Part shown: positions 1 through 63,225 of the stretch, piece by piece | How positions within the stretch are numbered: the first letter of the stretch is position 1 | Layout: every line of letters begins with the position of its first letter | From: Gemmatimonadota bacterium | GTDB lineage: Bacteria; Gemmatimonadota; Gemmatimonadetes; Longimicrobiales; Gaopeijiaceae | Direction of reading: 5' to 3' | Length of the DNA: 63,225 bases | Assembly: GCA_028874995.1 (NCBI GenBank) | Contig: JAPPGM010000013.1 | Coordinates: 1-63,225 of the forward strand | Made by a program: the position numbers and the translations under genes | The notes under the pieces: generated by a model | What the model was told of the DNA's origin: nothing | The model's database searches: none | What the model saw: only the letters and a program-made list of their open reading frames with translations

Positions 1-292
1 CATGCGCAGGGCCATGCGGCGGTCGACGGTGGACTGGAACTCCAGCAGGATCAGAATGTAGACCCAGCCCCCGCCGAGGGTCCCGATTCGCCAGAGCATG
101 TCGGTGTGCCGCTGGCCGAGATGCTCGGTGACGAAGCTGCCGGGCATGCGTTTCAGGGTGGCGAAGTCGAGGTGGCGGGCGAAGTCACCGGCTGCCGCGC
201 GCAGGGTGTCGGCGACGGTCCGGGGGTGGGTGAAAAAAGTTCTTGTAGGACGCGTCGTGTTTCGGGTTCCTAGGCCGCTGCTTTCCCGGCAT
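1..292 (-). pseudogene. Rpn-family PD-(D/E)XK nuclease / putative transposase, partial and frameshifted
   Basis: The gene starts at ATG 292-290 and runs off the left edge. The first codons read MPGKQRPRNPKHDASYKNFF; after a run of six T on the coding strand (A at 233-238) the match continues in another frame as THPRTVADTLRAAAG, then FATLKRMPGSFVTEHLGQR, HTDMLWRI and LLEFQSTVDRRMALRM. This is the conserved N-terminal layout of Rpn/YhgA-like proteins (SYKNLFSHP, D-I/L-W, LLEFQSTVD), in which the Asp and the E-x-Q belong to the PD-(D/E)XK nuclease site. One extra T breaks the frame. It could be a real pseudogene, a slippage-dependent gene or a sequencing error. The C-terminal half is outside the window. 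Confidence 0.8.
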
Positions 293-596
293 GGCGGGTG
301 TTTCCCCCGGTGAGAAAGACTGCGGGAGACGGCGTCGGGGGCCGAACCTGCCGGTCCTTCGGTGGTCAGGGTAAACGGTCGCGAGGGGCCGGGGGCGGAG
401 GCATGGCTGGATGGGACTGATTGGGGGTGGTTGGGGGATAGCGAGGGGCCAACGGTCTACACATGTAAACTATCCATTCCATATTGGAAAGCATGATCGA
501 CATCGTGTCGTTTTGCGCAAGCTAGCATGTGAGTCCAAATTGCTCAGTGGACGGGATAATCATCCGGGTTTAGCCAACGAGATAAGGACCGAATAC
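293..596. other. Intergenic region, 304 bases, no gene seen
   Basis: The region lies between the divergent Rpn-family gene and the small membrane-protein gene at 597. Its second half (about 455-545) is clearly poorer in GC than the surroundings and could hold promoters for one or both genes, but I could not define convincing -35/-10 pairs. No coding potential with a recognisable product was found. Confidence 0.4.
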
Positions 597-1082
597 ATGG
601 ACGTCGTCGACCGCCTCAAGTTTCCGTTGCCCCTGGCTTCATCGGTATTCCCGTTCCTGGCTGTCGGTGCCATCTCCGCTCAGCAACCGGGCGACACAGT
701 CAGGGTATCGGGCGAACAGGTGAGCGTAGTCGTTGAAGCCGACAGCGCCGGGCTGCTCCTGTCTTTCGGGTATGTACCCTACGCAGAGATGCAGCTTCTC
801 GAAGTATGGGGCGGTACCGGAAACCATACCAGGCGTGGGTTCAAGTACGGGTTCATGGCCGGGGCGATTGCCACGGGCGTGTTCACGGCGTTGTTATGCT
901 CAGCATACTGCGGTAGTGCTTCCGACTACGTAATCGCATTGGCAATGAGTGTCGGGGTCGGGTTGGTGGCAGGTGTAATCGGATCGATCATAGGCTCGGC
1001 ATTCGATGCCGACATCTGGAATCCTGTGCCCATTCCGGGCGGATTGTCGCTACGGTGGCACCATGGAGGAAGTCCCTGGTAG
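597..1082 (+). CDS. Exported glycine-zipper membrane protein, hypothetical
   Basis: This 161-residue protein is read from ATG 597, which has AAGGA upstream; the frame is open further 5' to 411 but that part looks non-coding. Residues 1-30 form a signal peptide ending near AISA/QQPGD. A short beta-rich stretch with the pattern DTVRV...VVVEADSAGLLL follows, then a charged HTRRGFKYG segment and two Gly/Ala-rich membrane helices near residues 80-105 and 115-140. This layout (signal peptide, DTVRV-type strand region, glycine-zipper helices) is common in uncharacterised proteins of related phyla. No enzymatic motif is present and no function can be given. Confidence 0.6.
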   Translation: MDVVDRLKFPLPLASSVFPFLAVGAISAQQPGDTVRVSGEQVSVVVEADSAGLLLSFGYVPYAEMQLLEVWGGTGNHTRRGFKYGFMAGAIATGVFTALLCSAYCGSASDYVIALAMSVGVGLVAGVIGSIIGSAFDADIWNPVPIPGGLSLRWHHGGSPW

Positions 1083-1180
1083 TGCCTGCCGGGCGGGGCC
1101 GAGCGCACGAAGGCGGCCGACACAAACTGTGCCGAGGATCCCGGGTCGTGGAAAATCGATGACCCGTGGTGTAGCACCGG

Positions 1181-2416
1181 TCAGTTGACCGACAGCCCCA
1201 CCAGCAGCTCCCGCGCCGCCCTACCCAGGTTGGTCCGCCCCCGGTTGTAGTTGCGCAGCAGCACCGCCGTCAGCCCCGTGGCGGGCTCGAATAGAAGGTG
1301 TGCCGTGTACCCCGAGACGGACCCGCCGTGACCGGCGAACACCCTCCCGTCCACGGTGCTGATCGAGAAGCCCAGCCCGTAGCCCGACTCCGGGTCCTCG
1401 GGGGTCTGCACCGACAGCACCTCGGCGCGCATCGCGTCGCTGAGCAGCGACCGCCCCCCGCGCCCCATCACCCCGGCGGCGAAGGCGGCCATGTCGTCCA
1501 CCGTCGAGTACACGCCGCCGTTGGGCACCTTGTACCCGCGCCCCGCGTGCTCCAGCGCCGGTTGTTCGGTGTTGACCTGGCCATCGCGGCCATTGGCATG
1601 CCCCCGTGAGAGCCGCAGCAGAAGGGCGTCGCCGATCACGAAGGTGCTGCCGGTCATCTTCAGCGGCTCGAAGATGCGCGCCTCGACCTGTTCCATGAAC
1701 GATTCGCCGGCGGCCCTCTCCAGCCCGAACCCCAGAATGCCGAACCCGATGTTCGAATAGGAGTACTCCATCCCGGGAGGCGTCCGGTAGCGGGTGGTGG
1801 GAATGGACTCCAGGATGCGCGCCGTCCAGCCCTCGATGGGGCCGTTCGCAGCGCCGGGCAGACCGGGCTCCCGTGCGAAACCGGCGGTGTGACTGGCCAC
1901 CTGCCGCAGCGACGGGTCGGCCCCTTCCGGGCGCTCCTGGAACTCCTCGATCTCCGGAACCAGATCCGCCAAGGGGGTTTCCAGCGTGACCATGCCGGCG
2001 TCGGCCAGGATCGCCATGAGCACCGCGGTCACGGACTTGGAGATGGAACCGGTGCGGTAGATCGTCTCCCGGGTGGCGGGAACCCCGGCTTCCGGGTCCG
2101 CCCATCCGTAGGCGCCCGACCAGAGCACTTCGCCGTCCCTGGCCAGCGCCACGGTGATCCCGCCGACCCCATCCTCCTCCACGTCGGCGGCGATCGTTTC
2201 GCCAAAGGTCTCGAGCGCCGGAAGCCATTCGTCGGGCAACCGGGGGCCGTCCGGTGCAGCGCAACCCACCAGTAGCTGCAGCACCACCACGATATTCATC
2301 GCCATGGCGGTTGGAGCCCCCCGCGCGGGCCTCACATCCCGCCGCGAAACCGACCTCCGGTACCACCCGGCTCCTCCAGCGCTTCCAGACATCCAATTCA
2401 CGCGATCCATGCTCAT
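1181..2416 (-). CDS. Class C beta-lactamase-like serine hydrolase (lipoprotein)
   Basis: The 411-residue protein belongs to the beta-lactamase/esterase family that includes AmpC, DD-carboxypeptidases and EstB-type esterases. The SxxK motif is S124-I-S-K127 (TGSISKSVT). A YSYSN segment supplies the Tyr-x-Asn motif and GHGGSVSGY the HGG-type third motif, so the active site looks complete. A lipobox VVLQLLVGC places the lipidated Cys at residue 52, so the mature enzyme should be membrane-anchored on the periplasmic side. GAGGAG lies 9 nt before the ATG at 2416 and supports that start, but initiation at M38 or M40 would give a more ordinary signal peptide. The substrate cannot be told from sequence. 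Confidence 0.85.
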   Translation of the reverse strand: MSMDRVNWMSGSAGGAGWYRRSVSRRDVRPARGAPTAMAMNIVVVLQLLVGCAAPDGPRLPDEWLPALETFGETIAADVEEDGVGGITVALARDGEVLWSGAYGWADPEAGVPATRETIYRTGSISKSVTAVLMAILADAGMVTLETPLADLVPEIEEFQERPEGADPSLRQVASHTAGFAREPGLPGAANGPIEGWTARILESIPTTRYRTPPGMEYSYSNIGFGILGFGLERAAGESFMEQVEARIFEPLKMTGSTFVIGDALLLRLSRGHANGRDGQVNTEQPALEHAGRGYKVPNGGVYSTVDDMAAFAAGVMGRGGRSLLSDAMRAEVLSVQTPEDPESGYGLGFSISTVDGRVFAGHGGSVSGYTAHLLFEPATGLTAVLLRNYNRGRTNLGRAARELLVGLSVN

Positions 2417-2648
2417 CGCGGCATTCTCCTCGCGTCCTGTTGTCGCATGGCGGAAGACCTGGCGTCACCCGGGCCCGGTTCCCACCCCACTCCCGCCGGT
2501 TCTGCGACGCAACCTGCCATTGCCTGGCCCCGCGTGCAATCGTAGGCTAGCCGTCGATGGCCAAAGGTGCCGGGAGGTCCCCCACCACCGCGGCACCCGG
2601 CGGAACACCACGATCAAGACCGCGACATCACAAGGTACCGGAGACGAA

Positions 2649-3161
2649 ATGCACCGTCTGCTGCTCGCACGGCACGCAAAGTCGAGCTGGGGCGACCCGA
2701 GCCTCGCGGACCACGACCGGCCCCTCAACGGGCGGGGCCGCCGCGCCGCGCCCCTCGTGGCCGCCGCCCTCGCCGAGCGCGGCTTCGCCCCCGACGCCGT
2801 GTATTCGAGCAGTTCACAGCGCACCCGCGAGACCTGGGAACTCATGGCACCCCATTTCTGCGGCCATCCCCACGTCGAGTTCCTCTCTGAACTGTACCTG
2901 GCCTCGCCGCGCGCGGTGCTGCGCACCATCGCCTCGGCGCCCCCCACCGCCAACACCCTGATGGTCCTCGGCCACAATCCCTCGACCCACGCCCTCGCCG
3001 CCTACCTGGCCCGCACCGGCAACCCCACCCAGCGCGACCGCATCATCCGCTCCTTCCCGACCGGTGCGGTCGCCGTCATCAAACTGGCCGGCGACGACTG
3101 GGGCGACGCGGAGGCGGGCGGTGAACTACTCGACTACATCCGGCCGAAGATGCTTGGCTGA
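2649..3161 (+). CDS. sixA: SixA-type phosphohistidine phosphatase
   Basis: A 170-residue histidine-phosphatase (phosphoglycerate mutase-fold) protein. The N-terminal LLLARHAKSSWGD is the RHG-type catalytic motif with the nucleophilic His, in the RHA form typical of SixA. DHDRPLNGRGRRAA and YSSSSQRTRETWE are the conserved following blocks, and VLGHNPS near residue 108 carries the second catalytic His. SixA removes phosphate from phosphohistidine on signalling proteins. The start at 2649 is set by the family's N-terminus; the frame is open far upstream, but that part overlaps the neighbouring divergent gene's leader. It precedes ppk2 on the same strand by 108 bases, so a shared role in phosphate metabolism is possible. 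Confidence 0.88.
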   Translation: MHRLLLARHAKSSWGDPSLADHDRPLNGRGRRAAPLVAAALAERGFAPDAVYSSSSQRTRETWELMAPHFCGHPHVEFLSELYLASPRAVLRTIASAPPTANTLMVLGHNPSTHALAAYLARTGNPTQRDRIIRSFPTGAVAVIKLAGDDWGDAEAGGELLDYIRPKMLG

Positions 3162-3269
3162 CCCACCGGGCCGCCTTCGCGCAGCAGGGGTCAACCCCGC
3201 TTTCGCCTTTCACCCGTCTCGCGCTTATTTTGAATCCGACCTCCGATCCCGCGCACTGGACACAACTGC

Positions 3270-4133
3270 ATGACCGGCGACTCTCCCCCCCCAGCCATCG
3301 ACCTCGGCCCCGAAACCATTCGGCGCGTCTTCAGGGAGGGAGTCTACCCCTACACCGAAAAGATGAAGCGGCGCGAGTACGAGCAGAAGAAGGGCAGTCT
3401 CCAGGTGGAGCTGCTCAAGGTGCAGCGCTGGGTCAAGGAATCGGGCAGGAAGATCGTCATCCTCTTCGAGGGGCGGGACGCGGCCGGCAAGGGAGGGACG
3501 ATCAAGCGCTTCATGGAGCACCTGAACCCCCGCGGGGCGCGCGTCGTCGCGCTGGACAAGCCCAGCGACGTGGAGCGCGGGCAGTGGTACTTCCAGCGCT
3601 ACGTCCAGCACCTGCCCACCGCGGGCGAAATGGTTCTCTTCGACCGCTCCTGGTACAACCGGGCCGGCGTGGAACGGGTCATGGGCTTCTGCACCGGCCA
3701 GGAGTACCTGGAGTTCCTGCGCCAGTGTCCCGAACTCGAGCGCATGCTGGTCAACAGCGGCATCCTGCTCTTCAAGTTCTATTTCTCGGTGTCGCAGGAG
3801 GCGCAGGCTCACCGCTTCGAGAGCCGCAAGACCGACCCGCTCAAACAGTGGAAGATCTCCCCGGTCGACATCGCATCGCTCGACAAGTGGCCCGACTACA
3901 CCCAGGCCAAGGAGGCCATGTTCTTCTATACCGACACGGCCGACGCACCCTGGACGGTCATCAAGTCGGACGACAAGAAGCGGGCGAGGATCGCCGCCAT
4001 GCAGTACTTCCTGTCCAGGCTGCCGTATCCGGACAAGGACAGTGAGGTTGTGACCGGCCCCGATCCGCTGATCGCCGGACCCGCGACGCGCGTGGTCAGC
4101 CGCGACGAACCGATGGCGGGAGTGACGGGCTGA
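3270..4133 (+). CDS. ppk2: Polyphosphate kinase 2 (PPK2, one-domain)
   Basis: This 287-residue protein has the full PPK2 core. The Walker A motif is EGRDAAGKGGTIK, the Walker B/lid region FDRSWYNRAGVERVMGF, and the conserved C-terminal block is KFYFSVSQEAQ...HRFESRKTDPLKQWKISPVD followed by DYTQAKEAMFFYTD. PPK2 enzymes make NTP from NDP (or NDP from NMP) with polyphosphate as phosphate donor. The one-domain size and sequence fit the NDP-phosphorylating class, but nucleotide preference cannot be read reliably by eye. The C-terminal 35 residues past LPYPDKD are not conserved. It lies downstream of sixA in the same direction. Confidence 0.93.
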   Translation: MTGDSPPPAIDLGPETIRRVFREGVYPYTEKMKRREYEQKKGSLQVELLKVQRWVKESGRKIVILFEGRDAAGKGGTIKRFMEHLNPRGARVVALDKPSDVERGQWYFQRYVQHLPTAGEMVLFDRSWYNRAGVERVMGFCTGQEYLEFLRQCPELERMLVNSGILLFKFYFSVSQEAQAHRFESRKTDPLKQWKISPVDIASLDKWPDYTQAKEAMFFYTDTADAPWTVIKSDDKKRARIAAMQYFLSRLPYPDKDSEVVTGPDPLIAGPATRVVSRDEPMAGVTG

Positions 4134-4202
4134 GGGGGCTGAGCAGTCGGAGTTCCCGGGGCATTGGGGGGACGACGCTGGGGTTCTCCATCGACCGCAA
4201 CG

Positions 4203-5033
4203 TCAGAACCAGCGGACCACCCCAATGGTCAGAGCGATTTCCCTCGCGTCCATGCCCGACAGAACCGTGACGCCCACATCGTCGAAAGGCGTGATCCACT
4301 CTTCCCGGCCGTGAATGGAATAGCTTGCCTCGGCGCGGAATGAACTTCGTCCGCCCAACCGCCTCTCGATCCCGAGTCCGGAAACCCAGACAGTCGACCT
4401 CCAATCGCGCATCTCGGTGCCCCCTCCATACTCCTGGCACGGCTCGGGCGAGAAACAACCGAGGTAGTGGTTGGTAAACCGCATGTCGGTGAAGCGTACT
4501 CCCGCAAGGACGTAGATGCCGCCTCCGCGGGCGCGGAGCCCCTGCGGACTGCCACCCAACCTCACCGTGGTCTCGTACGTGACCCGCTTCGCGTAGGTCC
4601 AGCTGTCCGGCCAGCTCTCTCCGAGCTGGCGTCGATCCGGCGAAGTACCTTCCCCGGCGAATTGCGCGTTCGTCCTCCCGCGATGCAAAGCGAATCCGAG
4701 ATCACCCTCCAGGAACCAGGCGTCCTGCGAGATCGCTGTGCGATACCCCGCCGCCGCACCGATTCCCACGCTGAGCGCATCCCCCGACGCCTCGTCGTGA
4801 TACACCTTTCCGCGCCTCGGTTCGGGGACCAGGGTGTTGGGGTCCGTGTTGTCGACGGTCTTCTGCATCGTCGCACCGAGGCTGCCCGTGGGAAGCGCCA
4901 TCCGGAGGAAGAACCCGCGCCTGGGGGCGGGATCCCTTTGCGCGTGGGCGGGGAGTGCCTGACCTGCCAGAACCGACGCGAGCGCCATACTGTACAGAGG
5001 AAAACGTGCCCGGCGTCGCCGATTCCCGTTCAT
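4203..5033 (-). CDS. Outer-membrane beta-barrel protein, hypothetical
   Basis: A 276-residue exported protein starting at ATG 5033, which has GGAG 9 nt upstream. The signal peptide is MNGNRRRRARFPLYSMALASVLAGQALPAHA/Q. The mature part alternates short amphipathic strands (GFFLRMALPTGSLGA, YRTAISQDAWFLEGDLGFALHRG, YVLAGVRFTDMRF, SSFRAEASYSIHG) and ends in an aromatic residue (EIALTIGVVRWF), as expected for a BAM-assembled barrel. Two Cys lie close together in LGCFSPEPCQ. The family and cargo are not recognised. It is convergent with ppk2, with 69 bases between them. Confidence 0.65.
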   Translation of the reverse strand: MNGNRRRRARFPLYSMALASVLAGQALPAHAQRDPAPRRGFFLRMALPTGSLGATMQKTVDNTDPNTLVPEPRRGKVYHDEASGDALSVGIGAAAGYRTAISQDAWFLEGDLGFALHRGRTNAQFAGEGTSPDRRQLGESWPDSWTYAKRVTYETTVRLGGSPQGLRARGGGIYVLAGVRFTDMRFTNHYLGCFSPEPCQEYGGGTEMRDWRSTVWVSGLGIERRLGGRSSFRAEASYSIHGREEWITPFDDVGVTVLSGMDAREIALTIGVVRWF

Positions 5034-5172
5034 ATGGATTCTCCAGTTGCAGATCGAAGCCCGAAATACGCCCTTAACATCCGCGTGTACGGTATGGCCG
5101 CGAACCACGGATGTCCAACCGTCCGTTCGCCGCCCGACCGTTGCTTTCCATCCTGCCCAGCTCCTCGCGATC

Positions 5173-6429
5173 ATGTCCCATACCAACATCAGCGTCCAGG
5201 CCGCCGTTTCCCCCGACTACGCCCGCGAGGTGAGGAACCTGGCCGCCAATCCTCTGGTCCGCACCTCCTTTCAAATCATCGAGGGACTGGACGAGTGGGC
5301 GCTGGAACGTCTGGTCGAACTCAACGAGATCCCCGCGCCGCCGTTCATGGAGGAGGCGCGCGGCCGCCGGTTCGCCGAGCTGCTGGCCGAGTGCGGCGCC
5401 GATTCCGTGTGGACCGACGCGGAGGGGAACGTGTTCGGGCTGCGGCGGGGACGGGACGGCGAGCGCACCGTGGCGCTGGGCGGGCACCTGGACACCGTTT
5501 TCCCGGAGGGCACGGACGTGACCGTGCGGCAGCGCGGCGACAAGCTTTTCGCGCCGGGGATCGGCGACGACACGCGTGGACTGGTCGTGGTGCTGGCGGT
5601 TCTGCGCGCAATGGCGGAAGCCGGGATCGAGACCGAGGACGATATCGTCTTCGTCGGGGTCGTGGGGGAGGAGGGGCTGGGTGACCTGCGCGGCATGAAG
5701 CACATCTACCGGGACCCGGAGGGGGGCCCGGACGCGTGGATCGAGGTGGACGGCGGGGGGCTGGCGGGGCTGGTGGCGATGGGCCTGGGCTCGGTCCGCT
5801 ACCGGATCACATTCAAGGGCCCGGGCGGGCACTCGTGGGGCGCCTTCGGACTCGCCAACCCGGCCCACGCGATGAGCCGCGCGGTGCGCCACTTCCAGGA
5901 CGCCGCCGACACGCTGACGCGCAGCGGTCCCCGCACCAGCTACAACGTGGGGCGCATCGCGGGCGGCGCCTCGGTCAACTCGATACCCGCCGAGAGCTGG
6001 ATGGAGGTCGACATGCGCTCGGTGAGCCCGGAGAGTCTTGCCCGCATCGAGGAGGTGTTCCTTGCGGCTATGGACCGGGCGCTGGAGGAGGAGAATGACC
6101 TGCGGCGCGACGGCCCGCCTTTGACCGTCGAGAAGCTCAAGATCGGGGACCGGCCTTCGGGAGAGGGGGACGCGAATGCGCCGCTCGTGCAACGTGCCCT
6201 GGCCGCGACCGCGCACTTCGGCGTGAGGGGCCGGCTGCGCCGCTCGTCGACGGACTCGAACATACCCATCGCGCTGGGGATCCCGGCGGTGACGATCGGG
6301 AGGGGCGGGGTGGGGGTCGGCGCCCACTCACCGGGGGAATACTGGGTGAACGTGGACGGGCACCTCGCGATCCAGAGGGCACTGCTGTTGGTGGTGGCGG
6401 AGGCGGGGGTGGGGGGGTTGGTGCCGTAG
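5173..6429 (+). CDS. M20-family metallopeptidase
   Basis: A 418-residue zinc peptidase of the M20/M28 group. The metal ligands are visible in GHLDTVFPEGTDV (His, near residue 105), APGIGDDTRG (bridging Asp), VGEEGLGDLRG (catalytic Glu and ligand Glu), DAWIEVDGGG (Asp) and, near the C-terminus, GVGAHSPGEYWV (His). The lid/dimerisation domain is inserted at YRITFKGPGGHSWGAFG. Proteins of this type are usually annotated as M20 dipeptidases or tripeptidases. No signal peptide is seen, so it is probably cytoplasmic. Start at 5173 (MSHTNISVQ) fits the family; further upstream the frame overlaps the leader of the divergent barrel gene. Confidence 0.88.
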   Translation: MSHTNISVQAAVSPDYAREVRNLAANPLVRTSFQIIEGLDEWALERLVELNEIPAPPFMEEARGRRFAELLAECGADSVWTDAEGNVFGLRRGRDGERTVALGGHLDTVFPEGTDVTVRQRGDKLFAPGIGDDTRGLVVVLAVLRAMAEAGIETEDDIVFVGVVGEEGLGDLRGMKHIYRDPEGGPDAWIEVDGGGLAGLVAMGLGSVRYRITFKGPGGHSWGAFGLANPAHAMSRAVRHFQDAADTLTRSGPRTSYNVGRIAGGASVNSIPAESWMEVDMRSVSPESLARIEEVFLAAMDRALEEENDLRRDGPPLTVEKLKIGDRPSGEGDANAPLVQRALAATAHFGVRGRLRRSSTDSNIPIALGIPAVTIGRGGVGVGAHSPGEYWVNVDGHLAIQRALLLVVAEAGVGGLVP

Positions 6430-6534
6430 GGGCCTGGGGGCCGCCGAGGCGCGGGCACGCCGACTTGCCACGACGCGCGGATCGTCTGACCTTTGGGCCC
6501 ACCACGAACCCGGGCCGACGAGGACGGTGTGCCC

Positions 6535-7203
6535 ATGAACGACCGGCCGGCAAGATTCTCCGATGAGCAGGTTGCGCACATCCTGAAACGCGCGGCGGAA
6601 ATGGACGCCCGCGGGGATTTGCTAAGCGCCGAGGAACTGCGTGGCATCGCTGCCGAAGCCGGAATCGATCCCAGGGCGACGGACGCCGCGATACAGGAGT
6701 TGTTGGCGGAAGAGAAGAGCGCACCGGTGACCTCACTCAGGCCGGGATCATCCGTGGTGGAGCGGAGTCCCCAGGTTCCCGCGACGAAGACGGGCTTGTC
6801 CCTGCCCTGGCGTATCGCGGCGGGCGGAGCGGTTGGTGCGGCGTCCGGTTTCATCTATGGTTTGCCGGTCGGCGACATCCTGATAGGCGACGTGCCGCTG
6901 TTCACCGGAAACATGGTGATCGGGCTCGGTACGGTGATGCTGTACCTCATCGCCCGCGCGGTGATGAGCATGAAACGCGGCGGCCAGCGCGACTTCCAAT
7001 TCGAGAACCTCGCGGTGTGGATCGGGGCCGCATTGGTTACCATTCCCCGACTCGCCCACGTCATGCCCCTGGACGACATCCTGGCCCCGCTGATCGTCGC
7101 GTGGTTCCTCGTCTCCGTTGTCGGCGGACTCCTCGTACGCCTGGGGCGGAAAGATGAGAGCGTGTCCGACGAACCTCCGAGGATCGGGGCCGGGACAGGC
7201 TGA
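6535..7203 (+). CDS. Membrane protein with N-terminal helical domain (paralogue A)
   Basis: A 222-residue protein with a soluble helical N-terminus (FSDEQVAHILKRAAEMDARGDLLSAEELRGIAAEAGIDPRATDAAIQELL) followed by a proline-rich linker and about four membrane helices (about residues 80-185), ending in the charged motif LVRLGRKDES. The gene at 27896 has the same architecture, and a third copy survives only as a C-terminal remnant at 26356-26514. The N-terminal block resembles helical domains seen at the start of many small bacterial membrane proteins, but I cannot assign a function. Start at 6535 is chosen because homology with the paralogue starts there. Confidence 0.7.
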   Translation: MNDRPARFSDEQVAHILKRAAEMDARGDLLSAEELRGIAAEAGIDPRATDAAIQELLAEEKSAPVTSLRPGSSVVERSPQVPATKTGLSLPWRIAAGGAVGAASGFIYGLPVGDILIGDVPLFTGNMVIGLGTVMLYLIARAVMSMKRGGQRDFQFENLAVWIGAALVTIPRLAHVMPLDDILAPLIVAWFLVSVVGGLLVRLGRKDESVSDEPPRIGAGTG

Positions 7204-7256
7204 TTCGGCGGTATCCAGCACACGGACGGCCAAGGCATCCCCGTCAGGGAACTTTT

Positions 7257-7284
7257 TATATCGATTTATGATATATATTATATC
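7257..7284. promoter_or_regulatory. AT-rich overlapping palindromes upstream of the propeller/FGE gene
   Basis: Three half-sites TATATC (7257-7262), GATATA (7270-7275) and TATATC (7279-7284) form two overlapping inverted repeats with spacers of 7 and 3 bases. The stretch 7251-7296 is almost pure A/T in an otherwise GC-rich context. It lies 54 bases before the upstream candidate start of the next gene, where a promoter or operator is expected. Which regulator might bind is unknown. Confidence 0.45.
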
Positions 7285-7337
7285 TCCATAATCTGGAGAA
7301 ACAACGCCGCCGTCCACCCAAACCCGAGCTACCCCTC

Positions 7338-9620
7338 ATGCCGACGCTCCCAGCCCCACCATCGGCCGCTGACCCCATTGCCGCGTGTGCACCCCCCGCG
7401 AGGGCCACGGGCTCCGGAACGCTGATCACCAGGCGGCACGCCGACGGCGCGAGCCGACCCCGCGTGAAAGCAGGCATTCTCTTATGCGCGCTGTTCGGAG
7501 GGGTGTCCTGCGGTGCGGACCGGAGCGATGGCCGGAACGCCTTGCTCAGGCGCGACTCCGCCGGCATCGCCATCGTCGAGAACCTGGCTGGCGACCGTCC
7601 CTTCGCCGGGCGGATCGTACACGTCGCCGACCTGGCGACGCCTGACAACGCGCTGTCCCCGCGCCCATGGGGAATCGTGGCGCACCCGGCCGCGCAGCGC
7701 GTGTTCGTGGCGGACGGGGCGGGGAGGCGGATCGCCGTCTTCGATGCGGCGGGGGGGTTCGTCGGGGAACTGGGGCGGGCGGGCGAAGGTCCCGGCGAGT
7801 TCCAGCTCCCCAGCGCGCTCGCGGTGGAGGAATGCAACCGCGAATCCTGCCACGGTCTGCCCGGCCCGGCCGAAGTGCTGGTGGTGCTGGACTCGCGACG
7901 CGCTGTCCTGAGCCGCTGGTCGGCCGACGGTCAATTCCTGGGCGAGGAGCGCGCACCGGCGGACTACTGGGGACCCGGGTTCGCCGTCGGCCCCGGCCAC
8001 TTCACCTCCGTTACCTCCAGCAGCTCCTCCAGCAGCACGGGGATGGGGATCGCCCAACGGTTGGAGGTGCGCACGGCGGAGGGGAGCCGGGTTGTCCACG
8101 AAGTCTCCTACGAGATGACGCTGATGGAGCTCCCCTGCGCGACCATGCCCGCCCCGAGGATCTTCGCGCCGGAAGTGGTGTGGGCGCGCGCGGGCGACAA
8201 CTTCTACTACCTGAACGGTCCCGGCTACCGCATCGACGTCTGGTCCGATGGTGCGTCGGCGGGCAGTTTCCGCCGCCCGATCGGGCCGCTCGCGGTTTCA
8301 CGCCCGATGGCCGTGATGGCCGCCCGGACCGGTTCGGGACCGTACGGTGCGTTCATGAGGCAGTGCGGCATCTCGGCGGAGGAACTGGTCGACGCGGTGG
8401 GATACGAGGAGGAGCTGGCGCCGGTGATGGGACTGGCGGCGGATCCCGGGGGCCGGTTGTGGGTGGCCCGCAGGGGTAGCGGTCCGGCGCCCGAGGCCAT
8501 CGACATACTCGGTGCCGAAGGCGACTACCTGGGGACTCTGACCGCGGGCGTGCTTCCGGTCGCGTTCCTCTCCGCGTCGAGTTTCGTCGGCGTGCGCCTA
8601 GAATTGTCCACGGGACGGGTCCTCGCGTCGATCCATGATGTGCGGGGCGATGCGTCGCCGGTCCCGGGGCGGGATCGGGTCATACCCGGGAGGGAAGCAT
8701 CGGGGCCGCGACCGGGGGAGGAAGCTGCGCGGGACGCGGCGGACGACCTGCGGGAAGACACCGGCGCGGCACGTGCGCCCGCCCCGAACCCGGCCGGGCT
8801 GCGCGAATTCCGGGATTGCCCGGCCTGCCCGCTCATGGTCGAGCTTCCGCGCGGACGCTACATGATGGGAAGGGCGGTGGGGGAGGAGGAGCGAACGGGG
8901 CATGACAGGGACCCGAACCGGCCGCAGCGCACGCGGGACATCGAGAGACCCCGGCTCGAGGTCGATATCGCCTACCCGTTCGCCCTGGGAAAGTACGAAG
9001 TCACCTTCGACGAATGGGACCATTGCGTTGACGCAGGCGGCTGCGGCTACAGGCCCACCGATCGGGGGTTTGGCCGGGGCAACCGGCCCGTCATCCATGT
9101 TTCCCGCCTGGATGCCGAGGAATACCTGGCATGGCTCAGCGAGGCCACGGGGCAACCGTACCGGCTGCCCTCCGGCACCGAGTGGGAGTACGCCGCCCGC
9201 GCCGGCACTACCACCGCCCGCTGGTGGGGCGATGAACTGGGGACCGGAAGGGCCGTCTGCGACGGGTGCGGCAGCCGCTGGGATGATCGTTCGACCGCGC
9301 CGGTGGGCTCCTTTCCACCCAACCCGTGGGGCCTGCACGACATGCTCTCGAACGTGTCCGAGGTGGTCGCCGACTGTTGGCACGAGAGCTACGTCGGCCA
9401 CCCGACCGACGGATCGCCCCGACTGGAGGCGCCGCCGGGCTGGCCCGACGGCGAATGCAAGCGGGCCACCTGGCGAGGTGGTGCCTGGCCATTCTTCGCC
9501 TGGACGGTTCGGGCCGCAACCCGTGGCGGCGGGAACATGGATCTCGGGTATCGAGGCGATCATCCAAGGGCCGGAGGGAGTCGTGGATTTCGGGTGGCGA
9601 GGGCGGTGGAGCCGGGCTGA
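7338..9620 (+). CDS. Lipoprotein fusing a 6-bladed beta-propeller to an FGE-fold domain
   Basis: This protein has up to 760 residues. A lipobox (ILLCALFGGVSC) lies at residues 47-58; GTG at 7464 would give an ideal short lipoprotein signal and is a likely alternative start. Residues about 70-430 form a 6-bladed beta-propeller with blade motifs such as VGELGRAGEGPGEF and GLAADPGGRLWVARRG. After a low-complexity linker, residues about 490-757 match the formylglycine-generating-enzyme/sulfatase-modifying fold (ELPRGRYMMG, YPFALGKYEVTFDEWDHCV, YRLPSGTEWEYAARAG, NPWGLHDMLSNVSEVVADCW, RGGAWPFFAWTVRAATR, SRGFRVAR). The cysteines that FGE uses near RGGSW are absent, so oxidase activity is unlikely. 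I infer an extracytoplasmic binding role. Confidence 0.85.
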   Translation: MPTLPAPPSAADPIAACAPPARATGSGTLITRRHADGASRPRVKAGILLCALFGGVSCGADRSDGRNALLRRDSAGIAIVENLAGDRPFAGRIVHVADLATPDNALSPRPWGIVAHPAAQRVFVADGAGRRIAVFDAAGGFVGELGRAGEGPGEFQLPSALAVEECNRESCHGLPGPAEVLVVLDSRRAVLSRWSADGQFLGEERAPADYWGPGFAVGPGHFTSVTSSSSSSSTGMGIAQRLEVRTAEGSRVVHEVSYEMTLMELPCATMPAPRIFAPEVVWARAGDNFYYLNGPGYRIDVWSDGASAGSFRRPIGPLAVSRPMAVMAARTGSGPYGAFMRQCGISAEELVDAVGYEEELAPVMGLAADPGGRLWVARRGSGPAPEAIDILGAEGDYLGTLTAGVLPVAFLSASSFVGVRLELSTGRVLASIHDVRGDASPVPGRDRVIPGREASGPRPGEEAARDAADDLREDTGAARAPAPNPAGLREFRDCPACPLMVELPRGRYMMGRAVGEEERTGHDRDPNRPQRTRDIERPRLEVDIAYPFALGKYEVTFDEWDHCVDAGGCGYRPTDRGFGRGNRPVIHVSRLDAEEYLAWLSEATGQPYRLPSGTEWEYAARAGTTTARWWGDELGTGRAVCDGCGSRWDDRSTAPVGSFPPNPWGLHDMLSNVSEVVADCWHESYVGHPTDGSPRLEAPPGWPDGECKRATWRGGAWPFFAWTVRAATRGGGNMDLGYRGDHPRAGGSRGFRVARAVEPG

Positions 9621-9629
9621 GGCAGTATT

Positions 9630-9663
9630 TTGTATGCCACTACGGGACGATAGTGGCCGACAA
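9630..9663. repeat. 34-bp palindromic element, copy 1
   Basis: This is the most diverged copy: left arm TTGTATGCCACTA, an 8-base loop, right arm TAGTGGCCGACAA. It starts 9 bases after the stop of the propeller/FGE gene and is followed 17 bases later by copy 2. It has the same 34-bp length and centre as the other five copies. Confidence 0.75.
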
Positions 9664-9680
9664 CCGCCGATTTGGCGGGC

Positions 9681-9714
9681 TTGTCCGCCACTTCTGGCCG
9701 AAAGTGGCAGACAA
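9681..9714. repeat. 34-bp palindromic element, copy 2
   Basis: Left arm TTGTCCGCCACTT, right arm AAGTGGCAGACAA, 8-base loop. Between copies 1 and 2 is a further small hairpin, CCGCC/GGCGG at 9664-9678. No T-run follows, so it is not a standard intrinsic terminator. Confidence 0.85.
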
Positions 9715-9777
9715 GACTCGCACTTGCGGTCGAGAGACCCCCTCCCTCCGCCAAGAGTCACACATCTGATCGAAATC

Positions 9778-9824
9778 TTGACATTGGGTGTTGTGCGGCT
9801 ATACTCTGGAATATAGAGTACTCT
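9778..9824 (+). promoter_or_regulatory. Near-consensus sigma-70 promoter with overlapping palindromes
   Basis: TTGACA (9778-9783) and TATACT (9800-9805) are separated by 16 bases, a strong housekeeping-type promoter. An inverted repeat ACTCT (9803-9807) N7 AGAGT (9815-9819) overlaps the -10 element, and AGAGTACTCT (9815-9824) is itself a perfect palindrome. Position and symmetry suggest an operator that blocks polymerase. The winged-helix regulator encoded two genes downstream is the obvious candidate, by inference only. Confidence 0.65.
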
Positions 9825-9872
9825 GTAGTCGCAAGATGAGTCAACCAGGAAACCAGAAGGAAACCCAACACC

Positions 9873-10478
9873 ATGCCCGACCCCACCCCGACCGCCCGCC
9901 CGGAAGACGACCTCGCCTTCATCCGCCGCGTCATGGAGGGCGCGCGGGAGACCGCTTCGGATGGCAGCGGCCACCTCATCCTCTGGGGTTGCCTGCTGGC
10001 GACCGCCCAGACACTGACCTATCTGGTCCGCCAGGGTGAGATGGCCGTCTCGGTCACCGTCATCTGGGCCGTGACGGTCGGAGTCGGCTTCGCCGGCTCG
10101 TCCCTCCTCGGAAACCGCAACCTGAAGCGGGCGCCGGTCAACTCACTGGTGAACCGGATTCTGTCGTCGATCTGGATCGGATGCGGGCTTTCCCTGTCAC
10201 TCATCGGCTTCCTCGGCCAGGGTTTCGGGGCCCTGCCGCACCAGGTCGCGCCCGGAATCGAGGCCGTTGTCATCGGCACTTCGTTCTTTGCCTCGGCGAT
10301 GCTTCCCAACCACGCGATCTACTGGCTGCTCGCGGCCGCGTGGTGGACCCTCGGAGGCGCGCTGCTGGTCCGGCCGTCTCCGGTATCGAACCTGGTGATC
10401 GCCTGCGGGCTGGTCCTGTTGATGGTGTTGCCGGGGGTGGTGCTCAGGGCCCGGCGCCGAGTCCACCTCGTCGCATGA
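9873..10478 (+). CDS. Multi-pass membrane protein, hypothetical
   Basis: A 201-residue protein with a soluble N-terminus (DDLAFIRRVMEGARETAS) and six predicted membrane helices from about residue 33 to 193, ending in RARRRVHL. AAGGAAA precedes the start by about 10 bases. Its stop overlaps the start of the winged-helix gene (ATGA), a sign of translational coupling. Membrane proteins paired this way with a small winged-helix regulator are common, and the pair may act as sensor and regulator, but the sequence itself shows no ligand site. Confidence 0.75.
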   Translation: MPDPTPTARPEDDLAFIRRVMEGARETASDGSGHLILWGCLLATAQTLTYLVRQGEMAVSVTVIWAVTVGVGFAGSSLLGNRNLKRAPVNSLVNRILSSIWIGCGLSLSLIGFLGQGFGALPHQVAPGIEAVVIGTSFFASAMLPNHAIYWLLAAAWWTLGGALLVRPSPVSNLVIACGLVLLMVLPGVVLRARRRVHLVA

Positions 10479-10804
10479 AGACCTACGACTACCGCCAGTT
10501 CGACCCGCTCGTCCACTCGCGAATCCGGCTTTCGGTGCTGGCCATCCTCGTCAGTGTCGACGACGCCGAATTCACCTACCTGCGCGACCAGGTCCGCGCC
10601 ACCGACGGCAACCTCGGCGCGCACCTGCGCAAGCTCGAGGACGGCGGATACGTGCAGGTGACCAAGCACTTCGTGAATCGGAAGCCCCACACGCGGTACC
10701 GCGTCACCCAGGCCGGGCGGGACGCGTTCCGCAAGTACGTGGACAACCTGGAGCGGTTGCTGCATTCGGCGCCGAAGGACCTCGAAGGGAAGGCGGCTGG
10801 GTGA
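10475..10804 (+). CDS. Winged-helix transcriptional regulator (HTH_34-like)
   Basis: This 109-residue protein is almost entirely one winged-helix domain: FDPLVHSRIRLSVLAILVSVDDAEFTYLRDQV (helices 1-2), ATDGNLGAHLRKLEDGGYVQVTK (recognition helix) and HTRYRVTQAGRDAFRKYVDNLERLL (wing and final helix). This pattern matches the small MarR/ArsR-like group that senses through a membrane partner or a small ligand. It overlaps the upstream membrane-protein gene by 4 bases, and the downstream TonB-dependent receptor starts one base after its stop, so all are likely on one transcript. It may act at the palindromes over the promoter at 9778-9824. Confidence 0.88.
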   Translation: MKTYDYRQFDPLVHSRIRLSVLAILVSVDDAEFTYLRDQVRATDGNLGAHLRKLEDGGYVQVTKHFVNRKPHTRYRVTQAGRDAFRKYVDNLERLLHSAPKDLEGKAAG

Positions 10805-10805
10805 G

Positions 10806-13019
10806 GTGGTGATCCGCGACAAAGGCGTGCGTGCCGCCGTTTGCCTGGCAGGGCTCGCGACATTCCTATCACCGCTTGGGCTCGCCGGCCAGGACCCCTC
10901 CGCCGTCACCGGCAGTGTCCGCGATCTTGCAGGCCGTCCACTCGCCGGTGCGGACGCCTTCCTCCTGGAGACCCTCGAAGGCGCCCCCACGGACTCGGCG
11001 GGCGTCTTCCGTTTCGCTTCCGACAGGAGAGGCCAGGCAACGCTGGTGGTTCAGCAAGCCGGCTATCTCGAAGTCCGCCGCACCGTCGAGCTGCCCCTCT
11101 CCGGCCCCGTCTCGGTCACGATGCAGCTGGCCCCCGTCACCCTCGAAGCCATCACGGTCGAAGCGGGAACCTACCGGCTCGGAAACCTTCCGGACGTAAC
11201 GCTGGACGAACTGGAAGTCGTTCGAACACCGGGCGCCGCGGCCGATCCCTTCCGTGCGATTCAGACCTTCCCGGGACTGCAGAGCGTGGGCGAGGGGGCG
11301 GGGCTGTTCGTGCGCGGCGGCGATCTCTCCGAGACCCGGGTGCTGCTCGACGGCGCGACGGTTCTCTCACCCTTTCGCCTCGACACCGACCGCACCATAT
11401 CGTTCGGCCGCTTCGACCCCTTCGCGCTACGGGGTATCCAGTTCTCGGCGGGCGGTTTCGGCGCGGAGTACGGAGACGCGCTATCGGCGGTCGCCGACCT
11501 CGAGAGCGTCGACAAGCCGGCCGAGAGCGAATTCGGCGTGACGGCCGCCATCGGGGCCCTGTCGGCGGGGCTGTACCTCGATCTGTCGGAGACGGCGGGG
11601 CTGCGCGTGACGGCAACGCGCACCGACACCGGGCTGCTGATGCGCATGACGGGAAGGAGGGACGAGTTCGACGAAGTCCCCCGGTCCAGCGACCTCAGCG
11701 GCGGCGGGCAGTGGATGTACCGCGAAGGAGGCGCCCTCAAGGCCTTCGGGCTCGTTCAGACGGACCACGTCGGGGTGCGGATCGACGACCCCGGGCATTC
11801 CGGCATCTACCGCTCCGACGGGCGCGCCGACCTCTTCTCGCTGTCCGGTCTCGAAGACTTCGGCGGACCCGGCGTATCGTGGGGGTTGGCGACCAGCGGT
11901 TCGCGCAAGGACGAGGACTTCGGCGCCTTCCGGCTGGAGCGCGAGGACCGGCTCGCCCAGGCGCGCGCAAAGGTCGAAGTGCCGCTGGCGCGCGGCGCCT
12001 CGCTGGCGGCGGGGACCGAGCTGGAGCACCGCACCGCCGACCTCACGGGATCGATCCCCACCCGTGCGCACGACAACGCGCCCGGTGCGTCCACCACTAT
12101 CTTCTCCAGCGACGAGTCCGGCACGCGCCTCGGAGCCTTCGGCGAAATCGAACTCCAGCCCTCGAACGCACTCCGGTTCCAACTGGGAATGCGCGCCGAC
12201 CGCTCCACCTTCACCGGACGCGTCACCGCCGACCCCCGCCTGTCCGCCTCCTGGCGCCCCGCCGGACACCTCACCCTGACCGCCGCGTGGGGCGTGTATC
12301 ACCAGGTCCCCGATCCCCTGCTCTACGCGCCGGCGGTGGGAGATCCCACGCTGCCGTCCATGTCCGCCCGCCATCTCATCGGCGGCGCGACCTGGGACGA
12401 CGGGACGCGCCTCATCCGCGTCGAGGCTTATCGCAAGCGCTACGATGCGCTCGCGGCACGAACCCGCGACGGCCTCACCCGCGGAGGCGGAACCGGCACG
12501 GCCACGGGGGTCGACCTCTTCGCCAAGGAGGAGTTCGCCCTCCTGGGCCTGGACGGACGCATCGCCTACAGCTTCATCCGCTCCGAGCGCACGGACCCGG
12601 ACAGCGGCGACCTGGCGCCGTCGCCCTTCGACGTGACCCACACCCTCAACGTCGTGCTCAACCGCGGCTTCGGCGGCTGGTTGGAGACCGGCGTCGCCTA
12701 CCGCGCCGCAACCGGTGCCCCCTTCACACCCGTTCTCGCCGCGACCTTCGACCCGGACCGCAACCTGTGGCACCCGGTCCATGGAGCGCCCATGTCCGAG
12801 CGGCTGCCCATGCACACCCGGCTCGATCTTTCCGCGACCGTACTCAGGAGCTTCTGGGCCGACAACCTCACCGTCTTCTTCGTCTCGATCATGAACTCGC
12901 TCGACCGGTCGAATGTGCGCGACTACCGCTACAGCACCGACTACTCCGAGCGCATCCCCCTCAGGACCCCGTTCCCCCGCACCATCTACTTCGGGGTGAC
13001 GACAAACTTTCCCTTCTGA
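10806..13019 (+). CDS. TonB-dependent outer-membrane receptor with carboxypeptidase-regulatory domain
   Basis: A 737-residue receptor starting at one of two adjacent GTG codons (10806 or 10809). A signal peptide (to about LGLAGQ) is followed by a carboxypeptidase-regulatory-like beta-sandwich (VTGSVRDLAGRPLAGADAFL ... GVFRFASD), the plug domain (LQSVGEGAGLFVRGGDLSETRVLLDGATV, GGFGAEYGDALSAV) and a barrel that ends in an aromatic residue (YFGVTTNFPF). Such receptors import large ligands, driven by TonB. The cargo is unknown. At about 740 residues it is close to the usual size. It lies in a row with the winged-helix regulator upstream and a TPR protein 23 bases downstream. Confidence 0.9.
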   Translation: MVIRDKGVRAAVCLAGLATFLSPLGLAGQDPSAVTGSVRDLAGRPLAGADAFLLETLEGAPTDSAGVFRFASDRRGQATLVVQQAGYLEVRRTVELPLSGPVSVTMQLAPVTLEAITVEAGTYRLGNLPDVTLDELEVVRTPGAAADPFRAIQTFPGLQSVGEGAGLFVRGGDLSETRVLLDGATVLSPFRLDTDRTISFGRFDPFALRGIQFSAGGFGAEYGDALSAVADLESVDKPAESEFGVTAAIGALSAGLYLDLSETAGLRVTATRTDTGLLMRMTGRRDEFDEVPRSSDLSGGGQWMYREGGALKAFGLVQTDHVGVRIDDPGHSGIYRSDGRADLFSLSGLEDFGGPGVSWGLATSGSRKDEDFGAFRLEREDRLAQARAKVEVPLARGASLAAGTELEHRTADLTGSIPTRAHDNAPGASTTIFSSDESGTRLGAFGEIELQPSNALRFQLGMRADRSTFTGRVTADPRLSASWRPAGHLTLTAAWGVYHQVPDPLLYAPAVGDPTLPSMSARHLIGGATWDDGTRLIRVEAYRKRYDALAARTRDGLTRGGGTGTATGVDLFAKEEFALLGLDGRIAYSFIRSERTDPDSGDLAPSPFDVTHTLNVVLNRGFGGWLETGVAYRAATGAPFTPVLAATFDPDRNLWHPVHGAPMSERLPMHTRLDLSATVLRSFWADNLTVFFVSIMNSLDRSNVRDYRYSTDYSERIPLRTPFPRTIYFGVTTNFPF

Positions 13020-13042
13020 CCCGCAAACCCGAGGAGAAACAG

Positions 13043-13819
13043 ATGTTCGTTCCACAAAAAACGGCGCATGGCTTCGCCGTGCTGGCCTTCACGCTCATCG
13101 CACCCACCTCCCCCACCCTCACGGCCCAGGAGCTGGACCCCGTCACCATCGCGGAGCGCCTGCGCGCGGGCCTGTACGAAGCCGACATCACCGGCGGCCA
13201 CGAGGCCACGGACCAGATGGTGACCCTGGCCCGCCGAGCGGTGACCGCCTTCCCCGACGACGCGCTCATCAATCACTACCTGGGCTACGCCCTCTATCGC
13301 CTCGCGGGTCCCGCTATGGAGACGGACGCGGACGGTGCGCTCGCCATTCTCGCCGAAGCACAGTCGTTCCTCGAACGCTCGATCGAGATTCGCCCGATCG
13401 CCGAGTCGCACGCGTTGCTGTCTTCCGTGCTGGGGATGCAGATCGTCAGCGAGGCGGATGCCATGACGCTGGGGATGCAGTCGGACAGCGAGTTGGCGAA
13501 AGCCAGGCGGCTCGGGCCCCGCAACCCGCGCGTCCGGCTGCTGGAGGGGATTGCGGCCGTCCACAAACCGGAGATGTGGGGTGGCGGCCACCAGGCGGCG
13601 CTCGGCCACTTCCAGGCCGCGATCGAACTCTTCGCGGACGACGAACCGGAGACACCGCTCCCCGCGTGGGGGCACGCGGAGGCGCATGCGTGGATCGGCC
13701 AGACGTATGCGGCATTGGGGAAGGTGGACGAAGCGCGCGCGGCTTACGAGCGGGCGCTGGAGGTTGCGCCCGGGTACGCCTGGGTGCGGGATGTCCTGAT
13801 GCCCGAATTGGGAAGGTAG
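13043..13819 (+). CDS. Exported TPR-repeat protein
   Basis: A 258-residue protein with a perfect ribosome-binding site (GAGGAG 7 bases before the ATG). The signal peptide runs to about LTAQ. The mature protein is helical with tetratricopeptide-like repeats: AFPDDALINHYLGYALYRLA, AEAQSFLERSIEIRPIAESHALLSSV, KARRLGPRNPRVRLLEGIA and GQTYAALGKVDEARAAYERALEVAP. TPR domains bind proteins. Its place directly after a TonB-dependent receptor suggests that it works with that receptor in the periplasm. Confidence 0.8.
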   Translation: MFVPQKTAHGFAVLAFTLIAPTSPTLTAQELDPVTIAERLRAGLYEADITGGHEATDQMVTLARRAVTAFPDDALINHYLGYALYRLAGPAMETDADGALAILAEAQSFLERSIEIRPIAESHALLSSVLGMQIVSEADAMTLGMQSDSELAKARRLGPRNPRVRLLEGIAAVHKPEMWGGGHQAALGHFQAAIELFADDEPETPLPAWGHAEAHAWIGQTYAALGKVDEARAAYERALEVAPGYAWVRDVLMPELGR

Positions 13820-13836
13820 GCCGCCCGGGCCCCACG

Positions 13837-13870
13837 TTGTCCGCCACTTTCGCCCTCGAGTGGCGGACAA
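13837..13870. repeat. 34-bp palindromic element, copy 3
   Basis: Arms TTGTCCGCCACT and AGTGGCGGACAA are perfectly complementary over 12 bases with a 10-base centre. It begins 17 bases after the stop of the TPR gene and is the cleanest of the six copies. Confidence 0.9.
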
Positions 13871-14005
13871 AGTCGGCAAACCCCGCACACCGGGGCCCCG
13901 TGCCCTTCGATTCCCGGATCTCCGTTGCGACATACGCCCATCACCCCCTACTATCGGTCCCCGTGTAACCCGTTGCAGTGACTCCCAACGGCGAGGAGAC
14001 TCGAT

Positions 14006-15652
14006 ATGACGTGGTCCCGCAGAGACTTCCTGCGCAGCGGCTCGGCCTTCGCGGCGGCCGGCCTGGTCGGCTTCGACCCGCGGCTGCTGACCGACCCCAC
14101 CCTTGCCGCGCACCACCACCGCCCCTTCCGGCCCCTCCTCGGCAACCCCGATGTGCGCGCGATCGCGGCGGCCGCGCTCGATGCGGCGAACGCCGCCGGG
14201 GCACGCTACGCGGACGTGCGCATCGCCAGCGGGACCACGCGCAGGACCATCGTCATCGACCGGGGCGTTTCAACCCAGACGATCGAGGGGCAACTCAACT
14301 TCGGGGTGCGCGTGCTGGTGGACGGGGCGTGGGGTTTCGCGTCGTCGACCATCGTAACCGAGGAGGAAGCGGCGCGCGTCGCACGGCTCGCCGTGCGCCA
14401 GTCGTCGCTGAATCCCTGGGGGAAGCAGCGCACGCTGGATCTGGCACCGGCCCCGGTTGTGGCCGACGGTCAGTGGGAGACGCCGATCGACCAGGATCCC
14501 TGGAGCTACTCCATCCAGGACCAGCTGGAGCTTCAGATCGAGGCGAACGAAGCGATCATCAAGGTCGGCGAAACCGAGGGCCAGGCCGGAGTCCGGGCCT
14601 TCTCGTGGTTCGAGTTCTCCAAGGCCGACGTCGTCTTCGCGTCGACCGAGGGGTCGTACATCGCGCAACGCTTCCACAACTTCGGGAACGTCTATTCCGC
14701 CGACGTGATGTCGGAGGACCGTGAGCGGTTCGGTTCGAGCACCCCGGAATCCTTCCGGACGGGGGGCTACGGCTGGGAGGCGATCGACGGCATCCCCTTC
14801 GCGCAGGACGCGGAGCAGGCGGTGGCGGACGCCATCATGATGATGAACGCGAAGGACCCCGACGTGGGGCGCTACGATCTGGTCCTCGACTCGTCGGCTG
14901 TGGCGGCGGCCTTCAATTCCTCGATCGTGAACGCGCTCGAGTTCGACCGGGTGCTCGGCTACGAGATGCACGCGGGGGGAACCAGCTACCTGGCCCCGCC
15001 GGAGGAGGTGCTCGGGCAGTACTCCTACAACAACCCGATGCTCAACGTGCGGGCCACCGGGTCGGCGCCGCGGGCCGGCGGGATGTACATGTGGGATGTC
15101 GAGGGCGTGGCGCCCGCCGACTACCAGCTCATCCGGGAGGGGGTCGTGGTCGACTATTTCACGACCCGCGAGTTCGCGCCGCAGCTGGAGTGGTGGTACA
15201 GGCGTAACGGGATGCCGGTGGAGTCCCGGGGCACGGCCGGGTCGGCCGGGTCGGTGGTGATCCAGGTGGTGGCGCCGAGCATCGCGATCATGGATCCGGG
15301 CGAGGAGGACGTGACCATCGAGGAGATGATCGCCGAGACCGAGGACGGCATCTACATCCACCGCGGCGGCTTCGCCGGCGTCGATCCACCCATGCTCAAC
15401 ATGTCGTTCACCGCGGGCGGGATGGCCCACGAGATCCGCGACGGGAAGCTCGGCGAGCCGCTCAACCAACCCAATTTCCTGGCCCGGACCCCCGACTTCT
15501 GGCGTTCGATGGACATGATCGGAGGCGCGGGCACCTTCGGCTACGAGGGTGGCGGTACGTTCAAGGGCGATCCGTTCCAGCAGATCGGGCGCACCGTGGG
15601 GGCGCCGGCGGCGCGGTTCCGCGAGGTCAACGTCTTTACGTATTCATGGTGA
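14006..15652 (+). CDS. Tat-exported TldD-like protein, copy 1
   Basis: A 548-residue TldD/PmbA-superfamily protein with a twin-arginine signal (SRRDFLRSGSAFAAAGLVGF). TldD/TldE normally form a cytoplasmic zinc peptidase that trims peptides such as microcin B17 and CcdA. Here the conserved N-terminal domain is recognisable (YADVRIASGTTRRTIV ... GVRVLVDGAWGFASS), and the C-terminal region runs through DVEGVAPADYQLIREGVVVDYFTTREFAPQL. The segment aligned with the HExxxH zinc motif reads LGYEMHAGGTSYLAPP, so the first His is replaced by Tyr and the last is lost. Export plus a degenerate metal site sets it apart from classical TldD. It is about 80% identical by eye to the next gene. Confidence 0.85.
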   Translation: MTWSRRDFLRSGSAFAAAGLVGFDPRLLTDPTLAAHHHRPFRPLLGNPDVRAIAAAALDAANAAGARYADVRIASGTTRRTIVIDRGVSTQTIEGQLNFGVRVLVDGAWGFASSTIVTEEEAARVARLAVRQSSLNPWGKQRTLDLAPAPVVADGQWETPIDQDPWSYSIQDQLELQIEANEAIIKVGETEGQAGVRAFSWFEFSKADVVFASTEGSYIAQRFHNFGNVYSADVMSEDRERFGSSTPESFRTGGYGWEAIDGIPFAQDAEQAVADAIMMMNAKDPDVGRYDLVLDSSAVAAAFNSSIVNALEFDRVLGYEMHAGGTSYLAPPEEVLGQYSYNNPMLNVRATGSAPRAGGMYMWDVEGVAPADYQLIREGVVVDYFTTREFAPQLEWWYRRNGMPVESRGTAGSAGSVVIQVVAPSIAIMDPGEEDVTIEEMIAETEDGIYIHRGGFAGVDPPMLNMSFTAGGMAHEIRDGKLGEPLNQPNFLARTPDFWRSMDMIGGAGTFGYEGGGTFKGDPFQQIGRTVGAPAARFREVNVFTYSW

Positions 15653-15734
15653 TCGTGCGATTCGTTGCATCGGCACTACCGCCGATCTACACTGGAAGGT
15701 CTTTGGCATCACTCCGGAAAGGGAGGACTGTGAT

Positions 15735-17387
15735 ATGACCTGGTCCCGAAGGGACTTTGTACGAACGGGTTCGGCCTTCGCGGCGGCCGGGCTGTTCGGC
15801 TTCGATTCGACCTTGCTGAAGGATCCGTATGAGGCGGCGCGCAAGTACCGCCCCTTCCGGCCGCTTCTCCAGGACCCCGACGTGCGCGCGATCGCGGCGG
15901 CCGCGCTCGATGCGGCAAAGGGCGCCGGCGCACGCTACGCGGATGTGCGCGTGGCGAGCGGGGCGACCCGCAGAACCATTGTGCAGAACCGCCAGGTGGG
16001 AACCCAGCTTATCGCCGGCTCGCTGAATTTCGGCGTGCGCGTGCTCGTGGACGGGGCGTGGGGCTTTGCGTCGTCAACGATCGTTACCGAGGAGGAAGCG
16101 GCCCGGGTTGCGCAGCTCGCGGTGCGCCAGTCGTCGCTGAACCCCTGGGGGAAGACGCGCACGCTGGAGCTCGCCCCGGCTCCGGTGGTGTCCGACGGCC
16201 AATGGGAGACGCCGATCGACACCGACCCCTGGAACTACACCATCCAGGACCAGCTGGAGCTTCAGATCGAGGCGAACGAGGCGATCATCAAGGTCGGAGA
16301 GGCGCGCGGGATGCCCGGTGTCACCGCTTTCTCCGACTTCCTCTTCGGCAAGAGCGATGTCGTGTTCGCGTCGAGCGAGGGGTCGTACATCGCGCAGCGG
16401 TTCCACGGCTTCGGCAACAACTACCTCGCCCAGGTGATGTCGGACGACCGCATGACCTTCGGCTCCAGCAGCCCGGAATCGTTCAGGACGGGCGGCTATG
16501 GCTGGGAGGCGATCGACGGGGTTCCATTCGCGGCGGACGCCGAGCAGACGGTGGACGACGCCATCATGAAGATGAACGCGAAGGAGCCCGATGTCGGTCG
16601 CTACGACCTGGTCCTCGACTCGTCCGCCGTGTCGTCGGTCTTCAATTCCTCGATCGTGAACGCGCTCGAGTTCGACCGGGTGCTCGGCTACGAGATGCAC
16701 GCGGGCGGGACCAGCTACCTCGCGCCGCCGGAGGAGGTGCTGGGGCAATTCTCCTTCAACAACCCGAAGCTGAACGTGCGGGCCACCGGGTCGGCGCCAC
16801 GGGCGGGCGGCATGTACAGGTGGGACGTCGAAGGGGTGGCGCCCGCCGACTACCAGCTCATCCGGGAGGGGGTGCTGGTCGACTACTTCACCACCCGCGA
16901 GTTCGCGCCGCAGCTTGAGTGGTGGTACAAGCGCAACGGGATGCCCTTGGAGTCGCGGGGCACGGCCGGGTCGGCCGGATCGGTGGTCATCCAGGTCGTG
17001 GCGCCGAGCATCGCGATCATGGACCCCGGCGAAGAGGACGTCACCGTCGAGGAGATGATCGCCGAGACCGAGGACGGCATCTACATCCACCGCGGCGGCT
17101 TCGGCTACGTGGATCCGCCCATGCTCAACCTGCAGTTCTCGGCGAGCGGGATGGCCCACGAGATCCGCGACGGCAAGCTCGGCGAAGCCCTCAACCGTCC
17201 CGCGTTCCTGGCCCGAACCCCCGACTTCTGGCGTTCGATGGACATGATCGGAGGCCAGAGCACCTTCAGTTACCAGGGCGGCGGGACCGGCAAGGGCGAT
17301 CCGTTCCAGAACATCGGGCGCACGGTGGGAGCGCCGGCGGCCCGGTTCAGAGAAATCAACGTCTTCACCTACGGGAGGCGGTCATGA
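15735..17387 (+). CDS. Tat-exported TldD-like protein, copy 2
   Basis: A 550-residue tandem duplicate of the preceding gene, with its own twin-arginine signal (SRRDFVRTGSAFAAAGLFGF) and the same altered metal-site segment (LGYEMHAGGTSYLAPP). Differences cluster in the leader, in the loop around TAFSDFLFGKSDVVFASSEG and near the C-terminus (GGQSTFSYQGGGTGKGD). The shorter spacer of 82 bases between the two copies carries a GGGAGG site upstream of the start. Its stop overlaps the start of the tldE-like gene (ATGA). Two catalytic-type subunits and one partner subunit suggest alternative complexes. Confidence 0.85.
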   Translation: MTWSRRDFVRTGSAFAAAGLFGFDSTLLKDPYEAARKYRPFRPLLQDPDVRAIAAAALDAAKGAGARYADVRVASGATRRTIVQNRQVGTQLIAGSLNFGVRVLVDGAWGFASSTIVTEEEAARVAQLAVRQSSLNPWGKTRTLELAPAPVVSDGQWETPIDTDPWNYTIQDQLELQIEANEAIIKVGEARGMPGVTAFSDFLFGKSDVVFASSEGSYIAQRFHGFGNNYLAQVMSDDRMTFGSSSPESFRTGGYGWEAIDGVPFAADAEQTVDDAIMKMNAKEPDVGRYDLVLDSSAVSSVFNSSIVNALEFDRVLGYEMHAGGTSYLAPPEEVLGQFSFNNPKLNVRATGSAPRAGGMYRWDVEGVAPADYQLIREGVLVDYFTTREFAPQLEWWYKRNGMPLESRGTAGSAGSVVIQVVAPSIAIMDPGEEDVTVEEMIAETEDGIYIHRGGFGYVDPPMLNLQFSASGMAHEIRDGKLGEALNRPAFLARTPDFWRSMDMIGGQSTFSYQGGGTGKGDPFQNIGRTVGAPAARFREINVFTYGRRS

Positions 17388-18766
17388 GCAAGCGAAACAA
17401 CACGACCACGCCGGCCGGAGCGAGCACGGCCAGGATCCTCTCGAAGGACGAGGCCATGGCGATCGCGCAGAAGGTGCTCGACTTCGCCGATCCGAGCGCG
17501 GACACGATCGTCAACGTGCAGCTGAGCAACACGCAGAACTCGCGCTTCTCGCGCAACGAGATCACGACCCAGCTCGACGCGTCGCTCGGCCAGGTGACGG
17601 TCACCTCGATGATGAACGGCAAAACGGCCAACGGGGTCACCCAGCGCTTTGACGACGACGGACTCCTGGAGGCCGTGCGCTGGGCCGAGGAAGCCACGCG
17701 GGACGGTCCCGGCGAGCACGGGACGAGCCGACTCATCCAGCCGCGCGACTACCCCGTCCCCCCCGGCCTGTGGTCGGAGGCGAGCCGCGCGGTCGACATC
17801 GAGGACCGGATCCAGAGGGCGGTGAGCGCGATCGAGGGGACCGACGGGTACGTCTCGGCGGGCACGGTCGACCTGAACGTCGCGTCGATGCTGGTGGCGA
17901 ACTCGGCCGGCCTGGTCGGCTACTGCCGCAGCACGAACGGCTCCCTCTCCCTCACGGCCCGCACGAGCGACAACACCGGGTCGGGCTGGGCCGGCAAGGC
18001 GATCTACGACTTCAACGACCTGGACGGCGGCGCAATCGCAAGCCGGGCCACCGACAAGGCGGATCGCTCCCGCGAGCCGCAGGCCATCGAGCCGGCGCGC
18101 TACACGGTGATCCTGGAGCCGGACGCGTACGCGCAGATGATCTTCTTCATGATGCAGTACCACATGGATCTGCCATCCGCCCAGTCGGGCTTCTCGGTCT
18201 GGGCGGCCCCGAACGGGGAAACCAAGATCGGGCAGCAGGTCTTCGACGACCGGCTCTCGTTCGTGTCGGATCCCATGGACCCGGACGGACCCTTCTGTCC
18301 CTTCAATCCGGTGGGCGTGCCGTTCGACCAGACCTATTGGGTACGGGACGGCATCCTCCGCGAACTGAGCTACGGGGACGATACCGCTATGGAGCGCGGC
18401 CGGGACTATCCGCTGGCGAATCCGGTTGCGGTGCGGCTGCAACCCAGGGCGGGGACGACGCTGACCACCCTCGACGAAATGATCGCGACCTGCGACCGGG
18501 GCATCTACGTGACCCGCCTGACCACGGGGTTCGCCGACTTCCGGCGGCTGGTCTTCACCGGCGTGACGCGCGACGGGACCTGGCTGGTCGAGCGCGGAAG
18601 GATCACCCGGCCGATCGCCAACATGCGCTACGTGGATTCCCACATGTTCTTCCTCAACAACCTGGAAGCGATCGGAGAGCCCGTGCTGACCGCGGGAGGC
18701 AGCTTCGTGCTTCCGCCGGTCCGGTCCCGCGACTTCAACTTCACGGCGATCGCCGATGCGGTCTGA
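17384..18766 (+). CDS. TldE/PmbA-like partner protein
   Basis: A 460-residue protein of the same superfamily, without an obvious signal peptide. It starts at ATG 17384, overlapping the previous stop by 4 bases and preceded by GGGAGG. Family blocks include DTIVNVQLSNTQNSRFSRNEITTQ, YCRSTNGSLSLTARTSDNTGSGWAG, RYTVILEPDAYAQMIFFMM and TTLTTLDEMIATCDRGIYVTRL. It lacks a HExxxH motif, as TldE proteins do. A puzzle is that its two TldD-like neighbours carry Tat signals while it seems to have none; co-export on a Tat partner is possible. Its 3' end overlaps moxR by 11 bases. Confidence 0.82.
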   Translation: MSKRNNTTTPAGASTARILSKDEAMAIAQKVLDFADPSADTIVNVQLSNTQNSRFSRNEITTQLDASLGQVTVTSMMNGKTANGVTQRFDDDGLLEAVRWAEEATRDGPGEHGTSRLIQPRDYPVPPGLWSEASRAVDIEDRIQRAVSAIEGTDGYVSAGTVDLNVASMLVANSAGLVGYCRSTNGSLSLTARTSDNTGSGWAGKAIYDFNDLDGGAIASRATDKADRSREPQAIEPARYTVILEPDAYAQMIFFMMQYHMDLPSAQSGFSVWAAPNGETKIGQQVFDDRLSFVSDPMDPDGPFCPFNPVGVPFDQTYWVRDGILRELSYGDDTAMERGRDYPLANPVAVRLQPRAGTTLTTLDEMIATCDRGIYVTRLTTGFADFRRLVFTGVTRDGTWLVERGRITRPIANMRYVDSHMFFLNNLEAIGEPVLTAGGSFVLPPVRSRDFNFTAIADAV

Positions 18767-19835
18767 GGCGGCGGTGATCCCAGGTCCGGGAACGGCAACG
18801 GAGCCATCGGGAGACGGGGCCAAGGCCGCTCCGGCCGCCGCCATGTCCAGAGACGAACTGCTGGCCGGTGTCACACGGCTCAAGGGCGAGGTGGGCAAGG
18901 TCATCGTCGGCCAGGAGCAGGTGATCGAGGAGGTCCTGCTCGCGATCCTGGCCGGCGGGCACGCGCTCCTGGTGGGTGTTCCGGGACTGGCCAAGACCCT
19001 GTTGATCCAGACGATCTCGCGGGCCATGTCGCTCGACTTCCGGCGGATCCAGTTCACGCCCGACCTTGTTCCCAGCGACATCACGGGGACCGAGGTGATG
19101 GAGGAGGACACGGCCACAGGGCACCGCTCCTTCCGCTTCGTCCCCGGCCCGATCTTCGCCAACATCATCCTGGCCGACGAGATCAACCGCGCACCCCCCC
19201 GCACCCAGGCGGCCATGCTCGAAGCCATGCAGGAGCGCCACGTCTCGGCCGGGGGCGAGACCATGGACCTGCCGCGGCCCTTCTTCGTCCTTGCCACGCA
19301 GAATCCGATCGAGCAGGAGGGGACCTACCCGCTTCCGGAAGCGCAGCTGGACCGGTTCCTCTTCGACATCCGCGTGGGGTATCCGTCGCAGGGGGAGGAG
19401 GTGGGGATTCTGAGGGCGACCACGGCGGTGGGCGACGCCGAGATCGAGCCGGTTCTGGACGGACCGGGACTGCTGGCGCTCAACCACCTCATCCGCGAGG
19501 TGGCCGCGCCGGAGCCCGCGCTCGAATACGCGGCGGCGCTGGCGCGCGCCACCCGGCCGGCCGAACCGGAAGCGCCGGAGCTGGTGCGGCAGTACGTGCG
19601 CTGGGGGGCGGGTCCGCGCGCGGGGCAGGCGCTGATCCTGGGCGGCAAGGCGCACGCCCTCCTGGACGGACGGCTGAACGTGTCCCCGGAGGACATCCAG
19701 CGCGTGCTGCACCCCGCCATGCGCCACCGGGTGCTTCCCAACTTCGCCGCCGAGGCCGAGGGGATCACGATCGAGGGCATCATCGACCACCTCCTCGAAG
19801 CGGTTCCCCCGCCGAAGAGCCGCATCCCGGCGTAG
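18756..19835 (+). CDS. moxR: MoxR-family AAA+ ATPase
   Basis: This 359-residue MoxR ATPase has Walker A GVPGLAKT at residues 74-81, Walker B ILADEINRAPPRTQAA, sensor-1 FFVLATQNPIEQEGTYPLPEAQLDRF and the arginine-finger region typical of the family. The first 29 residues are Ala/Pro-rich and M30 is an alternative start. MoxR proteins act as chaperones that mature partner complexes and are nearly always encoded next to DUF58 and von Willebrand A proteins, as here. The overlap with the tldE-like gene means the two systems are translated from one mRNA. Confidence 0.95.
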   Translation: MRSEAAVIPGPGTATEPSGDGAKAAPAAAMSRDELLAGVTRLKGEVGKVIVGQEQVIEEVLLAILAGGHALLVGVPGLAKTLLIQTISRAMSLDFRRIQFTPDLVPSDITGTEVMEEDTATGHRSFRFVPGPIFANIILADEINRAPPRTQAAMLEAMQERHVSAGGETMDLPRPFFVLATQNPIEQEGTYPLPEAQLDRFLFDIRVGYPSQGEEVGILRATTAVGDAEIEPVLDGPGLLALNHLIREVAAPEPALEYAAALARATRPAEPEAPELVRQYVRWGAGPRAGQALILGGKAHALLDGRLNVSPEDIQRVLHPAMRHRVLPNFAAEAEGITIEGIIDHLLEAVPPPKSRIPA

Positions 19836-19915
19836 CGGCCCGTGACAGAGCTGACGGCTGCAACCGGCTTCGCGCGGCCCGCGACAAAGGTCCCCCCGCG
19901 CGAGGGTCGATTCCC

Positions 19916-20800
19916 ATGAACGCGGCCGACGGAGCGCTCCTCGACGCCGTGCGTTCGCTGCGCTGGCCCGCCCGCCTCAAAGCGCCGGCGGGGCTGGCAG
20001 GGGACCACCGTTCCTGGATGCGGGGCATCTCGACCGAGTTCGAGGACTACCGCGCCTACCGGCCGGGGGACGAGGTGAGCAAGATCGACTGGAAGCTCCT
20101 CGCCCGCCGCGACCGCGCCTACATCCGTCTGTCCACGGAGCAGACGGTGCTGCCCACCATGGTCGTCCTGGACGCGTCGGCTTCCATGGCCTTCCCTGCG
20201 GCAACGCTGGAGAAGTGGCACTTCGCCCGCCACATCGCCATCGGCCTGGCCTCGGCGGCCCACACCGGCCGCGACCCCGTGGGCATCGCGGTCGCCACCG
20301 CGGAGCCCGGCGGCCACTATCTCCCGGCACGAACCCGGCGCGGTATCGTCCACCAGATCCTCGCGCTGCTGGGCACCGTCGACCCGGCCGGCACCCCACG
20401 TCTGGCCCCCGTCTTCGACGCCGTGGCCCGGCGGAATCCCCGCGCGCGCATCGCCGTCGTGAGCGATTTCCTGGGCGACGCCGCCGAGCTCCTCAATCTG
20501 GCCACTCAGAGGTCGGCCGCGGGACGGGAGGTGCACGCCATACACACTATACACACTACCGAGATCTCCCCCCCCACCCGCCCCGCCCTCGTCGTCGACC
20601 CCGAAGCGGCGCAGCTCAAACGCCCCCTGACCGATCTCTCGCGGATCCGCTACCTGGAGAACTTCGGCGCGTGGCGCGAACGGCTGGCCCGGGACTGGCG
20701 CATGGCCGGCGCCTCGTACACCGAGGTGGTGACCGGCCAGCGGGCGGCGCAGGCCGTGCAGCGGATCGTGCGTCCCCCCGAAACGGCGAGCCGCCCGTGA
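19916..20800 (+). CDS. DUF58 protein (von Willebrand A-like)
   Basis: A 294-residue DUF58-family protein. The family signature GISTEFEDYRAYRPGDEVSKIDWKLLARRDRAYIR is intact, and a MIDAS-like metal site, DASASM, appears near residue 86. Later conserved blocks are HFARHIAIGLASAAH and RIAVVSDFLGDAAELL. DUF58 proteins are predicted clients of MoxR. Its stop overlaps the GTG start of the BatA-like gene (GTGA). Confidence 0.93.
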   Translation: MNAADGALLDAVRSLRWPARLKAPAGLAGDHRSWMRGISTEFEDYRAYRPGDEVSKIDWKLLARRDRAYIRLSTEQTVLPTMVVLDASASMAFPAATLEKWHFARHIAIGLASAAHTGRDPVGIAVATAEPGGHYLPARTRRGIVHQILALLGTVDPAGTPRLAPVFDAVARRNPRARIAVVSDFLGDAAELLNLATQRSAAGREVHAIHTIHTTEISPPTRPALVVDPEAAQLKRPLTDLSRIRYLENFGAWRERLARDWRMAGASYTEVVTGQRAAQAVQRIVRPPETASRP

Positions 20801-22266
20801 TCTTCCTGGCCCCCGTCTACCTCATCGCTGCCGGCGCCGTCGCGGCCGGGGTCGTGGCGCTCCACTTCCTCTCCACCCGGGAGCCCGACACCGACCTGCT
20901 CCCCACCACCCGGTTCATCCCGAAGGTGCCGGTGCAGGCGACCACCATCACCGTGCGCTTCACCGACCCCTGGCTGCTCGTGCTGCGTGTATTGCTGATC
21001 CTGCTTCTGGGGGCGGCGCTGGCGCGCCCTCTCATTCATCCGCTCTCGGCGCCGGTGGCACGTATCGCGGTGGTGGACGTGTCGCGGGCGGTGGGGAGTG
21101 CGCGTGAGCTGGCGGACAGTGCGAGGGGGTATGTCGAGGGCGCGGCGGCGGTGGTGTTCTTCGACCGCGAGGCGCGCGAGGTGGGGGGCGGGGCGATGGA
21201 TTCGCTGGACGCGCTGGCCGAGGGGACCCCGGTTCCGGTGGTCGGGGGCGCCGGCCAGACTGTGGACTCACCTGGGGTGCCCGCCGACGAAGAGACTCGC
21301 GATTCACCGGAGGGGGGGCCGGCCGGGGACGGGACCGGGACCCGGGGAGCCGCCAGCGAGGGACCGCGGCGGACCCGCGCCGAAAAGGGGTCGCTGTCGA
21401 GCGCCCTGATCGCCGCGCTCCGCACCGCGTCGAGGCTGCGCGACGGGGCCGACTCCCTGCAGCTGGTCGTGATTTCGCCCTTCGCGCGAGAGGAGCGGGA
21501 TGCCGCGACGGAGAGGATCCGGGCGCTGTGGCCGGGCCGCATCGAGGTGGTGAGGGTTGGGGGGGTGGGCCCCGCGGACGGTTTGCCGACGGGAGCGCGG
21601 ACCGCACTCGCCGACCCCGTACCCACGGGCACCGCCACCGAGTCGCCCGGGCAATCTCCGCGCGTCCGCGTCGAGTGGGCCGACTCCACCGCGTCCGAAT
21701 TCTGGACCGAACGCGAAACCCCGGACACCATCGCCGGAGTGCGCGCCGCCGACGCAGTGATGGTCTACCCCTTCGAGCGCCGCTGGCGGCCCGCGACCGT
21801 GACGCCCTCCGCACTTTCCGCAGCCGACCCGACCCCCGGCCCCGCCGAAAACACCCTAGTCTACGCCCGCTGGATGGACGGCGAGCCGGCCGCCTTCGAA
21901 CGCGCCACCGAAGACGGCTGCCTCCGCTCCATCGCGATCCCCCTCCCCACCGAGGGTGACGCGATCCTCCGCCCCGCCTTTCAGCGGTTCCTGGCCGGCC
22001 TGGACGCCCCGTGCGGTGAACCGGGCGATCCAACCCCCCTCTCCGACGCATTCCTAACCGCCTTCGCGGGCGACGGGCCGCTCGCCCCCGCGTCTGAAAT
22101 CGGACGCCAGGTGAAGCGGGTGACGCCCGCCGTCCCCTGGATCCTCGCCCTGGCCCTTCTGGTTGCACTCGCCGAGCACTGGGCCAGGCGACGGCTGGCG
22201 AAGGGGTCCGACACGGGACCCGCGAGCGGCCGCCAGCAGGTCCAACGCAAGAGGAGAGCGGCATGA
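20797..22266 (+). CDS. BatA-like membrane protein (aerotolerance regulator N-terminal domain)
   Basis: A 489-residue protein from GTG 20797. The N-terminus has the BatA layout: helix one (IFLAPVYLIAAGAVAAGVVALHFLS), the charged TREPDTDLLPTTRFIPKVPVQ and helix two (PWLLVLRVLLILLLGAALARPLI), followed by a divergent von Willebrand A-like domain opening with ARIAVVDVSRAVGS, where the MIDAS serines are not conserved. A Gly/Glu-rich low-complexity insert lies near residues 150-200. The C-terminal helix (VPWILALALLVALAEHWARRRLA) anchors the far end. It starts and ends with 4-base overlaps with its neighbours. Confidence 0.88.
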   Translation: MIFLAPVYLIAAGAVAAGVVALHFLSTREPDTDLLPTTRFIPKVPVQATTITVRFTDPWLLVLRVLLILLLGAALARPLIHPLSAPVARIAVVDVSRAVGSARELADSARGYVEGAAAVVFFDREAREVGGGAMDSLDALAEGTPVPVVGGAGQTVDSPGVPADEETRDSPEGGPAGDGTGTRGAASEGPRRTRAEKGSLSSALIAALRTASRLRDGADSLQLVVISPFAREERDAATERIRALWPGRIEVVRVGGVGPADGLPTGARTALADPVPTGTATESPGQSPRVRVEWADSTASEFWTERETPDTIAGVRAADAVMVYPFERRWRPATVTPSALSAADPTPGPAENTLVYARWMDGEPAAFERATEDGCLRSIAIPLPTEGDAILRPAFQRFLAGLDAPCGEPGDPTPLSDAFLTAFAGDGPLAPASEIGRQVKRVTPAVPWILALALLVALAEHWARRRLAKGSDTGPASGRQQVQRKRRAA

Positions 22267-24197
22267 CGCCCCTCCAGCAGGTCCAGCGCACCAAGCGGGG
22301 ACTCGGTCTCCTCACGAGCCTCACCGCCCTCTTCCTGGGAGCGGCCGTCACCTTCGGCGTCCTCCTGGCCGCAATGCTCCTCTCCCTCGCCCTCCCTCTC
22401 CCCCCCGGTGTCCGCCCCGCGATCCTCCCGGCAGCAATCGCGGCAGGCCTCGCCGCCCTCGTCGTCCTCCTCTGGCGCCGCCGCTTCGTCTGGTCGCTGC
22501 CCCGCGTCGCGCTATGGGTCGAGGAGCGCGCCCCGGAGCTTCGCTACGCCCTCGTCACGGCGATCGATCCACGCTACGCCGACCGTTTCGCCGAACTCCT
22601 GGCCCCCATCATCGCACGGGTCGATCCCGGAGCGTTCGTCAGGCGGGCCGCGCTGCGGTCACTCCTCCCGGCCGCATTCCTCCTCCTGGTCACCGGCGTC
22701 TCCTACTCGGCCGTCCCGCAGAACTGGCGCACCGCCGTGGTCGGATCAGGGGTGGACGCGACTACCGAAGTCACCGAGATGCCCAGCCGCCTGGAAGCGC
22801 TCCGCGGCTCGGTCACTCCACCCGCCTACGCCCGGCGAAGCGGACTGCGGCGCGAGGAGTTCGACGATCCGGCAACCATCGCCGGCCTCGCCGGAAGTAC
22901 CGTCGACCTGCACGGCGAAGGCATCCCCGACGGGATCGAGATCCTGCTCGGGGAGACCTCCCTGGAAGCGGCCCCGGAGGGCGACGACGGCTGGCAGTCC
23001 GCCTTCACCCTGCCCGATTCCGCCGTGGCTCTCGAGCTCACGGACCGGCACTACCGGCGGCTCGTGGTGATCGATCCCCGCCGGGACGCGACGCCCTCGG
23101 TCGAACTGCTGCTTCCCATGCGCGACACCACCGTGCGAACCATCGAGGGCGACATCGAACTCCGCGCGCGCATGAGCGACGACATCGGTCTCGGCGGAGC
23201 CTTCTTCGAGTCGATCGTGACGATGGGACAGGAGGAGGGACACATCACCTTCCGCCGCGACACGCTCGAGCGCCACGACCTCGACAACGCCCGGAGCGGG
23301 GAGTTCTCGCTCACCCTGCCCCTGGCCCATTTCCGGCTCCAGGAGGGCGACATGCTCTCGCTACGCGCCGTCACCTTCGACAACAACACGCTGACGGGCC
23401 CCAGCTACACGACCTCAGAGACGCGTGTCCTGCGCCTCGCCACTTCGTCGGAGTACGATTCGCTCGCCATCGAAGGCGCGCCGCCGCCCGACGACAGCCT
23501 CTTCCTGAGCCTGCGATACATCATCCAGCTCACCGAGGAGATCCACGACGAGAGGCGCACCATGCCGCGGGACCTCTTCGTGGATTCGGCCCAGTCGATC
23601 GGGATACAGCTACGGCGCGTCATCCGCACCGTGGAGATGATGCAGCGGGAGTGGACGATGGAGGGCGTCTTCGACCCCAACCCGCTCCTGGCGGAGGCTC
23701 ACGAAGCCCTCTGGGAAGGCGTGCGCGCGCTCTACATCGCCGAAACCGGGGAGGCGCTGCCGCCCATGTGGGCCGCACTCAAGCTGCTGCAGGAGTTCGC
23801 ACTGATGGAACGGTACTATTTCCGGGGCCAGCCTCCCGAACTCATCGTCAACCTCGGGCGGGTCCGCATGCAAGGGAAGGACACTGGGTACGCCGCGCCG
23901 CGTTCCCGGCGGGAGATGTCCGGCGAGAAGCAGCGGGAACTGCTGGCCAGCTACGTGGAGTCCGTGCGCCTGCTGGAAGCCGCTCCCGACAGCGCCATGA
24001 ACACGCTCATGCGCATGCAGGTGGAAGCGTTGCGGGAATTCCCCGCCCTGGCCTCGGTGCTGGGAGAAGCCGTCGCGGCCATTCGGGCCGGCGAGGATGC
24101 GACCGCGCCGCTCGCCGAGGTGCGCCGTTCGCTCGAGGGCAGGACAATCATCAGGAGACGTCTCACATCGTGGAGTGCGCTATGGGAGAAACGGTGA
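22263..24197 (+). CDS. DUF4175-like membrane protein
   Basis: A 644-residue protein with two N-terminal membrane helices (about residues 15-70), a short cytosolic stretch and a third helix near 140 (LLPAAFLLLVTGVSYSAV), then a long periplasmic region. That region contains beta-sandwich parts (VTPPAYARRSGLRREEF ... STVDLHGEGIP, ELRARMSDDIGLGGAFFE) and a helical tail rich in Glu/Arg (SLRYIIQLTEEIHDERRTM). This matches DUF4175-type proteins found in the same operon in many bacteria. Function is unknown. The stop overlaps the start of the DUF4159 gene (TGATG). Confidence 0.82.
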   Translation: MTPLQQVQRTKRGLGLLTSLTALFLGAAVTFGVLLAAMLLSLALPLPPGVRPAILPAAIAAGLAALVVLLWRRRFVWSLPRVALWVEERAPELRYALVTAIDPRYADRFAELLAPIIARVDPGAFVRRAALRSLLPAAFLLLVTGVSYSAVPQNWRTAVVGSGVDATTEVTEMPSRLEALRGSVTPPAYARRSGLRREEFDDPATIAGLAGSTVDLHGEGIPDGIEILLGETSLEAAPEGDDGWQSAFTLPDSAVALELTDRHYRRLVVIDPRRDATPSVELLLPMRDTTVRTIEGDIELRARMSDDIGLGGAFFESIVTMGQEEGHITFRRDTLERHDLDNARSGEFSLTLPLAHFRLQEGDMLSLRAVTFDNNTLTGPSYTTSETRVLRLATSSEYDSLAIEGAPPPDDSLFLSLRYIIQLTEEIHDERRTMPRDLFVDSAQSIGIQLRRVIRTVEMMQREWTMEGVFDPNPLLAEAHEALWEGVRALYIAETGEALPPMWAALKLLQEFALMERYYFRGQPPELIVNLGRVRMQGKDTGYAAPRSRREMSGEKQRELLASYVESVRLLEAAPDSAMNTLMRMQVEALREFPALASVLGEAVAAIRAGEDATAPLAEVRRSLEGRTIIRRRLTSWSALWEKR

Positions 24198-24946
24198 TGG
24201 AGCCGGTTGCGGGTATTGACCATCCCTGGGCGCGCAACGTCGAGGGCTCGCCCGCCTCCGGCCAGCAGGCCACTCGTGTTCCCCCCAACATGGATCCCCA
24301 CCACTCACCCCCCGCTCCTCCCCTCCCCGCCCAGGAGTTCCGCTGGACCTCGGTCCAGTACGAGGTGGGCGACTGGGAGAGCGGGCTGGGCATGGTGGCC
24401 AACCTCATCGACACCATCGCCCGCTACACCGTGCTGCCGGTGGCGCCGCGCGGGAGCATCGTGCCGCTCGGGAGCCGTCAGATCTTCGAGCACCCCTTCG
24501 TGTGGTTCACCGGCCACTTCCCACTCGCCTTCACCGAACAGGAACGCGAAAACCTGCTCGAGTACGTCGACCGGGGCGGCTTCATCGTCATGGACGACCA
24601 CAACCACGACATCGACGGCGAGTTCCACAAGACCGCCCACGAGGAGATCGCCAGGACCTTCGGGCCGGACGCGCTCCAGGAGATCCCCAACGATCACGAG
24701 CTCTACACCAAGTTCTTCGAGTTCGACCGTGGGCCGCCCGCGACCTCCCACGAGCTGAACGGCTGGGGTGACAACCTCCTGCACCGGCACCTCTACGGCG
24801 TCTTCCGCGGCGAACGAATCTCACTCCTGTACAGCAGCAAGGACTACACCTCGGAGTGGTCCTTCGGCCCCGACACCAAGCGGTTCATCGCCGTCGATCC
24901 CACGCGCTTCGGCGTCAACCTGGTCGTCTATGCCCTCACCAGCTGA
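24197..24946 (+). CDS. DUF4159-domain protein
   Basis: A 249-residue protein. After a proline-rich N-terminus, a DUF4159 domain runs from about residue 50: FRWTSVQYEVGDWESG, HPFVWFTGHFPLAFTEQERENLLEYVDRGGFIVMDD, then a histidine-rich stretch (HNHDIDGEFHKTAHEEI) and RFIAVDPTRFGVNLVVYAL. DUF4159 has a glutamine-amidotransferase-like fold and regularly follows MoxR, DUF58 and BatA genes. No signal peptide is seen with this start; an ATG at 24182 is also in frame. Confidence 0.88.
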   Translation: MEPVAGIDHPWARNVEGSPASGQQATRVPPNMDPHHSPPAPPLPAQEFRWTSVQYEVGDWESGLGMVANLIDTIARYTVLPVAPRGSIVPLGSRQIFEHPFVWFTGHFPLAFTEQERENLLEYVDRGGFIVMDDHNHDIDGEFHKTAHEEIARTFGPDALQEIPNDHELYTKFFEFDRGPPATSHELNGWGDNLLHRHLYGVFRGERISLLYSSKDYTSEWSFGPDTKRFIAVDPTRFGVNLVVYALTS

Positions 24947-26345
24947 CCCTCCTGCCCGTCCTCCCTCGCGGGAAGACCCCGGCGCGCCCGGAACGACACC
25001 ACCCGGCTCGTCCGCCGACCGCGACATCGAGGCCGCCATGCGCCTCCGCCACCGGCTCCGCCTCCTCTTCGAGCGCACCACCCGCGCGGCTTCGCTGGCG
25101 CTGATCGTCCTGCTCATCGGCCACGCGATCTACTCGCTGCGCGAACGCCCCTCGCTCCGTGCGGACGGTGCCGCCGTCGCCGAGGCCCTCGCGCGTTGGA
25201 GCACGAGCGAATCCCCGCGCCGGATCCACGCAGCGCTCGATTCGATTCCCGCGCCGCACGTACGCGACTGGATCGCGGCCTTCCCGGGTGCGGGCACCGA
25301 GGCCAGCTGGGACGGCGAGACCCCCGCGCCGAGCGCCGTCAGCGTGGAGCCGGTGGCCGATCCGCAGAAGCCTTCCAGGGTGTGGGTCGCGGCGCAGCCG
25401 GGTGCGCGCGTCGAGCTCCGCGACGAACTCGGCGCGCTGGACAGCACCACCGCACAGGGCTTCGGCACCGTCTTCGTCCTGCCTCGTCTGGAGGGCCGCG
25501 TGCGCGCGAGCATCGACGGACACGGTCTGGCCACCGACCTGCAGGATTCCGTCTCGATCAAGTCGGCGCTGGTCGTGGCCATGGCTGGATGGGAGGGGAA
25601 GTTCATCGCTGCGGCCCTCGAGGAACGCGGCTGGCAGGTCGACGCGCGCTTCGCCGTGGCTCCCTCTGGGGACGTCGAACAGGGGGCCGGACAGGTCCGG
25701 CTCGACACGGCGCGCTACTCCTTCGTGGTGGCGGTCGACTCGGTGATCAAGCGTTACGCCGACCAGCTGCCGCGTTACGTCAGGCGCCAAGGCGGCGGCC
25801 TCATCGTTGTGGGAGAAGCGTCCTCGGTGCCCGCGCTGGCGCCGCTGCTACCCGCCCGCTGGGGCATTCCGAGTCGGCCGACGGACTTCAGGCCGGAGAC
25901 CGCCGACGATCCGCGCCGGTCCTTCGCGCTGGGAGATCTTTACAACCTGAAGGACGGCGCCATGGTGCTGGAGACCCGCGAGGACGACGTGGCCGTGGCG
26001 GGCTGGCGGGTGGGAGACGGGCGTGTCATTCAGATCGGCTATCTCGGCACCTGGCGCTGGCGGATGGCCGGCCTGGCCGAAGACGCCGTTGCAGCACACC
26101 GGCTGTGGTGGTCGGCGCTCGCGAGCGGCGTGGCTCATGCGCCGCGGTTCGATCGGCGAATCACCGGCCAAGTGGAGCCTACGCCGCTCGCGACACTTGT
26201 TGACAGGATCGGCGCTCCCGCGCCTCGGGAACTCGAACTCGCGGGGATCCTGGACGATCCGCGGCTGCTGCCGCTGCTGTTCGGGTTGCTGATGGGATCG
26301 CTGATGCTCGAGTGGGTGTCGAGGAGGTTGCGGGGGGCCGGGTAG
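24930..26345 (+). CDS. Membrane-anchored GATase-like protein, last gene of the MoxR operon
   Basis: A protein of up to 471 residues; ATG 24930 overlaps the previous gene by 17 bases, and ATG 25038 (MRLRHRL) is an alternative. An N-terminal helix (AASLALIVLLIGHAIYSL) is followed by an extracytoplasmic region and a Rossmann-like segment (IKSALVVAMAGWEGKFIAAALEERGW ... YSFVVAVDSVIKRYADQLPRYVRRQGGGLIVVG) resembling class I glutamine-amidotransferase-like domains of BatA-neighbour proteins. A C-terminal helix (LLPLLFGLLMGSLMLEWVSRRL) closes it. No catalytic Cys is evident, so a structural role is more likely than an enzymatic one. Confidence 0.75.
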   Translation: MPSPADPPARPPSREDPGAPGTTPPGSSADRDIEAAMRLRHRLRLLFERTTRAASLALIVLLIGHAIYSLRERPSLRADGAAVAEALARWSTSESPRRIHAALDSIPAPHVRDWIAAFPGAGTEASWDGETPAPSAVSVEPVADPQKPSRVWVAAQPGARVELRDELGALDSTTAQGFGTVFVLPRLEGRVRASIDGHGLATDLQDSVSIKSALVVAMAGWEGKFIAAALEERGWQVDARFAVAPSGDVEQGAGQVRLDTARYSFVVAVDSVIKRYADQLPRYVRRQGGGLIVVGEASSVPALAPLLPARWGIPSRPTDFRPETADDPRRSFALGDLYNLKDGAMVLETREDDVAVAGWRVGDGRVIQIGYLGTWRWRMAGLAEDAVAAHRLWWSALASGVAHAPRFDRRITGQVEPTPLATLVDRIGAPAPRELELAGILDDPRLLPLLFGLLMGSLMLEWVSRRLRGAG

Positions 26346-26355
26346 GGCGGCTGTC

Positions 26356-26514
26356 GGAAACCTCGTGCTCTGATTCGGGACCGCGGTGGGGGCCGCCTTC
26401 TCCTACCCGCTCCTGGCGGACGACGGGCTCTTTGTGGTGACGCTGTTGTGGCTGGTGGCCGCGGTGGTGGGCGGGATCATCACCAGGTTCGGGCCACGAG
26501 ACGACGAACCCTGA
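26356..26514 (+). pseudogene. C-terminal remnant of the paralogue A/B membrane-protein family
   Basis: The translated remnant reads NLVL, stop, FGTAVGAAFSYPLL, then LWLVAAVVGGIITRFGPRDDEP, and matches the C-termini of the proteins at 27896 (ENLALWFGGAVGAW ... VVGGLLVRLGPREEEE) and 6535. The in-frame stop TGA at 26371-26373 sits where paralogue B has TGG (Trp). Everything upstream of about 26356 is lost; the stop codon of the preceding operon lies 10 bases before it. It is followed by two tandem 34-bp palindromes. Confidence 0.8.
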
Positions 26515-26559
26515 TTCGCTATGGCTGAATCGTCCGGTCAGGCGGCGCGCCGAAGGACT

Positions 26560-26593
26560 TTGTCGGCCACTATTGCCTTTTAGTGGCGGACAA
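26560..26593. repeat. 34-bp palindromic element, copy 4
   Basis: Arms TTGTCGGCCACTA and TAGTGGCGGACAA, loop TTGCCTTT. It begins 45 bases after the end of the membrane-protein remnant and is one of a tandem pair. Confidence 0.9.
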
Positions 26594-26599
26594 ACACGG

Positions 26600-26633
26600 T
26601 TGTCGGCCACTATTGCCCTGAAGTGGCGGACAA
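26600..26633. repeat. 34-bp palindromic element, copy 5
   Basis: Arms TTGTCGGCCACT and AGTGGCGGACAA. Its left arm and first loop bases are identical to copy 4, which lies 6 bases upstream, so the pair looks like a local duplication. The Fic gene starts 63 bases downstream. Confidence 0.9.
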
Positions 26634-26696
26634 ACGAGCTTTCTGCCCCCCGACTCACGCCGACACCCACACCGACGACCGAAAACCACCCAACCC

Positions 26697-27800
26697 GTGC
26701 CCCCCGTCCACTACCAGCCCGACGGATTCCCCCCGGAGGACCGCCTCGACTGGCGCAGGCTGATCCCCCTGATCGGCCCAGCCGCCGCCGCCGTCGCCAG
26801 GTACGACAGCCTGCTACGCACCGTACCCAGCGCGCACGCCACGCTGGCCGCCCTTCCCGTGCAGGAAGCCGTCTCTTCTTCGCGCATCGAGAACATCTTC
26901 ACAAGCGTCACCGAGGTGCTGGAGACCGACGCCGGCCTGGAACCCGCCAACCCCTACTCACTGGCAGACGCCAACGAGGTCCTCAACTATCTGGCGGCGG
27001 AGCGGCGGGCGGCGGAGATGCTCCCCGAGAAGCCGCTGTCCCTGCGCGTGATCCGCGAAGCGCACGGCAGGCTGCTCGCCGGAGACCGGGGCCACGGCAA
27101 GTCACCCGGCAAATTCCGTCGCTCGCCCGTCTGGATCGGCGGCCCGGGATCGACCCTCGAAACCGCCACCTTCGTGCCCGCCCCGGCGGAGCAGGTGCCC
27201 GACCGCATGAGCGCCTGGGAACGCCACGTCAACGCCGACTCCCCCGACCGCCTGGTCCAGGTCGCCGTGCAGCACGCCGAGTTCGAGGCGGTGCATCCGT
27301 TCCTGGACGGCAACGGCCGGCTCGGCCGCATGCTGATCCCGCTTCTGATGCGGCAGTACGGCCTGATCGGCGCTCCCGTCTTCTCCATCAGCCGCCAGAT
27401 CGCGCCCCGTCGCATCTTCTACTACGACGCCCTGCTCGGCGTCTCGCGCGATGACGACTGTACCGGGTGGTGCCTCTACCTGCTCGACGCGATCCGGGCA
27501 CAGGCGCAGGAGGGTGCCGCGACCATCCGCACGATGCTGGACCTGCGCGCCGAAGTGGAATCGCATCTGGCGCGCCGCACCCGGGCCAGGCTTGTGGACA
27601 CGGCGCTGGATCGTCTCTTTGCGAACCCCGTGTTCCGGGCCAGCGAATTCGCGGCGGCAGGGGGGATCCCGTCGCGAACCGCGCGCAGAATGCTGTCGCG
27701 GCTGCGCGACAAGGGAGTGCTCGAGGAGGCCGTGCCCGCGAAGGGAAGGCGCTCGTCCGTGCTCAGGTTTCCCCGGCTGCTCGAGGCGGTGGCGGGGTGA
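26697..27800 (+). CDS. Fic-domain AMP-transferase with N-terminal inhibitory motif
   Basis: A 367-residue Fic protein from GTG 26697. The catalytic motif HPFLDGNGRLGR is at residues 200-211 and is a full match to HxFxDGNGRxxR, so nucleotidyl transfer to a target hydroxyl is expected. The N-terminal helix carries SSSRIEN, the (S/T)xxxE(G/N) motif that blocks ATP in class II Fic proteins, so activity is self-inhibited. A winged-helix tail (ASEFAAAGGIPSRTARRMLSRLRDKGVLEE) ends the protein, as in many Fic proteins fused to a DNA-binding or protein-binding module. No antitoxin gene is adjacent, which fits built-in inhibition. Confidence 0.93.
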   Translation: MPPVHYQPDGFPPEDRLDWRRLIPLIGPAAAAVARYDSLLRTVPSAHATLAALPVQEAVSSSRIENIFTSVTEVLETDAGLEPANPYSLADANEVLNYLAAERRAAEMLPEKPLSLRVIREAHGRLLAGDRGHGKSPGKFRRSPVWIGGPGSTLETATFVPAPAEQVPDRMSAWERHVNADSPDRLVQVAVQHAEFEAVHPFLDGNGRLGRMLIPLLMRQYGLIGAPVFSISRQIAPRRIFYYDALLGVSRDDDCTGWCLYLLDAIRAQAQEGAATIRTMLDLRAEVESHLARRTRARLVDTALDRLFANPVFRASEFAAAGGIPSRTARRMLSRLRDKGVLEEAVPAKGRRSSVLRFPRLLEAVAG

Positions 27801-27895
27801 GGGCGGTTGACCCGGCGGGTGGTTCAGCCAAGTTTCCGGCGGAGGAACGTGGTGAACCTTGCCGACCCCGACCAGCGATCCGGGAGGTGTGACCG

Positions 27896-28492
27896 ATGAC
27901 CGACGCGCCGACGAAGATATCCGCTTCGCAGGTCTCGCTCATCCTGCAGCGCGCGGCGGAGATCGACGCCAGTGGCGACACCCTCACCGTCGACGAGCTG
28001 CACCGAATCGCGGCCGAGGCGGGGATCGACCAACAGGCGACGAGCAGAGCGATCCGGGAAATTCTCGCTGACGATGAACCCGGCACCGCAGTGGCGGCGG
28101 AAGAGCCCGCCACCGTACCCGCCAGGTCACCGAAATACCCATCCCCCGGTCGGATCCTCGCGGGGGGCGCCATCGGCACGGTCCTGGGGTTTCTCACCTC
28201 GCTCGCCAACGACGCACCGTTTTCCGGCGACCTGCTGGCCATGGCCTGGCTGGGCTTCGGGGGAACCATGTTCTACCTCCTGGTGCGCGCTCTGCACAGC
28301 ATGAAGAACAAGACCCAGTTCGTCTTCCAGATCGAGAATCTCGCCCTCTGGTTCGGGGGCGCGGTGGGGGCCTGGGCCATGAACATCCTGGACGGGGAGG
28401 AGGTGTTCGGGGCAGCTTTGCTGATCTGGATCCTGACCTCCGTGGTCGGCGGATTGCTGGTGAGGCTCGGGCCCCGTGAGGAGGAGGAGTAG
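27896..28492 (+). CDS. Membrane protein with N-terminal helical domain (paralogue B)
   Basis: A 198-residue protein with GGGAGG 8 bases before its ATG. The N-terminal helical block (ISASQVSLILQRAAEIDASGDTLTVDELHRIAAEAGIDQQATSRAI) matches that of paralogue A at 6535, including the AEID/AEMD-ASGD and RIAAEAGID patterns. A Pro/Ala-rich linker and four membrane helices follow, ending LLVRLGPREEEE. A decayed third copy lies 1.4 kb upstream (26356-26514). Function is unknown; recurrence in one window suggests duplication with later loss. Confidence 0.72.
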   Translation: MTDAPTKISASQVSLILQRAAEIDASGDTLTVDELHRIAAEAGIDQQATSRAIREILADDEPGTAVAAEEPATVPARSPKYPSPGRILAGGAIGTVLGFLTSLANDAPFSGDLLAMAWLGFGGTMFYLLVRALHSMKNKTQFVFQIENLALWFGGAVGAWAMNILDGEEVFGAALLIWILTSVVGGLLVRLGPREEEE

Positions 28493-28519
28493 GAGCGGCG
28501 GGACCCGCACTGGTGCAAA

Positions 28520-29166
28520 ATGAACAAACTGGACGCAGGCGGGACGACCACTCTCTTGTCGGCTCTCGCGCTCGCTGGCGGCATCGTCCACAGTCAGCGC
28601 CGGCGCTTGCACGTTTTCGGGCCGGGAACTGTTGGTAGGGTAGCGAGGGGATTTCGACCGGTGCTGTAGTCCGCAGCGATCGGGCTTCATCCACCTCCAG
28701 CAGGACAATGGCGTGCTTCGCATTGAGAGGGATCACACACCGGTGGCGGTGTCCGACGAAGAACGCGACTACCGTCGACAGCTCATTGTGGACGAGATGC
28801 GCCGGTTCGATGCGGGCTGGAGTTGGGACGGTCCCGGCAATTCCGGATCACAAGCCGCCCTTCAGGAGCCTTCGCGCCGGGACCGATGGCCGGATCTGGG
28901 TGCGGCTCTGGACGGAGGGGCGGGAGGTTCCGAATGAGGACCACGACCCGGGCGATCCCGAGTCCGCTCCGTTCACGTGGGTCCAGCCGCTCCGATACGA
29001 TGTCTTCGAAGCCGACGGCACGTACCTCGGGGCCGTGGACCTCCCCGAAGGATTCAGCCTTTCGGCTCCTCCCGTCTTCGGTCATTCATTCGTGTGGGCG
29101 GTTGAGCGGGGCGATCTGGGTGTACAATGGGTGCGTCGCTACAGGATCGCGTTGCCCGGCTCCTGA
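28520..29166 (+). pseudogene. Broken 6-bladed beta-propeller gene
   Basis: Two frames share one homologous sequence. From 28683, GFIHLQQDNGVLRIERD, TPVAVSDEERDYRR and MRRFDAGWSWDGP read in one frame; after about 28840 the match continues in another as IPDHKPPFRSLRAGTDGRIW, TWVQPLRYDVFEADGTYL and WAVERGDLGVQWVRRYRI, the usual C-terminal blades of this family. A one-base change near 28838-28842 breaks the frame. Upstream, a 49-codon ORF (28520-28669) begins with a signal-peptide-like MNKLDAGGTTTLLSALALAGG and may be the original 5' end joined by a large internal deletion; that part is less certain. Confidence 0.7.
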
Positions 29167-29271
29167 GGAGATGGGCGGGATCAGCCCATGACCCGCTTCA
29201 GATACTGGTCGAAAAGCGGCACCGTGAATGCGGTATCCAGGATGTCCCTTTAGCGATTGGGGGACCCGGCG

Positions 29272-29544
29272 CTACCGATCCTCCTTCCCACCCTTCCCAC
29301 CCCTCCCGATAAGCCGCTCCGTGAAGTCCAGCCGTTCTTCCATCAGCGTCAACCTCTCGTTCATCGTTTCGACCGTTTCGCGGAGACGCCGGTTTTCCTC
29401 GTCGGGGGCCTTGGTCTTCTGCAGGACCAGGACATCGAGCAGCGCCCCGAGCCGCTTCATGACCGGGCGGAGCAGAATCACCCCTCCAACGGTGAGGATG
29501 AACACGGTGGAGATGATCATCGGCGCGATGAATTCCCATTCCAT
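29272..29544 (-). CDS. Small membrane protein with coiled-coil tail
   Basis: A 90-residue protein with one N-terminal membrane helix (FIAPMIISTVFILTVGGVILL) and a helical tail (DEENRRLRETVETMNERLTLMEERLDFTERLIG) with heptad-like spacing, which probably forms a coiled coil. The plan is like that of PspB-type proteins, but there is no clear sequence match. It stands alone between the broken propeller and the DDAH-like gene on the same strand as the latter. Confidence 0.65.
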   Translation of the reverse strand: MEWEFIAPMIISTVFILTVGGVILLRPVMKRLGALLDVLVLQKTKAPDEENRRLRETVETMNERLTLMEERLDFTERLIGRGGKGGKEDR

Positions 29545-29633
29545 TGCGTGTTACCTGTGTTTCAGTGGACAACGAGCCGACGCGAGCCGACTTTGTGGAT
29601 GAGGGGTACTACGGGACCGAAGGATATCGGGGT

Positions 29634-30503
29634 TCAACCCCGCCACAACGGCAGCGTCAGACAGGTCGGCCCGCCCTCGCACGGCAGGCACAGCGCATCC
29701 GCCATGAAGCAGGTCACTTCGCACCCGGCATCCTTCATGGTCCGCAGCGTCCGCGGGAACCCCGCCAGCGTCAGACATTTGCGCGGCCCCAGCGCGAGCA
29801 CGTTAACGCTCAGTCCTCCCGACGCCATGAACTCCTTCTCGTTCGCTTCCAGGCACTCGAATCCCCGCTCCCGCAACGTCTGGTACAACGCCACGGGGAT
29901 CAGCGGCGGATAGACCAGGGCCAGGTCCCGGTCCAGCGGGCTCATCAGCGACAACAGGTGCAGGCAGGCCGCGCTTCCCCGCCACATCGGCAGATCGAAT
30001 ACCCGGATCTCGACGCCGAGCGGACCCAGGATATCCCGGAGCTGGTCGATCCCGGCCTGGTTGGTCCGGAAGCCGCGGCCGGCCAGCAGCGTGGTTTCGT
30101 CGAGCCAGGCCAGGTCGCCGCCCTCGGCGGTCCCCGGCTCCTCGATGGTGCCGAGCACGGGGATGTCCAGCCGGTTGTGAAGGGTTTCGTGGAGCGCCGC
30201 TTCGGGGACGCGCAGCGACTTGGAGGGGCGCAGGACGATCGCGCCATGCGGCGTCATGAGGGACGGGTCGAAGACGAAGATCGAGTCCGCCAGACCGTCG
30301 TCCGCGGCTGGGATCCACTCGATCTCGGCGCCCGCCCGCTCGATGTGATGCGTGAAGAGTTCGTACTGGTGGGCCAGCCGGGCGGCGTCCAGGCGGCGTG
30401 TGTAGTGCCAGAGTTCCGGATCGGCTTCGAAGGTCGCGCGGCCCGGACGGCGCATTACGACGCGGCGCAGAGGGGCCACCATGCTGCCGACTCCGAAGCT
30501 CAT
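29634..30503 (-). CDS. DDAH/amidinotransferase-family hydrolase
   Basis: A 289-residue pentein-fold enzyme. Characteristic blocks are ADSIFVFDPSLMTPHGAIVLRPSKSLR, TAEGGDLAWLDETTLLAGRGFRTN (substrate-binding loop), SAACLHLLSLMSPLDRDLALVYPPLIP with the catalytic His, NEKEFMASGGLSVNVLALGPRKCL, and the catalytic Cys in CEGGPTCLTLPLWR at the C-terminus. The family includes dimethylarginine dimethylaminohydrolase and related guanidino-modifying hydrolases. It is much shorter than arginine deiminase (about 400 residues), so that enzyme is unlikely. M8 is a possible alternative start. Confidence 0.85.
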   Translation of the reverse strand: MSFGVGSMVAPLRRVVMRRPGRATFEADPELWHYTRRLDAARLAHQYELFTHHIERAGAEIEWIPAADDGLADSIFVFDPSLMTPHGAIVLRPSKSLRVPEAALHETLHNRLDIPVLGTIEEPGTAEGGDLAWLDETTLLAGRGFRTNQAGIDQLRDILGPLGVEIRVFDLPMWRGSAACLHLLSLMSPLDRDLALVYPPLIPVALYQTLRERGFECLEANEKEFMASGGLSVNVLALGPRKCLTLAGFPRTLRTMKDAGCEVTCFMADALCLPCEGGPTCLTLPLWRG

Positions 30504-30524
30504 GGACGTGCCCGCGCCGTGGAT

Positions 30525-30558
30525 TTGTCAGCCACTAAGGGCCTGGAGTGGCGGACAA
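30525..30558. repeat. 34-bp palindromic element, copy 6
   Basis: Left arm TTGTCAGCCACT, right arm AGTGGCGGACAA, with one mismatch in the stem. It lies 45 bases beyond the stop of the minus-strand gene at 30604 and just upstream of the DDAH-like gene. It is the last copy found in the window. Confidence 0.85.
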
Positions 30559-30603
30559 GGACAGGTGGGACCACAAGGCACCGCTACTTCGGGACCACGC
30601 GAC

Positions 30604-31287
30604 TCAGCCGACCCTCACCGTCCGGACAAGGGTCCCCGACTCGTAGCACTCAGGCTTCCGTTCCGTCGGCCCTGGCTGTCCGTCACGCCGCATCGACTCC
30701 CATCCCCCGGGCACCTCACCCGCAAATGCGAAGCAACGGTAAAACGGACTCGGGGCCCGATAACCAGTCGTCCAACCCTTCTCCGGTTCCAGTCGCGCCT
30801 CCCAGCCGCTGCTTGTCGAGGTCAGGTCGAGCTGGAGGTGGTCCGGCAGGCCGTAGTCGGACAAATCGCCGAAATCCGGCAGGTCTTCGACCCGGACGGC
30901 GTATTCTCCGGTCTGTTCCCGATACCGGTCCTGGGCGGAGACCAGCGCTTCCAGCGCGGCGATCCGGTCTTTACGGGTCTGTTCGATCCATCCCTTCGTC
31001 AGGACGTAGGAACCCCCGACGCGCACCTTGACACCGTAGTTCAGTTCGATCCAGGGCCAGCAGACGATCTGCAGATAGGCGATCTGGTTCCCCAAAGAGG
31101 TGATCTCGGTTCTCGCGTCGGTTCGGTCGCCTTCGAGCACCTCGTGGTCGAGGAGGACAATCACGTCGAGCATGTCGGAATCGCCTCCCTCCCTGGTCCA
31201 GCACTTGAAATCGTCGGTCGATGGCGTGAACCCGCCCGCTGGGGTCAGGGCGGAAATCAGGAACGCCGTGGTCAGGAAACTCAGCAT
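30604..31287 (-). CDS. Exported protein, hypothetical
   Basis: A 227-residue protein. GGGAGG sits 6 bases before ATG 31287, so this start is preferred over ATG 31293, which touches the Shine-Dalgarno site. The signal peptide is MLSFLTTAFLISALTPAGG. A helical segment (KDRIAALEALVSAQDRYREQTGEYAVRVEDL) resembles the region of type IV pilin-like and related exported proteins that contains AQxxYxxxxGxY, followed by a beta-rich C-terminus with a cysteine pair region (YRCFAFAGE, KPECYESG). Function is unknown. Confidence 0.6.
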   Translation of the reverse strand: MLSFLTTAFLISALTPAGGFTPSTDDFKCWTREGGDSDMLDVIVLLDHEVLEGDRTDARTEITSLGNQIAYLQIVCWPWIELNYGVKVRVGGSYVLTKGWIEQTRKDRIAALEALVSAQDRYREQTGEYAVRVEDLPDFGDLSDYGLPDHLQLDLTSTSSGWEARLEPEKGWTTGYRAPSPFYRCFAFAGEVPGGWESMRRDGQPGPTERKPECYESGTLVRTVRVG

Positions 31288-31409
31288 GGTCATCCTCCCG
31301 AGGTGGCCCCACGGAGTACTTCGTCCATGGCGGCGTCAGACTGCCTTCAATATGGGATTTCGGTGACGGACGGGGCAACTCGAAAACGCCCGCGGGTTAC
31401 ATTCACTCC

Positions 31410-31997
31410 ATGTCCTTCTTCTCGTCCAACCGTGAACGGCGCCTCTGGGTCTGGACGGCGGTCGTCGTGGCGGCCATCTACTCCACCCTTGGCCTCGCGC
31501 GCACGCTGACCGACAAGCTGGGCAACGACTTCTTCGACGTGTGGCTCTTCCTGCTCGGCTGCATTCTGGTGCTGCTGACCGTCATCACCCAGGGGTTGAA
31601 GGTGCGTCCCGGGGGCGCCGAGATCGCGGTCGCGCTGGGGGTCGCGGCCGCCTACCTGTTGATCCTCGTGCGCATGTCCGCCGCGACGGAGCGCTCGCAC
31701 CTGGTGGAGTACGGTGTGGTGGCCGTCTTCATCCACGAAGCGCTGAGGGAGCGCGCCGGCCAGGGACGCCGGGTGCCGGTGCCCGCCCTGCTGGCAATCG
31801 TGGCCGCGTCGCTGGTGGGCGTGATCGACGAGGCGATCCAGAAGGTGATTCCGAGCCGCGTCTTCGACCCCGTCGACATCCTGTTCAACGTGCTGGCCGC
31901 GGTGATGGCCGTCGGGGCGAGCGTGGCGCTGCGGCGGGCGCGGCGGTGGGGGTCGTCGCTGGTGGGGCCGGCGATGGGGCCGCCTGACTCCCCGTGA
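31410..31997 (+). CDS. VanZ-family membrane protein
   Basis: A 195-residue protein with about five membrane helices. The VanZ hallmarks are visible: TERSHLVEYGVVAVFIHEAL in the middle and SLVGVIDEAIQKVIPSRVFDPVDILFNVLAAVMAV near the end, holding the conserved acidic residues. VanZ proteins confer low-level teicoplanin resistance in enterococci, but most family members have no known role. The gene is alone on the plus strand, 122 bases from the divergent gene at 31287. Confidence 0.82.
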   Translation: MSFFSSNRERRLWVWTAVVVAAIYSTLGLARTLTDKLGNDFFDVWLFLLGCILVLLTVITQGLKVRPGGAEIAVALGVAAAYLLILVRMSAATERSHLVEYGVVAVFIHEALRERAGQGRRVPVPALLAIVAASLVGVIDEAIQKVIPSRVFDPVDILFNVLAAVMAVGASVALRRARRWGSSLVGPAMGPPDSP

Positions 31998-32018
31998 CGG
32001 GTCAGCCGTTCGGCCGCG

Positions 32019-33254
32019 CTACTGCCGTTCCAGCGCCACCAGCCTGGTCACCCGCACTCTCTGAACCCCCACCTCGTCGGCCTCGATGTAGGCCATGAGC
32101 CCATCGGGACCGAACGCGTCCGGGATCGCGAGCCCGCCGCCCGGCAGCGTCCCCAGGTAGTCCCCGTCCGCGGTCAGAATGTCGGTCAGCGCATCGCCGC
32201 CAATCTCGGTGGGAGAGCGAGTGATCCAGAACCGGCCCTCCGGGTCCACGGCCATACCGGCCAGGACCGGAATCTCGTCCGCGAAGACCATGGTCTCGAC
32301 CTGTTTCATGAAGGTCTCGCGGAACTGGGCCGCCTCGGCGCTGGACATCTGCTGTCCCATGAAGCCGAGACCCGAGGAGTAGCTGTACTCTTCGATGCGC
32401 AGTGCTCTCGTGGCCTCCTTGATCTCCTCCGTCACCACCAAGGGTGCGATGGGCCTGCCGAAGGTTCCGGTCACGTTTCCATCGGTGTCGATGAGCTTCA
32501 CTTCGTAGGTGGTCGAGTCCGCGACCGCGAGCCGGCCATCCGCGTGGACGGCCAGGTGGAGCCCGGGCTCGAAGGCGCGCAGCCGGTTGATGGTCATCTC
32601 CTGCCGTCCCTGCTCGTTTTCGACGGTCACCTCGACATCCGTGGGCGGGAGGTCCCATGCCCTGTACAGGACTCGCGTGTCGTCCCCGGCCAGCGAGAAG
32701 ACGTGGATATCGCGCCGGTAGTCCGGTTCCTCATCGGACGAGGGGAAGCTGAACCGGGGCCCGCCGGTGGACACCAGACGGCCATCCGGCAATGGAAGCA
32801 GAAGACGCCCGGGTGCGCCCTGCATGACGTCGACCGTCACGCCCCTCTCGAATGCGCCCACCGCGTCGTAGATCTCGAAGGTGCCGGGGCGGCCCATGTC
32901 GAAGACGACCGTGCGCCGGTCGCGAAGGACGGTGAAGCCGAAGGGCCACTGCCATTCACCCGGTCCCTCGCCCTGCCCGCCGAAGGTGCGGAGGTGGCCA
33001 CCGTCGGCATCGACGACGACGACCCGATGGCTCTGACCATCGAAGATCGAGAGTTCGCCGGCGGCGTTGAACGCGACCGCACCGACCCCCCCGAAGGTCT
33101 CCCATTCCTCTCCGGCGCTTGCGCCGACCGTGTAGATGTCCTCGGTCGTGGCGGTCAGGGGTGCGTCCACGGCCGGGTCGGCGGGGGCGGCGCCGCGGTC
33201 GCAGGCGTGGGAGATGGGTAAGACGGCGGTAAGAGCGAGGAGGCGGAGGTGCAT
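32019..33254 (-). CDS. 6-bladed beta-propeller lipoprotein
   Basis: A 411-residue protein with a lipoprotein-type leader (LRLLALTAVLPISHAC). Propeller blades are marked by EDIYTVGASAGEEWETFGGVGAVAFNAAGELSIFD, HLRTFGGQGEGPGEWQWPFGF, GRLAVADSTTYEVKLIDTDG and MAVDPEGRFWITR. The GxxGEGPGE motif is the family signature seen in the other propellers here. Such proteins are uncharacterised; the fold suggests binding of a ligand or protein outside the cytoplasm. AAAGGA precedes the start. It is divergent from the TlpA-like gene at 33497, with 242 bases between. Confidence 0.85.
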   Translation of the reverse strand: MHLRLLALTAVLPISHACDRGAAPADPAVDAPLTATTEDIYTVGASAGEEWETFGGVGAVAFNAAGELSIFDGQSHRVVVVDADGGHLRTFGGQGEGPGEWQWPFGFTVLRDRRTVVFDMGRPGTFEIYDAVGAFERGVTVDVMQGAPGRLLLPLPDGRLVSTGGPRFSFPSSDEEPDYRRDIHVFSLAGDDTRVLYRAWDLPPTDVEVTVENEQGRQEMTINRLRAFEPGLHLAVHADGRLAVADSTTYEVKLIDTDGNVTGTFGRPIAPLVVTEEIKEATRALRIEEYSYSSGLGFMGQQMSSAEAAQFRETFMKQVETMVFADEIPVLAGMAVDPEGRFWITRSPTEIGGDALTDILTADGDYLGTLPGGGLAIPDAFGPDGLMAYIEADEVGVQRVRVTRLVALERQ

Positions 33255-33496
33255 GATTCGGGATTCCTTTCGGGCGGCGGTTGTGCGAGGACCCGACGTC
33301 TCTACGCGCGGGTGCGCCCGACCGTTTCGTGAAGGTGGGAGCGATTCATTCTAGTTTCCTGGTCGTGGGGCATGCAAAGACCCTTGCGCCTGACGTGTGC
33401 GTGGGGCCAACCGCTTGCTCCGGGCTTGGCGCGGGGTGGCGTGAACACCGTGGAGAAGCGAACGTGACCCCACCACCACCATTGCGGAGTACGAAT

Positions 33497-34357
33497 ATGA
33501 ACACCTTGGCGAAGTGGACCTGTCCGCTGGCGATCGTGCTGGCGGGTGCCTGCTACGGAGTGAACCGCGTCGAAGGCGGCACGGCAGCCGATGCACCGGC
33601 CCCCGCTGTCCCGCTCGCCTCCACCGACGACACAGCCGACCCCCTTGTAGCCCCGACACGCCCGGAAGACGCCGAGGTCGATGCGTGGCTCGCCCGGCTC
33701 GATTCCCTGATGACCATTCCGGAAAACGCCTACGACATCTTCGACAAGGGACGCAAGCAGCTGCGGGCGTTCAACGACTCTCTTCGCGGCACGCTTCTCT
33801 CCCCGGAACAGACGGGGCGCATCCTGGCCTACATGGACGAGCTCCTCGCCAGACATCCCGAAGCCCGCAAGCTGATCACGGAACATCGTCACCTGGTCGA
33901 GAATCTGACGCCCGGGAAGGTCGCGCCCGACATCGTGGGCACGGACATCGATGGGGTCGAGTTCCGGCTCGCGGACTACCGGGGGAACATTGTGGTTTTG
34001 TTCTTCACTGGTGAGTGGTGTGCGCCCTGCCGTGCGGCGTACCCGTTCCAACGGCGGATGCTGAAGCGTTACAGGGACGAGAAGGTCGTTCTGCTGGGCG
34101 TCAACAGCGACCGCGACCTCGAAACGGTGAAGGAGGCCAAGGAGCGGGAAGGGCTCCACTACCGTACCTGGTGGGACGAGTCCACTCGGGGACCTATCGC
34201 GGAGTCGTGGGTTGTGTGGGCGTGGCCGACGACATACATCCTCGACGGGCAGGGCGTCATCCGGCATGTAAACCCGGACCTGAAACAGCTGATCGAGGTG
34301 GTTGACGCCTTGTTGCGGGAGCAGCGGGCCGCCGATTCGGCCCATCCTACCATGTAG
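33497..34357 (+). CDS. TlpA-like thioredoxin, one helical unit
   Basis: A 286-residue protein. The hydrophobic leader (TLAKWTCPLAIVLAGACYG) has a Cys, but the lipobox is weak. One helical unit spans about residues 50-135 (AEVDAWLARLDSLMTIPENAYDIFDKGR ... LSPEQTGRILAYMDELLARHPEARKLI), followed by NLTPGKVAPDIVGTDIDG and a TlpA/thioredoxin domain with CAPC at 175-178. Conserved blocks are VVLLGVNSDRDLETVKEAKE, YRTWWDE and a WPTTYILD segment holding the cis-Pro. It is the first member of the ten-gene family and the only one separated from the main array. Confidence 0.88.
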   Translation: MNTLAKWTCPLAIVLAGACYGVNRVEGGTAADAPAPAVPLASTDDTADPLVAPTRPEDAEVDAWLARLDSLMTIPENAYDIFDKGRKQLRAFNDSLRGTLLSPEQTGRILAYMDELLARHPEARKLITEHRHLVENLTPGKVAPDIVGTDIDGVEFRLADYRGNIVVLFFTGEWCAPCRAAYPFQRRMLKRYRDEKVVLLGVNSDRDLETVKEAKEREGLHYRTWWDESTRGPIAESWVVWAWPTTYILDGQGVIRHVNPDLKQLIEVVDALLREQRAADSAHPTM

Positions 34358-34459
34358 ACGCCCAGCGGGAGCTGCGATATTCGTCTGGAACCCGGTTGTG
34401 ATCCTCATCGGGGCGCGCGTATCTTGCAGGCACCCGGAACGACCCGGACGGAGGAAGTG

Positions 34460-34903
34460 ATGGATTGGTGGCAGACGGTCGGCCTGATGGCGACATTGGT
34501 GGCAACGGCTACGGCGGTGGCAACGCTGGGATGGCGTATCCAGCTAAGGATGCAGCGAGAGATCGCGGGGACCCGCCGGGAACTTGGCAGCGAAATCCAC
34601 AATATGCGCCAGGAACTTGGCCGGGATATGGCCAAGCTCCGCGACGACGTCAGCGCCGATATGGCCAAGCTCCGTGACGACATCGGTGCCGATATGGCCA
34701 GGCTCCGTGACGACGTCAGCGCCGACATGGCCAAGCTCCGCGACGACCTCGGGGCCGATATTGCTTCAGGAAGGGATGGACTCGTCAGCGTAGGCGAGGG
34801 GCTCGCTGAGCTTCGAGGTGAAGTGCGGGGCGTGCAGAAAGCCATGTTGGCCTTGCAGGAGGATTTTCGGATCCACGTGTACGGTAGAAGAGCACGCGCT
34901 TAG
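34460..34903 (+). CDS. Membrane-anchored hendecad coiled-coil protein
   Basis: A 147-residue protein starting at ATG 34460 with GGAGGAAG just upstream. One N-terminal membrane helix (WWQTVGLMATLVATATAVATL) is followed by a long charged helix. Four copies of an 11-residue repeat of the form DMAKLRDDVSA follow each other exactly, with preceding and following segments (EIHNMRQELGR, DIASGRDGLV) continuing the 11-residue period. Eleven-residue periodicity predicts a nearly straight or right-handed coiled coil. The frame to 34424 is open, but lacks this ribosome site. Function is unknown. Confidence 0.75.
   Translation: MDWWQTVGLMATLVATATAVATLGWRIQLRMQREIAGTRRELGSEIHNMRQELGRDMAKLRDDVSADMAKLRDDIGADMARLRDDVSADMAKLRDDLGADIASGRDGLVSVGEGLAELRGEVRGVQKAMLALQEDFRIHVYGRRARA
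34625..34756 (+). repeat. Four 33-bp tandem repeats inside the coiled-coil gene
   Basis: Four direct units of 33 bp, differing by a few mostly third-position changes, encode the 11-residue repeats. Units 1 and 3 end alike (GTCAGCGCC) and units 2 and 4 end alike (TCGGGGCC or TCGGTGCC), so the array may have grown by duplicating a pair. Confidence 0.9.
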
Positions 34904-34933
34904 TAGGCGTCACGGTGCCAGCCATTGAAGAGG

Positions 34934-35827
34934 TCAGAACCGGGCCGCCACCGCGTCGCGCAGCCTTGGCGGGGCGAAGGTGCGCAGGAACCTTGCCACG
35001 TAGGCCATCCGGGTGACGTAGTAGCGCGCCCGGGGCCTCGAGCTCTCAAGCGCGTGGACGAGCTTGGCCGTCACAGCCTCGGGCCCGAGACTGAACGGAG
35101 CCCGCGACGGATTCGCACTCGCCATTCGCGGTTTCATCTTCGTCCGGTAGAACTCGTGCCAGACGCTGTCTTCGTCGTCGATCCACCGCTCGACGTGCGC
35201 CAGCGCCTTCTCGTGAAGGGGCGTTCCGTGGATGGGGCCCGGCAGGATCAGGGAGACCTTGATGTCCGTGCCGCGCAGTTCGAGGCGCAGGGCGTCGGTC
35301 AGCCCCTCCATGGCGTGCTTGGTCGCGGCGTAGGCACCGCTGAAGGGGATCGCGGCAAAGCCGAGCACCGAGGAGCAGTTGACGATCCGGCCCCGGCCGC
35401 GGGCCCGCATGGCCGGAAGCACGCGGCGCACGACCTCGTGCGGGCCGAAGAGGTTGACCTGGAAGATGGCGTCGAGGGCATCGCGGCCGAGATCCTCCAC
35501 AGCGGCGGGAATCGCGAGGGCACCGTTGTTGAATACCGCGTCTAGCGCGCCGTCGGTTCGTGACAGTGCTTCCGCGACCGCAGCTTTGACCGATGACGTG
35601 TCAACGTAATCGAGCGGGAAACTCTCGAGGCCCTCGTCGCGCAGACGCTCGCAGTCTTCTTCCCGCCGGCAGGTGGCGAAAACGGACCAGCCCCGGCGGC
35701 CCAGGGTCCTGGCCGCGTCGAGGCCGATGCCGGACGAGCAGCCGGTGATGAGGACGGTCTTCAGGGTGCCCGCTCCCGCAGCTCCACCGGCTGTCCGTGC
35801 GGTGTGTGGCGATAGGCGTCGGCCCAC
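34934..35827 (-). CDS. Short-chain dehydrogenase/reductase (SDR)
   Basis: The conserved SDR domain starts at residue 22: TVLITGCSSGIGLDAARTLGRRG is the glycine-rich nucleotide-binding motif, NNGALAI replaces NNAG, SSVLGFAAIPFSGAYAATKHAMEG holds the catalytic Ser-Tyr-Lys, and LILPGPIHGTPL follows. This pattern is of the classical NAD(P)-dependent type. The annotated ATG 35827 lies 67 bases inside the upstream gene; a non-ATG start near 35764, at that gene's stop codon, is possible. It is the last gene of the nitrile hydratase operon and might act on a related aldehyde or alcohol, by inference only. Confidence 0.88.
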   Translation of the reverse strand: MGRRLSPHTARTAGGAAGAGTLKTVLITGCSSGIGLDAARTLGRRGWSVFATCRREEDCERLRDEGLESFPLDYVDTSSVKAAVAEALSRTDGALDAVFNNGALAIPAAVEDLGRDALDAIFQVNLFGPHEVVRRVLPAMRARGRGRIVNCSSVLGFAAIPFSGAYAATKHAMEGLTDALRLELRGTDIKVSLILPGPIHGTPLHEKALAHVERWIDDEDSVWHEFYRTKMKPRMASANPSRAPFSLGPEAVTAKLVHALESSRPRARYYVTRMAYVARFLRTFAPPRLRDAVAARF

Positions 35828-36141
35828 GCCTCCTTGCGTTCGTCGAGGGCGGTCGCGCCGCTCAGGCCCCGTTCCACCACGAGGCGCTCCAGTGCCGCCA
35901 CCCAGTGATGGTAGTAGCGCGATCCGTCGTCCGGCTCGCCCCGGGCCGCCGCCGCCGCGAGTTCATCGGCGAGTGTTCGCGCCCAGGTCTTCCAGCTGAA
36001 GTGGCCCAGTTCCGACAGCCTTACCGCCAGGGCGAAAGCCTGGGCCTGCCACGGTTCGTCGAAGATGGGGCCATCTTCGTCGCGCGGCAGCGGTGGCAGT
36101 GCGGCGAGGCGGTCACGGTCCAATCGGGGCGAAGTCTTCAT
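35761..36141 (-). CDS. Nitrile hydratase accessory protein
   Basis: A 126-residue protein related to the N-terminal domain of the nitrile hydratase beta subunit, the type that delivers metal to the alpha subunit (activator/P14K group). Family blocks are FDEPWQAQAFALAVRLSELGHFSWKTWARTLADEL and YYHHWVAALERLVVERGL. GAGG lies about 6 bases before the start. It is encoded right after nthB, the usual order in cobalt-type nitrile hydratase operons. Confidence 0.85.
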   Translation of the reverse strand: MKTSPRLDRDRLAALPPLPRDEDGPIFDEPWQAQAFALAVRLSELGHFSWKTWARTLADELAAAAARGEPDDGSRYYHHWVAALERLVVERGLSGATALDERKEAWADAYRHTPHGQPVELRERAP

Positions 36142-36165
36142 CCGTACCTCACGCAGCCACCGCCA

Positions 36166-36819
36166 TCAAACCGCCTCCAGGTACTCTTCCCACAGGTCGA
36201 CGTAGACGGCGTCGCGCGCGGCCGCGCGGTCCCCCCACAGCTCCCGCGCCTCGAAGCGGACCGAGTAGACATGCTGTGGGAGGTCGCACGGCTGCCTGCC
36301 CACCCCGTCACTGTCCTGAAGCGCGTACACGCCGTAGTCCTCCACCACCGTCCCCACCCGCCCCCGCACGTACCGCGGCTGACGGTTGTGAGCGACCGGA
36401 TGCAGGTTCCGCGCCCGCACCCTGTCGTTGGGACGGAACCGGGCGGCCACAGCCACGTCGAGTCGACCGAACCCCAGCGAACTCGTGTCCGCGCGGGGCA
36501 GGATCTCAGGCGTCCGCACACCGGCATCCGGCCGGCCACTCGCCAACTCGTGTTCGCTCACCAGCCCGCTTCCGGACAGCCAGTTCACGATCATGTGGAA
36601 CCAGCGCTCGTAGTACGACATCCGCAGGTAGTCGGCGGGCGAAATGTTCTCGAGGACGAACCTGAATCCGGGCCAGTCACGGCCGCGCCCCCACCGCCGC
36701 ACCGCCCGATTCAGCGCGTACACCCTGCCCTCCCAGTGATGATGGAAGACGGGTTCGTTCTCTTCGCGCTCCACCGGTCCGAAGCCGTCCATCCCGCCCA
36801 TGTCGTGGATGCCGTTCAT
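36166..36819 (-). CDS. nthB: Nitrile hydratase, beta subunit
   Basis: A 217-residue protein with the complete beta-subunit pattern: [36 protein letters not shown] at the N-terminus, [18 protein letters not shown], the [33 protein letters not shown] beta-barrel segment, and [32 protein letters not shown] at the C-terminus. With the alpha subunit it hydrates nitriles to amides. Its start overlaps the alpha-subunit stop by 4 bases (ATGA). Confidence 0.95.
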
Positions 36820-37577
36820 GGTCCGCCTCCTGGGGACTCCGGCGCGGAAACCCCGGCCACCCCGATCATCGAGTCGCGAGTCACCAGGTCGGCGAGCTCT
36901 TCTTCCGTCAGGTCCTCCGTGCCGGGCGGCCGTTCCGGAAGCACCAGGTAGCGAATCTCGGCGGTGCTGTCCCAGACGCGCACCTCCACCTCATCGGGCA
37001 CGTCCAGGCCGAATTCGCGCAGCACCTCGCGCGGCTCGATCACGGTACGGGCCCGGTACGCCGACGACTTGTACCACGACGGGGGCAGGCCCAGCGTCGG
37101 CCACGGATAGCACGAACACAACGTACACACAATGACGTTGTGCACCCTGTCCGTGTTCTCCACGACCTTCATGTGCTCGCCCTGGCGGCCCAGGTAGTCG
37201 AACTCCGCGATGGCGGCAGTGCCGTCGGCCAGCAGGCGTTTGCGGTACTCTGGATCGACCCACGCGCGCGCCACCACCCGCGCACCGTTCCGCGGCCCGA
37301 TCCGGTTCTCGTACCTGTCCACGATCTCGTCGAGCTCCGCCGGATCGACCATGCCCTTCCGGACCAGCACCGATTCGAGCGCTTTCACGCGGAGGGCGAT
37401 GTCGTCGGGGACAATCTGGTGATCATGGACGTGGTCGTGGCCATCGTGGTGTTGGCCGTGCCCGTGGCCGTGATGTTCGTCGTGGGCGTGGCCGTGATCG
37501 TCGTGATCGTGGTGAGCGTCGTGGCCATCGTGAGTGTGACGTTGACCGCGACCGTGACCGTGTTCGTTTTCGCGCAT
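36816..37577 (-). CDS. nthA: Nitrile hydratase, alpha subunit (cobalt-type) with His-rich N-terminus
   Basis: A 253-residue alpha subunit. The metal-binding motif [11 protein letters not shown] (Cys151, Cys154, Cys156) has Thr in the third position, which marks the cobalt type; iron enzymes have VCSLCSC. The core also shows [24 protein letters not shown] and [24 protein letters not shown]. Residues about 5-54 are an extra stretch rich in His (21 His), Asp and Gly, before the usual N-terminus. The start ATG 37577 is chosen because AAGGAG lies 6 bases upstream; upstream ATGs at 37598 and 37625 are less supported. The His-rich part probably binds metal ions. Confidence 0.93.
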
Positions 37578-37792
37578 GCGCTGCTCCTTGCCGCCCATCG
37601 TGGCCGGGCGCGCGGAGTTACGCAAGTTCGCAACCGGACGGACCCCCGCTGGAGCGGACGCACCTCACCGGTCCCCGGAAAACCATCCGTCGCCCGATGG
37701 GATCAAACCATGATAACCGGACCCCGAATCACGACCCACTTCGAGAGCCGGGTCCCCCATCACCGCGAGTACCCCCGACAGGGAGGCCCAGA

Positions 37793-39826
37793 ATGCGCAG
37801 GTCCGTGGCCGTGGCAACGGCGCTCATCGTATCCTCTGTTCTCGTGTTCCTGGCATCCCGCGCCGCAAACGGCCCCTCCACGGCCGACGCGGATCCGGCC
37901 ATCGACATCCCCGCCGCAGCCCTCAGGATGTGGTATCCGCCGGTCCAGGAATTCGACAACGATGGCGAGCCCCTCGAAGACGAGCGCTTCGACGCGCTCA
38001 TGGCAGTCCTCGACGAGGCGATGACCGCCGAGGAAACCCTCGCGGACCCGGGACGCAGCATCTACCCGAACGTTCAGGGCTTCATCCGCCGAATCGCCGT
38101 CCCGGCGCTATCGGAAGAACAGACCGAGCGGGCGGCCGCCTACCTCACCGGCCTCGTCGACCGCTTTCCGGAGCACGAACGCCGGATCCGGAGGCAGATC
38201 TCGACGTTCGAATACAACGCCCCGTCGCGCAGGACGGTCCCCTCCTTCTGGGTATCGGTCCAGTCCCACGCCTATCCGGGCAGCCTCTATCCCGAGGACG
38301 GTTCCTTTGCGGACGAGCACATCGATCGGCGGCTGGCCGGGCTGCGCGCCTTGCTGGAGCTTCCCGAAACGGTCAACGACCTGGAAAGGGAAGCCGGACG
38401 GATGCTCAAGAACTTCACCCAGCTCTTGCAGTTCGCGGAGGTCAGCGACGAGCAGGCCGACAGGATCATCGCCCAGTTCGACGCCGTCGCCGGGAAACAT
38501 CCGGAACTCGGGGAGATGATCGACGAGCAGCGCCGCTACGTCGAATACCTGCTCCCCGGCCGGGTGGCCCGGAACATCGTCGGGAAGGACTTGGAAGGGG
38601 TCGAGTTCTCACTGGAGGACTATCGCGGCAACATCGTGGTCCTCGTATTCTCGGGACAGTGGTGCGGTCCCTGCCGCGAAGAGTATCCCTACCACAGCTT
38701 CGCCCTGGAGCACTACAGGGACGACCCGGTCGTGTTCCTGGGTGTCAACAGCGACCCCGACATCGAGACGATGCGCGAAGCGAAGGCCAGCGGGGAGGCG
38801 CCGGCGTACCGCAGCTGGTGGGACGAATCGACCAAGGGACCCATCGCAACGGACTGGCAGGTCGCGGGCTGGCCCGCCGTCTACGTTCTGGACCGGGAGG
38901 GCGTAATCCGTCACACGAACATGCGCGGCGCGGGCCTCATTGTCGTGCTCGACGAGATGCTGGCGGACATGCGCGGGGGTGAGCCGGGGCGGGCGGTGCA
39001 CCACGAAGACGAACGGTTCGAAGCACTGCCGTACCCGGACGACTGGTCTCCCGACGGCTGGTTCTTCACCGACGATCAGATCGATGGCATGCTCGGCGCA
39101 TTGGACGCCATCCTCGAGCTTCCCGAAACCGTCGAGGACTTCGAGCGCAATGCGGGGCCCGTCTTCGGCGACTTCACCGCGCGCCTGCAAACGGGCCGGA
39201 TCAGCGACGAGCATACGGAGCAGGTTCTCGCCTACTTCGACGCCTTCGTGGAGGACCATCCGGCATTGGCGCAGATGATCGACGAACGGCGGCGCTACAT
39301 GGAGCACCTGATCCCGGGGCGGACGGCCCGGAACATCGTCGGGAAGGATCTCGACGGGGTCGAGTTCTCGCTGGAGGACTACCGTGGCAACGTTGTAGTG
39401 CTGGTCTTCTCGGGGGAGTGGTGCGGGCCCTGCCGCGACGAGTACCCCTACCACCGCTTCGCCATGGAACCCTACAAGGACGACCCGGTGGTCTTCCTCG
39501 GGGTCAACAGCGACGTCGACACCGAGACGATCCTTGCGTCGAAGGCCAGGGGTGAGGCCCCGGACTACCGCATGTGGTGGGACGGTCACGGCCAGCCCGA
39601 CGCCGAGGCCGAGGCCGCGGACGGCCCGATCGCGAAGGCCTGGAACGTGCGGGGGTGGCCATCCGTCTTCATGATCGATCAGGACGGCGTGATCCGCTAC
39701 ATCAACAAGCGGGGCGGCGAGCTGATCCAGGTGCTCGACTGGATGGTGATGGATGTTCGCCGGGCGGAGTTCGAGGCGGAGGGGGGGGCGGCGACCGAGA
39801 CGGCTGCGGGAGAGGAAGGAGTGTGA
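37793..39826 (+). CDS. TlpA-like fusion: two helical units, Trx, one unit, Trx
   Basis: A 677-residue protein with GGGAGG 8 bases before its ATG and a single N-terminal signal-anchor helix (RSVAVATALIVSSVLVFLAS). Two helical units (about 45-165 and 175-260) lead to a first TlpA domain with CGPC at 291-294. A third unit (about 410-510) and a second TlpA domain with CGPC at 544-547 follow. Each domain is preceded by PGRxARNIVGKDLxGVEFSLEDYRGN. Order and sequence suggest that a two-unit gene like that at 42059 was joined to a one-unit gene. The C-terminal tail is Glu/Ala-rich. Confidence 0.9.
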   Translation: MRRSVAVATALIVSSVLVFLASRAANGPSTADADPAIDIPAAALRMWYPPVQEFDNDGEPLEDERFDALMAVLDEAMTAEETLADPGRSIYPNVQGFIRRIAVPALSEEQTERAAAYLTGLVDRFPEHERRIRRQISTFEYNAPSRRTVPSFWVSVQSHAYPGSLYPEDGSFADEHIDRRLAGLRALLELPETVNDLEREAGRMLKNFTQLLQFAEVSDEQADRIIAQFDAVAGKHPELGEMIDEQRRYVEYLLPGRVARNIVGKDLEGVEFSLEDYRGNIVVLVFSGQWCGPCREEYPYHSFALEHYRDDPVVFLGVNSDPDIETMREAKASGEAPAYRSWWDESTKGPIATDWQVAGWPAVYVLDREGVIRHTNMRGAGLIVVLDEMLADMRGGEPGRAVHHEDERFEALPYPDDWSPDGWFFTDDQIDGMLGALDAILELPETVEDFERNAGPVFGDFTARLQTGRISDEHTEQVLAYFDAFVEDHPALAQMIDERRRYMEHLIPGRTARNIVGKDLDGVEFSLEDYRGNVVVLVFSGEWCGPCRDEYPYHRFAMEPYKDDPVVFLGVNSDVDTETILASKARGEAPDYRMWWDGHGQPDAEAEAADGPIAKAWNVRGWPSVFMIDQDGVIRYINKRGGELIQVLDWMVMDVRRAEFEAEGGAATETAAGEEGV

Positions 39827-39948
39827 GGCGGTTGGCGAAATCCCACGACACGGTTCCGGCGTCGTTGTGTCAGTCATCGTCGCGGCAAATCGCCATCGGC
39901 TGCTACCTGGCAGCCCGTGGACAATATCCCCCCGACATTCGAGCGGCG

Positions 39949-40974
39949 ATGCATCCAGCCTGGCCGCTCCGCTTCACCGTTTCACGGTGTAAAGAAAACA
40001 TTACATTCTGTCAATCACAGTATACATTCAAAGATCCCAGGGCTTCGCTCGGCGTTGCTCCTCGGGCGAATAGCCCTGCTATTCCCGACTCGTCGCGCCT
40101 TGCCAGCCCGGCGCCTCGCCGCTCTCGGTGCTCGGGCGGCTTTGTCCACGGACTGCTGGCGGCGACCTTGTTCGTGGCGGCATGCTCGGGAAACAGCGGT
40201 CCCGACGCGGCCATGGGCCGTTCTCTGGACGCATTCCGGGCAGTGAAGATCACAACTGACACGATACCGCCGGAAGACTTCCAGGTTGACCGATTGCTCA
40301 CGGCTCTGGACTCGCTGCTGGTCCTTCCCGAGACACCGTTCGGCTTCGAGAGCGATGCCCGGGACTATTTGCGTTACCTGGGCATATTCCTCGGAGATGC
40401 TCGCCTGACCCCTGAGCAGACCGACCGTGTTGTCGCCCGGCTTGACCGGATCGAAGCTCGATACCCCGTCCTTGGGAGTATGGTCGACGATCAACGGTTC
40501 CGGGCCCGGAATCTGATCCCCGGCAAGATCGCGCCGAACATCATGGGGACCGACACGGACGGGAACGAATTCAAGCTTGCCGACTACCGGGGAAACATCG
40601 TCGTGCTGGTTTTTTCCGGTGACTGGTGCGCACCCTGCCGCGAGGAGTACCCCTACCAGCGACGGATGCTCGAGCGGTACCGGGACGAAAAGGTCGTCCT
40701 GCTGGGAGTCAGCGCCGACTACACGTTCAAGAGGATGCAGGAAGTCAGAGAGCAGGAGGGTCTCGACTACCGCACCTGGTGGGACGGACCGCCCATCGGC
40801 CCCATCTCCGCTTCCTGGAAAGTCTGGGCGTTCCCCGAAATCTACGTCCTGGACACAGACGGGGTGATCCTACATGTGGAAGAGCGCGGGGACGACTTGA
40901 TCGAGGCGGTCGACAAGGCACTGGCCAGAAGCTGGGAGCCGAACGGCGAGGCGGGTACACCGCCATCATCCTGA
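39949..40974 (+). CDS. TlpA-like lipoprotein, one helical unit (start uncertain)
   Basis: The recognisable protein starts with FVHGLLAATLFVAACSGNSG, an excellent lipobox, but the only ATG in frame is at 39949, 66 codons earlier, and that stretch looks unlike a leader and contains an AT-rich promoter-like motif (39999-40029). No GTG or TTG is available in between. A non-standard start or a damaged 5' end is likely. The rest is intact: one helical unit (FQVDRLLTALDSLLVLPETPFGFES ... LTPEQTDRVVARLDRIEARYP), NLIPGKIAPNIMGTDTDG and a TlpA domain with CAPC at 227-230 of the long form. VSAD replaces the usual VNSD. Confidence 0.75.
   Translation: MHPAWPLRFTVSRCKENITFCQSQYTFKDPRASLGVAPRANSPAIPDSSRLASPAPRRSRCSGGFVHGLLAATLFVAACSGNSGPDAAMGRSLDAFRAVKITTDTIPPEDFQVDRLLTALDSLLVLPETPFGFESDARDYLRYLGIFLGDARLTPEQTDRVVARLDRIEARYPVLGSMVDDQRFRARNLIPGKIAPNIMGTDTDGNEFKLADYRGNIVVLVFSGDWCAPCREEYPYQRRMLERYRDEKVVLLGVSADYTFKRMQEVREQEGLDYRTWWDGPPIGPISASWKVWAFPEIYVLDTDGVILHVEERGDDLIEAVDKALARSWEPNGEAGTPPSS
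39999..40029 (+). promoter_or_regulatory. AT-rich 31-bp motif shared with 58536-58566
   Basis: It begins CATTACATT and ends AGTATACATTC, with TGTCAATCAC between. Of 31 bases, 25 match the site at 58536-58566, with no gaps. The minus-strand site at 47203-47230 shares TTACA, TGTCAA and AGTATAC at the same spacing. It lies upstream of the lipoprotein-coding part of the TlpA-like gene and suggests a common promoter or operator. Confidence 0.55.
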
Positions 40975-41118
40975 CCGGGTTGGCCACCCCCCGCGGAGAG
41001 ACCCCACTGGCAAGCAACCACCCCACCATTGCCGGGGAAACCATCGGTCACCCAGTTTCGTCAGAATTGATGAGCGGACCCGTGTCATGACCTCATTGCC
41101 GGAAGAGCGAGGCCCCCG

Positions 41119-41934
41119 ATGAATACAAGACCCGCCGCCAGATGGCTCACCCTTCTCACAATCTCCCTGTTGACAGCCTGCGGCACGGGCCGCTGGGAAA
41201 TCGCGCACGAGGATTTCCGGAGTATCGTAGCCGGACACCCGGAAGGTACGTTCTTCGCGGACGAACAGGTCGACCAGCTGATCGCAACCCTGGATTCGGT
41301 GTTGGCGCTGCCCGAGACCGTCAAGAGCTTCAGGCGCCAGGGCCAACGCTACCTGCAGGGGTTCCGCTGGGCCCTGGGCAAGGGGCTCGTTACTGCGGAA
41401 CAGAGCCACCGCGTCGGCGAGCACCTGGAAGACCTCAAGGCGGATCATTCACGCCACGCGAAGATGATCGACGAGCAGCGGCGCCTTCTCGTCCTGACGC
41501 CGGGGCAGGTTGCGCAGAACATCGTCGGCACCGACACCGACGGGACCAGGTTCACCCTCGAGGAATACCGCGGCAACATCGTCGTGTTGATCTTCTCGGG
41601 CGAGTGGTGCGGCCCCTGCCGTGAAGAGTACCCCTACCAGCGCGAGATGCTGGAGCGCTACAAGGGCGAAAACGTGGTCCTGCTCGGGGTCAACAGCGAC
41701 GACGAGCTGGAGACGGCCCGGGAAGCGAAGGAGCGGGAGCAGCTGCACTACCGCACCTGGTGGGACGGCGGCACCGACGGACCCATCTCCACCGCGTGGG
41801 ATGTCTGGGCATGGCCGAGCACCTTCATCATGGACGGAGAAGGCGTGATCCGTTTTCTGAACAGGCGGGCCGAACGGATGAGCGAGGCGGTCGACCAGCT
41901 GCTCGAGGAGACGGGGGCGGACGGATCGACGTAA
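41119..41934 (+). CDS. TlpA-like lipoprotein, one helical unit
   Basis: A 271-residue lipoprotein (RWLTLLTISLLTAC lipobox) with one helical unit (TFFADEQVDQLIATLDSVLALPETVKSFRRQG ... LVTAEQSHRVGEHLEDLKADHSRHAKMIDEQR). A shortened VLTPGQVAQNIVGTDTDG linker leads to the TlpA domain with CGPC at 164-167, VVLLGVNSDDELETAREAKE, YRTWWDGGTDGPIS and WPSTFIMDGEG. It is the most compact member of the family and may show the ancestral one-unit form. The upstream gene ends 144 bases before it. Confidence 0.9.
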   Translation: MNTRPAARWLTLLTISLLTACGTGRWEIAHEDFRSIVAGHPEGTFFADEQVDQLIATLDSVLALPETVKSFRRQGQRYLQGFRWALGKGLVTAEQSHRVGEHLEDLKADHSRHAKMIDEQRRLLVLTPGQVAQNIVGTDTDGTRFTLEEYRGNIVVLIFSGEWCGPCREEYPYQREMLERYKGENVVLLGVNSDDELETAREAKEREQLHYRTWWDGGTDGPISTAWDVWAWPSTFIMDGEGVIRFLNRRAERMSEAVDQLLEETGADGST

Positions 41935-42058
41935 AGTAACTGGCCAATCCCCCGCCTCCACCCCATGTTGAAGCCATCGGCGGTGCGACGAAAGAACTGA
42001 GAATCCGACACCGGCCCAGGTGCGGACGCACGCCGATGCCACATGGGAGGCCCCCGCA

Positions 42059-43348
42059 ATGCGCAAGTCCCCTGCTGCTGCCGCCGTAGGGCTCATCGCC
42101 GCCTTCGCCATCGGGTTCCTGGTTTCGCGATCCACCGGCGAGGCCACGGCGGCCGGCACGGAACCGGCCATCGACATCCCCGCCGTCGCGCTGAAGAGCT
42201 GGTACCCGCCGGTCCAGGAATTCGAAAACGAGGGGGAGGGGCTCGACGACGAACGCTTCGACGCGCTCATGGCTTCTCTCGACGAGGCGATGACCGCGGA
42301 CGAGACCCTGGCCGACATCGAACGCAGCATCGAGCCGGCCGTGCAGGGCTTCTTTCGCCGGATCGCGATCCCCGAACTGTCGGACGAACAATCCATGAGG
42401 GCAAATCACTACCTCATGGGTCTGGCAGAGCGGCATCCGGAGCAGGAGACCCTGATCGACCGGCAGGTCTCGATGCTCGGCATGTACGCCCGGGCCTATC
42501 CCGTGATGCCCGCCTTCATGACGGCGGTTCGGTCCCACGCCTACGCCGATGGCCTGTATCCTCCGGACGGTGTCTTCGACGATGCGTGGATCGATCGAAT
42601 GCTGGCCGGGCTGGATGCCATGCTGGAGCTGCCGGAAACGGTCAACGACTTCGAGAGGGAAGCGGGCAGTCTGCTGCGGAGCTTCACCCAGCGCCTGCAA
42701 TACGGGCGGATCAGCGAAGAACAGACCGCCAGGGTCCTGGCCCACCTGGACGCATTCGCGGAGAAGCACCCCGAACTGGCGGAGGTTGTCGACGACCGGC
42801 GCCGGTACATCGAATACCTGATCCCGGGGCGGGTGGCCCAGAGCGTCGTCGGCAAGGATCTGAACGGGGTCGAGTTCTCGCTGGAGGAGTACCGGGGCAA
42901 CATCGTGGTGCTCGTGTTTTCGGGCGAGTGGTGCGGTCCCTGCCGCGGCGAGTACCCCTACCACCGATTCGCCATGGAGCAGTACAAGGACGAGCCGATC
43001 GTGTTTTTGGGGGTCAACAGCGATGCCGACCCCGAGGTGATCCTGGCGTCCAAGGCGCGGGGCGAGGCGCCTGACTACCGCACCTGGTGGGACGGCCACA
43101 GCCAGCCGGACGCCGAAATCGTGGCGACCGACGGTCCGGTCGCCACGGCCTGGGAGGTGCGCGGCTGGCCGGCGATCTACGTGCTCGACCAGGAGGGCGT
43201 GATCCTGCACATCAACAAGCGGGGCGGCGAATTGATCGCCGTGCTGGACGATTTGGTGATGGACATTCGCAGGGCCCGGTTCGAAGCGGAGCGGGCGGCG
43301 GAGATTGAGGTCGCCGCGGTTGAGACGGAGATGGAGGACGGAACCTGA
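42059..43348 (+). CDS. TlpA-like protein, two helical units
   Basis: A 429-residue protein with GGGAGG 8 bases before its ATG and a signal-anchor helix (AAAVGLIAAFAIGFLVS). Unit 1 (about 40-145) begins YPPVQEFENEGEGLDDERFDALMASLDEAMTADETL; unit 2 (about 165-255) begins DGVFDDAWIDRMLAGLDAMLELPETVNDFEREAG. The TlpA domain has CGPC at 292-295, a HSQPDAEIVATDGP insertion shared with the two-unit members at 57130, 60207 and 61769, and WPAIYVLDQEGV. It closely resembles the first two thirds of the fusion gene at 37793, even in its leader. Confidence 0.92.
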   Translation: MRKSPAAAAVGLIAAFAIGFLVSRSTGEATAAGTEPAIDIPAVALKSWYPPVQEFENEGEGLDDERFDALMASLDEAMTADETLADIERSIEPAVQGFFRRIAIPELSDEQSMRANHYLMGLAERHPEQETLIDRQVSMLGMYARAYPVMPAFMTAVRSHAYADGLYPPDGVFDDAWIDRMLAGLDAMLELPETVNDFEREAGSLLRSFTQRLQYGRISEEQTARVLAHLDAFAEKHPELAEVVDDRRRYIEYLIPGRVAQSVVGKDLNGVEFSLEEYRGNIVVLVFSGEWCGPCRGEYPYHRFAMEQYKDEPIVFLGVNSDADPEVILASKARGEAPDYRTWWDGHSQPDAEIVATDGPVATAWEVRGWPAIYVLDQEGVILHINKRGGELIAVLDDLVMDIRRARFEAERAAEIEVAAVETEMEDGT

Positions 43349-43385
43349 TGACCGCCGTGGCCACATCACGCGATAGGAGTATGTC

Positions 43386-44666
43386 GTGAGGAAGCTTCTG
43401 GCCATCGTAGCCGGGGCGGTCGTTTGTTTCGGACTGGGCTTCCTGATTGCCGACGCGCGTGGCGGCACGGCGGTGGATGGAGACCACCCACCGATCAACG
43501 TCCCCGCCGCCGCCACCCAGGCCTGGTTCCCGCCCATCGGGGACTACGACACCGACGGCTACGCCCTCGACGACGAGCGCTTCGAGGCGCTGCTCGCCAC
43601 CCTGGATGAGGCACTGACGGCGCGGCCAACCCTTGCCCGTTTCAACCGCGAGGCCCCGCTCCACATCTGGAACTTCATCCGCCGCCTCGCCATTCCCTGG
43701 GTCACCGACGAGCAGCAGGACGCGGTGGCGGCATATGTGGCGGGGTTCGCGGAAGAGCATCCGGACCACGCCGAGGTGGTCGAATCGAACATCGCGGCAC
43801 TCGAACGCCATGCCGGTTCGTCAGAGAAGGCCCCCAGCTTCGCGTCCAAGGTCTCCAACTACAGCTACCGCAGCTGGTTCAGCGCCGACGGCGAGCCGTT
43901 CTCGGACACCCAGATCGACGGAATCCTGGCTTCACTCGACGCCATGCTTGAGCTGCCTGAGACCCAGGCCGACTTGGAGACGGAGTCCGAGCATCATTTC
44001 TCGCTCCTGGCGAACCGGCTCAGGAGAGGCCGGATCAGCGACGAGCAGTTCGCGCGGGTGGATGCCTACTTCGACGAGGTCGAGGCGAATCATCCCGAGA
44101 TTGCCGGGGCGCTGGCGGAGCACAGGTTCAGGGTGGGTTCATTTACTCCGGGCAGGGTTGCGCCGAACATCGTCGGGAAGGACACCGAGGGGGTGGAGTT
44201 CGCGCTGGAGGACTACCGGGGCAACATCGTGGTCCTGATCTTCTCCGGGGAATGGTGCGGGCCGTGCGTCGGGGAGTATCCGTTTCACCGCTTCATCGTG
44301 GAGCAATACGAGGGCGATCCGGTCGTCCTCCTAGGGATCAACAGTGACGAAGATGTCGAGACGATCCGCAGCGCGAAGGCCAGCGGAAAGGCGCCGGCGT
44401 ACCGGACATGGTGGGACGGCCACACCGAGGTGAACACGAGCGGGCCGATCGCAACAGCCTGGGGTGTGACGACCTGGCCGACGATCTATGTGCTTGACGA
44501 GGAGGGGGTCATTCGCAGCATCGGGGACCGGGGGGGACACCTGATCGCCAAGGTGGGCGACATGTTGACGGAGATGCGGACGCGTGAACTCGCCGAATCG
44601 GGGGCTGGGCAGGCTGAAGTTGTGCGGGCGTTGCGCACGGTTCAGGCGAAGCAGGCGAACGAGTAG
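43386..44666 (+). CDS. TlpA-like protein, two helical units
   Basis: A 426-residue protein from GTG 43386, with AGGAG 6 bases upstream, 37 bases after the preceding family member, so probably cotranscribed. The leader is a signal-anchor helix (LLAIVAGAVVCFGLGFLIA). Two helical units are followed by the TlpA domain with CGPC at 291-294. Here the conserved RxEYPY becomes VGEYPF. The loop is HTEVNTSGPIA rather than SQPDA, as in the protein at 56155. Confidence 0.92.
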   Translation: MRKLLAIVAGAVVCFGLGFLIADARGGTAVDGDHPPINVPAAATQAWFPPIGDYDTDGYALDDERFEALLATLDEALTARPTLARFNREAPLHIWNFIRRLAIPWVTDEQQDAVAAYVAGFAEEHPDHAEVVESNIAALERHAGSSEKAPSFASKVSNYSYRSWFSADGEPFSDTQIDGILASLDAMLELPETQADLETESEHHFSLLANRLRRGRISDEQFARVDAYFDEVEANHPEIAGALAEHRFRVGSFTPGRVAPNIVGKDTEGVEFALEDYRGNIVVLIFSGEWCGPCVGEYPFHRFIVEQYEGDPVVLLGINSDEDVETIRSAKASGKAPAYRTWWDGHTEVNTSGPIATAWGVTTWPTIYVLDEEGVIRSIGDRGGHLIAKVGDMLTEMRTRELAESGAGQAEVVRALRTVQAKQANE

Positions 44667-44705
44667 CAGTCCGGGTGTGGACCCCTTTGCCGGATCGAGT
44701 GGCGG

Positions 44706-45212
44706 TTAGGTTGGAACGGGCGCAGGCTCACCCAGTCGCCGGGACAGCGGAACTGCGAATCCAAGCTCCGTGACAGCTCGTCGGGCCCGTACTTCCCCAC
44801 TCACGCCGGCACAACGTTCCAGGAGTTGCTCGGCGTTCGCCAAGCCCTTGTCGCTCGGGCCCTCGGTGCCACTTTCGTTGTCATCGATGCGGGACACCGT
44901 GACGTTCAGTTGGCGCTCCGACCCCTCGGAAGTGGTCTCGCTCACCATCAGGATGTCTGTGACTCGACTGCTGCTGGAGAAAAACCCACCCCGCCGCTGA
45001 CGCTCGCCTCTAATGAAGCCTGTCGCGCGGTCCCCGTCCGTGATCGTATACCCCAGCTCGACAAGCGTCGCGCCAACGCAGTCGAACCCTCCCGCTTGAA
45101 CGGCAACCGGCCGACTCAGCATCCGCGGTAGACTCTGGCACCCAGCGACCGCCACCAGTCCTGCCGCCACTATCATCGGCCGCCTCAGCGCGGCGGTGGT
45201 CTTCTTCGTCAT
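44706..45212 (-). CDS. Lipoprotein, hypothetical
   Basis: A 168-residue protein starting at ATG 45212 rather than the TTG at 45233. Its lipobox is IVAAGLVAVAGC. The mature part has a small alpha/beta domain: FDCVGATLVELGYTITDGDRATGFIRGERQ, then DILMVSETTSEGSERQLNVTVSRIDD and a C-terminal helix with Cys (NAEQLLERCAG). The AGGFDCVGATLVELGY...GFIRGE pattern resembles small exported domains that pair a Cys-bearing helix with a beta sheet, but I do not recognise the family. It is convergent with the TlpA-like gene before it. Confidence 0.6.
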   Translation of the reverse strand: MTKKTTAALRRPMIVAAGLVAVAGCQSLPRMLSRPVAVQAGGFDCVGATLVELGYTITDGDRATGFIRGERQRRGGFFSSSSRVTDILMVSETTSEGSERQLNVTVSRIDDNESGTEGPSDKGLANAEQLLERCAGVSGEVRARRAVTELGFAVPLSRRLGEPAPVPT

Positions 45213-45370
45213 TTCGATCTTCTCTCGTGCCAAGTGATCGCTGGCAACCTGAATCGGTGGCCGTCGGTGTTAGAACCCTAAGGCTCCATACCATCGGGTC
45301 ACTGACATGTTCCGAGATATCGAGCGACAGTGAGGGGCCGGAGGAATCAATGAGCCATCCGGCTTCCCTG

Positions 45371-46555
45371 TCAGGGACGCCGGATCAAGTATCGAACCAG
45401 GTACGGGACATCGAGTTCGTCGCGCTCGACGAACCACAGCGATTCCGCGTCCGCCCACCTTATGCTGCCTCGCGGCGGCGGATCGGCGCGCGCAACGGTA
45501 TGGCCGGACTCGTCCAGCACTTCCCACTCGGACGATTCGACGCCCGTGCGGAGGAGGAGCCAGGTCGTGCCGTCCGTCCCGGCCTGTACGTCGCCGACGG
45601 GTGGGAAGAACTCCAACCTGCCGAATGCCCTCTCCCACACCTGCCGAACGCGGCCTGGGGGAAAACCGCGAAACTCCCCGAAATCGTGGACATACTCCTC
45701 CACGTGCCGCGTCCGCCACTCCCGGGGCACGGGGATTGGATCGTACGGGACCTCGTGCGCCCACGCGGTGTCCGCCCGGGCGTCGAACCGGATCACGCGA
45801 AACGTGTGCGGTTCGGCACTCGTGGCGCCGGTGCGGTGCACCACGACGAATCCCGACCCGTCCGGCGCGACCGAAAGCAGCGAGCGGTACGACTCGGGAA
45901 TGGACACATAACTGGTCCAACCGCTCCCGACAAATTGCGTGATGCCGCTGCGCCCGACGATCATGGCCACCGTGTCCCACGGCAGCCCCTCGGGATCGAC
46001 CAGGACCACAGCCTCCGGCTTCGGCGGAGATTCGACCAACTCGCCCGCCGACACCGTGTGCTTGAAGAGCCGGGATCCATCCTGAAGCACTCCCTGCACC
46101 GTCGCCCCAAGCAAAGCCGGGTGGCCCTCGATCCGCTCCGATGAGACGAGGCGGCCTTCGGCGTCAAAGTACTGGAGGCGTCGCGAGCCCGAATCGATCC
46201 ACATCCGACCATCGTGCAGGCCCATGGAGCCCACATTCCGGAACTCTCCCGGTCCTTCTCCACCGCGGCCGATGAACCCGAGGAAGTCCCCGGTTAAGGA
46301 GAAGACCCGGACGCGCCGCTCCAAGTCTTGCGTTACAAGCAGCCGGTCGCCCAGGACAATCACGTCTCCCACCCGAGTGAGCCCCGTTTCCGGATCGAAC
46401 GCATCGCCAATCGTGACCGTGCGCTCCAGCGTCCACCGCTCGACCTGAGCGGTGCCGGGGTACGGCGAAGCTGCGACAAGGCACGAGCAGCCGAGTACCG
46501 CCCCCGCCAGGGTGGCCAGCCGGGGACCCGCTCCGGCGATCTCAGATCGTGACAT
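45371..46555 (-). CDS. 6-bladed beta-propeller protein, exported
   Basis: A 394-residue protein with a leader LATLAGAVLGCSCLVAASPYPGTAQ that could be a lipobox or a simple cleavage site. Blades are marked by GDVIVLGDRLLVTQDLERRVRVFSLTGDFLGFIGRGGEGPGEF, GRMWIDSGSRRLQYFD and TDGTTWLLLRTGVE, ending in ESLWFVERDELDVPYLVRYLI. It diverges from the other propellers in the N-terminal blades and has extra Arg-rich loops. It stands between the lipoprotein at 44706 and the cupin gene, all on the minus strand. Confidence 0.82.
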   Translation of the reverse strand: MSRSEIAGAGPRLATLAGAVLGCSCLVAASPYPGTAQVERWTLERTVTIGDAFDPETGLTRVGDVIVLGDRLLVTQDLERRVRVFSLTGDFLGFIGRGGEGPGEFRNVGSMGLHDGRMWIDSGSRRLQYFDAEGRLVSSERIEGHPALLGATVQGVLQDGSRLFKHTVSAGELVESPPKPEAVVLVDPEGLPWDTVAMIVGRSGITQFVGSGWTSYVSIPESYRSLLSVAPDGSGFVVVHRTGATSAEPHTFRVIRFDARADTAWAHEVPYDPIPVPREWRTRHVEEYVHDFGEFRGFPPGRVRQVWERAFGRLEFFPPVGDVQAGTDGTTWLLLRTGVESSEWEVLDESGHTVARADPPPRGSIRWADAESLWFVERDELDVPYLVRYLIRRP

Positions 46556-46637
46556 GCCGATGTCGAGCGTGTTGGGCCTCCGTCCCGGTAGATTCTTCGG
46601 TATGACTATGACGCACCGCCGGGACGATGTACAGAGG

Positions 46638-47168
46638 CTACCTCAACTCCACCAGCTGCTCCGGATCCACCCGCACCACGAGATAGGTGATCGTCTCGGT
46701 GATCTCGCTGAACCCGTGCCGCGACCCCGCCGGAACGATCACCATGTCCCCCGGCCCCACCTCCCGGCTCTCGCCCCCCTCGATCCCGCCCACCGAACTC
46801 GGCCCGGTGAGCGTGCGCACTACCACCCCATCCGGGTTGAGCTCACGCCCGTTCGTGAGCTCCCCACCCGTCACCATCGTCCCCCGCCCCGACACCACGT
46901 AGTACACCTCGGTCTGGTTGTGGTGCTGGATCGCGCCAAGCGATGTGCTGGGCGGCCGCTGCACGACACCCACGCCCACGTTGTGCCCACCCGCGTCGAC
47001 GTGCCGGATCTGCTGGTCGCTGACGCGGCCGTCCGGGGCGTTCTCGATCGTGGCGAGGATGTCGGCGGCGGAGATGTGGGTGGCGGGGGGATTGTCACTG
47101 CGCGGGTGAACCAACCACGCGACCGACACCAACGAGGCGGCGAGACCGAGTGCGAGCAGTCTTGGCAT
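46638..47168 (-). CDS. Exported cupin-domain protein
   Basis: A 176-residue protein with a signal peptide or anchor (LLALGLAASLVSVAWLV). The cupin motifs are IQHHNQTEVYYVVSGRGTMVTGG (His-His and Glu ligands) and, near the C-terminus, VGPGDMVIVPAGSRHGFSEIT (last His), so a single metal ion is probably bound. The reaction is not predictable. GGAGGA lies 9 bases before the start. The AT-rich motif at 47203-47230 is in its promoter region. Confidence 0.85.
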   Translation of the reverse strand: MPRLLALGLAASLVSVAWLVHPRSDNPPATHISAADILATIENAPDGRVSDQQIRHVDAGGHNVGVGVVQRPPSTSLGAIQHHNQTEVYYVVSGRGTMVTGGELTNGRELNPDGVVVRTLTGPSSVGGIEGGESREVGPGDMVIVPAGSRHGFSEITETITYLVVRVDPEQLVELR

Positions 47169-47202
47169 TTTCAGGATCCTCCAGAAAGTCTACGGGGATC
47201 AG

Positions 47203-47230
47203 AAGTATACTACACTTGACATTTTGTAAA
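47203..47230 (-). promoter_or_regulatory. AT-rich motif upstream of the cupin gene
   Basis: On the minus strand this site reads TTACA, AAA, TGTCAA, GTGT, AGTATAC, TTC, with the same spacing of TTACA, TGTCAA and AGTATAC as the motif at 39999-40029. It is 35 bases before the cupin start codon and faces that gene. A second, plus-strand promoter for the metalloprotease may lie in the same region. Confidence 0.45.
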
Positions 47231-47451
47231 TCCGACCTGACATCGTGATCCCCTTAGCCCTGCGGTCAAGCCCGGATGCCTCGCCGGACGATAGCAGCTG
47301 GCTTCCGGCGAGCCTCCCCACGGCAACCTATCGCAGCCCCAATGCACATCGAAAGGTTGTCCCGGCCGACGACGAGGTTTCACCACACGCGGATCGGCTG
47401 CATGTTGAACCTCCCGAAACCGAAGCCCACGAGGAGCACCGAGAACCAACG

Positions 47452-49965
47452 ATGAACCACCCGCGCACCTGGACCGCCATCCTCTCCATCGCCCTTGCCA
47501 CGGCATGTGGCGGACGCGCCACCACCAACGCCGCACCGGCCACCCCCACCCCTACCTCCGGTGAGGACGCACCCGACCACCCCGGCTCCCCCGACCAGGA
47601 CGAGTCCCAGCAAACCACCTACGAAGACCTCCTCAAGGACGCCGAGTCCGACGAGGGACTCTTCACCGTCCACAGGAAGGACGAGGACTACCTCTTCGAG
47701 ATCCCCGACTCGCTCCTCAGCCGCGACCTCCTCCTCATCAGCCGCATCGCCGGCAAGATGGACGGGATGGGCGGCTTCACCCCCGCCGGATCGGCCGTCA
47801 ACCGCCAGATGCTCCGCTTCGAACGGCGCGGCGACCGCATCATGTTGCGCAAGCACTACGGCACGGCCGTCGCCGACGACACCCTCGCCATCGCGGCCTC
47901 GGTCGAGGCAAACTACTTCGCTCCCATCCTCGAATCCTGGGAGATCGAGGCGCGCGGCCCCGACTCGGCCAGCTCCGTCATCGACGTCACCGACTTCTTC
48001 GGCGGCGACACGCCCTCCATCTCGGGCCTCAGCTCCTTCCAGCGCCGCGACTACCAGGTCCGCCGCCTCGACGCCGACCGCAGCTTCATCAGCCGCATGC
48101 GCAGCTACCCGCTCAACATCAACGTGCGGCACACGCTGACCTGGGACGCGGGCGCGCCTCCCAACGACGCGCTGACCAACACGGTGTCGCTGGAGATGAA
48201 CCAGTCGCTCGTGCTTCTGCCGGCCGAACCCATGCGTCCCCGCTACTCCGACCCGCGCGTCGGCTACTTCACCGTGAGCCGCATCAACTACGGACTGAAC
48301 GAGCAGAAGGCCGCCACCGAGACCTTCATCCGGCGCTGGCGCATGGAGCCCTCCGACCCCGAGGCGTACGCGCGCGGCGAAGTGGTCGACCCCGTCAAGC
48401 CGATCATATACTACGTCGACCCGGCCACCCCGGAGCGCTACGTGGACGCGGTCAAGCGCGGCATCGAGAACTGGCGGGCCGCCTTCGAGACCGCCGGGTT
48501 CAGCAACGCGATCGTTGCCCGCGAGGCCCCGTCGAAGGAGGAGGACCCGGACTGGGATCCCGAGGACGTGCGCTACTCGGTGGCGCGCTGGTCGGCCAGC
48601 GAGGTTCGCAACGCGGTGGGGCCGAGCACCTCGGATCCGCGCACCGGCGAGATCATCGAGTCCGACATCGTCTGGTTCCACAACCACATGCGCTCCTACC
48701 GCAACTGGATGATGGTGCAGACCGGCGCCGCCAACCCCGACGCACGCCAGCTCCCGCTGACCGACGAGTTGATGGAAGAGGCGATGGAGCAGGTCATCAC
48801 CCACGAGGTCGGGCACGCGATCGGGCTGCCGCACAACATGGTGGCCAGCTCGTCGTACCCCGTCGATTCGCTGCGTTCGCAGAGCTTTGCCAGCAGGATG
48901 GGCGTCGCTCCGACGATCATGGACTACGCGCGTCAGAACTACATCGCGCAGCCGGAGGACGGGCTCGAGCCGAAGGACTTCCTGCGGCGGATCGGGGTCT
49001 ACGACCACCACTCTGTGAACTGGGGGTATCGTGTGATCCCCGGCGCCGAAACGCCCGAGGACGAGATCCCCACGCTCAACCGGTGGATCGTGGACCGCGC
49101 GCACGACCGCATGTACAAGTTCCTCCCGGGCGGACTCGGCGTGACCGACCCGCGCGCGCAGACCGAGGACATGGGCGATGACCTGGTGCGCGCCAACACC
49201 TACGGCATGAACAACCTGCGCCGCATCGTGCCCAACCTGGTCGCGTGGACCACGAAGCCGGGTGAGGACTACAGCGACCTGGCCGAGATCTACGGCGAGG
49301 CGGTCACGCAGTGGACGCGGTACGTGCGCCACATCGTGACGCTGGTGGGGGGTGTGCATGTGGATCTGAAGACGGCGGACCAGGATGGGGCGGTGTTCGA
49401 CGGGTTGCCTCGGGCGGAGCAGAAGCGGGCGATGGAATGGCTTGAGCGCGAGGCGTTCACGGCGCCGACATGGCTTAACGATCCCGCGATTCTGGAGAAG
49501 ATCGGCCCGAATGGGGCGAGTGTGGCGAACATTTCACGGCTGCAGGCTTCGGTGCTGAACCAGCTGCTTTCCACGTCGCGGATGTCGGCGCTGGCGGAGC
49601 TTGAGGTGATTCAGCCCGAGGATGCCTATCCGCTCGCCGAGTTTCTGGACGATGTGCGGGCGGCGGTGTGGGAGGATTTGGCGCGGGTTTCGGAGATCGG
49701 TCCGTACCGGCGGGCGCTGCAGCGGGCCTATCTGGAGCGGATGGAATCGCTGATGACAGAGGAGCCGCCGACTTTCCCGTTCGGGCCGGTTACGCAGGAT
49801 GTGAGCACGTCGGATATCCGGCCGCTGGTGCGTGAGCAGTTGCGCTCGCTGAGGGACGGGGTGTCGAGGCGGGTGAACCGGGGCGTCGGGGACCGGGTGA
49901 CGGGGGCGCACCTTGCTGACATAGTCGCGAGGATCGAGGCGATTCTGGAGCCGGGATCAGGGTGA
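47452..49965 (+). CDS. Zinc metalloprotease lipoprotein (DUF5117/DUF4953-type)
   Basis: An 837-residue lipoprotein (ILSIALATAC lipobox) from ATG 47452. The active site is HEVGHAIGLPHN, a full HExxHxxGxxH metzincin motif, followed by a Met-turn-like APTIMDYARQNYIAQPED. Upstream blocks (YEDLLKDAESDEGLFTVHRKDEDYLFEIPDSLLSRDLLLISRI, NYFAPILESWEIEARG, YYVDPATPERYVDAVKRGIENWRAAFETAGF) are typical of the large secreted zinc-dependent metalloproteases carrying DUF5117 and DUF4953. These are usually paired with surface nutrient systems, but there is no such partner here. Confidence 0.93.
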   Translation: MNHPRTWTAILSIALATACGGRATTNAAPATPTPTSGEDAPDHPGSPDQDESQQTTYEDLLKDAESDEGLFTVHRKDEDYLFEIPDSLLSRDLLLISRIAGKMDGMGGFTPAGSAVNRQMLRFERRGDRIMLRKHYGTAVADDTLAIAASVEANYFAPILESWEIEARGPDSASSVIDVTDFFGGDTPSISGLSSFQRRDYQVRRLDADRSFISRMRSYPLNINVRHTLTWDAGAPPNDALTNTVSLEMNQSLVLLPAEPMRPRYSDPRVGYFTVSRINYGLNEQKAATETFIRRWRMEPSDPEAYARGEVVDPVKPIIYYVDPATPERYVDAVKRGIENWRAAFETAGFSNAIVAREAPSKEEDPDWDPEDVRYSVARWSASEVRNAVGPSTSDPRTGEIIESDIVWFHNHMRSYRNWMMVQTGAANPDARQLPLTDELMEEAMEQVITHEVGHAIGLPHNMVASSSYPVDSLRSQSFASRMGVAPTIMDYARQNYIAQPEDGLEPKDFLRRIGVYDHHSVNWGYRVIPGAETPEDEIPTLNRWIVDRAHDRMYKFLPGGLGVTDPRAQTEDMGDDLVRANTYGMNNLRRIVPNLVAWTTKPGEDYSDLAEIYGEAVTQWTRYVRHIVTLVGGVHVDLKTADQDGAVFDGLPRAEQKRAMEWLEREAFTAPTWLNDPAILEKIGPNGASVANISRLQASVLNQLLSTSRMSALAELEVIQPEDAYPLAEFLDDVRAAVWEDLARVSEIGPYRRALQRAYLERMESLMTEEPPTFPFGPVTQDVSTSDIRPLVREQLRSLRDGVSRRVNRGVGDRVTGAHLADIVARIEAILEPGSG

Positions 49966-50065
49966 CGTGAGAACGGAATGTGGCGCGGGGAGATTCAAGC
50001 AGTGGGGGCGGTCCCACCAACTGCGGCGTAGTGTGACCTCTTCCACATGGCCCCCGCAGCGCGGC

Positions 50066-51139
50066 ATGGCACTCGCCGCTTGCGCCGCGATGGCGCTTAC
50101 AGCGGCGTGCGGGCCGGAGGACGACCCCCAAGAGACATTCGTCGCCCTGGAACCCTCAGCCGAATCAACAGCGCCGCTCAGCGAGAGCAACGGGATCGCA
50201 GTCACTCCGGAAGGGATCGCATGCGTCATCGATTCCTTCGAGATTCGCATCTACTGCGCGGACCGGGACGGCCGAACGGTCGGCTATTTCGGAAGAGAGG
50301 GAGACGGTCCCGGCGAGTTCATCGGTCTCACCTCGATCGATCGGGCACCGGACGGCGGGATCGTCGTCGTGGACATGGAGCGCGGTCGCCTTCTGTCGTT
50401 TCGCCCAACGGGGGAATTGTTGTCGGAGTCGAAGGCCCCGGCCGCCTTCATACCTACCGGGCGCATCGCCGGTTCGCTGTTTGGCAAGGCGTTGGTTTCC
50501 GATGAGAACGTCGAGGTCGACATCGCGTCGGGAGACATCACGTGGAGCAGAAAATACCCGCGTCCCGATGGTCTGGACGCTCCGGCATGCGTAGAAAACC
50601 AATTCGCATGGCTGGACTTCGGGATTCCGACCCCTCGGGGAGGCATGCTGTTTCGAGCCTGCCGGGGGCAGCTTCTGATCTGGTACGCCGATCGCGACGA
50701 CGACGCGCCCGCTGAAGTGGCTGTGGTGCCCACCTACAGGAGAAAGCTGCCGCGAGAAGCCGAGGTCGAGAGCTACATTCGGGGCTTGACCCGCTTGGCC
50801 GGCGGCGCCGCTCCTTCCGCTTCCGACGTGGAAGCGTTCAGGAACAGGCCGCGGAACTGGCACACGTACCGCGCTCGGTTCGATAGCAAGGGGAGGGCAT
50901 GGATGGCGACCAGGCGGGGCGCGGGCGACTTCTCATACATCGACGTGCACGACGGGGTCGCCTACCTCGGCACGGTTCGGGTACAGCATTCCCTGATCGG
51001 CATGGACATCACCGGGTCGGTTCTTGTCGTCCTGGTCGACCGGCCGGTTCGCTCGGACGATGCCACCGGGATTCCTCAGCGCGGAATTGACTGGTATGAC
51101 ATCGTAGATCTGGAGTCTACCGACCCCGCGCCCCACTGA
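50066..51139 (+). CDS. 6-bladed beta-propeller lipoprotein
   Basis: A 357-residue protein from ATG 50066; the frame is open to 49967 but that stretch looks non-coding. The leader LAACAAMALTAAC is a lipobox. Blades include GIAVTPEGIACVIDSFEIRIYCADRDGRTVGYFGREGDGPGEF, GGIVVVDMERGRLLSFRPTGELL and RFDSKGRAWMATRRG. It is shorter than its relatives and has lost the usual final strand motif. It follows the metalloprotease by 100 bases in the same direction and precedes another propeller gene. Confidence 0.8.
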   Translation: MALAACAAMALTAACGPEDDPQETFVALEPSAESTAPLSESNGIAVTPEGIACVIDSFEIRIYCADRDGRTVGYFGREGDGPGEFIGLTSIDRAPDGGIVVVDMERGRLLSFRPTGELLSESKAPAAFIPTGRIAGSLFGKALVSDENVEVDIASGDITWSRKYPRPDGLDAPACVENQFAWLDFGIPTPRGGMLFRACRGQLLIWYADRDDDAPAEVAVVPTYRRKLPREAEVESYIRGLTRLAGGAAPSASDVEAFRNRPRNWHTYRARFDSKGRAWMATRRGAGDFSYIDVHDGVAYLGTVRVQHSLIGMDITGSVLVVLVDRPVRSDDATGIPQRGIDWYDIVDLESTDPAPH

Positions 51140-51364
51140 TCATGTGTCAACAGTTGGGTCAGCCTGCCGCGTTCGCCGGCTAGAGCGAGGTGGCTTCGCT
51201 GGTCAATTGGGCGACAACCATCCGTCACGTTCCGCGTGTCCAATCGTGGTGACCCCGGACCGTCGTCCTCGACCACGGCACCGTCGCTCCAAGAAGCTGC
51301 CTGTAGCTGGCTCGGGATATCGCAATGGAAGCCTGGTTTCCACAATCCGCCGGAAGGAGAAAAC

Positions 51365-52576
51365 ATGAGCCGGAGAACATGGGTCGCACTTGCCAAATCG
51401 ACCTTGCTCTTGGTAGCCGACCCGGTGAGTGCTCAAGAGATCATCGAAATGCCAGGCGAAGACCGTTGGCTGGAGCCCGACTTCGAAGAGGTGTACAGTG
51501 TGGGGTCGCTGCAGGGTGGTGAATGGGATTCCTTCGGCAGGGTGGCTCACGTGGCATTCGATGGTGAGGGCAACCTGCAGATCTTCGACACCCAGGCGCT
51601 ACGTATCTCCGTGGTCGACCAGACAGGGAAATTGCTCCATCAGTTCGGCCGATCCGGCGAGGGTCCCGGCGAGTTCGTCGGCGGTGCCTCGCCCAGAATG
51701 ACCGTGCTTACCGACGGTCGCACGGTCATTTTCGACTCTGGCAATTTCAGCTTCAACGTCTACACCCCTCAGGGAGAGTTCGAGAGGCTGGTCCGTTTTG
51801 GCGACGGCACCAGCTTCGTCTTCCTTCCGACTTTGCAGGCCGAGCGGGATGCCGATGCCGTTCTCGCAACGACTCTCGTCGTGCTGGTCCCGGTGCCGGC
51901 TGAGGCTGCTGAGTCCGAATCCGGCCTGCGACCCGTCCAACGACTGCTTCTGAGCGGTGAGGAAGTCGTCATGGAGACGGCTGGCCGGGGATGGGCCCCT
52001 CTGGGCAAGGGCGCCCGTGGCTTCGCACCTGCTTTTGCGGCCGGCTCGCTCCCAGATGGTGGGGTAGCGCTGACCGATTCATCCGGCTACGCAATCAGGA
52101 TCTTCACCCCCGATGGCGAACTGGCCCGGATACTCAAGAGACCGTTCTACCCGGAGCCGGCGACAGAGGGCGCAATAGAGGCAGAAAGGGAACGCGTGCT
52201 GGCAGAGGCGATAGGGATACTCGGGCCAACTGCTGACCAGGCCGTCGGGCAGGCGGCGGAGATACTCAGGCAGGGACTCGAACGCGAGCGCAACAGGATC
52301 CAATCGATGGGATTTCACGAGGAGATTCCCGTCATCCGTGCCCTGAAGACCAGCTGGGATGGGTCGATATGGGTCCAGCGCCGTGGAGAGGAGCCATCCG
52401 GCGATGGTCCCATTGACGTGCTTACCCCGGATGGGGTGTACCTTGGCACCTACGCGGCAGACGCCATTGAAATGCCCGCTGCGTTTGGTCCGGAGGGGCT
52501 GGTCGCGTTCATAGAGACGAACGACCTCGGGGTCAACACGGTCGTCGTGAAGCGGTCGCCGCCTGAGGTACGATAG
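51365..52576 (+). CDS. 6-bladed beta-propeller protein, exported
   Basis: A 403-residue protein with GGAAGGAG just before its ATG and a signal peptide cleaved near [16 protein letters not shown]. The N-terminus [51 protein letters not shown] and the [13 protein letters not shown] blade are nearly shared with the propeller at 58683 ([23 protein letters not shown]), so these two are close paralogues. The C-terminal blades are [34 protein letters not shown] and [26 protein letters not shown]. Confidence 0.85.
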
Positions 52577-52767
52577 TAGCGGCGACGGGGTCGTCGGAGT
52601 GGCGATGCTCCGACCAGCACCCGTAGGTCACTCCGCCCGGCGACGGGTCGCCATCTGAGGCAGCACAAGCCTGTCGCGTTCGCCAGCACCGCCCAACCTT
52701 GCCTCCCATCAGCCGTTGCGGCTAATCTGTAGGCGGAATGTCCCGGACCCGAATCAGGAGCAGAGCG

Positions 52768-54168
52768 ATGTCCGACCTGACGCGCAGAACCACCCGAAGT
52801 GCTTTCCTCATCGTGGCTTTGGGCGCCCTGGCGGTCGTTCTGGGCCTCCGCTACGGCGGGACCGCCACCATCACCGGCACCGGCGAACCCGGCGACCCCC
52901 GCATCGATTCCCGGGCAGTCGCCGTCCTCGAAGCCAGCGACGAAGCCTTCGCCAACAGCAAGTCCCTCCACGCGGTCTACGAGATGAAGGGGTCCTCGGG
53001 GTCCACCGAACAGGCCGAAACGACCGTTCTCCGCCTGGCGCGTCCCAACCTCTTCCACATCACCGCCGAGAGCCGCTTCGCGTACGAGGGGCCGACCGGC
53101 CCCGACGACCCCACACTCATGCGCAGGGAGTCGAAGAGCACCCACGTCCTGGCCTCCGACGGCACGACGAAGTGGAGCATCAGGACCACCGAGGGTGCGC
53201 CCGCGCCGTACTGCACCACCGCCGAGATGGGTCCCCCGGACAGGATGCGCGAGGTCGACAGCTTCAACACCATCCACTGGAGCTTCTTCGACTTCGGGCC
53301 GTGGCTGATCCGCTCGGCGGTCCCCGGGCACTGGTCCACCAAGTGGCGTCTGGAGGACCCGGGTCTGCGCTCGGTGGACTACGTCGGGAAGGACGAGATC
53401 GACGGGGTCCCGGTGGACGTGATCGACTGGCACTACAAGATCGCCTACAACTACCCCGACGACGACCCGCTCTACAAGAGCCGCCTGTACGTCGGCGAGG
53501 ATGGGTTCACGCGCAAGATCGTGACCACCACCGAGGGCGAGGGCGGCAGCGTGTGGACGACGGCGAACACCGAACACCTGGTTACCGAAATTCGCGAGGG
53601 CGGCGAGGCCGATCCGGCCGACTTCGCCTTTAACCCGCCCGAGGGCACCGAGTGCCGGACGGTCGATCCCGACCACGGGCTCTCGAGCGGCAAGTACGCC
53701 GACCTGCCCATCGGGACCCCGGCCCCCGATTTCACCCTGGAATCATCGCTCGGCGGCACGATCACGCTCTCCGAGCTGGCAGCCGAGAACAAGGCCGTGC
53801 TGATGATCTTCTGGGGGTATTCGTGCGCCGGCTGCCGGGTCGAGATGCCCCACGTCGAGCAGCTCCACCGCGAGCTGAACGACAAGGGACTGACCGTCCT
53901 CACGGTCACCTACGACGAAATGGAGACCGTGCGGCGCCTCGTCGAATACAACGGGATCACGCATCCCATCGTGAGCGATCCCAGCGGCGTCCTCGACGAG
54001 AACGGCTACGGCTACCTGTCGATGCCCGAGGTCTACGAGAACTACAACGCCTACGACGGCAAACACTACATCATCGATCCGGAGGGCAGAATCGCGAGCG
54101 CCTTCTCGAAGTACGGGGTCTCGATCCCGATCTTCCGGGAGGAGCTGAAGAAGTTCGGGATCGAATGA
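52768..54168 (+). CDS. LolA-like (DUF2092) domain fused to a TlpA domain
   Basis: A 466-residue protein from ATG 52768 with AGGAG 7 bases upstream (ATG 52738 is also in frame). A signal-anchor helix (SAFLIVALGALAVVLGL) is followed by a LolA-like/DUF2092 beta-barrel half (VYEMKGSSGSTEQAETTVLRLARPNLFHI ... VDVIDWHYKIAYNYPDD ... NPPEGTECRTV) and an AhpC/TSA-TlpA domain (PIGTPAPDFTLESSLGGTITLSELA) with CAGC at 353-356. It has no helical unit and is not a member of the ten-gene family. The domain pairing suggests that a lipid- or lipoprotein-binding barrel is coupled to thiol chemistry. It is directly upstream of dsbD-alpha. Confidence 0.85.
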   Translation: MSDLTRRTTRSAFLIVALGALAVVLGLRYGGTATITGTGEPGDPRIDSRAVAVLEASDEAFANSKSLHAVYEMKGSSGSTEQAETTVLRLARPNLFHITAESRFAYEGPTGPDDPTLMRRESKSTHVLASDGTTKWSIRTTEGAPAPYCTTAEMGPPDRMREVDSFNTIHWSFFDFGPWLIRSAVPGHWSTKWRLEDPGLRSVDYVGKDEIDGVPVDVIDWHYKIAYNYPDDDPLYKSRLYVGEDGFTRKIVTTTEGEGGSVWTTANTEHLVTEIREGGEADPADFAFNPPEGTECRTVDPDHGLSSGKYADLPIGTPAPDFTLESSLGGTITLSELAAENKAVLMIFWGYSCAGCRVEMPHVEQLHRELNDKGLTVLTVTYDEMETVRRLVEYNGITHPIVSDPSGVLDENGYGYLSMPEVYENYNAYDGKHYIIDPEGRIASAFSKYGVSIPIFREELKKFGIE

Positions 54169-54187
54169 TGCATCAAATCACACCATT

Positions 54188-54236
54188 CATATAGAAAACT
54201 ATATGGGAGACGCCAAATGATATCGAAAACTATATC
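54188..54236. promoter_or_regulatory. Two near-identical palindromic sites around the dsbD-alpha start
   Basis: Site 1 (54188-54205) is the perfect inverted repeat CATATAG, AAAA, CTATATG. Site 2 (54220-54236) differs from it at two of 17 aligned positions and lies exactly 31 bp away, about three helical turns, inside the first codons of the gene. Both are very AT-rich for this genome. The spacing and symmetry suggest cooperative binding of a dimeric regulator. Confidence 0.55.
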
Positions 54237-54744
54237 GCTGACGGCGCTGTTCCCGGCGCTCGCGGTCTCGGCGGCGCTCGTGACGGGCAGCGCCCAGGCC
54301 CAGGATCCGGTCCACTGGACCGCGGAGATCGACGAGGAGAGCCTCGCGCCGGGTGCGAAGATCACCGTATCCGTGAAGGCGACGATCGAGGCGGGCTGGT
54401 ACATCTACTCGATCACGCAGGGCGAGGGCGGCCCCGTGCCCAGCAAGATCTCGCTGAGCGCGGAACAGCCGTTCACCCTGGCCGGCAAGGTCGAGGGCAC
54501 GAAGCCCAAGGTGAAGTTCGACCAGAACTTCCAGATGCAGGTGGAGATGCACGAGGGCAAGGTCTCGTACACGGTGCCGGTGCAGGTGTCGGTCAAGGCC
54601 GGCTCCGACGTCACCGAGATGGAGGTCCGCGCTCGCTACCAGGCGTGCACCAACCGCGTCTGTCTGCCCGCGCAGACGGAGAAGATCGCGGTGCCGGTCA
54701 AGATCGTCCCGAAGAGCAAGATCGCTCGGAAGAAGAAGGGCTGA
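54217..54744 (+). CDS. DsbD N-terminal domain protein (DsbD-alpha), separate gene
   Basis: A 175-residue exported protein (signal peptide to about GSAQAQ). It matches the immunoglobulin-like N-terminal domain of DsbD: HWTAEIDEESLAPGAKITVSVKATIEAGWYIYSITQGEGGPVPS, and a cysteine pair in RYQACTNRVCLPAQTEKIAVPV (C144, C149). In DsbD this pair takes electrons from the membrane domain and passes them to periplasmic thioredoxins. Here it is its own gene, three bases before dsbD. A Lys/Arg-rich tail ends the protein. Confidence 0.88.
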   Translation: MISKTISLTALFPALAVSAALVTGSAQAQDPVHWTAEIDEESLAPGAKITVSVKATIEAGWYIYSITQGEGGPVPSKISLSAEQPFTLAGKVEGTKPKVKFDQNFQMQVEMHEGKVSYTVPVQVSVKAGSDVTEMEVRARYQACTNRVCLPAQTEKIAVPVKIVPKSKIARKKKG

Positions 54745-54747
54745 TTC

Positions 54748-56091
54748 ATGATCGACGGCGCCTTCTTCTGGCTGGCCATCTCGGCGGGGGCCTTCGCGCT
54801 CATCACGCCGTGCGTCTTCCCCATGATCCCCATCACGGCTTCGTACTTCGCGAAGCACGGGGGCGAGAGCCGCCAGGCCGCGGTCAAGAATGCGCTGCTC
54901 TTCGGCGGTGGGATTATCGGGACCTTCACGGCGGTGGGCCTCGCGACCTCGATCCTGGTCGGCGCCGCGGGGATGGCCCGTTTTGCAGCCAGTCCTTGGA
55001 CCAATATGGCGATCGCGGCCATGTTCGTGGCCTTCGCGCTGAACTTCTTCGGCCTGTACGAGATCCGGATCCCGTCCGGGGTCCTCACCCGCCTCGACCG
55101 GGTCAGCCGTGAGCGGGGCTCGGGCGGGGGGGGCGTCGGCGCGGTGCTGATGGGCGGGACCTTCGCAGTCACCACCTTCACCTGTACCGCCCCGTTCGTG
55201 GGCACGCTGCTCGTGCTGGCGTCGCAGGGTCAGTGGCAGCAGCCGGTGGTCGGGCTTCTCGTCTTCTCGACAACCTTCGCCGTCCCCTTCTTCTTCCTCG
55301 CCCTCGCCCCGCGCATGCTGAAGCGCATGCCGAGCTCGGGGGGCTGGCTCAAGTCGGTCAAGGTGGTGCTGGGTCTGGTGGAGCTGGGCGCCGCGCTCAA
55401 GTTCGTCTCGAACGCGGATCTGGTGCTGGGGTGGGGGATCTTCACACGCCAGGTGGTGCTCGTGTCGTGGGCGGTGCTGTGCGTTGTGATCGCAGCCTAC
55501 ATCCTGCTGAGCGCGCGGTCCGCCGTGGCCGCTGCCGGCGCGGGCGGACCGACGGCCCGTCCCAAGCCGGTCCGCCTCGGCTTCGTGGGCGGCTTTGTCG
55601 TCCTGGGCATCTGGCTCACCCTCGGTCTCGACGGGCGTCCGCTCGGCGAGATCGAGTCCTTCCTGCCGCCGCGCTTCGAGGACACCCCGGCAGGCGCGCT
55701 CGCCATGGCCGAACGGGGCGAGGAACACGACGGCCTCCACTGGTATCAGAACGATCTCGACGGGGCCCTCGCCGCCGCCCGCGAGAGCGGCAACCGCGTC
55801 TTCATCGACTTCACCGGCTACACCTGCACCAACTGCCGCTGGATGGAGTCGAACATGTTCACGATCCCCGAAGTCGCGGAGCAGCTTGAGCGTTTCGTCC
55901 TGGCCCGGCTCTTCACCGACGGGGAGGGCGAGGTCTACGAAGATCAGATGGACTACCAGAAGGAGAAGTTCGGAACCATCGCGCTGCCGCTGTACGCGGT
56001 GCTCGACGGCGAGGGTGAGACGATCGCCACCTTCCTGGGGCTGACGCGGGATCGCGAGGAGTTTCTGGAGTTTCTGAAGGGGGCGCTGTAG
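54748..56091 (+). CDS. dsbD: DsbD membrane domain with C-terminal thioredoxin domain
   Basis: A 447-residue protein holding the other two DsbD parts. The membrane domain has about eight helices, with the redox Cys22 (ITPCVFPMIP) and Cys146 (TFTCTAPF), the pair that moves electrons across the membrane. The C-terminal thioredoxin domain has FIDFTGYTCTNCRWMESNMF with CTNC at 360-363. The protein reduces exported thioredoxins at the expense of cytoplasmic thioredoxin. It is followed 63 bases later by a TlpA-like gene, and the array around it holds ten candidate client proteins. Confidence 0.93.
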   Translation: MIDGAFFWLAISAGAFALITPCVFPMIPITASYFAKHGGESRQAAVKNALLFGGGIIGTFTAVGLATSILVGAAGMARFAASPWTNMAIAAMFVAFALNFFGLYEIRIPSGVLTRLDRVSRERGSGGGGVGAVLMGGTFAVTTFTCTAPFVGTLLVLASQGQWQQPVVGLLVFSTTFAVPFFFLALAPRMLKRMPSSGGWLKSVKVVLGLVELGAALKFVSNADLVLGWGIFTRQVVLVSWAVLCVVIAAYILLSARSAVAAAGAGGPTARPKPVRLGFVGGFVVLGIWLTLGLDGRPLGEIESFLPPRFEDTPAGALAMAERGEEHDGLHWYQNDLDGALAAARESGNRVFIDFTGYTCTNCRWMESNMFTIPEVAEQLERFVLARLFTDGEGEVYEDQMDYQKEKFGTIALPLYAVLDGEGETIATFLGLTRDREEFLEFLKGAL

Positions 56092-56154
56092 GGCCCGCGG
56101 TTCTCCGCTTCCGGGCCTCCAGGCCGCCGGCCGCGTCGAGAAAGGACGCCCGCC

Positions 56155-57102
56155 GTGCACAGACCGAACGGACGACGGACCTACCTCGTTGTATTCATCA
56201 CCGCCGTGGCCGCCTTCGCGCTGGGGCTCGCGAGCGCCGACCGGCTTGGCTGGACCGCTCCCGCCGGCACCGCCCCAACGGTGTCCGCCATCCTTCCCCC
56301 CGGCTCGCTTGCCGAGTGGTATCGGCCCCGTCCCCATTCCGCCGATCTCCGTCCGATCATCGACGCCGAGCTGGACGCCCTGCTGGCGAAGCTCGACACG
56401 ATCCTCTCCAGCCATGAACCGGGCACTCCGTCCTTCAGCCACGGCGCCGAGTCCGCTCTCTGGCATTTCAACTCGCTGCTGCAACAGGGCCGCCTGGCGC
56501 CGGAGCAGGCCGCGCGCGTTCACGCCTACTACGACGATCTGGCGAGAGAGCACCCGGACGAGACCGCAATGCTCCACCGTTCCCGCTACATGCTCGACAA
56601 CCTGATGCCGGGCCACGTCGCCCCGAACATCGTCGGCAGGGATACCAACGGCCTCCGGTTCGCGCTGGAGGACTACCGGGGCAACATCGTCGTCCTGATC
56701 TTCTCGGGCGAGTGGTGCAGCCCATGCCGCGAGGAGTACCCGTACCAGCGCTTCATGCTCGAGCACTTCGAGGACGACCACGTGGCCCTGCTCGGAGTGA
56801 ACAGCGACGAGGATGTCGAGACGATCAGGGCCGCCAAGAAGGAGAAGGGACTCGCCTACCGGGTCTGGTGGGACGGGCACGAGGAAGTGTCCACCAAAGG
56901 GCCGATCGCCACCGCGTGGAACGTCTATGGATGGCCGGTCATCTACGTTCTGGACGAGGAGGGCGTGATCCGGTACGCGAGCATCAACAAGGCCGAAGTC
57001 GTTGCCGCCGTTGACGAACTGGTGCAGGATCAGAGGAATCGGGAAATACAGGCCGAGTTGGACAAGATGCCCAACCCGGAAGAGGTACGGGCGCTCAAAT
57101 AG
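56155..57102 (+). CDS. TlpA-like protein, one helical unit, membrane-anchored
   Basis: A 315-residue protein from GTG 56155 (AAAGGA upstream). Unlike the other one-unit members it has a signal-anchor helix (TYLVVFITAVAAFALGLAS) rather than a lipobox. The single unit (DAELDALLAKLDTILSSHEPGTPSF ... LAPEQAARVHAYYDDLAREHPDETAML) leads to the TlpA domain with CSPC at 188-191, LLGVNSDEDVETIRAAKKEK, YRVWWDGHEEVSTKGPIATAW and WPVIYVLDEEGV. It is just downstream of dsbD in the same direction and is the most likely member to be cotranscribed with it. Confidence 0.9.
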   Translation: MHRPNGRRTYLVVFITAVAAFALGLASADRLGWTAPAGTAPTVSAILPPGSLAEWYRPRPHSADLRPIIDAELDALLAKLDTILSSHEPGTPSFSHGAESALWHFNSLLQQGRLAPEQAARVHAYYDDLAREHPDETAMLHRSRYMLDNLMPGHVAPNIVGRDTNGLRFALEDYRGNIVVLIFSGEWCSPCREEYPYQRFMLEHFEDDHVALLGVNSDEDVETIRAAKKEKGLAYRVWWDGHEEVSTKGPIATAWNVYGWPVIYVLDEEGVIRYASINKAEVVAAVDELVQDQRNREIQAELDKMPNPEEVRALK

Positions 57103-57129
57103 GTTGCCCCCAGGGAAGAAAGGTCCCCC

Positions 57130-58476
57130 ATGAAGAAGCCCCAGGCAGTCCTGATGGTCGCGGTCGCGTCGTTCATCCTCGGTGTGGTCGCGTCCGAGTT
57201 CATCCTTCCCGGCGCCCGCGCCGCGGCCCCCGCCGAATCCGAATGGCAGCTGCCGGTGGCGGCGCAGAGGGATTGGTTCCCACCGATCAGCGACTACGCG
57301 ACCGAGGGGGGAACGCTCGACGACGAGAAGTTCGAGGCGCTGATGACCGCTGTCGACGAGGCCATGACCGCCGACGAGACCCTGGCCGATTTCAAGCGCG
57401 AGGCCGAAGTCCACCTCATGAACTTCATCCGCCGCCTCTCGCCCTCCGAGATCAGCGAGGACCAGAAGGAGCGGGTCAAGTCGTATCTCACCGATCTCGC
57501 CGAGGCGCACCCCGATCACGCGGGGATCATCAACGGCAGGGCCTCACTGGTCGACAGCTACTCGGAACCCAACGACCGTCCGCCCCCTTCCCTGTCCGGT
57601 TCGCTGATGCTCTTCGGGGACGGCGACGAATTCAATCCCGACGGCGACCTCTTCGAAGACGCCATGATCGACGAGATGATGGCCCGTCTGGACGTCGCCC
57701 TGAACACCCCCGAATCGCTGGCAAGTTTCGAGGAAGAAGCCCGCCTCCACTTCTGGCGTTTCGGCCGCCGCCTGCAGCAGGGCCGCCTGTCGCCGGAACA
57801 GGTCGACCGGGTCGTGGGCTACTACGAAGGGCTCAAGGAGAAGCACCCCGACGCCGCCGAGATGCTCGACGACGAGATCTTCGTGGTGAGCAATCTGGTT
57901 CCCGGCAACGTCGCGCCCAACATCGTCGGGACGGACACGGACGGCGTCGAGTTCGAGCTCGAGGAGTACCGGGGCAACATCGTGGCCCTGATCTTCTCGG
58001 GTCAGTGGTGCGGGCCCTGCCGGGGCGAGTACCCCTATCACCGCTTCGTGCTGGAGAACTACCAGGACCGCCCGATCGTGCTGCTGGGCATCAACAGCGA
58101 CGCCGAGCTCGAGACAATCCAGCAGGCCAAGATCGACGAGCGGCTGCCGTACCGCACCTGGTGGGACGGCCACAGCCAGCCGGACGCCGACGTGGTGGCC
58201 GCCGAGGGGCCGATCGCGACCCGCTGGAACGTGACGGGATGGCCGACGATCTACATCCTCGATGAGGAGGGGGTGATCCGGTACGTGGGCAAGCGGGGTG
58301 GGGAGTTCATTGCCGCGCTGGACGAGCTGTGGATGGAGAAGCTCATGCGCGATTATGAGACTTCCGGGCCGGTGGGGATGACGCCGGCGTCGCCGGCGGA
58401 GGAGGCGGGGGAGGAAACGGACGACGCGGGCGCCGAGCCCGAGGCCGAGGACGGATCCGAGGAAGGCAACAGCTGA
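57130..58476 (+). CDS. TlpA-like protein, two helical units
   Basis: A 448-residue protein, 27 bases after the previous family member. Signal-anchor helix (AVLMVAVASFILGVVAS); unit 1 begins FPPISDYATEGGTLDDEKFEALMTAVDEAMTADETL; unit 2 begins DGDLFEDAMIDEMMARLDVALNTPESLASFEEEA. The TlpA domain has CGPC at 294-297, then RGEYPYHRF, GINSDAELETIQQAK and WPTIYILDEEGV. The last 40 residues are an acidic, low-complexity tail (EEAGEETDDAGAEPEAEDG). Confidence 0.92.
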   Translation: MKKPQAVLMVAVASFILGVVASEFILPGARAAAPAESEWQLPVAAQRDWFPPISDYATEGGTLDDEKFEALMTAVDEAMTADETLADFKREAEVHLMNFIRRLSPSEISEDQKERVKSYLTDLAEAHPDHAGIINGRASLVDSYSEPNDRPPPSLSGSLMLFGDGDEFNPDGDLFEDAMIDEMMARLDVALNTPESLASFEEEARLHFWRFGRRLQQGRLSPEQVDRVVGYYEGLKEKHPDAAEMLDDEIFVVSNLVPGNVAPNIVGTDTDGVEFELEEYRGNIVALIFSGQWCGPCRGEYPYHRFVLENYQDRPIVLLGINSDAELETIQQAKIDERLPYRTWWDGHSQPDADVVAAEGPIATRWNVTGWPTIYILDEEGVIRYVGKRGGEFIAALDELWMEKLMRDYETSGPVGMTPASPAEEAGEETDDAGAEPEAEDGSEEGNS

Positions 58477-58521
58477 CCCTGTCGGGGGGAGGCTGTGGGG
58501 ACTGCATTGTTGGATGAGTCG

Positions 58522-58566
58522 AAATGTAATGACGGCATTACATTTTGTAATGTATAGTATACATTC
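58522..58566 (+). promoter_or_regulatory. Double palindrome and shared motif upstream of a propeller gene
   Basis: A perfect inverted repeat, AAATGTAATG (58522-58531), ACGG, CATTACATTT (58536-58545), is followed by a second perfect one, AATGTATA (58549-58556), G, TATACATT (58558-58565). The segment 58536-58566 is the 31-bp motif shared with 39999-40029. It lies about 115 bases before the propeller start and is a good candidate for an operator/promoter. Confidence 0.6.
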
Positions 58567-58682
58567 TGCTCCTTCCGTGGACGGTTGAGTGTGTTGCATG
58601 CGCAACTTTCGGGGCGGTTGGGGGAAACTCCGGCGGAGGGAGGGCGTATCGGAGCGGAAGCGTCTGCCCAAGCCTCACAGGA

Positions 58683-59921
58683 GTGAGACGGCGAACCGTG
58701 AACGTGAGACCGATTGAAGGGATTCTCTTTCTGGCCGCCTTGGTGGCGGCTGCTCCGGCAACCGCCCAGGAAATCATCAACCTGCCCGCCGAAGACCGCC
58801 CGCTGATCCCGGACTTCGAAGAGCTCTACCGGGTCGGGTCGGTATCGGGCGGGGATTGGGAACAGTTCGGAAACGTGCGCCGCGTGGGGTTTGATGGCGC
58901 TGGTCGGCTTTACGTGTTCGACAGTGAGGCGGACCAGGTCACCGTCGTCGGGCCGGACGGCGAGTTCCTCTGGGCCTTCGGTCGTTCGGGAGAAGGTCCG
59001 GGGGAATTTCGCCACGCTGACGGACTCGCGATCATGCGGGACGGGCGCGCCGTGTTGGCGGACGCCGGGCACCGTGCCTACCACATCTTCGGCGCGGACG
59101 GCAGTTTCGAGCGAATGGTGCGGATGGTCGCCGAACCGGGTGAAGTGACCATCACCGATCTTCTGCCCGATCCCGGTGGCGAGGCCATCTTTTCCGCGGT
59201 GGGGGCACAGACTCTGTCGGCCAGCGGTGCCGAAAGGGGGCGCACTGCCCGGCACACGTCTCGGCCGGTGGAACGCATCACGATCACCGGGGAGGAGGCT
59301 GCAAAGGATACGGTCGCAGAGGGCTGGCTCCCCCCTGCGAAGACCAGGTCGGGCTTGCCGTGGCCGGTTCAGGTGTTCGGACCGTTGATGTTGACCGGAG
59401 TACTCCCGGACGGAGGCGTGGCATTCTCCGACTCGTCGGCCTACGCCATCAAGATTGCGCGGCCGGGAGCTGGAGTCTGGCGAGTTCTGAAGCGGCCATT
59501 CCATCCGATCCGCGTAACGAACCGGGTGATGAAGGTCGAAACGGAGCGTCGAATCAGGAGAACGGAGTCGCGCGGTGTGCCACCAATAATCATCAACGGC
59601 GAGAACGTAAATGAGGACAGCCCCCGGGAATGGGTGATGGGTCTAATCGATCTGTTGGGCTTCTTCGACGAAGTTTCGATCGTTCGGGGACTCAGAACCA
59701 ACTGGGATGGCGAGATCTGGGTGCGGCGCCACGGCGAGGAACCCGGTGACGATGACGGCCCCATCGACGTCCTGACCATGCACGGACGCTACATCGGCAC
59801 CTACCCCGTGGGTGAGGTCGCGTTGCCGGCCGCTTTCGGGCCGGATGGCCTGGTCGCGTTCATCGAGAGGGACGAAATGGATGTCCGGCACGTCGTGGTG
59901 AAGCGTCAGCGGGGGCGGTGA
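58683..59921 (+). CDS. 6-bladed beta-propeller protein, exported
   Basis: A 412-residue protein; GTG 58683 or the in-frame GTGs at 58698 and 58704 may be the start. The signal peptide ends at [16 protein letters not shown]. Blades include [100 protein letters not shown] and [26 protein letters not shown]. It is a close paralogue of the protein at 51365. Confidence 0.87.
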
Positions 59922-59924
59922 GCG

Positions 59925-60080
59925 GTCTACCACATCGGTCTACCGACTGGCGTGGTGTGCGAGCGGTTCGGGCTCGCGCAGGAAATGGCCTTCAACGGCG
60001 CGGGGCGACTCTACGTCCTGGACAGTCGGATTGGCACCGTCCGGCCCTTCTCGCTCCGCCCAAGGACCTACGGTTCCGGG
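59925..60080 (+). pseudogene. Fragment of a beta-propeller gene
   Basis: Directly after the stop of the propeller gene, the frame AVYHIGLPTGVVCERFGLAQ, EMAFNGAGRLYVLDSRIG matches the first blade region of the family (compare [22 protein letters not shown]). Homology then ends. There is no leader and no later blade, so this is a remnant of a second, tandem propeller gene. Confidence 0.6.
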
Positions 60081-60206
60081 CGTTGGCGACCGGCGCAAAT
60101 CACGACGTCATTTGCAGGTACACCAACAGAGGCCTAATGTGATCATGGGGCTGCAGCCCGCCCCAAAAGCCGCATCCGCAATCCCCATCGACAGGAGAGG
60201 TCCCCC

Positions 60207-61547
60207 ATGCGGCAGCCCTTGGCAGTAGTCTGCGCAGTCATCGTTTCCTTCGGACTGGGAATGTTCCTCGCGGGCAGCCGGGGAGCCCCCGACGCCGATC
60301 GCGAGGATACCTCCCCACCCGTCCACATCCCCGTTGCCCTTCAGCGACAGTGGTTCCCCCCCATCACCGAATACGACACCGAGGGCGAGCCGCTCGACGA
60401 TGAGCAGTTTGACGCCCTGCTGTCGCACCTCGACGCCGCGCTCACCGCCGAGGAAACCCTGGCCGACTTCGAGACCGAGGCGGAAGCACAGATCTGGGCC
60501 TTCATCCGCCGCCTGGCGGTCCCCGAGGTCACCGACGAGCAGAAGGAGCGGGCCACGGCGTACCTGGAGGAGCTGGCTGAGGAGCATCCCGACCACCGCT
60601 CCATGATCGAGCAGCGCGCGGGGATGCTCGCTTCCTACGCCGCCTCGATGCCCGACGCCCCACCCGCCAACATGACGGTCGTGTTTTTCGGTGACGCCGC
60701 GGAATACGACACCGAAGGCGAGCCCTTCGAAGACGCACAGGTGGACCGGCTGCTCGGCACGCTCGACGCCGCCCTGTCCCTGCCGGAGGTGGCCGCCGAC
60801 ATGGAGAACGAAGCCGGCATCGTCTTCTGGCGCTTCGGCAACCGACTGCAGAAGGGACTGGTCACCGACGAGCAGAGCGCGAGGATCGCGGCCTATTTCG
60901 AGGATCTCGGGGACCAGCACCCCGACGCCGGCGAGTTCCTCGACAGACAGCGCTTCCTGGTTGAACGTCTGACCCCGGGCAAGGTCGCGCCGAACATCGT
61001 GGGTATGGACACCGAGGGCGTCGAGTTCGCGCTCGAGGATTACCGCGGGAGGATCGTCACCCTCATCTTCTCTGGGCAGTGGTGCGGCCCCTGCCGTGGG
61101 GAGTATCCGTACCAGCGCGGCATGCTCGAGATCTACGACGAGGAGGACGTGGTGCTCCTGGGCGTCAACAGCGACGCAAAGCTGGAGACGATCGTCGAGG
61201 CGAAGAAGGACGAGCGCCTCCATTACCGGACCTGGTGGGATGGTCACAGCCAGCCGGACGCCGACGTGGCGGCCACCGAGGGGCCGATCGCCACCGAGTG
61301 GAACGTCACCGGTTGGCCCGCGATCTACGTCCTCGACGAGGAGGGGGTGATCCGGCATGTGAACGAGCGTGGGGGCGCCCTGATTGCGGCGGTCGACGCG
61401 CTCGTCATGGAGAAGCGGATGCGCGGGTTCCAGGCCCAGCGGGAGGCCGCCGAGGCCGAGGCGGAGACGGGGGAGGCCGGAGACGAAGCGGGGGGCGATG
61501 GTGACGAAGAAGGGGCAAAGGCTGGCGTGGGGGACGGGACGAGCTGA
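60207..61547 (+). CDS. TlpA-like protein, two helical units
   Basis: A 446-residue protein with AGGAGAGG upstream of its ATG. The signal-anchor leader MRQPLAVVCAVIVSFGLGM is identical over 19 residues to that of the next gene. Unit 1 begins FPPITEYDTEGEPLDDEQFDALLSHLDAALTAEETL; unit 2 begins DTEGEPFEDAQVDRLLGTLDAALSLPEVAADME. The TlpA domain has CGPC at 293-296, RGEYPYQRGMLEIYDEEDVVLLGVNSD, RTWWDGHSQPDADVAATEGPIATEW and WPAIYVLDEEGV, with an acidic Glu/Ala/Gly-rich tail. Confidence 0.92.
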   Translation: MRQPLAVVCAVIVSFGLGMFLAGSRGAPDADREDTSPPVHIPVALQRQWFPPITEYDTEGEPLDDEQFDALLSHLDAALTAEETLADFETEAEAQIWAFIRRLAVPEVTDEQKERATAYLEELAEEHPDHRSMIEQRAGMLASYAASMPDAPPANMTVVFFGDAAEYDTEGEPFEDAQVDRLLGTLDAALSLPEVAADMENEAGIVFWRFGNRLQKGLVTDEQSARIAAYFEDLGDQHPDAGEFLDRQRFLVERLTPGKVAPNIVGMDTEGVEFALEDYRGRIVTLIFSGQWCGPCRGEYPYQRGMLEIYDEEDVVLLGVNSDAKLETIVEAKKDERLHYRTWWDGHSQPDADVAATEGPIATEWNVTGWPAIYVLDEEGVIRHVNERGGALIAAVDALVMEKRMRGFQAQREAAEAEAETGEAGDEAGGDGDEEGAKAGVGDGTS

Positions 61548-61768
61548 CGGGAGGTCGGCTCGGGAGCGAGCGGGGCCTAAGACGTACGGTTGCCGCAGGA
61601 CGACACGAGTGGACGCAGCGGTCGGCCGGCGGGCGGGCGTCGGCTGACGAAAAGCAGGTCCATCCCCCGTTTGCGGATGCGGCACGGGTGTCGTAGAGTC
61701 AACGTGGGCCGCAGCTTCGGCCCCCACTGGCCGCATCCAGCTATCCCCGTAGAGAAGAGAGGTCCACC

Positions 61769-63100
61769 ATGCGGCAGCCCCTGGCAGTAGTCTGCGCGGT
61801 AATCGTTTCCTTCGGACTGGGAATGCTCCTGGCCGGAGGCATCGGTGCTCCCGACGCCGAGACCAATGTGTTCGAACTCGACGTCCCGGCCGCCGCGGAG
61901 CGCATGTGGTTCCCGGATGCGGCCCAGTACGACAACGACGGCGAACCCTTGTCGGATGAGAGCTTCGAGGAGTTGATGTCCTCACTCGAGGTCGCCATGA
62001 CGGCCGAAGAGACCCTGGCCGACTTCGAGCGCGAGGCCGACCTCCACCTGTGGAACTTCATGCGCCGGCTCGCCGTCCCCGAAATCAGCGACGAGCAGAA
62101 GGAGCGGATCAACGCATACATGGACGCCCTGGCCGAGGAGCATCCCGACAGCCGCGCAATCAGCCAGCGCCGGAGGCTCCTCGACGGCTATGCCTCGCCC
62201 ATGCCGGCGATGCCGTCGTTCGTCGGCTTCGCCACGCTCTTCCCCGACCCGGTAGGGTTGCCGACCGACGGCGAACCCTTCGAGGACGCCCAGGTGGACC
62301 AGTTGCTCGCGCAGCTCGAGGCCACGCTCAACGTCCCCGAGGCCTCGGGCAACTTCGAAGACGAAGCGTCGGTTCCTCTCTGGCAACTGGGCGGGCAGCT
62401 GCAACGCGGGACCCTCAGCGAGGAACAATCGCAGCACGTGTCGGCCTTCATGGACAGACTCGCGGAGAAGTATCCGGACGCCGTGGAGGAGCTGGACCAG
62501 CATCGGTTCGTGATCGAGAACCTCTTGCCGGGCAAGGTGGCCCCCAACATCGTCGGCAAGGACACCGAGGGCGTCGAGTTCGCGCTCGAGGACTACCGGG
62601 GCAAGATCGTCGCGCTGATCTTCTCGGGGCAGTGGTGCGGGCCCTGCCGCGGCGAGTATCCGTACCAGCGCGCCATGCTGGAGATCTACGAGGAGGAGGA
62701 TGTGGCGCTGCTGGGCGTCAACAGCGACGCCGTGCTGGACACGATCGTGCAGGCCAAGGAGAGGGAGGGTCTCGCCTACCGCACATGGTGGGACGGCTAC
62801 AGCCAGCCGGACGCCGACCAGGTGGCCACCGAGGGACCGATCGCGACGCAGTGGAATGTGCTGGGCTGGCCCCAGATCTACGTTCTTGACGAGGAGGGGG
62901 TTATCCGGCACACGGACAAGCGTGGGGGTGCGCTGATTGCCGCGGTGGACAAGCTGCTGATGGACAAGCGGATGCGGGAGTGGGAGACGGAGGCCGAGGT
63001 CGAGACGGTGGGAGACCAGGAGGGCGGGGGCGAAACAAAGGAGACCGACGACGACGTCCAGGGCGACGACGGCCCCGTCGCCGAGATGGGTAGGGGCTGA
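61769..63100 (+). CDS. TlpA-like protein, two helical units
   Basis: A 443-residue protein, the tandem duplicate of the gene before it. Leader, linker (LLPGKVAPNIVGKDTEGVEFALEDYRGKIV) and TlpA domain (CGPC at 290-293, AMLEIYEEEDVALLGVNSD, SQPDADQVATEGPIATQW) are close to it, while the two helical units have diverged more (for example FPDAAQYDNDGEPLSDESFEELMSSLEVAMTAEETL). The tail is acidic (GGGETKETDDDVQGDDG). The 221 bases between the two genes contain a repeat of the upstream leader region. Confidence 0.92.
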   Translation: MRQPLAVVCAVIVSFGLGMLLAGGIGAPDAETNVFELDVPAAAERMWFPDAAQYDNDGEPLSDESFEELMSSLEVAMTAEETLADFEREADLHLWNFMRRLAVPEISDEQKERINAYMDALAEEHPDSRAISQRRRLLDGYASPMPAMPSFVGFATLFPDPVGLPTDGEPFEDAQVDQLLAQLEATLNVPEASGNFEDEASVPLWQLGGQLQRGTLSEEQSQHVSAFMDRLAEKYPDAVEELDQHRFVIENLLPGKVAPNIVGKDTEGVEFALEDYRGKIVALIFSGQWCGPCRGEYPYQRAMLEIYEEEDVALLGVNSDAVLDTIVQAKEREGLAYRTWWDGYSQPDADQVATEGPIATQWNVLGWPQIYVLDEEGVIRHTDKRGGALIAAVDKLLMDKRMREWETEAEVETVGDQEGGGETKETDDDVQGDDGPVAEMGRG

Positions 63101-63225
63101 CCGGACTGGCGACCCCGGCACACTCGTCTGCATTCGAGCGGAGGTGGATCCGTTCTGGACCAGTACGCCAGTGTCATGTCACACGTGATATGTCGTAAGA
63201 CGGTGCGGCGGGTGCTGAAAAAGCG

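What the first reader, a model, noticed from the sequence alone, without database searches (positions are those of the whole stretch)
7338..9620. Beta-propeller fused to an FGE-fold domain without catalytic cysteines
The propeller family is plentiful here, but only this copy carries a C-terminal FGE-type domain. The segment RGGAWPFFAWTVRAATR lacks the Cys residues used by formylglycine-generating enzyme. The fused protein may be a surface or periplasmic binding protein in which the FGE fold acts as a ligand-binding domain.
Basis: partly seen in the sequence, partly recalled or inferred. Interest (0 to 1): 0.5.

Follow-up and report, generated by a model that had tools for sequence, protein, structure and literature searches.

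The report
Propeller–FGE lipoprotein lacking catalytic cysteines
A predicted bacterial envelope protein joins a beta-propeller to a relative of formylglycine-generating enzyme that lacks that enzyme's catalytic cysteines; the pairing is conserved in many relatives, often beside a regulator and two membrane proteins, which suggests a sensor rather than an accident.

Summary
One open frame (7338–9620) encodes an NHL/6-bladed-type propeller (PF17170) plus an FGE-fold domain (PF03781, 129.8 bits); the catalytic-cysteine loop has no cysteine. It is no frameshift or assembly artefact: full-length orthologues occur in 11 of 23 genomes of the genus, in two other genera of the family and in another family of the class. 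Lacking those cysteines is ordinary: 2 of 69 aligned FGE domains carry any Cys there. The domain is PvdO-like (Z 33.9).

New: in 24 of 35 fusion loci read, the gene sits beside a trio: a PadR regulator, a membrane protein with a HAAS-like prefix, and a short MotA/ExbB-like protein. Gene order varies. In four genomes the MotA-like segment is in frame with propeller–FGE; in two loci propeller and FGE are separate genes flanking the trio. In the window's genome the trio lies on another contig, behind an unfused propeller lipoprotein gene; both genes have a similar A+T-rich upstream stretch.

Best reading: an envelope-anchored periplasmic receptor of a PadR–membrane signalling module. Ligand, signalling and PadR control are inferred, not shown. 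Rivals: PvdO-like oxidase, PorK-like docking part, plain binding protein.

The parts
7338..9620 (+). propeller–FGE lipoprotein gene (760 aa from ATG 7338; 718 aa if the start is GTG 7464)
   Evidence: orthologues
7241..7306 (+). A+T-rich stretch (one of four in the window with at least 72% A+T over 40 bases) with TGATATATATTATATC at 7269–7284; resembles stretches before trio operons of relatives; candidate promoter/operator
7464..7511 (+). predicted type II (lipoprotein) signal peptide MKAGILLCALFGGVSC; lipobox Cys at 7509–7511
   Evidence: Cys invariant in 18 of 18 rows
7551..8648 (+). NHL-type propeller, residues 72–437 (blades not counted; the Pfam family is called 6-bladed)
   Evidence: (ten-residue pLDDT means 66–94)
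8649..8789 (+). variable linker, residues 438–484
8790..9617 (+). FGE-fold (PvdO-like) domain, residues 485–760, with eight invariant Cys that may form disulfides
   Evidence: (pLDDT 93.9 for 8784–9617)
9474..9524 (+). former FGE catalytic loop RGGAWPFFAWTVRAATR; no Cys; Trp722 invariant in all 32 fusion rows examined

Best explanation
The gene makes an envelope-anchored, periplasm-facing lipoprotein in which a propeller and an FGE-fold domain without the FGE catalytic cysteines together form a receptor. In most fusion loci read it is one part of a locus that also encodes a PadR-type regulator, a membrane protein with a HAAS-like helical prefix, and a MotA/ExbB-like membrane protein. The most likely mechanism is that propeller–FGE binds an envelope or environmental ligand, the signal passes through the MotA-like and the prefix-bearing membrane protein, and PadR is released from an A+T-rich promoter. 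In the window's genome the trio lies on another contig behind an unfused propeller lipoprotein gene, and both that operon and the window gene have a similar A+T-rich stretch upstream, so the two could form one PadR regulon. Shown: architecture, conservation, loss of the catalytic Cys, linkage of the genes, in-frame joining to the MotA-like segment in four genomes. Inferred: lipidation, topology, ligand binding, signal flow, PadR control.
For: Orthologous fusions in many genomes. 24 of 35 fusion loci read have all three partner genes beside them, in three arrangements: trio then fusion, fusion then trio, divergent. Propeller and FGE as separate genes flank the trio in L055 (G009) and L067 (G011:C81). 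In L043, L045, L046 and L047 the MotA-like segment and propeller–FGE share one open frame; L046 and L047 have no ATG/GTG/TTG between TM3 and the propeller, L045 only a TTG after the lipobox Cys, L043 a GTG inside TM3 and an ATG two codons before the Cys. All 24 fused FGE rows fall, with nine others, in one clade of 33 of 87 rows at 100/100. Upstream stretches: trio operons of relatives, the propeller gene that heads the trio in the own genome and in four relatives (5 of 5 looked at), and the window gene all carry a GATATA-type or very similar A+T-rich stretch. In print, HAAS–PadR pairs are proposed as an alternative to two-component systems (PMC11237479, passages seen), and FGE-type C-type-lectin folds serve as ligand-binding domains (PMC5006420, passages seen). 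The own genome also has an M56/BlaR1-type membrane peptidase with a C-terminal FGE domain.
Against: The window itself holds none of the three partners. G018 and G031 (94–95% complete) carry the fusion but no membrane-partner match at E 0.001. Partner presence does not track the fusion in the genus: 9 of 11 genomes with the fusion, 8 of 12 without. HAAS is not met by Pfam (3 of 20 members, best E 0.091), and MotA_ExbB passes its cut-off in 1 of 5 proteins, with no match for the own-genome copy. The own-genome trio has its own unfused propeller, so the fused protein may not work with it. Many linked loci are close relatives, so linkage is partly shared descent. The exact promoter pattern was drawn from these same sequences, and 23 of 100 shuffles of the window give a match at up to 2 mismatches; in L041 and L042 (G018, G031) no such stretch was seen before the fusion gene.
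Confidence: 0.45

Rival explanations
1. The FGE domain is a PvdO-like periplasmic oxidoreductase that acts on a small molecule or peptide, and the propeller positions it or supplies the substrate.
For: Closest solved structure is PvdO by sequence (E 1.9e-28; 1.1e-82) and by fold (Z 33.9, rmsd 1.8 over 242 residues). PvdO is required for the last oxidation of dihydropyoverdine in the periplasm (PMC6206403, passages seen). The domain is conserved, dN/dS 0.09–0.41 over eight pairs.
Against: Far below the PvdO equivalog cut-off (129.2 against 500 bits). Purified PvdO had no detectable cofactor and was inactive, so I had no catalytic residue to test. The repeated neighbours are a regulator and membrane proteins; the neighbourhoods were not fully annotated, so a biosynthetic cluster is not excluded.
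Confidence: 0.2
2. The lipoprotein is a structural docking part, as PorK/GldK are, moved or tensioned by the MotA-like protein using the proton gradient.
For: PorK has an FGE-like domain without the catalytic Cys that serves as a docking hub in a proton-driven machine (PMC12421860, passages seen). Fold match to PorK Z 27.0. A MotA/ExbB-like protein is encoded beside the gene, or in frame with it in four genomes.
Against: GldK model 48.4 against a cut-off of 350 bits. PorK's large insertion has no room in a 278-residue domain (inferred from length). The MotA-like protein is short and weakly matched. A MotB/ExbD-like partner was not searched for.
Confidence: 0.12
3. A plain binding lipoprotein: one of the many propeller lipoproteins that gained a lectin-like domain, with no regulatory link.
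For: 117 PF17170 matches in this genome. The fusion persists without a detectable membrane partner in G018 and G031. In the window the gene stands without the trio.
Against: Repeated linkage to the same three genes in two families and three gene orders, in-frame joining to the MotA-like segment, and similar upstream stretches.
Confidence: 0.2

Closest known systems
PvdO (pyoverdine maturation; PDB 5hha)
   Same: FGE fold, DCxxCP start, DCWH..Y.G.P.DGS...C region, periplasmic; Z 33.9, 38% identity over 242 residues
   Different: PvdO belongs to the pyoverdine pathway; here the domain sits at the C-end of a propeller lipoprotein; PvdO equivalog cut-off not met
Formylglycine-generating enzyme (SUMF1 / bacterial FGE)
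   Same: fold (5nyy, Z 27.6)
   Different: both catalytic Cys missing in 32 of 32 fusion rows; loop three residues shorter in the profile alignment
PorK/GldK of the type IX secretion system
   Same: FGE-like fold without the catalytic Cys in a lipoprotein (PMC12421860; names); fold Z 27.0
   Different: GldK cut-off not met; PorK's large insertion missing (inferred from length); no propeller in PorK/GldK (recalled)
HAAS–PadR signalling pairs
   Same: in relatives, a PadR-type regulator gene (81.8 and 85.8 bits) directly followed by a membrane protein with a helical prefix, beside candidate sensor genes
   Different: prefix not confirmed as HAAS; the passages seen of PMC11237479 name no propeller–FGE or MotA-like partner
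FGE-subclass C-type-lectin ligand-binding domains (Mtd, TvpA)
   Same: same fold subclass used for ligand binding, with a nonvariable aromatic at the base of the site (PMC5006420, passages); TvpA 2y3c Z 27.6; here Trp722 is invariant in the former catalytic loop (whether the two places coincide was not tested)
   Different: those proteins are diversified by retroelements; here both domains are under purifying selection; no reverse transcriptase was searched for

Membership tests
PF03781 FGE-sulfatase superfamily | profile score over the curated cut-off, FGE fold | tested here: met
   129.8 against 23.3 bits; AF2 pLDDT 93.9; Z 27.6 to FGE, 33.9 to PvdO
Formylglycine-generating enzyme (catalytic) | pair of active-site cysteines in the loop after RGGS | tested here: not met
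   no Cys in the loop in the window or in 32 of 32 fusion rows
PF17170 6-bladed propeller | profile score over the curated cut-off | tested here: met
   26.3 against 22.9 bits
PF17170 6-bladed propeller | six blades | tested here: inconclusive
   model matches NHL propellers (Foldseek E 2.1e-11); blades were not counted
Bacterial lipoprotein | hydrophobic signal with lipobox Cys | tested here: met
   by motif only: Cys invariant in 18 of 18 after a hydrophobic stretch; no signal-peptide predictor was available
PvdO equivalog (NF051459) | curated cut-off 500 bits | tested here: not met
   129.2 bits
GldK/PorK (TIGR03525) | curated cut-off 350 bits | tested here: not met
   48.4 bits
HAAS–PadR system | PadR wHTH gene coupled to a HAAS-domain protein | tested here: inconclusive
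   PadR 81.8 and 85.8 bits in relatives; HAAS in 3 of 20 membrane partners, best E 0.091, the one shown 11.7 against a cut-off of 27 bits; neither is in the window
MotA/TolQ/ExbB (PF01618) | curated cut-off 22.9 bits | tested here: inconclusive
   five proteins: 24.8, 21.6, 18.8, 16.7 bits, and no match in the fifth, the window genome's own copy; the L043 segment 16.5 bits
DGR variable protein | hypervariable codons plus template repeat and reverse transcriptase | not tested
   no search made

The most novel reading that the evidence does not exclude
A new kind of transmembrane signalling: a MotA/ExbB-type membrane protein, coupled to or even in frame with a periplasmic propeller–FGE receptor, passes an envelope signal through a HAAS-like membrane adaptor to a PadR repressor, so that a proton-channel-type subunit serves as a signal relay instead of a motor.
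Probability: 0.2. Interest if true: 0.75.

Novelty: new variant of a known kind. Interest (0 to 1): 0.45.

Why it matters
FGE-fold domains without the catalytic cysteines are common and many have no known function. This one comes with strong context: a conserved partner domain, fission and fusion variants, and a recurring regulator-plus-membrane locus. That makes a sensor role directly testable. It also ties part of the large propeller-lipoprotein expansion of this genome (117 matches) to PadR-type regulators, and it adds a possible use of a MotA/ExbB-like protein outside motors.

Tried and rejected
Frameshift or assembly artefact: rejected. Missing Cys as a special feature: rejected, since 2 of 69 aligned FGE rows (8 of the 69 from fused proteins) have any Cys in the loop; the rows were picked by likeness to this domain, so this says nothing of true FGEs. 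First structure job on the whole protein: propeller good, FGE half poor (ten-residue pLDDT means 21–66) with 18 close rows; a second job on the FGE part with 69 rows succeeded. G011:C41 (L048) nests inside the other family in the membrane-protein tree and may be contamination (6%) or transfer; it is counted among the 24 of 35. HAAS identity could not be established. The FGE tree used 24 of 32 fusion rows (seven f7 rows dropped by me to thin that family, L232 lost by my motif filter); its bootstrap had not settled; two of the nine other rows in its clade (G119, G045) have no trio near. The 63 'broad' FGE rows include L025, the same protein as L057, and the second FGE domain of the fused G003 protein. 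dN/dS: in five of eight pairs (L045–L047, and two pairs of the second genus) FGE ratios (0.20–0.41) are not lower than propeller ratios (0.16–0.22), so 'FGE more constrained' holds only for the three comparisons around the window. While checking this report I found that an earlier conclusion, that the own-genome trio lacks the A+T-rich stretch, was wrong: I had looked before PadR, but the stretch lies before the propeller gene that heads that operon. Odds left as they were. Papers: three searches on the fusion or on propellers in these bacteria (15 of 25, 10 of 132 and 10 of 20 papers listed) and one on propeller, PadR, FGE and MotA/TolQ/ExbB terms (1 of 1) listed nothing that, by title and abstract start, describes this fusion or locus; none of these listed papers was read, and the library holds open-licence papers only. 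The PvdO mutant paper itself is not held.

Full report
What is there. The frame 7338–9620 is one gene of 760 codons. Residues 99–206 match the propeller family PF17170 and residues 497–733 the FGE superfamily PF03781. A GTG at 7464 would begin a classic lipoprotein signal (MKAGILLCALFGGVSC); the Cys is invariant in 18 of 18 aligned rows. The ATG at 7338 has a counterpart at the same place in the closest relative, L038, so the start is open. An AF2 model gives a confident propeller that matches NHL propellers. A separate model of the FGE part from 69 sequences has mean pLDDT 93.9; it aligns to PvdO with Z 33.9 and rmsd 1.8 over 242 residues, to FGE (5nyy) with Z 27.6, to the lectin-like TvpA (2y3c) with Z 27.6 and to PorK (9mzu) with Z 27.0.

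The missing cysteines. The FGE loop with both catalytic cysteines aligns to RGGAWPFFAWTVRAATR, which has none. None of 32 fusion rows has a Cys there; a Trp (residue 722) is invariant in 32 of 32 but present in 16 of 63 other FGE rows. In the 69-row alignment only two rows have any Cys in that loop, so lack of the pair is normal among the relatives sampled.

Not an artefact. In the genus the full fusion is found in 11 of 23 genomes, own included (one, G017, is cut by two contig ends), in seven genomes of a second genus of the family (G001, G003, G005, G006, G007, G008, and G011, whose fused copy may be contamination; an interrupted copy in G002), in G044 of a third genus, and in 14 genomes of another family of the class, one of them (G171) cut by a contig end (121 and 395 genomes searched, overlapping sets). 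Two genomes of the window's genus, G031 and G020, have the same contig coordinates for their matches as the genomes of the Gemmatimonadota MAGs RHO1_bin_51 and jk18x27bins.47, so I infer that the window is from a Gemmatimonadota bacterium. dN/dS (NG86) among the window and its two closest relatives is 0.09–0.12 in the FGE part, 0.20–0.33 in the propeller and 0.46–0.60 in the linker; over all eight pairs computed both domains stay at or below 0.41.

The locus. Around the orthologues I found a recurring trio: a PadR regulator (PF03551), a membrane protein of about 240–295 residues with a helical prefix that resembles HAAS by eye but not by Pfam, and a short protein with weak MotA/ExbB similarity. 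Of 35 fusion loci read that have one open frame (20, one, 14), 24 have all three beside them. Of the other 11, L044 ends at a contig end and its other half (L118) carries the trio; L222 and L231 are cut by contig ends (L222 with a MotA-like remnant); the window, L038, L039, L041, L042, L053, L057 and L232 lack it. The interrupted copy of G002 (L068) has the trio but is not among the 35. Orders differ: trio then fusion (L043, L045–L048 and the other family), fusion then trio (L049–L052, L054, L056, L066), divergent (L040). In L055 (G009) and L067 (G011:C81) a propeller gene, the trio and a separate FGE gene with its own lipoprotein-like signal lie in a row on one strand. In four genomes the MotA-like segment and the propeller–FGE part are one open frame of 836–843 codons.

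The window's version. Upstream of the fusion the window has the same M20-peptidase and c3 genes as the trio-bearing relatives L043 and L045–L047, but no trio anywhere in its 63 kb. The A+T-rich stretch 7241–7306, one of four such in the window, resembles the one before the trio in those relatives. The simplest account is loss of the trio from between promoter and fusion gene; this is inference. The genome keeps one membrane-partner homologue, on contig C79, with PadR and the MotA-like gene and an unfused propeller lipoprotein gene 76 bases upstream. Before that propeller gene lies a similar stretch (TTTGCGACATAAAGATCTGTGATATATC), as in four relatives with the same arrangement. So gene and trio may answer to the same PadR in trans. 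In G033, a single-contig genome, fusion and trio lie about 1.5 Mb apart, so the separation is real.

Mechanism. I favour a sensor: a periplasm-facing propeller–FGE receptor feeding a PadR-controlled circuit through two membrane proteins. The FGE-type fold is used elsewhere for ligand binding (PMC5006420, passages) and, without the catalytic cysteines, as a docking hub (PMC12421860, passages); HAAS–PadR pairs are proposed as signal systems (PMC11237479, passages). In this genome an M56/BlaR1-type membrane peptidase also ends in an FGE domain; that BlaR1 has its sensor there is recalled. A PvdO-like oxidation is the main rival, because PvdO is the nearest solved relative and its own chemistry is unresolved (PMC6206403, passages). 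Nothing here shows a ligand, a signal or PadR binding.

Against the reading. Two genomes have the fusion without a detectable membrane partner (G018, G031) and no such upstream stretch was seen there, and the partner's presence in the genus does not follow the fusion (9 of 11 with, 8 of 12 without). The linkage is partly shared descent. HAAS and MotA assignments are weak. The exact operator pattern is post hoc, and its chance rate in the window is not negligible at two mismatches.

Verdict. Observation right, the missing cysteines ordinary, interpretation partly right but incomplete. The value lies in the recurring locus and in the fission and fusion variants, which make this a new variant of known kinds and a testable sensor candidate.

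Noticed in passing
whole genome; in the window 32112–33083 (-), 46133–46423 (-), 50225–50449 (+), 51533–52486 (+), 58884–59837 (+): Large expansion of propeller genes: 117 PF17170 matches in the genome, five more matches in the window besides the fusion.
   Followed up: partly
L063 (G000:C110) 4587–2617 (-): M56/BlaR1-type peptidase with a C-terminal FGE domain, next to a propeller gene.
   Followed up: partly
L061 (G000:C79) 9472–6722 (-), and 9787–11603 (+): Own-genome trio preceded by an unfused propeller lipoprotein gene with an A+T-rich stretch before it, and a BlaI-type/M56 pair divergently beside it.
   Followed up: yes
L054 (G003:C114), frame of 1010 codons: Propeller followed by two FGE domains in one open frame, plus a further FGE gene after the trio.
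   Followed up: partly
window 9873–10801: Membrane-protein-like gene followed by an HTH_34 winged-helix regulator, directly downstream of the fusion and before a TonB-receptor-like gene (last name by eye); another regulator–membrane pair.
   Followed up: no
window 9630–9715: Two hairpins right after the stop codon; parts recur elsewhere in the genome (eight further matches), a REP-like dispersed repeat.
   Followed up: partly
window 6535–7203: Small membrane-protein-like gene between the M20 peptidase and the fusion, with no Pfam match and no match in the 20 relative loci searched.
   Followed up: partly
L048 (G011:C41): This copy groups with another family in the membrane-partner tree: contamination or horizontal transfer.
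   Followed up: no
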